In this document: piece after piece, positions 1-64,000 of the stretch
How positions within the stretch are numbered: position 1 is the first letter of the stretch
How the letters are laid out: each line of letters starts with the position of its first letter
Assembly: GCA_921293015.1 (NCBI GenBank)
Contig: OV121085.1
Location: 11,557,731 to 11,621,730, forward strand
Source: Phorcus lineatus
Taxonomy: Eukaryota; Mollusca; Gastropoda; Trochida; Trochidae
DNA length: 64,000 bases
Direction: 5' to 3'
Program-made: the position numbers and the translations under genes
Notes under the pieces: model-generated
Databases searched by the model: none
What the model saw: only the letters and a program-made list of their open reading frames with translations
What the model was told of the DNA's origin: nothing

Positions 1-186
1 AGAAAATCAGCTGTCTGGATTTTATAACTTATATTGTATCAGTCCTAAAGCAAGTTAACATTATATATTTCGAATGAAATAATCATCATGTTTGCATTTC
101 GAGTGAAAATACATAAACACTATTTAATCGTGAATATGTCAACAATAACTTATAACTTAGTAACTAATTGTTGTATATATCTGCAG

Positions 187-3100
187 CCAGTGACCATAGC
201 GGAGTATATGTGAACTGTAAGTGGACTGGGGCACTGACCACTGTAACGTATGACTACATCACTGATGAGAGGACAACATCACAGTATATCTCATTGGAGA
301 CTACCGGTACGTATTAAAGATGACATGTCACATTATTTCTCATCTTCCATCACTCCTATAGTAAACAGCTTTCATAACAGTGTATCTCATTGGAGACAAG
401 CTGTACGTTTTAAAGATACCATATCACAGAGTTTTCCATCGTCAATCAAATCTATATAAAAAAAACCAATTACATCATATTTCATTCGAAACACCAGGAA
501 CAATTTAAAGAAACAATATCACATTATGTCTTATTGTCCATCACATAAATATGCAGGTCCCCCATTACCGTGTATATCCCTTTCGAGAGAACAGGTACAT
601 TTTAAAGATACCATACCACAGTATTTCCTATTTTCCATCTAATGTATATTAAAATCCCAATGACAGTATATATCATTCGAGACAACTAAGTTCCCATATC
701 ACAGTATTTCTCATTGTCAATCACATATAAAAAGATCCCCTTTTACAATATATCTCAAACGAGACATCAGGTACAGTTTAAAAGTACCATATCGAAGTAT
801 TTATCACTGTCCGTCTAATGTATATTAAAATCCCAATGACAGTATATATCATTCGCGACAACAAAGTTCCCATTTCACCGGTTTTCTCATCACAAATATA
901 AAAAGATCCCCTATAACAGTATATCTCAATCGAGACAGCAGGTACGGTTTAAAGATACCATATCATAGTATTCATCATCGTCCATCACACATATGGTGAA
1001 TAGCTCTCGTCACTGTATATATCATTGGAGACAAAATGTACAGTTTACAGATACAACATAACAGTATTACGTATTGTGCATCACAGGTATAGTTAAAGGC
1101 CCACATCACAGTCTTGTGACATTGTTTAAAGAACCGACTACGTCTCGTTTGAAACTACTGGTATGGTGAAATTGGCCCCAATCATAGTTTTTGTTATTCG
1201 AGCCCATTTGGATTGATAAACTAGAACCACTAGTATTTTTCAAGTGGACACCAACAAAGGATTTCTAATTCGTCACATCTTGTATTGTTAAATCGGTCCT
1301 CACCAAACTAATTTCATACAAGGATACTCTTTCCGTTATTTTTTAAAAAATTTTATTGCACATTTGTTTGTGCACATATATATACAAGTCTCTTTCCGTT
1401 ATTGGCAATCATCATATTTTCTTATTGTAGGAGACCACAGGTTTCGTTTGATTTGTCCTCATCAAAGTATTCTTATTCGAGACTACCGTTACAGCATCGG
1501 AGGGGCAATATTATGCATCCGATCGGAGACTACTGTATATAAATTTAGTAAAATCGCCCTATTCATATGTTTCGGCAACAACAGAATGGGCCATCATCAC
1601 AGTATTGTAATAAGAGGCCAATGTTTATCTGAGGCAAAAATTGACAGTAATGTTTCTATAAGAGCTCGTTTATACAACGTATATAATGCCAAGAAGGTCA
1701 ATATGGAAAATTTTACAGACAATACACTGTGAATATCTATACTTGAAATGTTCCTGTCTACAGAATCTGCTGACGACAAAAACAGAACTGAATGTCGGAA
1801 TTGCAGCTGGCCTTCTGGCGGGTATGGACGGCACATTTTACCTTCTGAGGGTGAGTATCAAAAGACGTTCATGGTTCCGTTAGAGTATTAAAAAATTCAA
1901 TATTTATATGATTTGAAAATAAAGTAAACATGTTTACTTCAGTATTTCAGACCATTTGAGCCATTGTACACTTGAATAAGATTAATTACTATATTTTTGT
2001 TAGGAATACCTAAGCTGAAATTTTGAAACGAAATAGATGTTAAACGAAGACAATCTGGGTTTATAATATTTTTATTGACAGGAAATACTCTATAAGGAGA
2101 CAAGAATTACATATTACATATAACGAAGACATTGAACTAATTTTCTACAGTATTATTGTCATATGGTAGACATATCAGTATTCTTTTAGTATTGAGTATT
2201 AAGATTAAACTCGCGAAGAAAAATGTGAAATTTACACAATGTTCTGATAAGCCTTTAAATGGATAACTATATTCTGAACGAGCGCACACAGATCATACAC
2301 TACCAGTACATAATACTATAGATACTACTACTAACATTAATTCAGCAATATTGAAACCCTTTTATAGCGTGCACTGATTACAGTTTAGCCTGATTATGTA
2401 GCGGTTCCATATTGACAGCGACGCTTACATTTTAAGTGATACACATTCAAATATCACGTTTTCCAACTACGGGAGCACTTTCTTATTTTAATCAGAAAAG
2501 ATTTTTTCAGTTGCAGACCAGGTGGAGATTATTCTAGCTACAGCTTCAGGTTTTGTGTTGGCCTTTCTCTTGGTGGCTTTCGCCTGTTTGTTTAGAAGGT
2601 ACGAAGTTATGATAACCAAAAAGTATTTTTTTTTTCTAAATTGTTATTCCGATAACACATTTTAGCACGCTACACTGTCCGCTAAGGCTCCGATGTGTAA
2701 TTAGGATACATCAAGGTACAACATTCTTGGTGTCAAGGATATTACATATCTATTCTAAAAACGCCCTTCTATCTATTAAACAACCATAACAGTTACCCAG
2801 GCAATTTTAGTTTTAAGCACACAATGGACAGTGATCTCGGCAGCATAAAGCAAACGAATCCTTCGATATCTGTTTGGGTCACATACAATTACAGAGGTCA
2901 AGTACCGGAACTTCTTAAAGAACCACGATGACGTCATATTCTTTAAAATTAGAACGTGTTTAACAACGGATATCTTAAATTCGTTTTACAGGATTTATGC
3001 ACAAACAATTTATTCAAGAAAAACAAAAAAAACTGTGAAGTTATGTCTCAACGTTAATGAAGAACCGCTGATTCATTTTTTTTATTATTTCACTACTGCT

Positions 3101-5078
3101 GTGAATTTATATGTATCTATGCTCCAAAGTGGAGAAAATCAGGAAAATTTTCACAAAAGAAATGAAAAATGGTTTTGAAAGGTAATGACAGAATACACTT
3201 TCAATTCTTATGTCCAAAATTTGTTATGTTTTTTACAATTAAGTTTTTAATTTAATTGCGACATTGACTCCTTCAGTTAGCGAGTACTCACTGTTTCCCA
3301 AGCCGGGTAAGAGATCAGCATCTGGATATTGTGTTGGTCCTCGAACAGGGAAGTAAAATGTCAGTCATATCATAGGTGAATGATGCTTATACAAGAGGAA
3401 GTACATCGAAATCGCGATCTTATTTGAAGTGCCTCTATATACGTAGGATATATTTGTAGTCTCCTATCACTTATGTCACATGAGTAAATGTATTTCCGTT
3501 CAATGACTAACTGTCCTAATAAGTATAGCGAAATCCCAGATGTGAAGTGATCTAAAGAGGATAAGATTCAATGTCCTCTGACAAATTTCAGCAAAAAGGA
3601 CGCCGTTACTCATCGGATGATGACACTCTGCATTGTTGCATAATGTCTGAAGTATGAAGGGCTGACAGGAAGGTGTTTCTACAAAACTTGCCTCTTTCGA
3701 ACTAGCAGAACGACTGGGTGTATGTTGAAATTTGTTTGAGAAATGAATTGCAAAGCGTAATAAAGAGTTCTTCATCATCTCTATCATCAAATCAACTGAG
3801 CTCATGAGGGTTTTCAGCTTTGTTTAAAGGAACAGGCGCACACAAAAATTTCGTAAATACAACGAATGCACAGCTTAACAAATAATGCATACATCTCGAT
3901 ATTACAAACGTTTTGCACTTAGGTTACCTACTTTACTAATAATTTGGCAGATATGTACGAATTCTGGTTATAAAGTTGATTCCAAAATACCGGAAGTATT
4001 TGTTGCAACGTTGCATGAAATCCAAATGAACTACGATATCGGAAATATTCGAAGTTTGCTTACGGCTAGAAAAATACGGCATTCACTATTGTCAATCTAA
4101 TAGCAATGATGATACCATATTTAAAATATCGGTTAAGCTACAAGACTACTTAGATAAACAGTCATCCTTTGTTCTTAATTCATAGAATAAGTAAATTTAA
4201 AAGCTGAACACATTACTAGTTCGGCCGTTTAAATTGTCAATATTGTTTTCCTTTTTGTGCATAGCTGACCATAGATTTTGAACATCTCTAAGTCGACTTC
4301 GACCGTCTGAACATTGCATCTATTGATTGCGGGGCAATTGTAAAGAATGATAAGTATTTAATTGCTCGATAGAATGTTAAAGTGATTTAAATAATAAAAG
4401 TGTGCTGTAGTGCCTTTAAAGTTCTGACGGACACACATTAATAATAACTTTGGCTACAAATTACTTACGTTTATTATTCGTCACTTGTCGCTTGTTGTTT
4501 CCTTAATGGATTAACAATTCAGATCAGCTTGACATTTATGATCATGGTTTCTGTGTTAATTTCAAACATCTGAAATATGTATTACACTACCCTATACCAA
4601 CATGAAATGTGTTCATTGTCAGGAACGTTTTAAATCTGTACATGCAAAACAAAATATCAAATAACCCAAATGCCATAAGTCTCCTAAAGACATTTATATT
4701 TTTAAAAAATAATGAATAAATGCTCACTTATTCTCAAAATCATTTCACATTTTATTTTCAATATGAAACCATATTGGTCGTGTTGTTCCTTTAATTATCC
4801 ATTTTAATTGCAGCAGTTGCAAGCGAGAAGGCAAATTGGTGGTGACACCACAGCAACCGGAAGTGATAAGCAACCCGTCCGCATCTATTCCGGAAGTGCA
4901 GGTCACGACTGAAGTCTCGGATAACGTATTTGTAGAAGTGCACGCCGAGACGAGACGAGACGGAAGTGGTTCATACAACGAGTTGGAAGAAAGTGATAAC
5001 TATGAAGAGACTGATATGAAAAAGGATAACGTGAATCGCAACTCAAACGGATGTTATGATAATGTTGCATTTGAGTAA
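187..5078 (+). CDS. Single-pass transmembrane receptor-like protein, 3' part (last four exons)
   Basis: Exons 187-306, 1764-1850, 2511-2598 and 4814-5078 join in one frame (phases 1, 1, 2) and encode the last 185 residues; the 5' end lies outside the window. All junctions are GT/AG. Exons 1 and 2 encode extracellular sequence containing an N-R-T glycosylation sequon and a C-x2-C pair (CRNC). Exon 3 encodes a membrane span, roughly ATASGFVLAFLLVAFACLF, followed by a basic stop-transfer (RR, then CKR). Exon 4 is a cytoplasmic tail of about 88 residues, rich in Glu, Asp, Ser and Asn, with three tyrosines in acidic or asparagine-rich settings (SYNELEE, DNYEET, CYDNVAFE at the C terminus) that could be phosphorylated. 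I do not recognise the ectodomain family; a lectin-like or Ig-like fold would be a guess. Exons 3 and 4 each have two possible acceptors (2511 or 2517; 4814 or 4817), both in frame. The intron at 2599-4813 shows no convincing gene. Confidence 0.72.
307..1640. repeat. Degenerate intronic satellite copying the exon end and splice donor
   Basis: About 1.3 kb of diverged tandem units containing the words 'cacagtatatctcattggag' and 'gagacaacaggtac', alternating with 'catatcacagtatttctcat'. The clearest higher-order period is about 180 bp, for example 'taatgtatattaaaatccca' at about 639 and again at about 817. The first unit overlaps the 3' end of the coding exon at 187-306, including its GGTACGT donor, so the array appears to have grown from the exon/intron boundary. 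The short open frame at 250-459 lies in this array and is not a gene. Confidence 0.8.
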
Positions 5079-5630
5079 TGACTATGATACGAATGAAGCT
5101 TGAATGGCTGAGGGTCGGAAAAACATAATGATACAGAGTTGTCGTTTTCGTTTAATCTAAGATCTGCTACTTCGCTTCGTGAGTGGCTTTGTGTCTCTGT
5201 ATCGTACATCGTGTACTTCAAACCATGTACAAAGCCCATTACACAGACATTGAGCAAAATTGGAAAATTTGTCAGAATATCGCACCTTTAAAGCCGCCGA
5301 GTCAATTGATAAAGAGCACGTGGTTTCCGCGAAAAATCAACCATGACATTGTTGTCACGCTTCTTCCGGTGTTAAACTTGGGCTTTGTTTGTCGACGATA
5401 ATAAAATGACAGTTCGAGAAGAAATTTAATATAAGAACGACTTTCATTGACGTGGGACTTCCTTATTTCCACTTGTAGAGTTTATTATGCAAGCTGGACA
5501 CTCGAGTAAGCAAAAAGAACGAAGCAATTCAGTTGATATGTATAATGTCTGCCTTCAATAATTACGTTATTGTACATATTTCTTGGTTTGAAGTTGGCTG
5601 GTTTCATGTAAATGTTGTTTATATTTTTTA

Positions 5631-5687
5631 AATAAATATCTATCTTTCAAAGTGTGTTTACATTTATTGTTCAAACGCTGAAATAAA
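5631..5687 (+). promoter_or_regulatory. Polyadenylation signals of the membrane-protein gene
   Basis: AATAAA hexamers at 5631-5636 and 5682-5687, about 550-600 bp after the stop codon at 5076-5078. They are the first canonical signals downstream, so the 3' UTR most likely ends near 5650-5710, just before a MITE. Confidence 0.5.
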
Positions 5688-5713
5688 ACGTCCATTAGTT
5701 AATATGTGCCCCT

Positions 5714-6326
5714 ACAGCTGCATCCCGAAAGTTTGTTCACCTGTACAGCTTAGTGCAAATATCAAGTCCTTTGAATTTTCTTTGGACGTCATTGCATTAC
5801 TTCATTTGTACTTGCAATAAACATGTCCGTGTTCATAGATAGTTATTCAACAACTGTTCATTGGATTGTCAGGTGGATGGTGGAATTTTCCGAACATAAA
5901 GCAAGAAGAAATAGTTAGATCGGGTCAATTTTATACATTTGAAATTTCCTACATTTTTAAATCATTTTTTCTAATGGATTGAATGAAACAAATGGCACCA
6001 TACATATCTTGAATGAGAATACGATAAATAACACTGGCTTTTTAGCCTTGTTAATCACTTATTAGAGATTTTACACGAGAAAGATAAAAAGTGAAATTTG
6101 CAAATCTTGACCAGTGGTCACTTCAACGGGCTGCCAATTTTATTACAGATAACAGTGTGGTATGCAAACAGATTATGTTACGGAAATTAATTGTCGCGTC
6201 TGACCTCATAACACAACATTGTAATTTTTAATTTATCAATGCTATGATGCCCCAAAATAATCCAAAATACATGACAGCTTCACTACGATAGGCAAGTAGG
6301 TGAACAGACCTTTGGTATGCAGCTGT
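5714..6326. mobile_element. MITE family A, copy 1
   Basis: Non-coding element with terminal inverted repeats: the left end reads 'acagctgcatcccgaaag' followed by 'tttgttcacct', and the right end is its near complement 'ggtgaacagacctttggtat' plus 'gcagctgt'. TA dinucleotides flank both ends (5713-5714 and 6326-6327), suggesting a TA target site as in Tc1/mariner-type elements. Copies 2 (30128-30645) and 3 (42764-43313) share the termini. Copy 3 also shares internal words such as 'ttaatcacttatta', 'acctcataacacaac' (one base different) and 'atgctatgatgcc'. It encodes no protein. Confidence 0.82.
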
Positions 6327-6363
6327 ATATATTGTCCGCAATTTGCAAAAAAGAGCTATACCG

Positions 6364-6389
6364 CCCCCCCCCCCCCCCCCCCCCCCCCC
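6364..6389. repeat. 26-base poly(C) run
   Basis: Twenty-six uninterrupted cytosines, just downstream of MITE copy 1. This is a mononucleotide microsatellite; the complementary strand is a G-run able to form a quadruplex and this strand an i-motif. Confidence 0.95.
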
Positions 6390-7485
6390 TTTTCATCAAT
6401 TAGAATTCAGAGGGTCATCAAACCCATAATGTAGAATTCCCATCAGATGACGAATTTTTAATACCCGGTTTTGCATCATGAATGTCTTATCGTAAATCAG
6501 TTGTTTATTTCTGGATATTTGATCCATACATATAGTTCATTTTTATAATTTTGGGAAATTAGTGCAATTAAGGGGGCCTTTTTTCATATAACTTTCATCA
6601 AAACCATATGGCGGACAGTAGCCGACAGGTACAGTCGTAGGTAGAATTGTGTTTCTATGATGTATATGTTTTCAGTTTAGCCAGGACCATTATATCGATA
6701 TAACAATCCCTGGTTTGAGCATGAATAATCTGACCCCTGTTCCGAAAAAAAATATAAAGAAACAAATTTACTAATCATAAGTAGCCTACAGTGGATTCTT
6801 GACTGTGCATTCTTCGTTTCGCTTGTGCGCCAGTGCGTCTGTACGTATAGTCAATATTTCAGAAGCTCGACCATTTCGTGTATAATTAATCTATAGAAAT
6901 TGTCTGGGATGTTATAGCGAATGCTAGATAACTCTCTACGCCAAAAACAGGATGTCTGTCGCGAACAATATAATATGTAGGTTAACACTTGAATTAAGCG
7001 CAGGGCGGATCATGTGTAGAAGTCTATTTTATTTAACGATTAGAGCATTTTATTGGCTAATGGAACACGACTGGGAGAGCGCAAGGAGGTAAAAGTGTTA
7101 CCAAATGGTAACACGATATAGTGTTGAATTATCGGAAAGTATATACTCTAGATTTGTTGGTTTGTGGTCCTAGAGAAGAATTAGAAATAGAACTTTAAAA
7201 AATTCAGCCTACAGATGTACGCCGGACGCCATATATGCCAGTCAAATATTGCATGAGCCCCTCGATTAGGCCCGATGCGCTAAAACCACAGATGTCATGT
7301 TTTTACAGACACAAATGAAATTAATGTCAAAAGACATTTCGGTCGCTCAACAAATAAAGTACAACTTTATTTTCCAAAAAGGTTTGAAATTTTGAAAAGT
7401 CTTCACCAAATGAGGAGAGTTTATACTTTAGTAAGCGGTATGCAGTTACTCATTCATTTGGGAGTTACTTCCCTTTGACGACGAT
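6390..7485. other. Intergenic and presumed LYRM2 promoter/5' UTR
   Basis: No open frame or recognisable repeat. The last few hundred bases presumably hold the LYRM2 promoter, but I see no clear TATA box. This is AT-rich single-copy-looking sequence. Confidence 0.4.
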
Positions 7486-10198
7486 ATGGCTTCAACTAAA
7501 CTTGGAAATTCGATGTCATTGAAGAAGGTACTACTTTATCAAAAATAGATATATTTTAAAAATCCTAAACATTCCAGTTTTTGAAAATGTTTTGGATTGG
7601 TTTGATTTCCTAATAATGTTACTTTTCATATTTTTTACGTTTATGATTGGCAATCTTATTGTCTTGTTCAGTTTTCGATCACTCCTTACACTGACGGGTT
7701 TGGGGTGTATCTAGAGGACATATTTGTACAGTTCTGTAAAGATTTAAAAGTGCCCCCAATAAGAATTAAGAGAGTGATTGGATGGCCCTGATCAGCATGA
7801 CAAAATAAAGAATTCTAGGATCTCATGCTTTTAAAGAATTTAAAAAGTTGTCATAAACATATTTTGAATAATGAAAGCTGATGCTAAACTTAAGCATTTT
7901 CAATAAACACTTGAAAATAATAAGGTCAACTTTTAGGTTACTGATATTTTGCAGCTGCTTGCCTCTTTTTTGCACACAAGCAAATGGGTTTTTTCCAAAC
8001 GGTATAACTTAATCTGTTCGATTATTAACACTCTTTTGAAATAATTCTCCTAATGCAGAAATACACCATGTCCATTTTAAGTTGGAAAATTCATGATTAT
8101 ATCCCAATTAGTATAAAATGAAATATCCCAAATACGATATCATAGATTAATCAGGGTATGATATCCCCATCAGAAGGTGTCCAAAACCTGCTTAAGTATT
8201 ACGATTAGACTTCAAGTCAAGAGTTATCAAGTTTAGGAGTTCCCATTTGTGAACTAACTTACCGTATTCGACTTAATAACCGCCCACTCCCCTATAAGCG
8301 CCCACCCACCACGTTTTTGACTGAACAATATGCGTTCTGATTTAGCGCCCACCTCTCAACATTGCTTACCTTGCATGTTGATTCATTGAAGAAGGTTTTT
8401 TCAGTCTTTCAATAAGTCTTTTACTTCCACTAAAGTGAAGAATACATAGTATTTCAAGACCCCCAGCGACCATTAAAATAATAAAAGTTACAAAACCATA
8501 TTTCAAAGACATATATATCGTAAGAAAACACTTTGAAGACTAAACTTAAGGACAATTTTTATCGTTTTATTAAGCGCCCCCTTTTACCAATTTTTTAAGC
8601 GCCCTGGGCGCTTATCACGTCGAATACGGTATTCATCTGATATATGTTTTGCACCAATATTTTGCAGATGGCTGACTGAAAGGTTTGCTTAATTGTCAGT
8701 TAATTTGTTACGATGCCCGGATGTAAAATGAGAGTGCGTAAGAGAAAACCAACACTTTTTAGGTTTTACACATTTTCATTATCCACAATCATGGTGATAG
8801 TTTGTGATTTGTATAGAACCGTTCAAGCTTTCTTCCCCTGGTAGAATTTTCATGTGCAAATTCTCCAAAATTTTTAATTGTTTGATTTGATTCTCTACTT
8901 AAATGAAAATTTCAAAACTGTTGAGTAACATCTATATTAATTTTTTCGTCATTAGTTTTCCCTGTTGACCTGCTGGTCAATACTGCGAAATTCTTCTTTG
9001 AGTTTGAGTCACCCATCACTAATTTCATGTTATTTCAAATGAGAAAGAGTAATATTTGGGAAATGATAGAACATAGGATGTTGGAATGTGCTTACAAGCT
9101 AAATATTGACACAGAATGATTTTATTCACAGTTTCTCCTAAGATCCGAAGTGTTGAGGTTATACCGGGATATATTTCGAGCAATTCGTCAGGTGTCAGAT
9201 GACAGTCATCGCACGCAGCTACGTGATTGGGCACGACATGATTTCCGACAAAACAAACATCAAAGTGATGAGGTCAGATGTCTTTAACATTGTAAAATTT
9301 CATAACAGAATGAGTCCTTTCGGTTAAATTTCTGGTGAGACATAATATCAAGGGGCATTCCTGTCTATTTGTCTAAGTTATTAATGCATGATTATTCAAA
9401 TGTAAGTAATGATGCTGATAACAATATTTCGTTTGCTTAAGATTCAACATTTAGGCAAAGAGCTGCTCATATTAATTGAAAAGGAGCCCCCCCAGGAACA
9501 GGTTTTCATCACTAAACCGATAAGAAAACATTGCTTATATGGGCTGAGAAACAGTAATAATAATTTGCATCACAGTTTAAGCCATATTTTGAAATAACTA
9601 TTTCTTGGATCATTGTAAATCTTAATCTATTGCAGTTGTGTAATGTTTAGAGCAACTTTCTTATAAAAAGAAAATCAAGTGTATTTTGGGCAGGAAAATG
9701 TTGTTTTTATTTATACTTCTTATTCCAGAGATGGTACTTTAACATAAAGTAAAATAAGTAGTTGATAAGCATGTAAGGTAAAGGGAATAAGAAAAATGCA
9801 AATTTGTACATATGTGTATGAATGTCATTTTATTATTGATTGAGACAGAGGAGTCCATTTAAAATCATGTCAGGACAAAACTCCATCTCATTGAAATTAG
9901 ACCGAACTAATCACTCGTACCTCACTCCATTTCTTGTACGAGCAATTAGTTTTGGCCTGATTTCAATGAAGTTGGACAAAACTGTTCTATTCAAGATGGA
10001 TGCATTTGGTAGAAGGGCTTTTATGAATGCTTCAGTAAGTCAAATGTCAGACTGTGCTTGATAGTATGTATATATATCCTAAGAAGCCTTGTTTACTTGA
10101 TACAATTACCATTATTTCAGGAAGCAATCAAGATGCTTATTACTAAAGGAAGGATGTCCCTGAAAGAACTTGAAAGCAGTATTCACCTAGCAAGTTGA
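7486..10198 (+). CDS. LYRM2: LYR motif-containing protein 2 (LYRM2), complete
   Basis: Exons 7486-7527, 9132-9272 and 10121-10198, all phase 0 with GT/AG junctions, encode 86 residues; vertebrate LYRM2 is about 88. The start codon opens 'MASTKLGNSMSLKK'. Exon 2 carries the family signature: 'VLRLYRDIFRAIRQV' with the L-Y-R tripeptide, then 'DWARHDFRQNK', the conserved W-A-R-x2-F-R block. Exon 3 gives 'MLITKGRMSLKELE' and the stop. LYR proteins are small three-helix mitochondrial proteins that bind acyl-ACP and act in assembly or activity of respiratory complexes; LYRM2 has been linked to complex I. That role is known for the family and is not shown here. Intron 1 (7528-9131) contains a MITE and intron 2 (9273-10120) a palindromic hairpin. 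Orthology is clear from the sequence pattern over the whole length. Confidence 0.95.
8260..8631. mobile_element. MITE with 'TACCGTATTCGAC' terminal inverted repeats
   Basis: Lies in LYRM2 intron 1. The left end 'taccgtattcgacttaataa' followed by a GCGCCCA-type block is mirrored at the right end by 'gggcgcttatcacgtcgaat' plus 'acggta'. Both ends hold repeated 'AAGCGCCC' words, so the subterminal regions are also related. It is about 370 bp with no coding capacity. I see no clear target-site duplication, so the superfamily is unassigned. It is the only copy in the window. Confidence 0.75.
9879..9975. repeat. Imperfect hairpin in LYRM2 intron 2
   Basis: Arms 9879-9920 and 9936-9975 are imperfect reverse complements (for example 'tcattgaaattag' against 'ctgatttcaatga', and 'cactcgtac' against 'gtacgagca'), separated by about 15 bases. 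This is probably a small foldback element; the open frame across it is incidental. Confidence 0.65.
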
Positions 10199-12401
10199 TG
10201 TGACTGAGGTATAAATGTTTTGACGATTTAAATGGATCTGATTCCACCTAGCTTGACAACATAAGAAATGGTTTATAGGGCTGAATATTGGCAACATTTG
10301 GTATTGTTATATATTGCAAAGATTTTGCCAGATATTGAATCAATTTTGATTTTTTGCTTTTTAAAAGATTTAAGCACACCACTTAAGATAAAATGAATGT
10401 TAAATTATTAGTTCAAATTATTAAACATTACTCATTGATAGGAAATTTCAAAATTATGAATTGGTAAATATAAATTCAAAGACAGTTCTTGCTAATTGAG
10501 TGTACTTTGTTTCATCTTTTACCTGCAAATCATCTTAGAACAAGTCATATCTAATTTTAATCTATGTCTTGAGTACAATACATTGTGAAAAGGAAATTCA
10601 TATTGTGATAATCATATTTCACAGTTTATACAAGTATAAAGCAAGGCCCATGCAAATATATAGTTGCTAAATATGGCCGATGTGCTGTGTAAAGAAGACT
10701 CAAAGTTCAAAGTGCATATTCCAAAAGTAGAGCTTCCCGAAAGCATAAAGACATATCCGAGGGGTCTTTGAACAGCGCCACTGACTGGACAACTAACTTT
10801 GATTGTATCCAATGAGACTGAGAAAAGCTTTTATAAGTGTAGAGGTTGAATAGGAATTTGTAAAGGAACTATCTCTTTTAGGATACAATGCTTTAAACTA
10901 TGAAATTTGTTATCATATGGGCTTTACCTTGTTGGTAAATAATCATTTACTTATTGATAGAAATTGTATTAAATGGGTGATCATTTACTATCCTATGGTG
11001 CTGTGATATGCTAAATGATAAATGGTTGCAATTGGCTTCACCATAATTGATCAATCAATATTTTGTATATCAGACCAAAGTGAATATTCTTTTAACATTT
11101 AAACAGATTTTTGTCAGTCATATTGATACATGTTCAAGTTTTTTTTTTTTATCTCATTTGGTTGATCTTTTCTCCAATTGCAAGATTAACTAGTAACTTA
11201 GTATAGTATTAAGTTATTATTATGTAACTGTTATATGTATATGATCATTTTTGTTGCTTGCAAATTCATCAGACCTGAAAGGTTAGATGCACTTATGGCA
11301 TGGCCAGTTGTCTGTAGGTTATCATTTGTAAACTATTTTTAACTCTCCCTCCACAATTTGGCAACTAGGAGATCTAATTTGTAACTTTGGGACTGAGCCC
11401 CTTCAATTTGGTGCGTGGTAGGCATTCTCCCTGAAAAAAAATTAAAATGTTCTGAGCCAAAACCAAATGCGGAAGGAGGCTGAAATTCCAAGAGTAATAT
11501 GTTTGTGACATTGAGTCTGAAATTTGTAAATTTTGTGATCAGCTCCCTTCAAATATGGGTGTGTGCAACCTCAAATTGTCTTTCATCTAATTTCATGAAA
11601 CCATCAATGCTAGCAGTCTTGAATTTTAGAAATATCATCCTTTTATGATGGAGACTAATAGGTGTAAATTTCATTGTCCTACCCCAAAATATTATTGGCT
11701 TGTGGGATACTTTATGCCATTTAGCAAAAAATAACTAGTTGGCATTGGAAACTCACAATTTTAGATTACTATCTTTGGAGACTCAAGTTTGCATATTTGG
11801 TCTCGACTCCCCATCAGATATGAGTAAGGCAGGGTATCAACCATCAAATCGTCATTTGTATTCACGAACTATGAATGCAAGTTTTGAACATAAGAAACAG
11901 AAAGACTGATGAGCTACAGAGCCCACACCCCATTTTTTTAATAATCTAAATCAAGAAAAAGTATTAATGTGAAAATCTTTCAAGGTCATTGAATCCTTCA
12001 GCTCACCTGACTATATGACCAAGCAGATACTGAAGGCATAAATGAATGTTTCATTTAAAAAATAAACAAAATTATGCCTTTTCTTAAATTAATCATTAAC
12101 AATGATTATGTATGAAGTAACTACAGAAAGGAATTTTTCAAATGTTTGTATATCTTTATTACAAGTATTTGTATGAATGTTGGACAGTGATTCTCATAAA
12201 TGGGAAAGAGGAATTGTTTGGAAGGTTGTTATGTGTGAATTGTGATCATTATTTTTTAAATAAAGATAATCATGTGAATCTTTTTTATAATTTTTTACAA
12301 GGATCATCCAAATGATCAAAGTTTAAGGAACGTCTCATTCTTTGAAAAAAAATTCCTTTTTGTCTTGACAAAATTTAAGCTGTCCTGTACATGCTAATAA
12401 A
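10199..12401 (+). other. Probable LYRM2 3' UTR with several poly(A) signals
   Basis: No coding potential. AATAAA hexamers occur at 12061, 12259 and 12396. If one is used, the 3' UTR is about 1.9-2.2 kb. Where the transcript really ends cannot be decided from sequence. Confidence 0.35.
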
Positions 12402-13673
12402 TATTATATGGTTTTTTTTGTATTCTGAAAACTCCCTCAAGCCTAGCAGAGTTATGTCCCTTGAACTAACCTGAATCCCAGATCAAAGCCGGTTATATAT
12501 AAGAAAAAAACAACCAGCACTTTGATTGATGACATGTTATAAATTTTAATTACAATTTCATCGAAAATGTATAACATTCATTTAATTCTAAAACTATTCA
12601 AAGACAGGGTCTTGCTCTTGAAGTCTTGGTCTTTAAATTTGAATCAATGTAAATGCACGGTATACGAGACTGTCTTGACATTGCAAATACTCCAAAGTGT
12701 TGGCCCAGAATAATAATGAAGTGAAAATAATTCGCATCAGTATGACTTTTGAAGGAGTTAGATCCTTTTGTTTCTAAAGAAAAACATGACTTTAAAATAG
12801 TTTAGATGTATGTATTATGATCATTTAACAACAGACTGTGGTTACCCTGACAACCAGTCTTGAACAATAGAGACATGTTCATGGATAAACAACTTCTTTA
12901 TTCCGTAAAAAGCCGTGTACCGATAAAGAATTAAGGTCATTGTCGAGTTCATGTTTCAGTTTTTTTAATGAAATGCGTTTCGACAATGAAAGTTACTATG
13001 GTTATGTAACATAGGCAATTTTAGCCAAGATGAAACTGCTAGTTTTGTATCGTGCTAGATGTTGCTTTGCTTTTAGTCTCTCAAAATTAGATGAACGATG
13101 GCGTGAAAAGACAGATAAAATACTCAACGTAGTTACACTTACTGATCTTGGGCATTAGATCATTTATATGGTACAACCATAAGTTTGGGAGACATCGATA
13201 CGGCGTATTGATAGTACCATGATATATCGATGGCCTCTTAGTTTGTGAGTTCTGAAGATCAAGGGTGGTTTGGGATTTTTTTGTGGGTGTCACAAGTTAT
13301 AATTTAGTTAGGTTAACTGAGTTCCCAACTCTGCACTTTCTCTTGAGACTTTTCCTATGAGAAATACGACTCTCAATATTTACTATTCTATGAACTCTTT
13401 TGGTTTGGGCTGTTACAGATATAGCACAGCTATGTCATATATCATGCGGAAGCAGGTCCTCACAAAAAGGAAAACATATTAGGGTTTTCAGAGCATACTT
13501 TGGCGTACTTTGTTCCTTCTAATTCGGTATGACGTCCTTTTTAAAAAGGGAGATAACTCTTGATCACTGAAAGGGAATTTCCGCATTTTAGCAATGAGTC
13601 GTGTTTGGATCCAGCAAATCGTAAAAGGCTAAATGAGTATTTAATCTTGAGCTGATCACGAGTTCCCCTGGAT
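12402..13673. other. Intergenic, nothing recognised
   Basis: AT-rich sequence between LYRM2 and the convergent astacin gene. Open frames are short and look random. Sequence just upstream of the following hairpin could be part of the astacin 3' UTR. Confidence 0.4.
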
Positions 13674-13764
13674 GTTCCACTCACGGGTCCCGCTAACAGA
13701 GTCCCCTATGTATAGACTATTGACTATACATAGGAGACTCTGTAAGCGGGGCCCGTGGTTCCAC
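13674..13764. repeat. Strong 41-bp-arm hairpin (foldback)
   Basis: Arms 13674-13715 and 13724-13764 are near-perfect reverse complements: 'cagagtcccctatgtatag' pairs with 'ctatacataggagactctg', flanked by matching GTTCCAC/GTGGTTCCAC ends, with a loop of about 8 bases. Only a few mismatches lie along the stem. It is located beyond the astacin stop codon. It may be a foldback MITE, or could fold in RNA if transcribed. Confidence 0.85.
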
Positions 13765-14265
13765 TTAGTATTACCTATCGTCTGCTACGTCCTTGTACTT
13801 CACCTTTTCACTCACTTTCACAAAATACTAAATGACTCCAAGCGGCTTTGCCGACACAATGAACTAACGATACAAAGTTCTGAAGATTACTGCAACCGTC
13901 TTCAAACAATCGCACAACTGAAGTCACAATTTGTGACATTATGGAACTTAAATAAGATTCACATTGCAAGTGAATTGTCGATGATGAAGGCTCGACGGTA
14001 CAGGTATGGCATGGTTCAATAGTACCTGGTCATTTGGCAGGCCATCCTTCAGGACTAGGGCTCCGCCATCAGTCCTTTCTGTAAAACTCACGTTCCCGTT
14101 ACAATTTGATCAAACTGATCGCCCATACCAAATGTTTTCTTGCTAAAGTGGCCGTTCAACCTATCTCCTCAGTAAGTATTTCCTGAGATTATGCACATGG
14201 TATACTGAAGTGGTAATGCTGAGGTGAAATGGCAGAAGAACGCTAAAGAGAACGGCCCTTCTTAA

Positions 14266-14813
14266 TTACCCGGTATTCCGATTGATTCTTCTATTATTTC
14301 TGTTCACTTTGTTACGCTTTGCCGACGGAGAAATTTTTGAATTTTGCCTAGCTGATGGAGATCTTCTTGAGCTTCCCCTCTGAGGAGACTTTGGTTTATG
14401 TTTGGGTTTTGGTTTTGGTAGAGTTCTCCTTTGTGTTGGTCGTCCTGTTGGTCTCTTTCGTTTAGAACCTGACCTTGACCTTTGACGAATACCTGGTTTC
14501 CGATTCCGCTTTGGATTGACTTCATTTTTACTTTTCTTTTTGGAACATGTGGTAATATCACAGTACTGCCATTCCTTGTTTGCTTTTGTTGTAAAACACC
14601 AGGGCTTCTTCTTTCGTCGCCCACTTGGGTTTCTGCAGTAGTTGTGATCCCCCAAACCGTCGCTATCTTCTCTATTCCCGGATGCTCTTGGTTTCAACTT
14701 GTGGCTATGGGGATATTGTTCTGACCACTTCTGACACGTCACACCGTCCAGCGTATGGTCAAGCTTTCCGCGGTAGTCTCGGCCATCCTTAAAACGACCC
14801 TTGACACATTTCC
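14266..14813 (-). CDS. Terminal exon of the astacin gene: kringle domain plus basic tail
   Basis: The acceptor is 'ttatctctttcag' (minus strand). The exon supplies residues 457-638. The kringle (459-546) has cysteines at 459, 483, 516, 529, 541 and 546, the usual six with 1-6, 2-4 and 3-5 pairing expected from the family. The 92-residue tail has almost no acidic residues and contains runs such as KPKPKHKPK and GSKRKRP; it could bind heparan sulfate, nucleic acid or other polyanions (inference). One exon carries the whole kringle, which fits exon shuffling with phase-1 boundaries. Confidence 0.9.
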
Positions 14814-17800
14814 CTGAAAGAGATAAGATAATATTTAAGACCTGTGAATGATTCGGTACCAGGTTAGCTTGGACCACTATCCTAACATATCTAAAAAGGC
14901 TCCAGGTTGATGTTATTAGTCAATCTAGTTTTTCCTTTAGTTTGACTTTAGCGATGTGAGGACTGACCTTACTGTTTAATGAAGTTAAAAGTAACTGTTC
15001 TAGTCTTTTCTAAGGCTTGTTATCTTTCCAACTCCAAGATAGTCGTTAGTTCTAGGAATTGTGTTGCTCCAAAAAAAATCAATCTTGAATAAAGAAAAAG
15101 AGAAAAATAATGAATGTCCTGATATCTAAGATAAATTCTAAATTTATATTTAAATGCAGCCAACTTCGAATCTCGAATTCAGACAATGTACTGTATAGCA
15201 AGTAAAATAGGGAGACAATAATATAGTCTAGCGTGACAATATCGTAATCCTGTCTGTTAATTGTTATGAAAATAACAATATTAGAATTCATATTAAAGAG
15301 CCACTCCGTGATTTTCATAACATAATATTTACCTTTGATTCGAATCTAAATGTCATATGTGGTGATATAAAATCAAAACATCGTAACTTTTCATGTCCAA
15401 AAGACATCTATATGACAAATACCAGTTTTCCATGAAAATATAAAAACAGCCTTGTTAATGCACAGAGGTGTATATATTACGTACAATATACATGGATATT
15501 TATATATTATATAACCTAACAAACACTATCAACTCTTAACTGCCCTGCTTGCTGTTTTAGACGAGCTTCCATAAGTACGTTTGACTATTTCATATTGTCA
15601 CTGTAAAAAAAAAAAAAAGCTTTAAAATGTGTCTTTTTAGTTAGAGTCGATGCTTCGCGATCAAATGACACTATTGATTAAGTTTGGCATATATGTTTCC
15701 AACAACTCACGGAGTGGCTCTTTAAGGTATTTTCTAATGGCTAAACCCGTCTTAAAGTGATACACATAAGACTTGTAAAAATTATTTTTAAAGTCTCTAA
15801 GTTCATATTTCGACACCAAATAATGTTTCTTGCCACTTTTTATAGTGCACGTCGTAAAACACGTCGCTTGTGTATGAAAAGTACACATTAAATCGATTCA
15901 CTAAAGCTTGTAATTGTTTTAAGACATGCATTTCTTAAACTTCACCCAGTCGCTTTCTCTTCATTTTTATGATAATTAAAATACCAAATGTCAATCAGTG
16001 ATAATTGCTCTTTGTAGGTGTACCACTCACTCTTTGATCGCTTCTCACAAATGAACGGATACGCATGTTCCGGAAGCTGCGACCTTGACCCTATCCACAC
16101 GCCTTGCCACTTGAATGTTTTGGTGCTCCGATCTTTGACGAGCGCCATAGATGTGAACGATCCCGGCATGCCTTTGTCCCAGTTTGTATACTTCATCTTT
16201 TTGGGTTTAGATTTATCCCCGATGAACCACATCATGGTGTTATTGATACGCTTACCGCCTGTCCGCCATATGTAAATACTGGGGTACTTTTTATTAACAC
16301 GTCTCTGAAGGAACTTCTCTTCACTCCTGCTTTCTACAGACACTAGGCGTGACTTCTCTTTCTCACAGGCCTTCTGGGCAGCGGGGAACTGACTCCTGGG
16401 TTTGACGTGAAACTTGTAACAGCTAGTCTGGAACTTGGTCCAACCTTTTGGGCAAACTGGAATCAGGAACAAACGGGAGGTGAAAATACGTATCCCGAGT
16501 ATACATCGGAATACCAATTTTCAAAATAATAATAATATAAAGTTATATATTTCGTACACGGAATGTACTCTGTAACACGTCATTCTAGTTTGAAATTTAA
16601 TGCTAACAGAGTCCCTGAAATCTAAGTTTAATCACACTGCCGGCTTTTATTGTTTTATCAATGCCTTGTATTTTCAATCATCCTTAAAACTGTCACAAGG
16701 TCTCTCTGTGAAGAGCGAGTAAGAAACAGAGTACGATGCTGGTTTCCTCTTCGAAAAGTCTTAGACTACTTTCTTTGCATAACATATATATATATCCATT
16801 TCTAAATTCTGGAATGATCCGCATGAAACGTAACACATGGTATAAGAACGTACGGGTTTATACATTGTAAACGCTTTCAACATGGAATTATAAATATGAA
16901 ATTGACTTTATCTCCTATAGTGCTTTGTTGACGGATTTCACTAACCATCAGCAATTGGTGAGAATTGGTGGTTTAAAGAACATTTCAGTGTAGAGAGGAT
17001 ATTATGTTTTGAGTCCATGACGTACTATGTTGTACGATGAGTGCATAAATATTTTTATTTTCCGAGCGACAGTTAGGGATATACTGATATGTTGGCACTA
17101 CAGTCGAAAACAGTGTATGTCATATTCTAAGTAGCAAAATCAAAGAAAATATTCAAAATCAACATCCAGCATAGGCGGATTACCCACACCTGGCGCAATT
17201 GGATTGCAATGTCATAGACGAACTGTGACGTCAAAGCATTGTTTATAACGACATGTCGCAATAGGAAAATGATATTTTGTCCAAAGGGCATCGTATGAAA
17301 AATATGAACTCCCCATATAATTACCATCATAAGTGATAAAGATTATCAAGATCATTAACCAAATTAAAAATACAACACAATTGTAACATTGTCCCTTTAA
17401 GACAAGAAGAAGAATATCTACAAAGATTTGCCATATCTGTAACAACTATCGTGAAGAAACATTTTGCATCCTTGTTATATGCATAATTTCATCAGATGCG
17501 TTCACTTATATGTTGGACCGTGTGGGCAGATGAAAATGGAATAACTTGGAACAGTTCCAGACACGGTGCTATCCGATATCAAGAACTGCTGTGAACTATA
17601 TGTACTTTTAGTAGACTTAGCTTTTTACATAATCTCTACAGGCATGTTGAAAGGTGATAGCTGACGTGATGTCGTGTACTTAGGGACAGAGGGTGTGACG
17701 TAGTGCAATACGTTATGAGATAACCTTGTAAGTTGTTGCAGCTCCGAAAATGTCAGGAGTGGTTTGTGAAATTGAAGGTTAAAAAAACCTTAAAAACAAT

Positions 17801-20800
17801 TCAGTTTAGAACTAGAGATATTTTGCTTTTTATAATTGATATTCACAGATGTGTCATTAAATAGATCACTATTATAGTCACAGACATTGCATTTATCGAT
17901 TAAATATAAATTAAATATTTTTGTCGATTTAAGAGCATGTTTTCTAATCATCAACCACAGTCCATTTGAACTTCTTATCAGAGGAACTGTATACATGGGA
18001 ACAAATAAGAACGAGAGAAAAAAAATTTAAAAAGAAAGTGGAAACAGATTCAAAATTTGGGAAAGGAAGTGACAAATACAACTTGAAATGATTCTCAAAT
18101 GCTGCCTTAAGTAGACTGACAAAGAAAAGACAAATTGATGCAAGAAATGGATAATAAATACGAGACAAAAAAAGGATAATTTAGAAAATACATGATTTGC
18201 AAAGAAACGTCAAATAGTGAACCTCTACTTATATGATCCAAGGTTATACCGGCAAATCAGTATGTATATATCACAAATCCTTTGTTAGAATGAAATACCC
18301 TTCTTCTAATGAGTAGATACCAGATTGGAATGAAACCTCTTTACCAATTCCACCATTCTTCATTTTGTCACGGAACCAAAAAGGGGAGATAACCACTTAC
18401 ATGATAACTTGCTGTCCTCCTTCCTGCCACAGTGGTACATCTCCCTCAGCTGGGCAATGTCAATGGTGCTCAATTCCCTCCTTTGTCCGATCTTCAGGTT
18501 GAGCTTCTTTCCTATTCCAATAATCTGTTGATTTGAAGGTCAAATATCTGCTAAAACTGATACTGAAGGTCATGAAATCGTAATACGAAAATCGATATGA
18601 CATCACTGAAAATTTGTCACATCACATTTTGTGTAAACATGATCTGTATAATCTGTATACACACAAAGAATTTTTTTGATAACGCTATCGTAGTATTTTA
18701 AGGTTTCAGGTGATCTTAATGATTTCGCAGGTAATGTCAAATCTAGTGGTATTCAGGTGCTTAACGACGGTATATATTATCTACTATGCAAATTTATATG
18801 TCAAATTTGAATTTTTGGTGACTGGATATATATGTTGTCAGTTACGCAGTACTGTTCAAAGCAGAAGTATCCGGGTACGAGAGACTCTTCTGTACAATCC
18901 CAGTAGTGGTCGTGTTTTATGTGTTTGATTGCGTTAAGACTCTATTCTATAGGTGATTCATAAAACAGAAAAATAATTTCATAGGAAAACTATGTTTGAA
19001 GGTTTTTAGAAGGATTTGGCTGGTAGAAAGCATATTTGAGTGAGGTTTCACACCTACAAACGTTAGATATGCTCAACTTATGTTTTCTTTCATAGTTGAA
19101 TAATGGGTAATTGTAAATGTTGCGAGAGGGTTTCTATCAAACACTAGAATAATATGAATAGAAATAAAAGTAAAAGACATGAAGCACAAGATTAGTTTTA
19201 AGATACCTTGATAGTTGGTTCCCCCGCTCTTGTGAAGGCATATTTGTTGTAGTGCATTATGCTGGTGTAATCGTACGGGTATCCTCTAGATGTTGTTATT
19301 CTCTTGTTAAGAATCTTGAAGTCTGGGAGGAAGCGGGGAGAAATGTTGTCTTCTAACACCCTGATATACTTCTCTCTATCCGGTCGTGCCTATCAATGTA
19401 TACAATAATGTCTTTTATTTGAGTTGAAGCAGCAGAAGCACTAATTCATAGAAATATTCTCAAATCGATAAATGTTAATTCCAAAACCATTGATTCAAAG
19501 GGTAAAACACCCAATGCTTCAACCTGAATATCCGTGTTCATTGAAGAAAATATCAAGTGCCAACTTAAGGCGGTCATTTTAGTGTAAACATCTTTTAATC
19601 ATTTAAGGTAGGAAAATGGTTTCGCGTAGCTTAATCGAAAATGTTACGTTTTTTTAAATATAAACCGATTGCCATGTAATTGGGGATATATATTCCTTTT
19701 CGTGAGATCCCTTTGTTTACACAAAAATACTGCTTAAAGCATCACGCATTCGTGTGCTTGTTAAGATATATATAATATTAGTTGATCCTTTATTGGAAAA
19801 GACTAAATAAGGTCAGAATTTATATAACTAAGCTGGCCATATTCATACATATATATGCTCCGGATTACCAACACACTTGTATGCATTTTTTCACTTGCAT
19901 ATGTCAACAGTTACTGGCTGAAATTTCTACGTTTCAATAAGAAACCTATGGCTCAAACAAAGAATCTAACCCTTGTGTGCTTAAAGTCTTTCTAACTTAG
20001 GGTGTAGTAATACATACCTGTTCATGCCAGACACCTATAGCATGTGACGTCTCATGGACTGCTGTCCCCACGTTCTCGCACCCCCTCCCTATACTGACCC
20101 TCTGTGACCCCCCTCGTCGTCCCACGTTTGACCAGCATCTGAATATCAATATATATATATCTAGAGAATATCATATAGGTTACTTATTATATTGCAATAT
20201 ATTAACGCGCTGAGCATATTTTACGATCACCAACAGACATTGATATATGATATATTTATATCAGAAGACAGTTGGACAAGCATCTAAATATGAAGATATA
20301 TTCAGATAATATCTTACAGGAATCTGCATTTATTGCATATGAGCATAACAGGAATTGATGTATCCATATAGGAAAATAGTTTCACGCACATTTAGTTTTT
20401 AATAGACATTTCTATCGCCAAACCTAGCCTTTCATTAACTTGGTATTATGATGTCATCAAGGTTCGTGTCTTGCGCTTCACGGCATTATCAAGTTTTAGT
20501 GTTATTGCTTTATAAGCATTCTTTCAGAAATCGTGAACCTGTATTTCAAAATGGTATTAGCGGAACTTACACAACAGGAACTTCTATTTATATTCATAAT
20601 CATAAGTCAATAAAAACTATCAAAATCTATTTCTAGTTTACAAATTATTATATCATGTGTCTTTATAACAAAAACACAGACATATCATATCATTACATAT
20701 TTACTCTACCATCATTTACTGCTAAATAGGTCACGAGACATTTCTGTCCACTCAGCTCTTCACATATATACATGTCTGAGCATGGAAAATATTTAAATTG

Positions 20801-23800
20801 ACACCAGAGGTTTCCAGATGTGCGGTATTGACAACTGTTTCTAATGTCCGTTTGTTTTTCTACGTGGATATTGGTTTCAAATTAAACCCAGGTCATTTTC
20901 TTGCCCATATTGTTCTTCTTCTATGCTTCACTAGAGGTGAAGTAAGCTTTCCAAGTTGTGTAAACTAAACCAAAGTGTAGCATGCGTTAGCATTCATGGT
21001 TGGTGATATAATTCATCGCAGTATTTTCATAGCACATATCGCACTCGGAGACCTCATATACTGTACATATGATTGATTGAGGACATGAACTTGGTATACC
21101 ATACAAAACACGTGTATGAAATATGATAAATTTGAGAAACGAAAAAGCTGTTGGATAACTTTAGTTTACATAACGTGCATTTTGATGTTCAAACTCTGAG
21201 TGGAGTGGTCTACTGAGAACATAAGCAACAACATTATGCTGGGTGGATTGATGTAATTCAATTCACGTCAGGAGGAAATCGAAATAACTTAATATTAACA
21301 CCGATATGCTCAAGAAAGAACGATATCTAGCTGTGCAGTTGTGCCTACCAACAACATCCATATTCTACGCTAATAAAGCGATATAGATAGAGAACTCAAT
21401 TAATTTATTTTCATTCGTTACTATAGAAGATATCAGACCTTGCTCAAAGTTATTCACGATGAAATATCCAACAGATGTCAAGAGTTACATTTAATCATGA
21501 TACAAACTTTGCAATTGTAGCATACCCATTGGGCCGTTCGAGTTTTCATAATCCCTAAGACATATCACATAGTCATGTTCACATCCAACGAATCTGGAAA
21601 TGACCAGTTAACATGTCAAAACCTTAGCTCACGGATACATGACTGCAATAAAGTAGGTTTTGTTCAAGTATTATAGCGATAAGTTCCAGTAAATTAAAGT
21701 TGAACTTCTGTGCATAATCACGAGACTAAGACTACGACTTAGTACAGAAATCAGTTACACTACATCTTCACTCACCCTGGTTCGCTTATATAGTGTATGT
21801 AGTCCTTGTCTGATGGTTTCCTCTTCCGAAACTTGATGCAGGTCTTATCCATTATATGTTGCAAACCACGCAAAATAACTCGTTCAGCAGCTTCACCTTA
21901 AAGTAAAACATTTATTGTTACATAGCATTACATGACACAGCTGTAATATATTTTTTAAGAATATGACCCTTTTCTTCCCTTGATGAACCTTGTCAAAATA
22001 CGTCGTTTGACAGAATTAGCTCTGGAAAAGTTCATCACTGCCATATTGTAATTAAAAGCTCTTTACATTTCGTAATATGCTCTGTTTTCAAGGGGCAGTA
22101 GCACGTTTTTAAGATGATTTAAATAATCTCATCAAAATATTAATGTTACCAATTGCAAGGCAATATTTTATAATCACAGGTTATAAAACGAATTCTTCAT
22201 GTCTATTAAGGTCGTTAATCAATTTTCAAACTTCAAATGATCAAAATGATTTCACACAAAAAAGGCCGCCAGTGGGTTTTGCATTTTACTTGACCTATTT
22301 ATCTTTTTTTGTACGACTACGGATGGCTGAGTTCAGTAAACAGATGTCTGACGTTCTAAAGATTATACATTTGGTATAAACTCATGTCTATTGATGGAAA
22401 CTTGAAATAATTTTTTTTAAAAACGTGCTTTATACTGCCCCATATGAGCATTAGAAAGAATCTCTGATTTTGCTTTAGGTATGAAACAAAAGAAGGAAGG
22501 CTGGTTACAAGAGCAAGGCAGAAACGAAGATGGTTCTATCGGCCTAAGACGAAAAAGGGTTACCTGAATAGAAGATTTCAATTGAAGTTGCGTTACATAC
22601 TTATATCAGCGTCCATCCTATAGGGTATTACACCATCTTTCCAAAGTTTCGTTCTTATTCTCATCGTTGCCCTTTTCCGCCGAGACGACTGGTAGATGTA
22701 CCGCTCATCCTCCTTCCCCAGGACAATGTCTCCCTGGTAGAACGGGGTACCAGCTACAACATGAAACAATTGTAAACCATCAAAATCTTATAACTAGATT
22801 TATAGAAAATCACCAAAAAATGGCCGTCAATGGTTTTTGCTCGATACTAGATTATTCCCTCTACGACTACGGACAATTATTTCAATGAGATGTTAGGATC
22901 CTCTGAACATAAATCCTTTTCCAAAAAACTTGTTTACTGGGGAAATTTTAAACATCTGTGAATTAAATTCTATTCGCGCTAGGGATTCATACTCGTATCG
23001 CTAAATCGTATTAATAAATGAACGCCATGAACAGAACATAAATCATGTTTTACTGTATCAGGCGTTATATTCAGTATATTTGAATAAATCTTGAATTAAT
23101 GCGCTAATTTATTTCTCAATTTCTTTTGTCAAAAAAATTGGATTGTTAAGATAACATATTGTGTTTTGAATAAGAAAAGAAAGATTCAGGTCGTCGGTTA
23201 AGGAACGGACTTAAATAACATATCCATGATCTCTCTTTAAGAAAACCTAAAATAAACAAAATATTTCCAACTCACCTGTTCCCCGGGGTCGGTAACTTTC
23301 CTTTCTGCCTCTTGCACTTGGATCCGAAAATTTGCACAAAGATGGTGGACATATTCCTGAAACAAACGTCGAGTTAAAAAATACGAACGAAGCTAACGCC
23401 ATTTATAGTTTCAACTCTTTTTCAGCAGTACCTGTATGCTGGCATGTTTGCCTGATGTCAGTTATTTAATATCCATCACATGTATAGAAATAAGGTCAGT
23501 GCTCGATTCACCCGGAGAGCAAACACTCCGTCTTATTTTTTGTCCTGAGAATCCTGAACTCAAACCATTAAGGCTTCACTCCAGTTTCAGAGTAATATGA
23601 ACCCGTGTACGAAATTTTGTCTAGAGAATGATAACTTCAAGACGTATGGCGAAACTCCTGAATAGAGCTTATAAGATTTCTCGGAATTATTTTGTCAGAT
23701 CTTAGGGTCGTGGGCTCTAAAATGTTACACTTTCTGAAACTTGATACGTCAGATTTTAAGGACGATTTACTTCTTTGTATTAACGTCACAAAAGGAGGAT

Positions 23801-24830
23801 ATTCTGAACGAACTCCGGAAATATCTTTACAAGGTGTGTCAATTTGTTAAAGCTCTGCTTCTATAATCAAAATATTTACACTTAATGCTTGCAATTACCC
23901 TAGTATTCTGACATATGAAACCGTTCGCCAAAATTAGATCAAGAGGTCACGCATTGCCTGCAGGATGTTTTGCGTAAATACCTCATACACTAGCAATGAA
24001 AAGTCTGTAAACATGTAATTAATTTTTTAGAGTAAATGCGGGTTTAAAAAGCTTGGAATATCTTAAATGACTAGCCTTTCTGCACTTTGATGCTTATTAA
24101 TGTTGGTGGTAATTGGAACACTACTTTCTGAATTGTCCAGTTGCTCATATCGTTTGAAAAGGCAACAAATTCGTCAATGGAAGTTACCATTTATATTAAG
24201 AATTGAACAATTCTAGATATCTTTGAGTTAATAGAGCTCTTTAAGTACAAAATTAAAAACTCAGCACAGTGCGAAAAAAATCAATCTATACACACGATAT
24301 CATATATCATATAAATATCTACCTCAAAACATAAAATATTCTACAAATGTGAAAAAGGGGGAAATAGCGATATGTGCAATAGATAATATTTAAGTCAACA
24401 AACATAGTTTCTCTCCATTCCAATTTATATAAATTATGTGCATTTTTTTAGACTACACAATGTACAGTAGGGAAAAAACTACAAATCTTTTTGTCATCTA
24501 AGTAAGTAAAGGCAGACTACCTTTTTCAGTTTTCTTGTCTGCAAGGCATCAGAGCATTGCACTTGTCATTAGATTTCACTCAGGCTATTACATTTCTTTA
24601 TCAATTGATTGAAGTACAAACTAGACCTGATTCAAATCTCTGGATAAGACTTTCATCAGTACAACCTTACCACTGAAAGGGCCTCTTTTAAAACGATTAC
24701 CTCGTTGACGCAAATAAGGTGCAGTGACCCGAGATAGTAGGAATGTAGCTAGAAGTAGACATAGTGAAATATTAAAACTGAGCTTCAGGGATTCCTCGAC
24801 ATGCTTTTCCCACGGAATGCATTTCCTCAC
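14266..24830 (-). CDS. Secreted astacin metalloprotease with C-type-lectin-like and kringle domains
   Basis: Nine exons on the minus strand: 24830-24671, 23356-23276, 22753-22601, 21896-21776, 20138-20018, 19389-19207, 18524-18401, 16456-16031, 14813-14266. All are GT/AG with matching phases and give 638 residues. Order: hydrophobic signal segment (about residues 18-36); prodomain with FYQGD (85-89, the family's FxGD aspartate switch); furin-type site RRKR (105-108); WKDGVIPY; catalytic zinc motif [13 protein letters not shown] (200-212, HExxHxxGxxHE complete); Met-turn SIMHY (255-259); final catalytic-domain Cys at 305; C-type-lectin-like domain 316-455; kringle 459-546 with six Cys, YCRNP and PWCF; tail 547-638, extremely rich in Lys, Arg, Ser and Pro. 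Astacins are zinc endopeptidases activated by removal of the prodomain. Active-site residues look intact, so a working secreted protease is likely. The lectin and kringle modules probably target it to a substrate or matrix. I do not know this domain order from any named astacin. Confidence 0.93.
15293..15725. mobile_element. MITE with perfect 'AGAGCCACTCCGTGA' termini and TTAA target
   Basis: Lies inside the last intron of the astacin gene, between the lectin and kringle exons. 'TTAAAGAGCCACTCCGTGA' at 15293-15311 is mirrored exactly at 15707-15725. The outer TTAA on each side looks like a target-site duplication, the preference of piggyBac-type elements. It has no coding capacity. The perfect 15-bp inverted repeat suggests a fairly recent insertion. 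Confidence 0.85.
16031..16456 (-). CDS. Astacin gene exon 8: C-type-lectin-like domain
   Basis: A single phase 1-1 exon encoding [15 protein letters not shown] through FICEKR, typical long-form C-type lectin ends. The conserved early Cys of the fold (ACEKEKSRL) and the final Cys (FIC) are present. The EPN or QPD calcium/sugar motif is absent, and the two inner cysteines normally found near the W-D-C region are replaced ([13 protein letters not shown]). Calcium-dependent sugar binding is therefore doubtful; protein or matrix binding is more likely (inference). Confidence 0.88.
21526..21593 (-). other. Candidate frame-shifting (poison) cassette exon in the astacin gene
   Basis: Bounded by a good acceptor ('catttccag') and donor (GGTATGC) on the minus strand, 68 nt. 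It continues the frame from exon 4 without a stop, encoding a short Cys-containing stretch ([16 protein letters not shown]). Because 68 is not a multiple of three, inclusion shifts exon 5 and reaches a TAG at 20091-20089, before the zinc-binding motif. Skipping it gives the intact protease. It could be a regulated poison exon or a chance pseudo-exon. Confidence 0.4.
22092..22441. mobile_element. MITE family B ('GGGGCAGTA'), copy 1
   Basis: Lies in an astacin-gene intron. The left end 'ggggcagtagcacgttttta' is mirrored by 'aaaacgtgctttatactgcc' plus 'cc'. The internal sequence matches a second copy at 62100-62488 ('accaattgcaag', 'cagtagcacgttt') and a fragment at 22797-22895 ('tacgactacgga'). 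It is non-coding. Confidence 0.8.
22797..22895. mobile_element. MITE family B fragment
   Basis: Resembles the interior of the family B copy at 22092-22441: 'aaaaaatggccgtcaatggt' and 'ctctacgactacgga', also found in diverged form near 62260-62310. The ends are missing. It lies in the intron between exons 2 and 3 of the astacin gene. Confidence 0.55.
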
Positions 24831-24905
24831 TTACTACGTAATAGAACAAGATTCGTTGTTTAGGCCAAGTCAAGACCGTCACACCAAGGACCTGTTACTC
24901 GGCCA

Positions 24906-24912
24906 TTTTATA
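24906..24912 (-). promoter_or_regulatory. TATA box of the astacin gene
   Basis: TATAAAA on the minus strand, about 80 bp upstream of the start codon at 24830. It would place transcription start near 24880 and give a 5' UTR of about 50 bases. This supports the first-exon call. A strong donor-like GTAAGTGAG also occurs just before the start codon, so an alternative 5' splice arrangement cannot be excluded. Confidence 0.45.
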
Positions 24913-24930
24913 TTTACTTAATTCTTTATT

Positions 24931-26500
24931 TCATAGTTATCAATTAGATCCCTTTTACATGTTAATTTCATCGTTAAAATTGGTATTATATATGAGACTA
25001 TTAGAATTAAACACTGTTGAAAGTTTATGAAAGATGTTTTACTTATTTGGTTACTCATGCTAAAAGTACTGTCACGCTAAGTCTATTATTGTCTTTTTTG
25101 CTTTATTTGTCCGCATTTTCGACATTGGCTCAGAAGCCTTGGATGCAATATATCGAACTTGAAATATGAATATATCCAATTCTATGTGATGTCTATGAAT
25201 ATTAAGTGAGAAATTATTTCAAATCAATAAATCATGACTCTATATGCGGCGGTTATGTCAACATTTTTAGAAAATAGCCTAAAAAAAGTTAGTTAAAAAT
25301 CAGAAAAATACCAACTAAGAGGTGGCTTTATCGAGGCGACAATAGTCGGTTTTTACATTTTTCTTGAATAGTGTCTCCTGAAAATAACTCCAGTTCTCAG
25401 ATGATCGTCAGTGGTTATATTCACTTTTGTCATATGTTAAAGCGATAATGATTAATTCTGTTGAAGAACTGTGTAAATAAAAACGATCTAAATAAATCTA
25501 GGACTATTTAGAATATAAATTGATAATTTTATTCAATGATTGCAATACACTGTTGCTCCCATAAAAAGCCAAATGAAACAGAATATCTTTTAGTAGAAGC
25601 ACGATTAGATAAACCATTTTTCTGAAATTGCAACCGCAAACTCACAAATCTGTAGTTTACACGAAACGAAATTAGTCAGTTATATGCAAAATTGACTTAT
25701 ATAGCCTTTTTGAAATCGGTTTAATACAGTTCAAGTTACGATTTGATGAATTTTCAACATCATAATAACAACATCGTGATTTATTATAACCCAGTCACCT
25801 GCTCTATAAACACAGAAAACACTTCAAAGTCAGAGATTTCATTAACAGAGATCTCCCGGTTGTTTATCCCATGGGAACATTAACAACTTGACTAACATAA
25901 TTGACTTTGTAAACAACCTTCCTGCAATGTCAGCACTTAATCCTTGTCAGATTCACCATCTCAAGGAAATCAGATTATGCCTTCTTTTTGGTTTTAACCT
26001 ACATATAATATGCAAAAACTCTTTAAATCGTTTCAAGAGTACTTAAAGCTTGCTTCCATGGCAACTTCAAATTGACGGATATGAGATTCCCATGACCTCT
26101 TGCAGAAAACGATAAACAATGAAAGATTTGCCATATTGTTATATAAAAGATAATGAACGTCTTTTCTAATTTCACATAAGCTCATAGAGAAGACGAAGAG
26201 ATGTTCAGAAATATATAGGTTTTTTTCGCGATAGATATGTACTCGCTTAAAATTTACAAATAGTCTTTAGGGTTTAAACAGAGGAAGCACTTGCAGCCGC
26301 TCTTAAAAAAATGTCCGTCTCGCTTCTCATTGTAGGTTAATGTAGGATACATTTCTGTTTTTACGAACACGCCCAGTTGAATGAACAGATGTAGCAGACA
26401 GCGAGCAAAAGTAGTGGTTTGCAAACATTGATTGCCACTGTACATTTAATACAGACTTGCATATTTTCTATTTTGCCTGTCTTGAACCTCTTGCAAAAGT
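24931..26500. other. Intergenic, nothing recognised
   Basis: AT-rich sequence upstream of the astacin promoter, with no supported exon, repeat family or RNA gene on either strand. Confidence 0.4.
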
Positions 26501-26565
26501 CTCGTTTCGTAGTGGTTGTTAGGTTAATCTGCAGATCCGGGTTCGAATCTCGTCGTTGCTTTCTG
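26501..26565 (+). mobile_element. tRNA-like head of a SINE or tRNA relic
   Basis: An A-box-like 'tagtggttgttaggtta' and a B-box 'ggttcgaatct' (26540-26550) with the usual spacing. The flanking arms do not form a good acceptor stem, so this is a SINE-type polymerase III promoter rather than a functional tRNA. Confidence 0.5.
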
Positions 26566-26682
26566 CATAAATTTGATGGGTATGTTGTGGATTGGTGTGT
26601 GATTTCTTTTTGTAAGACTAGCCGTTATAACTGAAATTCTGTCAAACCTCACATGCCTTGTACAAAGGATAGCATAACACAA

Positions 26683-27592
26683 CCCAGCAGGCAATATGAC
26701 CTTGTATCAACGTTGAAACGACGTCGGTTACCAACGTTGAAATGACGTTGAAATTTGATTAGATTTGAAATTTGCGGCGACGTCGAAATCCGACGTTATT
26801 TCGACGTAGGTTCAACGTTGAAGCCAAGACGTTGTATTGACGTTGAAAAGACGACATTTCGACATCAAAGCATGTTGATCAGTCAGGTTATGTTAGCTTT
26901 GTATCGTTCTCAAAATTGAAGCCATGCATCATCTGTTAAGCTAAGCTTTCAACTTCAGCCTTTTCATTTGCCTCGGTTCAAGTTAAATGGCTGCTCGTGA
27001 ATATCCAAGTAATGGAAATTAATTACGTTATGAGGGTATTAACGTTTATATGACACTGCAACGATTTAGACTAAAGTGTCACCAAAAAAATTTTGTTACA
27101 AAGGCGCAATTACCGTTTTGTAAGAACTACTAACTTTATGCAAATCGAAAATGTATGTTTTCAGTTGTGAACATAACTGAAAAAAATACAAACTGTTGAA
27201 AAATACCATATACCTTGTTTATTCTAATCAGACATAGGACAGAGTTACTTCCCTTTATTGTGAAATTGAAAGAAATTAACCTTTATGCATCTAAATCCAA
27301 TATCAATTACACTTTTAAATGTCAATGATAGCTGTTCGTTTTTGCATTTTTTATTTCATTTTTTAAAACAATCCGTAACTCATTTGATGTTATTAATAAT
27401 AATGAAATATTGTAGAATTAATGACATGTCAGTTTTAAGTTGTTCTGATGACGTTGAAACAACGTCAAAACACCAACCAAATTTCAACGTCAGTTAAAAA
27501 ACGTTGTTCCGACGTCGAAAATTGGTTATTCGACGTCATGACCTATAATCAACCAAATTTCGACGTCGAAATGACGTCAGATGCCTGCTGGG
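26683..27592. mobile_element. Non-autonomous DNA element 'CCCAGCAGGCA...TGCCTGCTGGG'
   Basis: An 11-bp perfect inverted terminal repeat (26683-26693 and 27582-27592). Both ends are packed with short degenerate repeats of the type 'gacgttgaaa' and 'ttcgacgtc', running inward from each end. The central 500 bp is unique and AT-rich. No protein is encoded. Elements with this terminus and CpG-containing 'ACGTTGAAA' repeats are familiar from invertebrate genomes (recollection, not checked). Confidence 0.85.
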
Positions 27593-28338
27593 AAACTGGC
27601 TGTTGGTTCTCAAAGGGCAAGCCAAATAGCTAATTCATTGTGCGTACCAAAATTAACAAAGGTTGTGTGGTACACAATAATGGAATATAAATGAGAACGA
27701 GACGTATTGCCATGTTGATGAATGTCGAATATGATCGTTCTCATATCACTTCCATATACAATAATCATTGTAATAATATCAGGGTGTTTGTGTGTACACA
27801 ATGATAGGTAAAGGCGCCTTGGCCCCTTGACATGTTTAAAGCGGTCACTTTAAGGTCAAATGTCAATAGAGGGTCGGTTTAGAGTCCACCTACATGTATG
27901 TCGATGGCAGGTAAAGAATCTGTGAAATATGATATAAGTAGATAGACTGTAAGGAGAAAGGAACATTGAAGCGTTAAATTGAGAATAAATATAATATCTT
28001 GCTTGCGCAGATAGACGTGAGAGAAGAGCTGACAAAGGATGGGTAAATAAAGACAGTATGTAATCTATCAAGCATTAGGTATTTATACAGGAGAAGACAA
28101 TACTGGTTAGAAGAATAGGAAATTTACAAGTTCGAGATGCATACAATGTATAGTTGGTTTTAAAAGATATTATCTATAGTATACAATATAAAAGGATAAA
28201 AATCATATGAATATTGAAGGATGGGGAGAGTGAAGAAAGAATAAGAGAATTGTTTTACAAATGAGATTAACTTATGAGAGAGTAGATGAAAGGGTTTTGA
28301 TAAGAAATGTTGGCTAAATGATGGGCGATGAGGTAGGA
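27593..28338. other. Purine-rich intergenic stretch
   Basis: No gene. From about 27890 to 28335 the plus strand is conspicuously A/G-rich ('aaggagaaaggaac', 'ggagagtgaagaaagaataa'), with runs of GA-type dinucleotides. No repeat unit is evident. Confidence 0.4.
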
Positions 28339-28649
28339 CTATAAGAGGTGAGGTGAGTTGGTGTTTAACGCCGCTTTCAAGATTATTTCACTTATATCGC
28401 GGCTGCTAGTATTATTGCAGGGAGAAAGCCCGCAACACCATTGTGGCTTTGCATTGCGGTGAAAACTGCGAGCAACAACTGGAACTGGGTGGTACTGCGC
28501 TGAATTTCAGTGTAGCATTGCACCCAAACCTGACTGCGTGTAGAACAGTTCTCTACTGCAGACAAAGTTGCCGAGACCCTGGTGGGATTCGAACCACGGA
28601 CCTCCTGCGCTAACAACTGCGCTATCCCGCCCCCAGGAGGTCTATAAGA
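28339..28649 (-). mobile_element. tRNA-derived SINE, full length with target-site duplication
   Basis: Element 28347-28641, flanked by the 8-bp duplication CTATAAGA (28339-28346 and 28642-28649). The tRNA-like head is on the minus strand, starting near 28634 with 'gatagcgcagttgttagcgc' and a B-box at 28585-28595 (GGTTCGAATCC). The tail ends in 'accaactcacctcacctc'. The central part ('gtttaacgccgctttcaag', 'cggctgctagtatt') resembles the conserved body of molluscan SINEs (a Nin-type central domain is possible). A diverged second copy lies at 44421-44725. Confidence 0.85.
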
Positions 28650-30127
28650 AAGGTTGTAAGAGAGGAGAATGGAATAGAAGGGATTCATAAACATTGACAT
28701 TTCTTGTAACCAGAATAAGGACACGAAGATAAAAAATATTAAAGTCCAACTGTTTTGTTAAACAGGTGTCACGGTCTCAATCAAAATTCCTTTCATATTA
28801 GATATCACCAGGCTAACGAGATTCTAATCGCCTTATAAGTGTTATCATATTTCTGTTGTCACAGACACGGTATCTACCGTCAGTAATGTCAGAGTCAATC
28901 TCTTTCTATTTAAGTTATGTAATACTAGTTTAACGTTGTAATATAACGATTTAGCTCGAGATTTAACTTAACTTAGAATCGTTGGATGATTCGATGACTA
29001 TATATGTAGATATGTGACAAATGTCTTCAAGAAATAACAAATGCTTGAATGATGTTTCTGAAATGTATACTGATGGCTAAATGAGTGAATGGTTTTGTGT
29101 TCAATAACTTCGTTCTAAAATAAGGAATGAACATTGATGTTGTGGATCATTGACTGTCTAAATCAAAGAATGAAATCCGAAGGGAAAATCCTAATCGGAA
29201 ATCTCTACATTGCATATTACTATCGTTCAGCAAAAAGTAACAGTCTTTGGCTTTTTCTAAAATACAATTTCGTAAGAACTTCATTAGCGCAAAATATCAA
29301 ATGTGCTTCTTACAATTAATCATTGCCATTTCAAAATGATTTTATTCGAATAATGGCATCATCAAGGGTTTATAATGGTATAATCACGGCTAGATGTTAT
29401 CTCGTTGGCTCAGTTGATGCGATTGGTGTATTTGTGATATCAAATCATCGAAATATTAGAAAAAATTTAAATGGAACTTCAGGAATAATTCCCGATAAAA
29501 ACGTGTGATTTCGAATAGAATATAATATCGAGGGAAATTTCTTAAATATCGCCTGATAGCAAACAACAGCTAGAAACTGCCTCTTGGGGTTTGTTGGTGC
29601 CAATCTGCTAAACGTTAACCATCAGAGGACGTTATGGTTACCATGAGGTACAGGGTGGTACGCCATGAGGTGACCCTAAATACATTGCCAGCCTAATTGA
29701 TGGCTTCCTCGTTGGCGCAAGCAAGTGCGGATTGCCACATTGATTTATTCCCCAGGAGGATGTTTGGTAGACTTTTTCTTTACCATTTAGTCTTTAATAT
29801 CATAAGTGAATGTTTTGACGTTGGAGGAAGTTTTGTCTAGAGGACGGCGAAGTTTTCAATCATGGGATTGCCACAATGTTTTGCATGTACTGTACTAGTT
29901 AAACAGATGTGAACTTGCACTTTATTGATTTGGCTTGTAAACAACGTGTCAAAAGTTTCCGCTTTTGTAAATAAGAAATATATACGACCAGATAAATAGA
30001 CATCAAAATTATGCATTGATCGTTTTGAACATTGGTGTTCCCATTTTACACATTTTTTATATTTCCGTATGTACATATACACATTCTAGAAATTAGAAAT
30101 TGCATTTCAAAATGGAAGGTCGTCATA
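28650..30127. other. Intergenic, nothing recognised
   Basis: AT-rich. The GC-richer piece at about 29570-29770 looks repeat-like but has stops in the frames I checked and no second copy in the window. Confidence 0.35.
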
Positions 30128-30645
30128 GATGCATACCGAAAGTTTGTTCACCTACAGACCTATTTACGTGCACCAATCATGGAATTTGGATTTCGTTTTG
30201 ACGTCAATTCTGTTTGACTAACTGCATTGACAAAGGGTGATTCTTTATCCACAATAATAATTCTCGCGTCTGTTATATGGTTGTCAAGTCCATGCGCACT
30301 GGCTTGGTACATTAGCATGATAAAGCAGACAGAAGAGGTTCAATTTTCAAAATTTTCGTTTCCATCATTATGGAACAGAACTTTCCATATTGATTTGAGA
30401 TTAACTTTTTCATTGCAATTACATTGATCGAGCAAATATAATAATATATAGAAGAAAACTCATGTTGTGTAATTGATCCGATATTTGAGATTATAATAGA
30501 TAAACCTTAGTTATTAAATCAAGTGATACAGAATCATCATCGGGTTCATTTTGCTTTCTCAGTTGCATGAAGGATATCACAAAGTGTATGCTATATTCAC
30601 TAGGATTGGCAAGTATATTTGTGAACAAACTTTTCGGATGCAGCT
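30128..30645. mobile_element. MITE family A, copy 2
   Basis: The left end 'gatgcataccgaaagtttgt' plus 'tcacct' and the right end 'gtgaacaaacttttcggatg' plus 'cagct' match the family A termini at 5714 and 6326. The interior is more diverged than in copies 1 and 3. Short open frames inside are incidental. Confidence 0.75.
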
Positions 30646-30884
30646 TCATTGCCGTTGACGTGTGTGCATGACATAACCGTGTATAACATAAGAGTTTCTT
30701 TATTACCACGTCTTCATTTTAACCTAGTTCATGGCCAAAACATGAAAATCGTCTTAACAGATTCTGCAAGACGATTTCATGTAGATAAACATTACAAATT
30801 TCAACCAGTAAGTCAATGTGACCTAACTATGAGAGTAAGGGGTGCCAAATTGGACTTAAATCGCTATTTATTAAGTGCACTAAA

Positions 30885-31195
30885 TTGATGAAGTAAGCTT
30901 ACTAAATGATGAATTAGTATTAATTCGAATAAGTAAGCTTATTAAATCAATTAAGTAAGCTTACCTATTCGATTTACTAAGCTTATTAATTTGATGTGAA
31001 TGAGTAAGCTTACATATTGAATGAGCAAGTTTACTAAATGAATTAGTAAGCTTATCAAATGGATTAGTAAGCTTATAAAATGGATTAGTTAGCTTATCAA
31101 ATGGAGTAGTAAGCTTTATAACGCATTTCGCAAGCTTATCAATTTTAAACGATTTAGTAAGCTTACTTATTCATTTACTAAGCTTACTAAGTGTG
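30885..31195. repeat. Array of palindromic TAAGCTTA motifs
   Basis: Eleven exact AAGCTT palindromes within about 310 bp, mostly inside 'agtaagctta' or its extension 'gtaagcttac', spaced roughly 20-45 bases by AT-rich spacers such as 'aaatggattag'. Units occur in both orientations because the core is its own complement. A weaker continuation with degenerate motifs runs at about 31705-31890. It is not coding. Confidence 0.85.
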
Positions 31196-32505
31196 GTAAA
31201 CTGGCGGGAGTATGTTGACAGCATAAAACTTCACATTCATAAACCTGAGAAAAGTTTCAAACAAGTTATTTGAAGCATATTTTGTTCCTCAATTTCATCT
31301 TACAATTACTTCCCATTACGGATCGCCGCCACATATTAAAGAGTAAGAGTTTTTAGTACCATACAGAATTTGTCGTGTCACAATAAGTTATCTCTCTTTG
31401 CAGAGTGTTTTTTCTCTCAGTTTTTTTTGTTCAAAGCTAATTTGGACGAAATACACTTTTAAACACTACTGAACATTGCGATGATATATTTCATCAAAAC
31501 CTGATGTTTTGTGGGTATATACATGTCTGATCGAAAATAGGGCGCTTTCTCATCACACATCATTCCTTACTTGTATCATTTTACTTTCGAAAAAATGTCT
31601 TTACATTATAAATATCTTGCGTTTGTATGGACTTCATACGAAAACTGTACCAGTTTCATGTATTCTTTTGCTCATTCATTAATTGAATTTATAACAAACC
31701 TGAAATGATTAAGTAAGCTTATATTAAATCGTGAAACCGGAAATGATATAGTAAGCTCTTTAAATGTATTAGTAACATTACTAAATCATTCAATAATGTT
31801 ACTTTTAGTTTTCTAAATCATTTCTACCTAGTGATGAAGCTTTCTAAAGCGAAATAAAAACAGTGAGGTTATTAGATGATATAGTAAGCATTTTGACTAG
31901 CGATTCAAGTCCCCTTTGTTTCCTCTTACATGTAAAAACATTATGGCCAATACTTTCTCCGATATCACAGAGATACTTTATTTTTCAGTCTTTCATAACA
32001 AAAGTAGATCAAAGGGACTATTGAGATTTCCTATGAATCTTTGAGTTGGCATGCACCTTTAAGAGTGCCTAAAGACAAAACACATTTAAATTGATGTTCA
32101 ATCTATCAAGGAGTTCAAAACTCAATTTGGTCCGAAATAAACAAGGAACTGCGTTCAGTCAAACGTACGAAATATAGGTAGATTGGCCTCTGAAACCATT
32201 ACACAACATGATTTAAATGTTTGCGTAAGGGAAGACTCCACACACCTGACAGGTGTTTACATAGATCAAGTAGACACGGGGTCAGGGCAAGGACATGTGT
32301 TGGGAAGAGTGTGCTACTAAAGGAGAAAATGCCAATCTCACATGTGTCTTGTCAAGGTATTTTTTGCTTTGTATTCTATGTGAGGGTATCTTTAAACTGT
32401 ATAAAGATGTTGAACAGAGTTTCAAAATCGCTTTCAAAATACATGATCTGGTAATGATGATGATAAAATAAGGAATATGTTATTGTTTTGATCAAGATTA
32501 TTATC
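31196..32505. other. Intergenic, nothing recognised apart from degenerate array remnants
   Basis: AT-rich; diverged 'gtaagctta/gtaacatta' words at 31705-31890. The short open frame at 32221-32454 shows no domain or splice context that I can support. Confidence 0.35.
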
Positions 32506-32506
32506 A

Positions 32507-32825
32507 TAAGTAAAAGTATGGGCATTGATGGTAGTAGCAGCAGTGGTAGCAGTAATTGTAGTAATAGTAGCGGTCGTGGTATAAGTTGTTGTAGTTACAG
32601 TAATATCGGTGGTGGTAGTCGTAGTAGTCGTAGTGGTACTATTAATAGTATTAGTAGAAGCAGTAATAGTAGCAGTAGTCGTAGCAGTAATGATAGCAGC
32701 ATCAGTAGTATTAGTTGTTGTTGTAGTAGTAGTAGTAGTAGTAGTAGTAGAAGTACTAGTGGTAGTAGTATTAGTAGCAGAAGCAGTGGTAATAGTACTA
32801 CTAGTAGTAGTAATATAAGTAGTAC

Positions 32826-32879
<54 letters not shown>

Positions 32880-32882
32880 AGA
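32507..32882. repeat. Degenerate (AGT)n trinucleotide microsatellite
   Basis: About 375 bp of AGT/GTA triplets, imperfect at the left and nearly pure at the right end (about 32825-32878). Read as protein it would be poly-Ser or poly-Val depending on frame; the absence of stops is a consequence of the repeat and not evidence of a gene. Confidence 0.93.
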
Positions 32883-32885
32883 TAC

Positions 32886-33127
32886 TTGGTAGTATTAAGT
32901 TCGTCGAGCAAAAGTAGTAAAGTCATAGATTTCCAATACACTTTTCGTTCTTAAATTTTCATTAAAATGACATACATGCAGTCATTTCAGTTAACAGAGT
33001 CATTAGTAATAGTTGGCAGTATTAAGTTTGTCGAGCAAAAGTAGTAAAGTCATAAATTTCGAATACACGTTTCGCCCTTAAATTTTCATTAAAATGACAT
33101 ACATGCAGTCATTTCAGTTAACAGAGT
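32886..33127. repeat. 127-bp tandem duplication
   Basis: The block 32886-33000 ('ttggtagtattaagttcgtc' ... 'cagttaacagagt') recurs at 33013-33127 with a 127-bp offset and only a few substitutions. It directly abuts the AGT microsatellite, whose last triplets form the start of the first unit. Confidence 0.9.
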
Positions 33128-33430
33128 AATGATCCATATGTTATCATTACCCTTTATATCTATATAATATTCTCATATCAAGCTTCAAAACTAATCATAC
33201 TTAAACAAAACGGGGATAATGAACCGCATCAATATGTGACAAATACCAGAATAATATATTCTTGTAATTTATACTTATTTGATATCTATTTTCTTATTCA
33301 TTGGGAACTACTCAAAGTCATTCAGGCTGTAGCCATATTCAAAGATAATGAAGGTAAGTACAAAGAACGATAAAAAGGGGTTGCTGCATACGTTCGTCAC
33401 ATGTGTATATAATAAGTACATTACACTTAC

Positions 33431-33593
33431 TTTTGTTCACCTCCCAAGGCTCCCAGAATTCAGCTCGTCGTTTAGACACATGAACTACAATCCTTGCAGT
33501 CGGCAATCTGTTTACATTGAAGGCTGCACTCCTTTTAACAGGTACTACGATTAGTGATAGTAAACACACGTTCACAACATTTGCACAATTCAT
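33431..33593 (-). CDS. Candidate first coding exon with signal peptide
   Basis: On the minus strand, nine bases after an acceptor-like 'ttttctcatag', an ATG opens MNCANVVNVCLLSLIVVPVK, a plausible signal peptide. About 30 basic residues follow, ending at a good GTAAGT donor (phase 1). I do not recognise the protein. Its phase would match exon 2 of the astacin gene (23356), so it could be a distant alternative first exon of that gene or the start of a separate gene whose other exons I cannot find. Confidence 0.4.
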
Positions 33594-34442
33594 TGTAAGT
33601 TTCTATGAGAAAAACATATCAGCGTTGTATCTTTGATAGTGGGGGAATTTTGGCAGAATCCATTGCTCACGTTTGAAAATATCACGGTTATTGTCTTTGG
33701 TATTTTGATTTTATTATCCTTTGTACAAATGAAGTAAATATGAGCTTTGATGCATTGATTATATAAAAGAGAATCCTAAGTCACTGTTCAAATATTGAAC
33801 CTCTTTCACAATTCGTCGTTCATGTCACATATAAAGGAGAAAGAATCATGAAAATATCTAATGTCAATGAAGTGAAATACCAGCTTGGATTCGTTGATAG
33901 TAACAAAGGATTGGCACAGTTCATTCTAAGCTTTAGGAAATTTCAGTGTAGTATCCTTGCTATCGTAATACCTCAATCACAATACAGTCATATATCCATT
34001 AATGAGGGTTATCATTTGGTATCCAGACTATCATTATAGAACCGACAAAATCCAAGGAGATGTAGATGCTTGCTACCGTGAAAACAACAACACAGTTCTT
34101 GCTCAAGTACGAAACTCATTAGCTTGTAGTTACAAGCATTTTCACCTATGCATACTTTAGAAGACGTCTCCCAGAGGTATATAATCGAGCTTCAATTGCA
34201 TTAGCGTCTTTGCCAAACCGTATTCCTTGTGCAGCTATTTCCATCTGTTAGGCATCCAGATTCATGTTTGTTTTGCCCCAGTTCTGATGTTTCATGACAC
34301 GAGTGACTCGATGCATCTGTGATCGTAATGGTGATATATGAAACCCAAATCTTTCACTTTCTTCTCGCTTTCTGGGTCATATGCTACTAAGCAAACTTCA
34401 TTTCTCTTCCCTGACTGCTCAGCTGACTGTGAAAGCACTTAC

Positions 34443-34700
34443 CGTGTCCTGTGAATAGTCTTTTGACAAGAAGTTTTATCTCCAAATGCCATATAAGTCC
34501 TTTTTGCTGACATTTTTGGCTTTATATATCTTTTGAGGTGTACCCGTGTCCAAATCTCAGATCCCTTCTCTGTATATATTACATTATCTTCCACACTGAT
34601 ACACTCACAGAACAAGTTAATACTCCATACGCTCCGAGGAACACTATGAATGTGTTCTATCGGTAGTCTGAATTTCATAAAATATCTTTTGTACTTTCCC
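34443..34700 (-). CDS. Candidate internal exon, unknown protein
   Basis: Minus strand, open for 85 codons between acceptor 'ttatgctttcag' and donor ACACG|GTAAGT. Contains 'EHIHSVPRSVWSINLFCECI' and a lysine-rich 'HLKRYIKPKMSAKRTYM'. No domain recognised. It could belong with the neighbouring candidate exons, but its end phase does not fit 33593. Confidence 0.28.
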
Positions 34701-35010
34701 TGAAAGCATAACTCACAATGGAAAACGATATTTTAAATAGAAAGGAATATGAAAACTGGACCAAACGTATTACCATTAGCCTTGCAGAAAACATAAATAC
34801 TAGAAGACAAAATTAAACAGTCTACGGAGTTTGAATTATCTCCACTAATTAAACAAGCATCATACTCTACCCACACCATAAATACAAATCGTAGAAAACA
34901 AATTACATTCATTATCAGTGACTCTTACATCAAAATGTCAAAGCTGTTTACTCGAAAACCAACACTTAATATAGTCATAACATATTCAGAGAAAGGTATA
35001 TGTTGATAAC

Positions 35011-35201
35011 CTATGTACATCGACCTGTGGTACCACTACGGACACAAGGAGTATTTAGACTAAATGTCTTATTTTTAATTTTCATAGATATTTCACTTCC
35101 TACAAACTTTAACATCTGATTCGAGTAATGAGTATTGAGTATTATCCCATCCAATACATACAGAGAAAAACTCCACAGACACATTTCTTCGCAGAACACA
35201 G
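35011..35201 (-). CDS. Candidate exon, Cys-containing, unknown protein
   Basis: Minus strand, after acceptor 'aatctatatcag'. Encodes 'VFCEEMCLWSFSLYVLDG' and ends either at a stop (35013-35011, after 'TPCVRSGTTGRCT') or at an internal donor near 35025. A TATA-like TATATAAATA lies upstream at about 35378-35388 on the same strand. Weak evidence only. Confidence 0.22.
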
Positions 35202-35399
35202 CTGATATAGATTAAACTCGTATTTGAAAACCACACACTTGTATCATCTTCAATGCAGACTTTCAATATGCAGTAGAAATGTTGTCATCCACATCACTAA
35301 ATTGGGCCACTTGACCATGCCCTTGGGCGAGCAGCCTGAAAGAACGAATGCGTACCATGAAGTATAAAGCCGGTGTGTATTTATATATCCAACGAGGCA

Positions 35400-37768
35400 C
35401 TCTTCAATGCGCCTGAAATCCCCGTACGTAGGTGTGAGGGTGTTTACGGTTATCACGTCGGCTGGCTAACCAAACACGAATATTTGACTCACTTAGTGAG
35501 GGTTGTGAACACGATTTGAGTCTCCTGTGACAGTGCGAGAGTCTCGTTTTAATACTGTATTGTCATTGTGATCTGGACATTGGTCACGGTACAAACAGGT
35601 AATACATTGAATCTAATTGAAATTTGATACAAGTGCTTTACAAATTACAGAACGAAATATAAACGTGAAACGTGTCCTGATATGCTAAATAAACCCGGAG
35701 AAAACGTATCATCTTGGTAACTGTCATAGTTTTCAAATATGTCATTGTAAGATAATTCTGTCATTTCTGTTCAGCTTTAAGTTCATTTTCATTCATAAAG
35801 TTGTAATTAAGATTAACATGACACCCAGGAGTTTAAGTTTCCCATATTTGTTATCACGGGTTGTTGTGTTTCCTTGTGTCTTTTATTATTATATTGCTGT
35901 TATTTGAAAGAAATCAAAGAGATCTTTTAAAGAATAATTATCAGTTCAAAAATATATTTGTGTCCACCCAGAACAGACATTTATATCGTTTTTTCAAGCA
36001 GAATATGTTCATTGATAAAACACATCTAAGCGTGTTAAACAAAGAGTTTGCGAATCGTTTCTTTCCATGTAGATAACATATTGTCCATAACCTTTGATCC
36101 ATGTCTGAAGTGTCCCTATATTTGTACAATACATTAAAACTTTTGTTCAAGATGGAGTTAAAATTAGTCTATATATGAACATTATCTTTTTCTAGATCCC
36201 AGTCACTGACATCTTATCCAATGTTCAAATAATACAACATAAACACGTATTTGTATAACATTAACTTGATTTAGAATAAGATTTGTAACTTCTGTGTTTT
36301 AAAAATTAATTAAACAACTTGGCGATTAACCATTCTATTGACAACTATTTGTAGTCTCTGTTATTTGTTCTCTGCCCGTTGTGAAGCAAGACCCACATCT
36401 TCAAGACATTCTAAAAATTACAATTTATCCGCATACTGGATGACTTCCATGGTAAACGATTTTATGAATCATTATCTATACTGGAAGTGTTATCCACTCG
36501 GCCTCACTCCATCTTAAAAGCTTCTCTAAGCAGCCAATCAGAAACGACCTCAGAGCTGTTTACCTGGTGTTTCCGTCGCATAGGGACGTTTGACGGCATT
36601 CTGCTCAGTCAGCATATTTGAATCCGCAGAGGTCCTTCTCATACCATGATCTCCTTCAAGCCAAAGTCCTCGTATCGCTACGTATATATCCAGCCAATGA
36701 AACGACTCGCATCGAGCAAAAGCGTCATTACCCTCAGATATGAGCTCAAACTTCTTGCATAACGTCATTTCATTGGCTGTAAAATTACACTCTAACCAAA
36801 GCCACGATGAATTAACGGCTAGCAGTATGAGGCAATTTGGCCTGAATGTTTAGGGTATTGGAATTAGCTCTGCTGATTCAAATGAGTTGATTGAGCATGA
36901 TGTTTGGCAGCGACTCTAACCTTCCCAACGTAAACGCCGGATTTGTTATATTTAAAGGTAAATTTCAGACTTAGAAGACATGATACACTAATTGTCAAAC
37001 AAGTTTATTTCTTTATATTTATCAATATGTTTTAATATTTATGTTATGAAGTATTGGAATCAGTATGATAGCACGTATTTGCTTATGTTCTTTGAAGCAA
37101 ACAAACAGCGAACAGGATGTTGAAATGAAGACGTCCTATTTTATATATTTGAATATAGTAAACTCTAGACCTTATGTAGAGAAACTTCAATACAAACCAC
37201 ATGATATAAGAGGTGCGATCTGTAAGATTGAACAATTACGTCATTACAAAAAAAGGCTCTGATAAAGCTCTCAAGTTCGTGTTTTAAGAGGTTTTTTTAA
37301 ACCTTTTTTGATCTTTTAATGTTATATCATTTAACAGAGACACTACTTGTGAATATCATGTATTTAAAGCATAGTTGTGGCTGAATTGCAAAAGCTCTTC
37401 GACAATAAGTGATTTGAGTCAAGATTAATTAGTTCCGAGAAAATATTATTTTTGAATGTTCTATTTGAGAAATATATATCACTGATACCTTGGTTCATGA
37501 ACAACCAATCGAACATACAGACCGTCGCTTCGTTGTCTTTTCTCTACCACTTGACAGTAAGTTGTTGACCACTGATTGTCTGTGTTCGACTATACTCCGT
37601 GGCGCCTGGGAAAAAAACGATATTTTATGTACGCTTTTACAGATTACGGTTTAACAAAATGTCATTTACATTTACCAATAATATGAGATTGAAAGTGAAG
37701 AAGAAAAATCTTATATTGCAACGAATATTGATTGTTGTTTATAGATTTGTTTATGGCTGAATTGTAAA
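35400..37768. other. Intergenic, nothing firmly supported
   Basis: Only short, unsupported open frames. A strong minus-strand acceptor at about 37606 ('cgttttttttcccag'-like) is followed by 37 codons ending in a stop; I could not connect it to anything. Confidence 0.3.
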
Positions 37769-38710
37769 TTAGTTACCAACCACATTGTCAGAACAGAACA
37801 GAACTTTATTACACTCAAGCCGAGATCCTCGGCATATGAGGTACAAAATGACAGTTATATACATTTTACAAGCGGATAGATGATTAGCCGGAAGATTTAA
37901 CAGTTTGCATAATAATTCTACAAAGTTACTATGGTTTTTTAATACCGATATCTTTCTATACATGAATAGTTTCTGAAGTTTAACCACATTTGGTCTTTTC
38001 AGAAATTGTGTCGGTATATACAAAGCTCTTTCTTTAGTGAAATATGTACAATTAAAAATATAATGAAACTCATCTCCAACATCTTCCATACAACACAATT
38101 TACATTTTCTTTCAGATTTAGGTATCCTACTCCATCTTCCTTTTTCAATCGGTAAGTGGTGGCATGAAGTTCGAAACAAGAGTAATGGTATAAATTTATT
38201 TTGGGGCAGGGACATTAAGTAATTTTCAAGTCCAAATTGTGATTTCAAAAGGGAATATAATAAACCTTTTTTGAATTTTCCACCTCAGAGTTCCAATTTT
38301 GTTTGGCATTATCTGTTAAAATAGAATGAGCAGATCTTTTGAGCCAGGAAGATGAAATAGGAGACTGTGATACATAGCTTTGACCTATGCTGTTGGTGAT
38401 TTTATGGATACATGACATCCAGATATAATTGTAAGTGCCGTTATTATAGAGGTTAAATACAAGTGAATACATTATAAAAGATATTTTACTAGCTTTGTCA
38501 GTAAGTAATCTTGACCAAAAGGTTAACATACGGTGTTTTTCAAATCGACCGAGAGAGGAACTGTTCCAAGTTCACCATAGAGCATGTACTCTTTTTCACA
38601 AGTAAAAGTTTTCTCATAAAGCATACATGTACATATTCAATTTGTTTAAGACCAACGAAGCCCCCATACAGCAATATAGGTTTTACCATTGTGTCAAAAA
38701 GATAAAGCCG
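37769..38710 (-). pseudogene. Decayed non-LTR retrotransposon (LINE), C-terminal part
   Basis: Minus strand, read in pieces: 'LFDTMVKPILLYGG' near 38690, matching the conserved LFD.MV.PILLYG block of LINE reverse transcriptases, then a broken thumb/connector region. Next comes 'LLLFRTSCHHLPIEKGRWSR' with a C-x2-C...H-type terminal zinc-finger region (RKCKLCCMEDVGDEFHYIFN). There is at least one frameshift near 38250, at an A-run, plus stops upstream. It is 5' truncated, as usual for LINEs, and not functional. Confidence 0.82.
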
Positions 38711-40196
38711 GCACTGGATTGACAGGTTAAAGATTTGACTTTTACGTCATTCTAAAATACATTGCTTTTGTGGTCTGTCGACAAAGATTTGTAATAGAAA
38801 GTTTAACACTGCATTTATGATGTCAATACTTGTTGTGTCAACATTGTGACGTGATAGCATTGTAACCAGTGTTATCAATGATGTAAATTCCCTGAGAGGT
38901 CATTAACTGATGATGCAAAAATATCATGTCGAACTCATCGTTGCGATATCTGATGAAGATAACATTTTATCTTACACAAACGGCACTTGTTAAGAAGTTT
39001 GTGATGATAAAATGATAAACTGCCCTTGTCAACTCAAAATGCATTATCATGAAAGAAAGTAAAGGTAACATGTAGATTGAGTTTCAATTCATGATCTGTA
39101 AAGCAGCATGTCTTTTCATATCGAACTAGACCAAGGTGACAACTGACACAGTATTGTAACGGTTGTATGGTTGGCTCACAAAATGCATTTTAGTTTTGTA
39201 AAGATTTAATGACGGAGTTACATATGTGGGGAGAGAATGTACTTTTCTAGTCTCATTGAACCAATTATGCATTAATAATGAATTCAACATCGGAAAACTT
39301 GGCTCTATGTTCGTATCTGTTGCCTCGCTTAAACGAGCATTTCTATTCAGGTAGTGAATATCGAATTGATATCTGATATTCCTGAAAAGGCGTCAGAGAC
39401 AGGATTAGATTCACTCGTTTCATAAAAGGAAAATAACCCTTTTATTTTTGGAAAACTTTGGTAAATTGTTTACAGGTATTTCAGCAATCTTATAGCCGTT
39501 GTTTACATATATATACGAAGAGAAACTTGCAAATGGTCTCCTTCATGTCGTCATTCAAAGAACTATTCTCCAGTAGAAAGATTTTATTTTGAGTACGATT
39601 CATTTACAATCTTGTTTTGTGAGAAACATTCCATTAAACTTACTGCAACGTTGTCGTGAAGATGATATTCGACCACGAATGCCAGTTTATGTCCCTATTT
39701 TGACTTACTTAGTATTGCATTATCCAGCTAAAGTGATATCGCAAATTCAATAACTTCAACTTAGAAAACTTTAGAAAGAAAGCTATAGAATTCGTCTGAT
39801 CGGTAATAATGGGTGTGTTACTGTGGAGTTGTTGCAAATATTTTCACTCGATTGGTCGATAGTTTCAGCTGATTCGGTTGACACTGTGATGTTATAAAGT
39901 GAACCAAAAAAATCTGATTTAGTTGTGAAATAGGGCAACTTAACAGACAATAAGTCTTCAGACTACACACGCATCTGTTATGACCCAGAGAAACACAGAG
40001 GAAGACTCGTTATCTTTCAGACATGCCATCCCATTCCAAGACTAGTAGGGTACCTACACAAACAATCCTGAACGGATGCTAAGCCAAAATTCATGCAAAG
40101 GGTAGCCATTACCATATGCCATCCATATTCCATACGTCACCTTGTATATAAAGTAGAACACAAAGACTTTAACAAAATTGTAGTTGCCTTATCGAA
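38711..40196. other. Intergenic, nothing recognised
   Basis: AT-rich sequence without supported exons or repeat copies. Confidence 0.35.
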
Positions 40197-40640
40197 TTAT
40201 TTTTCTGTAGACATGTATTATGAAGGATCTTTTAAAATCATTTTCTCAAACTGAATATAATCACGAAGTAAAGAATTTCTGGAAGACGATGAAACTTTGC
40301 CATGTGAACAATGTATGAACATAGATATGTTATCAGATACCATTAGCCAAGATGAAAGTATACATGCAATTTCTTATATTCAAACGGAAAAGTCACCTGG
40401 AATTGATGACGTTTCTCCACAATCCATTAAGAGTGCCCCTTCCGTTGCCTATTTACTGAGTGCATTGTTAACGTCGTTTAAGATTTCGGAGTATTTCCTA
40501 TGGGATGGAATGTCGGTGTATCCAAGATCAGGGAAATATGTCTATTCCAAATAAATTATCAGGGAATATCAATGTTAAGTGCCACTGGCAAACTATTTCC
40601 GTAACACCTTAAAAGGAGACTGCGAAATTAGGCCGAATTT
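40197..40640 (+). pseudogene. LINE reverse-transcriptase fragment
   Basis: Plus strand. The peptide 'ISYIQTEKSPGIDDVSPQSI' fits the early RT block (KSPG.D...E.IK) of non-LTR elements, followed by 'LLSALLTSFKISEYFLWDGM' and 'YPRSGK', the counterpart of the W....I.P..K motif. A stop at 40554 and frame loss beyond it end the match. The palm active-site region is missing. This is a short dead remnant. Confidence 0.7.
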
Positions 40641-40689
40641 CATTATTTAAAATGTGAAGGTCAAGGACGTTTTTTTTCAAATAATCATA

Positions 40690-41162
40690 CTACATTAGGT
40701 AATATGTTTTTACTATATTCTTTGGTCCATTAGTACTTACGTAAAGGAATGCAGATTTCATCGCTGTTTGTATCGGGAATGAGGACTTCGAGTCATTTAC
40801 CCTTGTTCTTAATACTTTGGAAGTTGATATTAAGTGTTCGTAGTGATTCAGGTCTTTTATGTTTCTTTGTGTTAGGGTTCGGCGATGAAGACATAAATGG
40901 GGCTTCACTGTGCTGGAAAGAACAGACTGTGAGATTAAGTGTATCCGGGCTGTTGCTGGATTATCTGGCTCAGGGACTGTGTAAAGTAGTGGAGAGGTGT
41001 TTGGTTTTTGACATGAAGGGTATATCCATGTGTCCTGGCATTTTCCAAGTCTGCTTAATTCTGTATTTGACATGCCTAGGCACGATTTTTGGATTCATTG
41101 GTGACAGTCATCGCAGGCGATTGAGTTGAGTTTACATGCCTTGCTGCAGACAACACAGGGTA
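40690..41162 (-). pseudogene. LINE fragment with ruined PHD-finger
   Basis: Minus strand. From 41160 downward the frame gives PCVVCSKACKLNSIACDDCH, then a stop where the finger's Trp is expected, then 'CLGMSNTELSRLG' and 'DTWIYPSCQKPN'. This is the C-x2-C...C-x2-C...C...W-x-C-x2-C layout of PHD-like fingers found in some LINE proteins. Three key positions are lost (Trp to stop, His to Gln, Cys to Tyr). The rest, down to 40690, is a linker and probably the start of an endonuclease region. Confidence 0.65.
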
Positions 41163-41199
41163 ATTTAGGTCTTCTTCTGGGTTTGGTTCAATACGACTT

Positions 41200-42248
41200 T
41201 TAAGTAGTGAAGTTAATTTTGATGAATTTCTCTCATGAATGCATGCAATTGGAAACTGATAAAAGATTTTATTTTCGCATGGCGAAACCAATCGTGGATC
41301 TGAGTTGTGTGTGTGAGACTTGTTTTATTCTAAAGGTAAAGTTAAATACCTGTAAATCCCGGTTCGGTGGATATCCATCCGTATTTGTTGAATCAAAACT
41401 TACAAGTCTTGGTTGGTGATGTGCCTCATGGTTCTAAGTAAACCAGTAGGTAAAGCAAATGGTCCGTAAAGCGAAAAAAGACATTGTTTACACTCAGTCG
41501 GTAAGTGCAGCCATCTAGGTCACTTCTAGGTCGGTGAATTTTAAAATATCGCTGAAGAGAAAATTTAGTGTAGGTGGCTGATTCAGGTTGAAAACATGCT
41601 TGATGTTGATTTACTGTTGATAGGAGGTGGATTTTTATAATGAGATTGCAGTAATTTAATGAAATGTTTAAAAGTATTGAGAGCTGAGATGTAGGACAAA
41701 CGATCACCACGCATGCGCACTCAATTTAAGGTATGTTTTTCATTTAAATCATGAACAAAATGATTATTATGTTAGCTTACTTTTCCGGCTATTCGATTGG
41801 TCGAGAGTCGGTCATGATACACTAGACAGTTAAGCATAATAAGTCCGACCAAATGATATCGACTTGAGTTATCAAAAATAGACATGATGGCGTCAAGTCG
41901 TTGTTACAATCCTGACATCATAATATTGTTTTTGTGACAAATTTACCCATCCTGTTGAACAAACGATCCAAAGTAATGTTCATGGCTGTAGATTTTTCTT
42001 TTCTTTTCATTTTTAATTCGAAACATGATAAAACAACTATGGACTGTTGAAATAGCTCTATACCTCAACACCAGTAACATAATTGTGTATTTTCTTGTGT
42101 ACTTGGAGACTGAAACGGAATGTAATAATCTGAAATATGCAGACCTGTAACTACTCTTAAAGAGACTAATGCAGTGCTGAGTAATACACGTAATATTTAA
42201 TTCCTTTCCTCTAGTCCTACATGTTTTTTTTCTTCATTTGTGTTGCAG
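41200..42248. other. Intergenic, nothing recognised
   Basis: No supported exon upstream of the orphan exon at 42249; a search by eye for a copy of the signal-peptide exon seen at 43543 was negative. Confidence 0.35.
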
Positions 42249-42433
42249 AGGCAGGAGGGAAGGTAGTCGGAGTAGATTCTGGTACTAGCGGATCTGTATC
42301 TTTGGGGAAGATTCTGATCTGTCGTCAAGGGACCCGAAGGTGTTATTTTCGTAGCCTTTCTACTGGATTTGTGGCTTTAAAACTTATAGCAAAGTCTATT
42401 ATGATGGACGATTTACAATTACTGACATTGTGA
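42249..42433 (+). pseudogene. Orphan exon, paralogue of the propeller-protein exon 3
   Basis: After acceptor 'gtgttgcag', phase 1, it encodes 'LGKILICRQGTRRCYFRSLS' and 'TGFVALKL', closely matching 'GKMLICIRKTQGCYFRGLLP' and 'GYVGEKI' at the start of the exon at 48330. The similarity stops after about 45 residues and the frame ends at TGA 42431-42433, so the propeller part is missing. No matching first exons were found. It is probably a broken tandem duplicate, although a short functional isoform cannot be excluded. Confidence 0.6.
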
Positions 42434-42763
42434 TTGAACTGTTAAAGGTGTGGTCACCTTTTCCTGGTTTAAAAATAAATGGATATCAAAACCATTGTCT
42501 ACTGGTTTTTTATCCACTTCTGTGTTTTCAGTCTCTTAAGTTATTATGGTGTTATGACTATTAGAGAACCTAAGGAGCCAACTTTTTAAATATTTTAATT
42601 GTGATAATCATAGAATAAGATACTTTCGAAACTCGATACCCCTGGGAAAATAGCCTTCTTATTTCCTTTAAAGATAGATTTAAGTGTAACATAGAGGTAT
42701 ATATTTCTACTCTGTATCTGTCTTAGATAACAGTTTGACTATTCAATTGAATCCTTTATGAAA

Positions 42764-43313
42764 AGCTGCATGCTCAAAGTTTGTTCACCTACCCGTGTAT
42801 CTTAGTGCAAATATAATGTAAATATAATATAAATTGGTTTACGCTTGGACACCAACTGCATTAACCCAATGATCTTCAGGTCCATTTGTTACATAATTAT
42901 ACAAATCACTGGATTGTCAGATGAAATGTGCAAAGGGAGAAAACAAAGAGGGTCGAATTTTCAAAACTCAGATCTCCTAAATTTTTAGATAAAATTCAAA
43001 ATTATCGACTAAATAAAACAAATTGCATTATAAGTATAATAATTTAGACGCTGTTAATCACTTATTACATATCTGAAAATGAAATAATGAAAAAATGTTT
43101 TCGAAATGTTGACCTCTGGTCAACAAGCTCCCAAAAATGGTAACCGCTTGGAATGAAGTAGATTATGTTTTTGAACATTCATGATGCTTTTGACCTCAAA
43201 ACACAACAGTGACGGCTTCATTCTATCCATGCTATGATGCCTCATAGGAAAAAAAAATACATGATATTTTTATTGAGAGGTAAGTAGATGAACAAACCTC
43301 TGGAATGCAGCTG
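42764..43313. mobile_element. MITE family A, copy 3
   Basis: The left end 'agctgcatgctcaaagtttg' plus 'ttcacct' and the right end 'gatgaacaaacctctggaat' plus 'gcagct' match copies 1 and 2. The interior is clearly alignable with copy 1. It sits between the orphan exon and the intact gene. Confidence 0.8.
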
Positions 43314-43542
43314 TTTATAGTTTAGGATTGTAGCATAAAGGCGCCAAAGTCAGCATAGCGAGATTTACTGATTATTTGACATCTTCACTGGGAATGTACA
43401 TGAATTATCTATTTTATAACCATCAACTAATGGACGTCTTACTTTGACTTACTATGTCATATTGCATAGCTTATAGGTCTTGTGCATGTTGTTTTGTTGG
43501 ATACAATACCGGAACAGGAGACAGTTTTCAGTTATTACGAGA

Positions 43543-46500
43543 ATGATTGAATTTGGTGTTCTCCTCCTGTTTATTTTCATTATTTTGTGTATTCCGATTA
43601 TACGAGGATGTTTAAAGAATTTTGGGAATCGACCATTGGGTCCGATCATGTGTCACAACCATTGTCACGAAATATCAAACTGCATATCATTTGGATTTTC
43701 TGTCGTCCATCTTGCCTGCTGCCTCGATGACAATTTGTGTTCAAGGGAAGAAACTGGTGAAAACAGATATTGCTTCAATGCAAATGAGGTAACATAGTTT
43801 TTTTGGATACATGTTATTTGCAATAGAAAATATATTGTTAATGAGAGATATTTATCACACTACTGCTAAAAAGGTAATACTATCATCTAAACAGCATATA
43901 TTTTATATACTTGCAAGATAGTTTAACGCATTATATTCATATTTATTAACTGGAAATTTGAATAACTGCAACTACCTACAGTACTCTTGGATCTAGTAGA
44001 TAGACATACGGAATTCGAGGCAAGTATTTCCTACAATCATACCTTTATTTTATCTTCAATTTCCTTCAAGTCGCAAAGGTTCATGATCACCATTCAGAGC
44101 AATTTAAAAATCATGCTGTTAGATTCAGTCTATTCATACTTTTAGATTTCACTCACAATAATTCGTGACATGGTTTGTATATATGGTGATATGGTAAGGA
44201 ATTTAAAGTCATAAATACTTTAAATACTAATTTTCAAAAACACGGAACTGTTAAGTTGTTTATACTAGTGTGAAATGTTCCTTTGCAAAAGCAGTTTACC
44301 TCAATTATTTACCTAAAATTTTACAGGAAACAGCGACGTCTGGAAAGAAGCTTCATGGAGGGCATTTGATGTTAAAAACACGAAATAACACCATCCGGGA
44401 TCTGCAGAGTATTCATATTGGAGGTAAGGTGAATTTGGGTTCACCTCCGAGTATTTCACATATCTCATGGCTGCTAGTATTTTCAGGAAGAAATCCCGAA
44501 ACTCTATAGTGGCTATGAATCGCGATGAAACCTGTGAGCATCTGTGGGCATCGGTTGTTATCAGCGAACAATGGGTGGTACTGCGCTAAGATTCCGTGTA
44601 GTATTGCACCTAAACCTTCTGCATTTAGAACAGTTCTTTACTAAAGACAAAGTCCCTGGCAGGATTCGAACTCCGGACCTCTTGATCCGGGGCCAAACGC
44701 GCTTACCACTGCGCTTTCCTGCCCCTAAATATCTATTATAAAAATAAGGAAAACTAATTATGTATTTCTTATTGATGAGTCGGGGAATTGAAGAGGATGA
44801 TAATCGTTTGATAGAATACCCATAAAGGTTGGAGGCAATGGTAAATAAATTACAAACACAAATAGCATGTTTTAATGTTTCATTGGTTGTCCCTTTTGGA
44901 TCCAACTAGAAATGCTAAGTTTGTATATGGGAACCACATTACACATAAGTAAGTTGTTTTTGGGTTTTTTCTGAGTAATACGTATAGGAGAATGTCCGAA
45001 AACTGGAGATTATTTCCGCACAAGGGGCGGGTTGGAGGCCGTCGGTTTGAGGACTTTCTCCTACTTATAATTAAAACAAAGTTCGACCTCGCGTTACACC
45101 GAGCACGTACATTAATAATGTTGAGTTTTTTCAATAAACGCGAACACTGGATACTGTGCTCCAACACAACTTTACATCTACACGTGCCTAAATATGGGAG
45201 ATGGCAGTGACGGAGCAGATCTCGTGCATTGCGACTGTCTACTGCATCCAATAAGCTGAGGGGTACTATCGGACGTCTGTATAAGCAAGCAAGCTTCCCT
45301 GGCTTCCTCAGCAACCACTCACTCCGCGCTACTACATGTACCCCGCTCTACGGCAGTGGAATAGATGAACAGCTCATCGCAGAGAGGACGGGACATAAGT
45401 CTGTAGCAATCCGAGGCTACAAGGTGAGTTTAAAGAGATTGTTAGTAGTGTTAATATCTACTTATTGATCCAGTAGGCTTACAGTATGAAGATGTTGATA
45501 ACGATCGAAAACCGGACAATGAACACCAACAGGAGCGCATCAGATTGATAAAGCATAAATTTGTAAAACAACTTCATAAATGAGCAGATGAATATCAGTG
45601 CACATATCTTATTTTTGATTTTGCGGGAATGACAAAAACCCTTAGAGACAACCCCTCAAGCTTTCAAAATTCTCAAAATTGGATCCTCACTTCGTCGAAC
45701 TTATATTCAATTTCAAATATAGTAAAGTAAATTATGTTCTCCGTTATATTTGCATAATTATTGTACCTACAATAGTGTTCTGGAATCCGAGATCTATATC
45801 TTAAATCTTATCTCGACCTATTACGTACTCTGTGTAAATTTAGATGTGTCATAAACTTAAAGTGACACTCTCAGATTGACATCGGATCTTACTTATTTTT
45901 ACCGGAATACTATTTGAGTTGATTGAAGTCCACTCTACTATCATTTTCATCCCCATGTTTCTTTCAAATTCGAAAGTTCCAGATTAGCCTATGAGCGCTA
46001 AGTAACAAAACGTAGTCACTCTATTCCCTAAAACTTTCTAAAAGTTATTGTCACCTTATTGATGCTTATTGTCTCATATTTTCTGTACTCATTACAGAGA
46101 ACATCAGCTGAAATGGAAGCAACAGTTGATGCGATTATCCAAAGAAAGGCGCCATCCGCATCGAAAGGTTGCGGAATCGACGTCAACGTCATCGACAGAA
46201 TCTACATCGACAAAAGAACAACTGCCTCCTGCTGATCCCCGAGATTTGAAACTCGTCTTGAAAGATGGCGGGTCGCTGTCTATTAAATTCTAAACTAAAT
46301 AACTGTGAATTTGAATTTGTTGTGTTCTTTTTCTTGCCACAGTATAATTGAAACATGGCTTTTATTTTAAATAAAAGTTGTTTTTCATTTTAAGTCTGAT
46401 TAAAATCATTTCTATGATTCGCTTTCTTAGCTAGACCTATTCAAATATTTCAACGTCAAGCACAATATTATACTTTAGTCTCGGGAACGAATCAACGATA

Positions 46501-49138
46501 TGATTGAATGAGATTGATTTACGACACATGGTTGCGTTTTGCTGACATCCCTGGAGATTTTAGCTAATCAGAGTCATACCTAAAAGATTATAACTATGGG
46601 AGGATAGCACGAACTATGGGAGGATGAACATTAGTTGAAAACTATGGGACACCTAATTTGATTTCGTAAATATAGGTCTTTTCGCATATCATCATAATTT
46701 CAAGAGTAAAACTAATGTTCACAAAACTTTGTTTTAAATATTTGATTTAGACTTTAACAACTTAGTATGTTCAAAACTGAAGGGCGCTGGTTGGAAGAAT
46801 GTGAACGATCCTTTGGACGGATAGTAAAGCATTACCACGATGAAGCAAAGTCGAACTTTTCATAGATGGTAATATCTCATAAAAAGCAAGATGCTTGAAA
46901 AAGTTTTGAATTCTGCTAACCTTTTCAAGAACAATTCGAAGTTCTGATAGAAAGAAGAATTCATTTCCATTTCAAGATTTGAATCTAGGGTGTTTTGGTA
47001 TTATTTCACCTTTTGTTAAAAAGGCACGTAATTTGTATATCTCGAATATTTATCATATCAAAATTATATTATTAAACGTTTTCTTTATATAATGTAAACA
47101 CATTCCGGTTATACAAATGATATGCTTTCTAATACTGCTCATTGACACACACGGGCTGATCGGTTGTTGTGCTTTACCAATGATCGTTAAAAATACATCA
47201 GTTACAGGATAAGTATTTGATCTTATAAGTTGATGATGTAGCCCTTGTTCTGCTACTGACATGCTCTGATAAGGCGTACGTCTGGAAGCTGGACATTCCT
47301 TTATCTTTGCATTGATTGGGCGACCTGTTTCTGGTCTGCCGTCCACAGTGACTAGGTGGCAGGCGCCGAAGGAAACGCCAAAGGAGTACAAACTTCAATA
47401 CGAAGGGAACAAACTTCAATAAACCGCAGTTTCAGGCATCGTCCCGACCCGTGCTTGGGATTCACTTTACGTAATTTCCCTCAAACCTGAATGAATCACG
47501 CTACCACGGGCAGTTATCATAACAATGACCCTCTACCCCGGGCAATTATCTTGAGAATGCCCTCCGTCCCGAGCAATTACTTTAGATATCTTTCATTGAT
47601 AGGTGTAGGCTTAAGTTTTAAGTTAGCACAAATTTTATGTTCCCATCTGGATTTTTTTTTTGTGATTTGCCGTCTCGAACCCGCATAGTCCACACTCCAA
47701 AACGCTGAACCCATCGCTCTGACTACTGGGCCACTGTGACAGCGTTAGGTTAGTTCCTTTAAAAACATAAACAAAGGTATGAGTTTGAGTGGTTCCATAT
47801 TTTATATCATTGTGTATATTTAAAGGTAAACTTAGGCTACGAATATTTTTTATAATTCATAAACTTATTGACGATCTATGGATTTACAGTCGATTTGAAA
47901 GTGAAAATCACGCGATTCAATGTTCCACTGCAGATAAATGCTGGCCACACGTGCAACGGATACCATAACCGATAGAGCTCTTTTTGTTGTACCACTCAAA
48001 TGTATACTTACCTCATGATTTTTTCTGCAAATATGTATTGTGTTATTCTTATTTAATGAATTTATCTAATTCAGTTTCCTCTCCATTGTTTAATGTACCC
48101 CAATTCATATTCCCGTGAATTTCACAATGCGGAAAATCTTGTTTTCATTATGAAAATCACTTCAAAGGGCCCTTCAGAGATTTCATATCAAATTATCTTA
48201 ATAACTACACGTAAGAAGTCACAAAGTGTTTTTCTTTCGCCTTTTGGCTTGATTAAAGTCGAGTGACATAATCCTAAAATATTTCCTGTTGTAACCATAT
48301 ACGTGACATTTGCTTCACTTGTGTTTCAGGGGAGAGTGGGAATAAGGTAAGAGTGGAATTTGAAACTCCGGGAAAGATGTTGATTTGTATCCGAAAGACA
48401 CAAGGATGTTATTTTCGTGGTCTCTTACCTGGATATGTGGGGGAAAAGATTAGATTTGAAACTACTATCAAGATCTTTAAAGTTGGGCGATTTAAAAACA
48501 ATAACATTTTGGTTGAAACTGAAAAAAATGTGGTAATTTTTTCCCTTGATAAGAGAAGAGATACAGTTCTGGTGTACAATCACAATTTGTGGGATGTGTC
48601 CAATGAAGGATCTGACGGTAATGTGTATGTGCTTACAGGTTCAAGAACTGATTATGATAAAAAGATTGTGTGGCTGTTAACATGGCCAAATCAACTTGTT
48701 CAGATAGTCAGCTATACCCGTTGTAACAGTCTAGTGTATATTTCTAAAACGGAGACATTGTATATTGCTTGTGGTAAAGAAGTTAGATATCTGAGGGTGT
48801 CCACAAGAGCAAAGGGAGTGTTTTTTAAAAAGAAAGATATACAGAACATTGCTGCAGATGAAGAAAGAAATACCTTGTTTGTAGTAATAGGGAATAAAGT
48901 AATGAAAGTTGATTTTGCTGATGGATCCAAATTGTCTCCTATTTTTAGAAAACGTGCAATATATGAAATATCATATTTTAATGATACAATTTATATGGAT
49001 TATTGTGAAAGCTATTATTTTTTTGGGAACACTAGAGAAATGGTTGGGGCGTACAATCTAGCTAGTAAAAAAATACAAAATTTTGCTTTTAATGAAAGTG
49101 GAGAGTTGTTGGTAGGTTTTCCAACGTATGTGACATGA
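43543..49138 (+). CDS. Secreted cysteine-rich protein with beta-propeller-like C-terminal region
   Basis: Exons 43543-43788, 44327-44423 and 48330-49138 (phases 0 and 1, GT/AG) give 383 residues. I chose the ATG at 43543 because it directly opens a signal peptide (MIEFGVLLLFIFIILCIPII); an in-frame ATG at 43480 would add a hydrophilic leader. The first exon then encodes about 60 residues with cysteines at 23, 37, 41, 47, 59, 60, 66 and 77 (MCHNHC, ACCL), resembling a PAN/apple-type module. Exon 2 is a short hydrophilic linker. Exon 3 starts with 'GKMLICIRKTQGCYFRGLLP' and continues with repeated beta-strand pairs such as 'NNNILVETEKNVVIFSLDK', 'NSLVYISKTETLYIACGK' and 'RNTLFVVIGNKVMKVDFADG', as in YWTD or NHL-type propellers. 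The stop is at 49136-49138, with a possible poly(A) signal at 49728. I cannot name the family; the function is probably extracellular binding. Confidence 0.75.
44421..44725 (-). mobile_element. Second, diverged copy of the tRNA-derived SINE
   Basis: Alignable over its whole length with the SINE at 28347-28641: 'ggtggtactgcgct', 'gtagtattgcacctaaacct', 'ggctgctagtatt', and a B-box complement at 44662-44672. The tRNA-like head is on the minus strand near 44720. It lies at the very start of intron 2 of the propeller gene. Its tail end coincides with the splice donor of exon 2. No clear target-site duplication remains. Confidence 0.82.
45219..46293 (+). pseudogene. Tyrosine-recombinase-like (Crypton/DUF3504 type) fragment, frameshifted
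   Basis: An exon of about 45219-45423 encodes 'GFLSNHSLRATTCTPLYGSG' then 'IDEQLIAERTGHKSVAIRGYK', the (T/S)NHSLRAT...ERTGH.S...YK pattern of the tyrosine-recombinase fold in Crypton-derived proteins. GTGAGT follows. A second exon from 46098 continues 'RTSAEMEATVDAIIQRK' in the matching phase but stops at 46233-46235. A different frame runs on through a Ser/Thr stretch to 'DLKLVLKDGGSLSIKF' and a stop at 46291-46293. AATAAA follows at 46370. The two frames suggest one indel in a once-intact 3' end. Upstream exons are missing. The fragment is nested in intron 2 of the propeller gene. Confidence 0.68.
46376..47501. other. Intronic sequence with small direct repeats
   Basis: Contains 'actatgggaggat' twice with a third partial copy (about 46593-46650), and 'acaaacttcaata' twice (about 47389-47420). 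A minus-strand open frame at 47053-47391 shows no recognisable domain. Confidence 0.4.
47502..47590. repeat. 32-bp tandem repeat, nearly three units
   Basis: Units begin at 47502, 47534 and 47566, each of the form 'taccccgggcaattatc' followed by a 'gagaatgccctc'-like half. They are diverged by several substitutions. Confidence 0.7.
47668..47745 (-). mobile_element. tRNA-like SINE head
   Basis: Minus strand: A-box region 'tggcccagtagtcagagcg' and B-box 'gggttcgagac', about 35 bases apart. The stems do not pair as a functional tRNA. It lies in intron 2 of the propeller gene. Confidence 0.5.
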
Positions 49139-49439
49139 AACATCAAAGCCATAAACTTAAGTTAATGTTGAACGGTGTTTTATTTCATAAAGATGTTGGA
49201 ATTTTTGAAATATTTCATATCATAATAATAGTGTGCTGAATGTGTGTGTAAGAAATAGATGACATGATTCGTGAGTGTTGAATATCGAAAATATTCAAAA
49301 TCAATATTTTTAGAGTTTTAATATATTCACATGCTTACGCTCGTGAATTATTTAAAAAATTTAAAACATATCATTGGAATATGTTTATATATTCAACTCT
49401 CACTCGTTATGTAATCACGGAGTCATAATATATAGATAT

Positions 49440-49675
49440 TTTTACCCGAGGAAGGGTGTTATATGACACACCTTTTTTGAGATTCTTGTCCATTCATAAT
49501 GCATTGAAGTATTCAGAAAAAGCTCTGCTGCTACCTTTGTGACCGCCTGTTCCGTGCCGTCACAAACAATGGATTTATAACTTCACACACGACAAAATAC
49601 TTGCGCTGAAACAATCTTTGCTGGGCAAAAGTGATATTTGCACAGGTGCTCATATTGAAAATATGTCATCACTTA
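49440..49675 (+). repeat. Dispersed repeat, plus-orientation copy
   Basis: Begins 'acccgaggaagggtgt' and ends 'gctcatattgaaaatatgtc'. A related copy lies in inverted orientation at 54302-54475, with 'gaggaagtgtgtcatatg' and 'gctcatatcgaaaatatgtc' when read on the minus strand. The family is unknown. Confidence 0.6.
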
Positions 49676-51000
49676 TGATTAACCATATGGGTAATACGTA
49701 ATTTTTGACTAAATGTCTGTTGCTTCAATAAAATGTTCATTTCAAAAATGTTTTCCTTTTTTATTAAACATATTCATGTTTATTTTCTTCAATTAGATTT
49801 ATGAAATGAACAAGCAGGAATTTAGATGTTTACTGTAACAATGAAAAACCCCACCACAATCACATTTACAGCACTTTAATTATTAACTGTGGTTGCTTAA
49901 CGAATGGAACACGTAATTATTACATATATAATACTTCATAATTGTTTTTTTATGATTATTTTATCATTTCCTCCCCATCCCAAAATATAAACAGCGCAAA
50001 TGAAGCATTGAGTTACACTAGGCTATATATCAAATAAGCCCTTCAAAAACTTCACAACTTTTCACAAAACGTCATTAGTCATTGATCCATAAAACACATC
50101 CTATTTGAGTAAATGACAAGAGATGAAACAGCTGATTTTCCCATGGATAATGCGTTTCAAAATTAATGCAAATGCTGCCTTATCACAGAGGACCTAGTAT
50201 AATCATCTTAACCATCTAGTAGAAGCAATCTGTAACATAAACGCTTTTCACATTAACCTATTCTTTAAACGTAAGTGACAAATCATTTTTCCTATGAATG
50301 CATTATCATGTCCCCTTTACATTTAGCAACGGCTTACATCTATTTGAAAATGATTATACATGCAACTCTCATATATAAAACTAATCTTATAAATAAAAGA
50401 AACTCACTATTTTAATTTGATCCTAATTAGGCACGTATTTAAGCCAAATTATATGTCACAAAAACACGATGTTTTTCTCGATAGAATGATCTGATCGTGT
50501 TACATATAAATTAAATTAGACAGCTCACAAAATGTGTGTTTCGGCTCTTATCGATACTACTAATGTGAAATGAGACGACTGCAAATATTTAGTTCTCACT
50601 GACTAAAATAATGTGACCCAGATAGGACGAACCAATAACCAATTGTTGTTATGAAACAAAAGAACGGGTCATATTTTCTCAAAGTCCCTTTAGTAACTAG
50701 GGTCCCCTTAACCCATAGTTATAACATTGAGTTAAGACCACCTAATTAAGGCTAATGAACAAGACACAGTTATTATATTTCCAATGGTGAAATATGCCAT
50801 TTATCGGTGAAAATAAAATCTGTATGAAATCTGAGTGAAATGATAGTGGTATTCTACTTAATGAAATAATGCAACAATCATATGACGTGGTCTGTGACGT
50901 CAAATAACAATTGAACAATGTCATGCAACGGCCGCGCTAGCGAAGCGATTTAGCTACTCCATTCATATAGTTAAGGTCATTTCGAGGTTTTGGGAAATAT

Positions 51001-51128
51001 AATAAATAGAACATTTGACATTTCTCGTCGAATACCATGTATGCCACTCGTGACAATATAAAATTCTACTTCACTCGATGAGATATACATGGTATTCGAC
51101 AGGAAATGTCAAATATCCTCTATTTATT
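51001..51128. repeat. Palindromic hairpin element
   Basis: Arms 51001-51041 and 51085-51128 pair: 'gtcgaataccatgtat' against 'atacatggtattcgac', and 'aataaataga' against 'tctatttatt'. The loop is about 43 bases. Probably a small foldback MITE. The remaining sequence from 49676 to 52635 is AT-rich with no gene that I can support. Confidence 0.8.
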
Positions 51129-52635
51129 TGAAATGTTACTTTGCAACGAAGGAATCAAAACTTTAGGTTCACTTAACTTTGTCAATTCAATTTGTTCAAA
51201 TTCAAACGTATATTACTCAGGACTTCACCCTTTTACAAAAAAAGAGCCATTTTCTTTGTAAATGTATCTCTTTAGGCTTTTATAATTGTAACCAGGAGAA
51301 ATATTAACTAAAATGACATTTTTGCAGATGAAGCATATTTTTCAACTGTCAATCTCTTTGAATTCTTTGCTTAGGGAAAGAGAAGGAACAATAGATTCGC
51401 CAAGGAAAACATGCGTTAAGACAGTGTTTGTTCACAGTGATCCCTAACCGTCATCATAATTATCAACTATCATTTTTACAATTGACCTCCATCAATAGTG
51501 AAAAACTTAAAACAGCAATATACTCGGTTGTGCGCAAATTGAAAAATATTGACTATTGTGCTATAGTGCCTTTATATGCCTATATGAAGCGCATATAAAA
51601 TTTTGAAATGTTCTCAACAATAAACTACATGTATGTTCAAACTACATTTTCGTTGAAGCTTATGATTCAATCAATTGTTACCAATATGTATGGTTCATAA
51701 TTAAGTTTTAAAGGTGTAACGAATTTTATAAACCCATAAAAGTACGAGATAATTTTAAAAATTTATATAACTGAAAAATACACCTCTCCAAAGATCCCAA
51801 TACAAGGAATGCAAAGGTCACTGAATGAGGCATTGTACTTTCAAGGGTAGGAGCTTGTTTTCAGCATTTTACAATTTGTTATGTTCAACTACATATGATA
51901 TCAATTCCCTCATTAAATTACTTTTCTTTGGGGTTATTATTTTTCAAAAGCGCGAAAGACAATCAGCAATGTTCAATAACGCAAACCTATATTTTTTACG
52001 TGGACCGATGGGTTTTATACTGAAATACACTATTTAAAGATTAACCTTTGTAAAACGTTTGCTTTTGAATGGAATAACTGAAAAGTTAATCTCTTCTTAG
52101 GCTTACAGTTAAGAATGTAGTCCATTTAAGATCGTTCTTCATTTTGGTATGTTAGACATAAAGCTCCTTTTTCAAGGAAACTGACAGCATCAACTGAACC
52201 ACCACTTCCATATCTAAATAACTCACAACAAGAATATTAACGCCCTTGCTTACACAAATATTCATAGGTTAGTTTCGCCAAGCAAATGAATATTTACATG
52301 TGTTTCAAGACATTTTCAATTCACAATCACATCATAGTATGCGCCCGTAAAATCCTGTGAAAATCACAAGAGAAAAAGATAGGTTGTTCATTTTTACTAC
52401 AAATCGTATGTCACATCACATAGTCCAGTCAGCAGAAACAGGTTATTTCATACTGTGTTAATAGATTGCTGAGCCAACAAGTAAACACTAATAACTATAT
52501 TGATGCCATCAACATTTTGACAGTCACAAACGTAAGAGAAGCAATTGCATACATATTGCAACACCAAACATGATGTTTAACTTGCTTATCCAGCTTATAT
52601 TTTTTCCTTCAATGTGCAGTACGAGTATAAGTCCT

Positions 52636-52712
52636 CGGAGCGAGATTGGTGGTACGGTTAATGCTGGAGGTGTTGCTTGACTCTGACGGTTTGGGTTCGA
52701 ATCCCGGAAGGG
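52636..52712 (+). mobile_element. tRNA-like SINE head
   Basis: 'ttggtggtacggttaatgct' (A-box region) and 'gggttcgaatcccgg' (B-box at 52694-52704) on the plus strand. The right half of a T-arm is good, but no acceptor stem is evident. Confidence 0.5.
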
Positions 52713-55700
52713 ACTGGACCAGAACAAGTATAGGAATTTGTTCTATCGCAGACAATGTGTTCCCAAATGTGACAATTAATGTAACATGTTTTAGATACTT
52801 CATGTATGCAATAGGCGAAGCAAGTCATTGACCTGGTTGTGATGCATAAAATTTCAGTTATTTTTGTTAAGGTTTGGTTAAGGTACACAGTACAAGTTCT
52901 TTATCGCATGACTCATCACAGGTTAGTGGCAAATTCTTTGACCTTTCTCATTTGAATTTCAATAAATATTAGATAAAGAAGGAATTCATTTCGTTTATGT
53001 AAGCTACAATACGCCAATTATGCAAGTTAACAAAGTAACAAATGAGCCGAAATATAGCATGACAGCATTGTTTTATGTAAAGAAATATCACATATATAGA
53101 ATAAGTAAATATCATGATTTATCAAATGAACATCAATGAATAAAAACTCATGTCATGCATTTTCAATTCAGATTGGAAAGCAAAAAGTGGTTCTTTTCCA
53201 CTTTATATTCAAGTGGCATATAGTACATTTCATAACTTCGTACGTGGCTTGAATAATAGCAAAAGCACAAAATGTCCTGAATCAAGTCATCTCGCTAGCA
53301 CTGAATGTTCACACTTTGTTATCTGTATCGTTAAACGGTCGGTGTTGACTCATTAACAAAAAGCATCATCGCACATGATCATCAATTAGAGGAAATGTTG
53401 GACGTCATCACGATTTCTCTTCCTGTAGGGACAGCTTCCTCTTCAAGGAAGACATTGTTATCAGCACCTGACTGATAACTTCAACTCCTTTTAAGTAGCA
53501 ATGGGCGTTGGGATATCAAACACGTGACTAATGACCTCGCATTACCTCTTCTGTTTTTCAGTTCCAGCGATTAGGACCATGCTACCTGATAACTGTCGTC
53601 TTTACCTTCCACAAATGTAAGATAACAAACCGGAACCATTCATTTCCTGTTTGTATGTTCTTTTTAAAGCAAAACAAACTGTCTCACGTACCGATTTTTT
53701 CAAAATAACCTCTTGAAAGACTGGCACCCTATGTAGGTGTCGAAAGTTTCTGAAACGTCCATTTCTGTGAAATCTATTTTCTTCTTCCTCACAAAATATT
53801 ATTTTCTTAAAATTATTGTGTGTGTTGACTGAAAATTAGTCTACGAGGAAAAGACAGTGACAAAGAAGTTCTGTTTACGAGTCAATAAATTCATAGAAGT
53901 GGATATAAAACATAAGCCAATTGTTGTGATATTGATTTATAATTCACTAGAATATCCCTGGACCTCAAGGCACTTTGCCCATTTCTCTTTGAGGCTGTCT
54001 ATGCCCTAGCGGTAGAAGTATGGGTTTTTTGTACCTGTTCTTACTCTGAAATGTATTTTGAGAGGGTTGAGAGTTCTAATGAACTACAATCTAGAGTTAA
54101 CTTTGATTCTGAAACATGAAAAGCATGAATCAATAAATATGTATTATATCTAAATTTCAATCTCATAAAATTTATAGATAAAACATGACTTTAATATTCT
54201 TATCAAGATTCGGTAAACGGTTGTGTTAATCCGTGATGGACCGTATACCCAATCCCTTGCATGAGAAAGTGATATCAATTTTTATTACCTGTTGGGTGAA
54301 ACATAAGTTGTGACATATTTTCGATATGAGCACATTTGCACATATCATGTTTACTTCGCAACGATTATTTCAGAGAGAGTTGCCGTATTTCCTCGTCTGT
54401 GAAGACATAGAACCACTCTTCGTGACGTTAACATATGACGTTAACATATGACACACTTCCTCGGGTAATTATCTCTAAATATAACACTTGCCTCAATCTA
54501 GAAAAATATGAAGGACACCGCTCTCTTTGTAGTCTGTCACCCTATGACAAAATATTAAAGGAGCCTTCTTAAGTCTAGAAAATGTCTTTATTCTGTACCT
54601 CATACGCATGTAATCCTAATTAGCCAGATGACCAACAGTGTAGAAATCTGATTACCCATGCAAATGAATCTATTATGATAATCTGATACAGTGTATAACG
54701 TATAAACATACACGAGTAACTCTCCAGGGTTCACACGTGTTTCTAGTCATGCGACAAATGAGGTGCCGGACTTGTTGAGGTGGTTTGAAACATTCACATG
54801 CTAAATGCCAGGAGTTAATTAGACTCTCGGACTCGAAGAGTTTGTTTTTGGTTTTTTGTTTTGATTTAAGCTGTTTTGGGTAATTTAGTGATATTTTTTA
54901 AAATTTCATTTTTAAAATTTTGTTAATGTTATATATATTGGGAATTCTATTCTTATTTTTTTCTAATTTTTCGGGGAATTCTATGGCACTTATAGAATAT
55001 AATGATACAATATGTATTTGTATATCAATATGATCTGTCTTTGTAATTAAACATTTTTACGATACCCATCTGTTGAAATCTGTTGATATAACCTTTTGAG
55101 AGAAACTGGCAATGAATAACAGTATTATTTGATTAAAATCAAATTACGAAAGACAGACAGCTTTTTAAGTAATCTATCAAATGAGTCATTAATTTGTAAA
55201 ATCTTATAAATTATCATTTTGCTAAATGTATCAAATAACTTGGAAATACGGATTCACGAAAACATTTAATAAAATCAGATGGATGAATATCAGTAAATTT
55301 AGGCCTGGTAGATATCAGGGTGTGTTAGCAACTCTGAGGATAGGAAATACGGTGATGTAGTAGGATGATAAATATCGTGTTCATAAATCGGTCCTGATTG
55401 AAATACATTTATAAGATAATCTAGAATACAAAAGTCATAAACAAAACCTTTTGTTAAGAATGACCTATAGCTTTTTTAAAAACAAAAAGATTTATTGTGG
55501 CCGGCAAATCATTGTATAAAAAGGCTATATTCGACTTCTTACAAGGTATTCTATAAATAAATAAAGTTATAAATAAATAGTTAGTTTGTGAGAGTTATGA
55601 ATCAAGATAATATAAACCCCTAATGCTTCCTCCAGGACGTATGATGGTGTGTATGCTTGCAAATTTTCTAATTTTGACCAAATTGGTTATTAATTGAATC

Positions 55701-55854
55701 GTTAACAAGAATTACCATTTGTGTCTGCAGTTATTAGACTCGTTTAACGTTGGTTTTCAATTGCTAATCGTTTTATCAACAGGTTTGTCTTCGTATATGA
55801 AACGTGCTCTCTACTTCTTAAAATAAATGTCAATTAGCACAGAACATTTGTTTT
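52713..55854. other. Intergenic with an inverted repeat copy, no gene supported
   Basis: AT-rich. Contains the minus-orientation copy (54302-54475) of the repeat at 49440. It also has a 13-bp unit 'gacgttaacatat' duplicated in tandem at about 54424-54449. Confidence 0.4.
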
Positions 55855-56219
55855 GTACTGTTATATACTACTAAATGGGTTGTTTTCAATTACTTTGGGC
55901 GTTCTCATAAACAAGGTATTGTGTAATGCTGATGTTAGATCCACGACACATCAAGGTATGTTTTCCTTGTACCTTCAGCTCGTATAAACAGTTCATGTAC
56001 CGAAATACCACACAATTACCCCTATAGCCTTTCAGTCTTTGTGGAACCATTTATAGCATGACTTGCTAATCCTGCCGACACTGGTATCGACTCCGCGTCC
56101 AGATTGTACACATTACCTGCTAACATCCACCAAATGGTCTGCCAGATGGAAGAAATATGATAGGATTCATACATAAAAATGGCGAGGGTTGGGTTTATCT
56201 AGACTACCTGTTGATTAGG
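55855..56219 (+). repeat. Left arm of a long inverted repeat
   Basis: 365 bp, matching the reverse complement of 61352-61716 at roughly nine bases in ten (estimated by eye). Perfect stretches are long, including one of well over 40 bases around 55975-56030. The arms are the same length. No protein is obvious in either arm. Confidence 0.9.
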
Positions 56220-57248
56220 TGCGTCGGTTCATAAGAACAATTATCCTATACTTTATATATATTATATGTGTTCAATAATGAAATTACTTTCAAGTCCCTT
56301 TTGGTTTTCATTACCGGCCAACATTCATTCTTAAGTTGCAAAAGGATAGTATATATGTTGTATGCTCGAATTCACATACGTTTAAAGAAATTTACTTTTC
56401 TTACCCGTTGGTTTGTAATATTGGTCCCAATAAAAGATTATGTCCCATGTCCCAGAAACGAAGTAAATTAATCATTGTTCGGTGCTGGGACAAGGTTCTA
56501 AATTTTGGATTCCATAAACATTATTGTTTGTCATTAACTCATTGATCTGCCAAATGTAAGTTGGAGAGAAGTGCATTCAAGTATTAAGTCACTCTTGAAT
56601 ATGTCTTCCAAAATGTCAATTTCAAATATGATCTTAATGATTTGTATTTCAGAATAAATCAGTTTAACCTAAGTTTTAACATAAATTCTCAGATTAACGT
56701 GCATTTTTTCATATTTTGCTTAATAAGACTTTTTGGGATGTGATTCTACTCAAATCCATTTCAACGATAACTTCCGTACCTATATCTTTCTGTGTGGGCT
56801 TTATCTGAAATCTCTTACTAATCAGCACATTACATAATAAATCGTTACCTTAGTTGCAGTGGAGATTTTTATTTGTTGAGATTCAACATTATAAATTAAC
56901 TTTATTATGGTAATTTAGGAACCAGACACAAGTTTCATATATTTGTGATTAAAAGTTTTCAGGGCATTTTATTGGCAAATGTTTAAAACGAAATCCAGGT
57001 CTACTAATGAGTAATCTGGTTTAAAACTTTACTACAAAGTTAATGTGTGCACCTCATATGACCAGAAACATGTACAAATATAATATAGCAGGTTCTTGAA
57101 ACAGCCATTCTGTATAAAGGGTCGGCATATGATTACTTTATTAGTAGACCATGCAGTGTTTAATTATAAAGTACCTGAGTATATACTAATTGAGTAAGAG
57201 TGCAAAGCTGTGTACAGGCTATAATGTAAGAAATGTGTCTGTGAAATA

Positions 57249-57416
57249 CACTTCTTTGATAAGTGAAATTCTAGGCTAGACTGGCCTGGTGAAGAATGCA
57301 GGCAATGTGTGGACGGTTGTAAATGTACAGTGAAGGGTATGTATGTATAGTATACTCTCCCGCCATCTCAGATTTCTACAGATAGTAACCGTGGATCTTC
57401 GAGATGAACAGATGAG
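57249..57416 (+). repeat. Left arm of the nested inverted repeat
   Basis: 168 bp matching the reverse complement of 59177-59343, including 'ctaggctagactggcctggt' and 'tctcccgccatctcagattt'. It lies inside the 365-bp pair, but the midpoint differs by about 490 bp, so it is a separate event or an unequal remnant. Confidence 0.88.
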
Positions 57417-59176
57417 GACACGAGGAGAAAGAATACGAATGAGGTTATAGAAACCTGTAAGATAATGTGCGGTTCTAAATATTACTTGGTTTTCGGACAT
57501 TATACTTTTTTTTATTGCCAAGATCGAATATGTGAAACATCTCAGTCTCTTTATTCTATTGTATAAATTTGTATCGATGTCATAATGCATATGGATTTCT
57601 TTTAAATAATCAAAATAACACATGTGAAACACATTTGGTGTATTGACCTTGATTATATGAATTTTTATCGATTAGAAGAAACTGTCCAATACATGTAAGT
57701 AAACCTTCACTCTAGATTTATAAAAAAAGGTGAAATCTAAGGATGGAAGTTGTCAGAAGAAAAAAACCCAACTACTATTAACCGAGTTCCCTGGAGTTTC
57801 CACCCCCCAAATAGATATATTTATTTTGATACTGTCACAGCATCATCTGCATGTCGCTGACCTGTTTAATTGGTTGGTCATCGTTGATTTAAAAGGTTAA
57901 TGAGTTATTGGATTTTGTCTTCTTAAGAAGTACTCTAAGTGCAACGAGGACTGCCAGTTTGAATCTTGAAATATTTGTTTATATATAGTTTGTCAAGACA
58001 GTACAGGATCAAGGAAGAATGTACGAGGAAATTGCTCTGTCTATGGTGTACCTCCAACTGAATCATTTCACTTTCTGCTTTCATCTCGTTACCGGCAGAA
58101 CAGAGCAAAGGTCTTCTAAACAACGCGCTGGGTTAAAAACACAAATCATTTAATACGACAAGCATTTGAAGAATTATTCCCCACACGGGGTGCTATCTTT
58201 GGTGATGACTTGACAAGTGAAGGAAGCCGTTGGGTGACTTCTGACAGAACGATGTAAATATTTTGGCTACAAGAAGCAAGGATTATTTGATGTTTCTCAG
58301 GGTCCGCCCTTCACCTCTTACAAGAAGATATGTATCTGGTTCGGAATATATTTGCTTCATAGTTGACTGTTACATATCAAAATGAAAAATCAACTAATGT
58401 TCGCAAATTTCAATCAAAGATATCCGATGATGATTATATTCCTTCCCTTCCCTTAAACTTTCCTCATTTGCTCATTACTTTTTCTGAAAACGTTTGGGAT
58501 GAACCTATTAGAGTTCTGCAGAAAGATGTATGTAAATATTTTGATGGTATGGCGCAAAGCCTGTGATTATTGTTTACGGCTCACCAGAATAACACGGTTC
58601 CTTCCTGTTACTGTTGATTGTTACTATAACATTACACCAAGGATTCTCCGTGTGAGAAAGATTGCAGGATTGAAGGAGAGAACGCTGATACAGGCTTGAA
58701 ATAGATGGTTGTAATCATAGATCATAAATATGGAACAGTGTATAAGATCGAAAAGCTAAATAAGCTTAATTAGGGTTGACATTAATGGTAGTACAGGCTG
58801 GTTAAAACTTGGTTCTTTATGTTAATGAAAACTTGATTTGAAATCGATTCTTATTTTAAAAATGAATTTAACACAATTTGACTTAAACTTTTTTTAATGA
58901 TCACAGTTCTCACTTATGCATTGTTGTATTGTCGTTTAAACTAACAGTGCAGTTAGATTGATTGAAATGGATTCATAATAGCAATGGCCATGAAAAATAA
59001 CATTTAAATAACAGCTTATTTAAAAACTTGCAGATTTCTAACGATTCTAGTTCTAGTGTATGGTTAACGTTCAAGAACGAGCTAATGTAATATATTGTGT
59101 AATGAACGTGTTAGAATAAAAGCATAAGACTGATAAAAAATTTAAACAATCGTATACCTCGTTACTCAGTTGTCAT

Positions 59177-59343
59177 CATCTGTTCATCTTGAAGATCCCC
59201 GGTTACTATCTGGAGAAATCTGAGATGGCGGGAGAGTTTACTATACATACATACCCTTCACTGTACATTTACAGCCGTCCACACATTGCCTGCATTCTTC
59301 ACCAGGCCAGTCTAGCCTAGAATTTCACTCATCAAAGAAATGC
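59177..59343 (-). repeat. Right arm of the nested inverted repeat
   Basis: Reverse-complement partner of 57249-57416. Sequence between the arms (57417-59176) contains only weak open frames, such as 58363-58566, with no recognisable domain. Confidence 0.88.
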
Positions 59344-60452
59344 ATTTGGCCGACATGTATTCTCATAAACAGCTGACCTACTTGTCAGTAACTTTAACAC
59401 ATCCTAATTATTTTGGAACATATTAAAACCTTTTTTAGTGAAAAAGTGATGCAGTCAATTTTAGTGGCTAATTCAACAAAACTCTTTTAAAATGTTTCAT
59501 GTTGGTTTCATGAAAAGCAATACCAATGAACAATAACGGTAGCGATGTTGACAAATTCAAATTGAATATTTGTTTTCATATTTCAAGGAATGAAGCACTA
59601 AGTACCATTATTTTCGAGTTTCTGTTCATGTGATTATTCAATGAATTATGTTATCATTTCTTATTTCAAGAGACACTGCCTCAGATGATGGAAGTCCCAT
59701 ATCCTCATTTATCTATAGTTTTTTATTATCGAGACTTACTGAGTGTTGCTGATAAATATACTTTTAATACTAATCGGTTCAGCACAGTGACAATATAAAA
59801 GATTATAAAAGTAAATCCCGATTCTGATCGAAAATCAGATAAAGACTGGTGCCAATTAGTCAAACATTATTCCAGAAATTCATCTGAAGCATTGACATGG
59901 TAGAATTTTAGTTGTTTTTTGAAAGGTTGTACAACTAGTTATGTTCACGGTACGTGCGACATCGGCTCCAGAAGTTACATGAATTTGCATAATGTCCTGA
60001 CATCACCAAGGACATGACAACAATTTAGTTGGGTCACAATGCTAAGACGTTACCCTTCAGGATGTCATCATACTCCCCGACTAATGATTATCATAATGAC
60101 TTCACTGTGTGAAAAGAAACAATTTTATTAAAGTCTTTTTTATATTCAGTGAAGGTTTTCAAATTTTTAAAGGTGATTGACCTCTCAGTGTTGTTGAAAA
60201 CTAAACAGCAATCACATTCAAAAGCCTTACATGTTTCAAAACACCAAGTTATAGTGCCTTCAGATATGATGTAGACGATGCTAATTAAGAGACGTTCGTT
60301 AATATGTCATTCTATCAGATTTATCATACACATACACAAAAAGCCTAAGCATTCATATATTATATAAAACACATATCGGAAACACTGAAAGCATTAAACA
60401 TACCTGTTGAGATAACCTTTAATGAAAAATCGACATCAAAGAGGTGACTTAC

Positions 60453-60592
60453 TGAACAGCAAGAGGCAGACACTCAGCAAAAAAGATAAAGCCCACACAT
60501 ACAGGGAGAGTGATAGAGTGGTTTATCTCTGAGATGGATTTGGGTGGAACCACATTCCAAACCTTTAAGTGAGCGAGATTTTTCAGGTGTCC
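60453..60592 (-). CDS. Candidate exon, possible membrane segment
   Basis: Minus strand, between acceptor 'atttcatgtcag' and donor CA|GTAAGT. Open for 46 codons, ending in a hydrophobic stretch (TLPVCVGFIFFAECLPLAV) that could begin a transmembrane span. No partner exon was found. Low confidence. Confidence 0.22.
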
Positions 60593-61351
60593 CTGACATG
60601 AAATATCTAAAAAAAAGGTGCAAATTTGAACGTGTTAAATTTAATGAACATGGCACATTTGAATAATAGAAAGGGTGTTTCACAGTCTGTGTAAGAGAAG
60701 GCATTTAGAGAATTTGATGAAGGTGAATAAATCATGATGAATTTCCGAGATGGAAATGTCATAACAATGATCACAGAATGATTTCTAATCATTTAAATGT
60801 TGTGAAATTTGCTTACTTTAATAATTAATGTTCAGTGAAAATCTAGAACAAACCTATTCTCTTCTTTATAATTTCAAGAGAACCACTGACATTATTCTTT
60901 GTTTTAACTATGCAGATAAATGTTCCCTAATGCAAATGATTAAATGCTGTTCACACTTAAATGGACGCACCCAGTTTTCGCTTGATAATTTCTCCTACGA
61001 TTTCGGATGATAATTAAGGTTGATCTTTGGGGCCATGAAGATAACAGCTTTTGCACCAACAAATATTAAGCGAAGTTTATTTTTTAATTAATCTTGAAAA
61101 ACTGTACTACAGTGCCTTTAAAATAAACCTCAATCGAAAAATAATAATTACAGCAAATAAAAACTAGATTTTTTTTTTAAAAACATTATTATGGCACACA
61201 TTTTCCCCCTTTTTCTTAATTTGCATATATAAACCTTTTGCAGCAGAACAGTAGAAAGTTTCTGGTGAAAAAAACAATTTAAGAAAACAAAAACCAATGC
61301 CCTAGTGCACAAAATGTGTATACCTAGGAGGATTCTGCCTATGAAACGCTA

Positions 61352-61716
61352 CTAATCAACAGGTAGGTTTACATAGGTTCAACCCACGCCATCTTTATGT
61401 ATGAATCCTATCATATATCTTCCATCTGGCAGACCATTTGGTGGATGTTAGCAGGTAATGTGTAAAATCTGGACACGGAGTCAGTACCAGTGTCTGCAGG
61501 ATGAGCAAGTCGTGCTATAAATGGTTCCACAAAGACCGAAAGGCTATAGGGGTAATTGTGTGGTATTTCGGTACATGAACTGTTTATACGAGCTGAAGGT
61601 ACAAGGAAAACACACCTTGATTGGTCGTGGATCTAACATCAGCGTTATACAATACCTTGTTGCTATAAGACGCCCAAAGTAATTGAAAACAAACCATTTA
61701 CTAGTATATATACAGT
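61352..61716 (-). repeat. Right arm of the long inverted repeat
   Basis: Reverse-complement partner of 55855-56219, same length. Weaker similarity seems to continue about 40 bases outward on both sides. Confidence 0.9.
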
Positions 61717-62099
61717 AAATACCAAATATTTCTGTACATTATTAACATTTGCGCTGAAATTGTGAACATATATACCAAAATACATTCAGCCATAAATAGA
61801 ATTACGTTTTTACTTAAAGAAGGATAAGTTCCAAAGAAAACGTTTAAGCTTATTCCCTTAATGCTTTCAATGAGCATTGATATAAAATGAGAGATGATTT
61901 CGTCATCTACAATATCAAGCTTCAATTTTCAATTAATCAAGACTGAAATACTTCAAATAGGTGAAGAGGAAGTTTAAGTTAACATTTGTGTGACGTCTCA
62001 ATGTTCTGTAATAAAGAAGTCCCTGACATGTTGCAATCTATTTCCGTTTGTTGTACAATACACATGTTCACATAAACGACACCTTTGAAATACGTTAAA

Positions 62100-62488
62100 T
62101 AGGCAGTAGCACGTTTTATTGATAAATAAAGTGATCTCACGAATACAAAAATAAATGTAACCAATTGCAAGATTTTTTAATAAAAAGAAGCAGATCAATG
62201 TTCAGTCTAGCATGGGGAACCCATTTCCCTGCCTTAAAAGATTAAAGGGTGTTCGTACAAAATGGCCGTCATAAATGTTTTCCTGTAACTTGATAATTTC
62301 TTCGACAACTAGGGATGACCCGGTTGACTACTGATATGTTTTCCCTTAGAAAATAACACTAACAGGGCAAACTGACCGAGGTTAGGACACCACCCGAGGT
62401 CGCCCGAACTTCGGACATTTTTTACTTGGAGCTTTTGGAGAAAATGTGCAGCCAGAAAATCTTTAACATATTACGTGCTATTGCCCTT
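62100..62488. mobile_element. MITE family B, copy 2
   Basis: The left end 'aggcagtagcacgtttta' and right end 'ttacgtgctattgccct' form an imperfect inverted repeat, flanked by TTAAAT and TTTAAA, which may reflect a TTAA-type target. The interior matches the copy in the astacin intron. Confidence 0.75.
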
Positions 62489-63923
62489 TAAACCATTTAT
62501 TATAATTCCAACAAAACTCTTACCCAAAACAAACCTGCTAGGCAATACCTGAGTTTGCACGAACATGGTTAGCGCATGCTGTGCACTAGTTCTGCATTGT
62601 TTGTGTGTATTACTGTATGTGCCATATTAACCATACAATAATAGCCTACAGGCTGTATGTCCTTGCTGCATGAGTCACACGCCTTGTGTTAAAGAATACA
62701 GGGTAATGTTGATGAGTATACAGAGCGTTGATATATCCCTCTGGCGAGTTCCCTTTCTACCATTGGTCTAGAAATGGTACTTCTAAAATTTGTATTGTAG
62801 AAAAATATAAATGTAAGCGAATGCATTACACTAATTCTATTTTGACTAAGATATATAAAATCCCATTTGCTACCTTGATTATTTAAATAAATAAAGATTA
62901 TGAATGATATTTTCACGTATACTCGAGTACATGAATGATATTATTCTTATAAAAAGATGTCGTAAAATTGACAGAATAATTTCATATGACGTGCCCAAAT
63001 AGTGTCTGAAAACATCAACAGTAAATGCAGTGTTGTGCAAGCCAGGAACACTTCATGAACATAATCATCCGCTCTCGCTCCTTCCTAAAACCCTGATCTC
63101 TTTCGGGCTATATCCCTCGTATGACTGGCAGCTTGATATTCGTGCCTATGCTCACCTGTTATGTTTTCAGCAATAGATATTTATCTATGGTGTTTTCGTA
63201 AAATGTCAAAGATAGATAAGTGAAACAGTTCATTGGAGTAAATAAGATGTAAACATTTTCAGTTATGCAGTTGCAACATAGTCTCGTTCTTGTTGTAACT
63301 TTTAGATTTGTTTGAGTTCATGTCTTCACTGTCATTTTCATTTTCTCACAACAGTGGAAGCTATTGGTTTTCGGGCCATATATAACTATAAAATCTGTCT
63401 GTTATTGTATCTGACTTCCGATTCAAACCTAAAATAAAATAAAAGTTTGCGAATTATAATATTTCGAAATCATTGTTATTTCTTTAGTACAAAGAACCGT
63501 AAAGACCATTAAAGTAGTGAATGACATGATAACATTTTTGCATGTCAACGCCGATTTTTCCAAAACTCTACACGTGCCATTCAAACAGCGCATTTACTAT
63601 ATCTATAGATTTCTTTTCATCCCCAAGATACGTTCATGGCATAATATCTTTTTATCTTAAATAAAACCAGATGGTTTCGAGGCGTCATTCCGGCAATCCA
63701 GAGATTACAAGTAAACGTTGTCTTTTTTAACGAGGGAAAAAGAAACAAACGAGTGTCTATTTCACTCTAAGCCTCGCCTGTCTCGACAAGAAAACATCTA
63801 TCAAAGAAAAAAACTGTTCTGCCATATATCAATTAAATTGGTTTCCACGTGCGTGAAGAATGTCTCTGAAAACATCAGGTACAAAGATAGTCGGACTCTT
63901 ACGTCTCGATGACATGATAACGT
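62489..63923. other. Intergenic, nothing recognised
   Basis: AT-rich, no supported exon. The open frame at 63718-63912 has no recognisable domain and could be leader sequence of a gene to the right. Confidence 0.35.
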
Positions 63924-63933
63924 TCTCGCGAGA
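63924..63933. promoter_or_regulatory. TCTCGCGAGA core-promoter motif
   Basis: A perfect palindrome, followed at once by 'tcacgtcacg' (CRE/E-box-like CpG words) in an otherwise AT-rich, CpG-poor stretch. This motif marks TATA-less promoters of housekeeping genes in animals, so a gene probably starts just beyond the right edge of the window. Confidence 0.45.
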
Positions 63934-64000
63934 TCACGTCACGTTATTATATCAATGTCAAGGTCACATGTGTCAAGAGAGTGCATCAAGAACATTAAGT

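Follow-up and report, generated by a model that had tools for sequence, protein, structure and literature searches.

The gene described here lies on the minus strand of a 64,000-nucleotide stretch of the Phorcus lineatus genome (the window), between positions 24830 and 14266. Its nine exons join into one in-phase frame of 628 residues with GT/AG borders at all eight introns, and the frame encodes, in order, a prodomain, a furin-type site, an astacin domain, a C-type-lectin-like domain, a kringle and a 91-residue Lys/Arg tail (Table 1). The original prediction that nine exons join in phase is thus upheld, as are its shuffling-type exon phases: 1-1 for the lectin exon, and entry in phase 1 for the last exon, which holds the kringle. 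The lengths it gave, 638 residues for the model and 92 for the tail, are replaced by those above. When splice sites were scored with a generic consensus matrix, untrained on this genome, the donors of exons 7 and 8 ranked among the best 0.8% and 2.5% of the window's minus-strand GT sites, and the acceptors of exons 8 and 9 among the best 1.2% and 0.2% of its AG sites. Weaker borders are the acceptors of exon 4 (55th percentile) and exon 6 (76th) and the donor of exon 3 (90th). The Pfam E-values of the domains, given below, place these domains beyond chance.

Table 1. Features of the astacin gene, in positions of the window.
Feature	Position	Strand	Remarks
Exon 1 as modelled, 17-residue signal-peptide core	24701..24830	-	possible acceptors 24829, 24777, 24748
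Exon 2, prodomain	23276..23356	-	phase 1-1
Exon 3, YQGDI aspartate switch, RRKR furin-type site, start of catalytic domain	22601..22753	-	
RRKR processing site	22671..22682	-	cut would leave Ala99
Exon 4, catalytic domain	21776..21896	-	Pfam
Exon 5, catalytic domain with 12-residue zinc site (20056-20021)	20018..20138	-	Pfam and motif
Exon 6, catalytic domain with Met-turn SIMHY	19207..19389	-	Pfam and motif
Exon 7, end of catalytic domain, last cysteine, phase-1 donor	18401..18524	-	
Exon 8, C-type-lectin-like domain (about 16454-16047)	16031..16456	-	phase 1-1
RSKR (R-X-K-R), residues 444-447, across exon 8/9 junction	first ten bases 16031..16040, end 14812	-	
Exon 9, kringle, basic tail, stop codon	14266..14813	-	
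Kringle domain	14545..14808	-	whole within one exon
Basic tail, 91 residues	14269..14541	-	19 Arg and 16 Lys
Stop codon TAA	14266..14268	-	

The 5′ end is the least settled part of the model. Exon 1 encodes a hydrophobic leader and has neither an ATG nor a start methionine; the frame opens at a GTG at 24830, directly after an in-frame TAA. The real start is therefore in a different exon, or exon 1 uses another acceptor. We enumerated upstream ATG exons and joined them to the three possible acceptors of exon 1. One candidate, a start exon at 26675-26653 spliced onto 24777, gave a neat leader and was rejected, as the acceptor score is poor (1.1) and it is exon 1, not the added exon, that supplies the hydrophobic residues.

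The astacin domain is intact. Pfam matches Astacin across residues 108-295 (E 1.4e-61), and the catalytic residues said to be visible are present, with the HEXXHXXGXXHE zinc site at residues 190-201 and the Met-turn SIMHY at residues 245-249. The furin-type site is likewise there, as RRKR at residues 95-98, and Ala99 aligns with residue 1 of mature crayfish astacin (offset to 1ast_A, 107 to 9). A prodomain switch had also been claimed; its aspartate is present in YQGDI, which is preceded by F, but the strict FXGDI pattern is absent. Among the astacins of the PDB, meprin beta (E 1.2e-37) and BMP1 (E 1.2e-36) match best. The catalytic domain is common to this protein and to the M12A enzymes BMP1/tolloid and meprin. 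According to the available text of PMC9848320, those enzymes carry CUB/EGF or MAM/TRAF/EGF modules, whereas Pfam returned no CUB, EGF or MAM match in the 628-residue protein.

We infer that all nine exons belong to a single transcript. An alternative is that the locus is divided between an ordinary astacin gene, with exon 7 as its last exon, and a second transcription unit on that strand that encodes a lectin-kringle protein. Intron 7 spans 1.9 kb, and read-through of the exon 7 donor would reach a stop after 13 residues, making a short astacin isoform possible. Against two units, the exon 7 donor and exon 8 acceptor are strong and their phases match. A scan of introns 7 and 8 also detected no exon that combines an ATG, a hydrophobic leader and a phase-1 donor, a result that weighs little because the same scan detected no such start exon for the astacin itself. 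Since the leader scan had no working positive control, we gave the two-unit reading more weight, and still consider it rather unlikely.

The lectin-like domain has a fold recognizable by sequence. Pfam Lectin_C matches residues 327-415 (E 7e-9; 36.8 bits versus a cut-off of 22.6; profile positions 4-86 of 107), there are PDB matches to mannose-receptor-type domains, and the best other lectin match in the genome shows 31% identity (E 0.003). Calcium-dependent sugar binding in C-type lectins is associated with the motifs EPN or QPD and WND. We compared the domain with nine C-type lectin domains of the same genome, which were chosen because each gave a good Lectin_C match within one exon and so lean canonical. 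It reads MPG where eight of the nine have xP[ND] (exactly EPN in three and QPD in two), it reads WQG where all nine have W-x-D, and it lacks a cysteine pair of which both members are kept in 9/9. The domain thus departs from the pattern of calcium-dependent sugar-binding C-type lectins, which have EPN/QPD and WND motifs and both conserved disulfides.

The kringle match is stronger (Pfam Kringle, residues 455-536, E 9.8e-21), and six cysteines (449, 473, 506, 519, 531 and 536) together with an NYCRNP/PWC core place the domain in the family. Taking the identity of the lysine-binding residues from the available text of PMC12216678, we find that the aromatic part of the groove is kept, as two tryptophans and a phenylalanine. 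PSGRRKKK stands where plasminogen kringle 4 has its acidic pair (PDADK), and a Glu aligns with Arg71, so that neither the acidic pair nor the basic residue of a lysine-binding kringle is present. Eight other distinct kringles from the genome served for comparison. None has a basic run of at least two residues in the acidic-pair loop, which here carries a run of five; in five of the eight that loop holds at most one acidic residue, and one shares the Glu aligned with Arg71. Absence of the acidic pair is thus common among the compared kringles of this genome, suggesting that this kringle may never have bound lysine, and the case for reading the loss as a sign of re-tuning is weakened. These comparisons bear on a second alternative, in which the added modules act classically, the lectin-like domain binding sugar and the kringle binding lysines of the substrate, as in plasminogen-type targeting. 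Both folds are clear from the sequence and the groove aromatics remain, but with SGRRKKK in place of the acidic pair, and with MPG, WQG and the missing cysteine pair in the lectin-like domain, we find classical binding unlikely.

How unusual is this architecture? No second copy of the gene emerged from own-genome searches with the whole protein (best 70 of 195 candidates), the lectin domain or the tail, and the tail matched only itself. The genome gave 71 astacin matches at about 47 loci, and this gene alone among them lies within 50 kb of a listed Lectin_C match. This test used all 149 Lectin_C matches listed (best 150 of 591 candidates), which weak lectin exons could escape, and it replaces a first comparison of 24 hand-picked places. 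The best-matching other astacin, at 9.30 Mb on C2 (51% over 74 residues, among the best 70 of 195 candidates), shares the catalytic domain, but is followed on the same strand by sushi and MAM exons and has no lectin or kringle match nearby.

Three other loci do pair an astacin with a kringle (C11 38.28 Mb, C32 13.58 Mb and C17 36.65 Mb), and there too the kringle match lies downstream of the astacin, on the same strand and within 15 kb. At all three, however, the kringle is split over two exons, the halves of which singly often score under the Pfam cut-off, whereas here it is contained in one. ApeC lies in between on C11 and C32, and CUB on C11; EGF-like exons at the three loci were read by eye, with no Pfam matches. 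No Lectin_C match was found within 50 kb of any of them among the matches listed. The split and single-exon forms point to two separate kringle gains, and this comparison of gene structures suggests that astacins have gained kringles more than once in this genome.

Both added domains are published partners of astacins. The Figure 1 legend of PMC9848320 names CLEC (C-type lectin) and KRING (kringle) among them; the legend is a list of domains, giving neither their co-occurrence in one protein nor their order. Astacins of the gastropod Colubraria also carry added C-terminal modules (PMC4460706), although these are astacin-ShKT and astacin-MAM, and the word kringle is absent from the available text of that paper. 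We found no description of astacin, lectin and kringle in one protein in the available text of PMC9848320, PMC10855680, PMC12549020, PMC11788884, PMC11452194, PMC12216678 and PMC4460706. The claim of an unfamiliar architecture therefore stands in part: no other astacin of the genome lies near a listed Lectin_C match and no second copy was found there, yet both domains are known partners and three other astacin-kringle loci exist in this genome. The novelty may be limited to a combination of known parts.

What the added modules share is positive charge. Net charge is +15 for the catalytic domain, +19 for the lectin-like domain, +10 for the kringle and +34 for the tail, and the mature protein has a pI of about 10.5. 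A Lys/Arg content at least as high as that of the tail is rare but does arise by chance, in 4 of the 1168 overlapping 91-residue segments of the open frames in the window, the tail itself counted. The whole protein is basic, prodomain and catalytic domain included, so the charge may reflect general composition. The suggestion that the modules serve targeting should be taken more narrowly: the classical ligand-site residues are found in neither the lectin-like domain nor the kringle, and positive charge is what these two have in common with the tail. A reproductive or hatching protease acting on the egg envelope, in the manner of hatching enzymes or of the basic sperm lysins that exist in molluscs, would agree with the pI and with the membership of hatching enzymes in the astacins (3vtg, High choriolytic enzyme 1, was matched in the PDB search), and we regard it as unlikely.

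Given the net positive charge and the absence of the usual ligand-site residues in the added modules, polyanion anchoring appears the most likely role for them. Based on the sequence, we propose, at a probability of roughly 45%, that the gene encodes a secreted, furin-activated M12A zinc endopeptidase carrying its own polyanion anchor. We hypothesize that the prodomain aspartate in YQGDI holds the zymogen latent until a proprotein convertase cuts at RRKR, so that the mature enzyme starts with Ala, at the canonical position. Its catalytic domain would then cleave extracellular protein, while the lectin-like domain, kringle and tail would anchor it to polyanions such as sulfated glycans, mucus or acidic matrix. 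A further convertase cut at RSKR, at the lectin/kringle junction, could free the kringle and tail and so switch the enzyme between anchored and free forms. Cysteines are even in number per module from the catalytic domain on (4, 4 and 6), which would allow the kringle to separate from the remainder; RSKR followed by Lys may be poorly cut. The fullest version of this proposal is a self-anchoring, releasable astacin that captured a lectin fold and a kringle, the latter independently of the other astacin-kringle genes of the genome. Without a classical ligand site in either, the two would grip polyanions together with the long basic tail, and a cut at the second convertase site would free the anchor. 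We consider this version doubtful as a whole.

Astacins gain functions largely through added C-terminal modules, and this gene is a clear case, in which lectin-like and kringle modules, each in a single phase-1 exon, are joined to one protease. The surprise is moderate, as known parts are combined. If polyanion docking is right, the lectin and kringle folds would have been turned from their classical uses to a shared, charge-based one, and if the self-anchoring, releasable reading is true, it would give the astacin family a distinct means of extracellular targeting.

The study gene was predicted to run through nine exons on the minus strand that join in phase, and the joined model bears this out: the introns have GT/AG borders and the exons yield an open frame of 628 residues (predicted earlier at 638), with intron phases 1,1,1,2,0,0,1,1. 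As had also been claimed, the lectin exon is therefore of phase 1-1 and the last exon is entered in phase 1. Pfam recognizes Astacin, Lectin_C and Kringle in the model (see the table), and two more families match, both under their own cut-offs. The catalytic residues and furin-type site reported in the original prediction are present as the zinc site, the Met-turn and RRKR, and in a PDB search the offset to mature crayfish astacin places the residue following RRKR at mature residue 1. Exon 1 encodes a hydrophobic signal-peptide core, lacks an ATG, and opens its frame at a GTG immediately preceded by an in-frame TAA. An upstream start exon might be joined through one of three candidate acceptors, none of them compelling.

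A single transcript holding all nine exons is predicted. We scored splice borders with a generic consensus matrix and ranked them among the minus-strand GT or AG sites of the window. The donors of exons 7 and 8 fall at percentiles 99.2 and 97.5, and the acceptors of exons 8 and 9 at 98.8 and 99.8; the remaining borders score lower by this matrix, the lowest being the exon 4 acceptor (55th percentile). A scan of introns 7 and 8 found no leader exon able to start a separate lectin-kringle protein, a result that weighs little because the same scan likewise found no start exon for the astacin itself. Between the lectin and kringle exons, intron 8 holds a MITE-like element whose inverted ends are 35 nt long and 83% complementary; it has at least 42 matches genome-wide including itself, with 40 of 4531 candidates scored.

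Coordinates of the features (window positions in nucleotides unless stated)
Feature	Position	Strand	Detail
Study gene	24830-14266	minus	nine exons
Candidate acceptors, start exon	24829, 24777, 24748
Pfam Astacin	residues 108-295		E 1.4e-61
Pfam Lectin_C	residues 327-415		E 7e-9
Pfam Kringle	residues 455-536		E 9.8e-21
MITE-like element	15280-15738		intron 8
Open frame	48278-49138	plus	286 codons
C11 kringle halves	profile 3-38 and 39-76
C32 kringle halves	profile 3-54 and 45-76
C17 kringle halves	profile 3-32 and 38-76
Retroelement-like frames	L046 (C32 locus) 5553-6697	minus	long
Hemocyanin beta-sandwich arrays	C12, 7.65 Mb and 16.56 Mb		eight matches each

The genome (958 Mb, 74 contigs) has 71 astacin matches at about 47 loci (6-kb clustering) and 104 kringle matches. 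Of the astacins, only the study gene has Lectin_C within 50 kb, among the 149 Lectin_C matches listed from 150 of 591 candidates scored. At three further loci (C11 at 38.28 Mb, C32 at 13.58 Mb and C17 at 36.65 Mb), an astacin has a kringle downstream of it, no more than 15 kb away and on the same strand; each time this kringle is divided over two exons carrying complementary profile halves, four of the six individually under the Pfam cut-off. Both C11 and C32 have a confirmed ApeC, and C11 also a confirmed CUB; Pfam matched neither the exons that looked EGF-like by eye (all three loci) nor one CUB-like exon of C17, and an ShK match at C32 is under cut-off. The C32 zinc motif, HELSHILGVYHS, is without the family glutamate, and long open frames inside that region resemble retroelement pieces by eye. 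In contrast to these loci, the study gene has its kringle whole in one exon, without their neighbour modules. We infer from this that it and the others may have gained kringles separately, although intron loss or gain within the kringle could mimic the pattern. The best-matching other astacin among the matches listed (51% over 74 residues) has sushi and MAM exons after it. Elsewhere, all 16 genome matches to hemocyanin beta-sandwich PF14830, which we take to be a molluscan family, sit on one contig in two arrays that presumably fit a gastropod, and a further open frame in the window has no Pfam match at E 0.01.

The W-x-D and xP[ND] motifs of C-type lectins have a calcium/sugar role. Ten complete lectin domains were taken from the genome for good one-exon matches and one was left out (wrong frame). 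W-x-D occurs in all nine compared and reads WQG in the study gene, xP[ND] occurs in eight and reads MPG, and two cysteines found in all nine are missing. The kringle keeps its six cysteines and aromatic groove residues. A differing 13-residue stretch corresponds to RNPDADKGPWC of plasminogen kringle 4, and the position aligned to Arg71 is Glu; PMC12216678 describes the acidic pair and Arg71 as acting in lysine binding. Among eight other distinct kringles compared from the genome, the loop holds at most one acidic residue in five and one shares the Glu, so absence of the lysine site is common here. Five adjacent basic residues occupy the study-gene loop, versus no adjacent pair in any of the eight.

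Net charge is +15 for the catalytic part, +19 for the lectin-like domain, +10 for the kringle and +34 for the tail, with a computed pI of about 10.5 for the mature protein. The tail, 91 residues rather than the 92 first given, has 35 Lys/Arg versus 20.7% in the remaining protein, a level reached by 4 of 1168 overlapping 91-residue windows from open frames of the window, tail included. Its frame scores 0.249 versus 0.060 and 0.026 in the other frames; third-position GC is 0.275 versus 0.545 in the remaining gene. A second R-X-K-R site, RSKR, sits across the lectin/kringle exon junction.

The review PMC9848320 names C-type lectin and kringle among astacin-associated domains in its Figure 1 legend, and PMC4460706 describes astacins of snails that carry ShKT or MAM modules; multidomain astacins are therefore a known kind. 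The astacin-lectin-kringle order did not appear in excerpts of literature mentioning both astacin and kringle, nor did this arrangement with a basic tail in the literature searches made. Most likely, the protein is a secreted astacin activated by a convertase, with latency, activation and catalysis as family knowledge and the visible motifs suggest. We hypothesize that its C-terminal half would hold it on polyanions, and that a cut at RSKR would perhaps release the enzyme.
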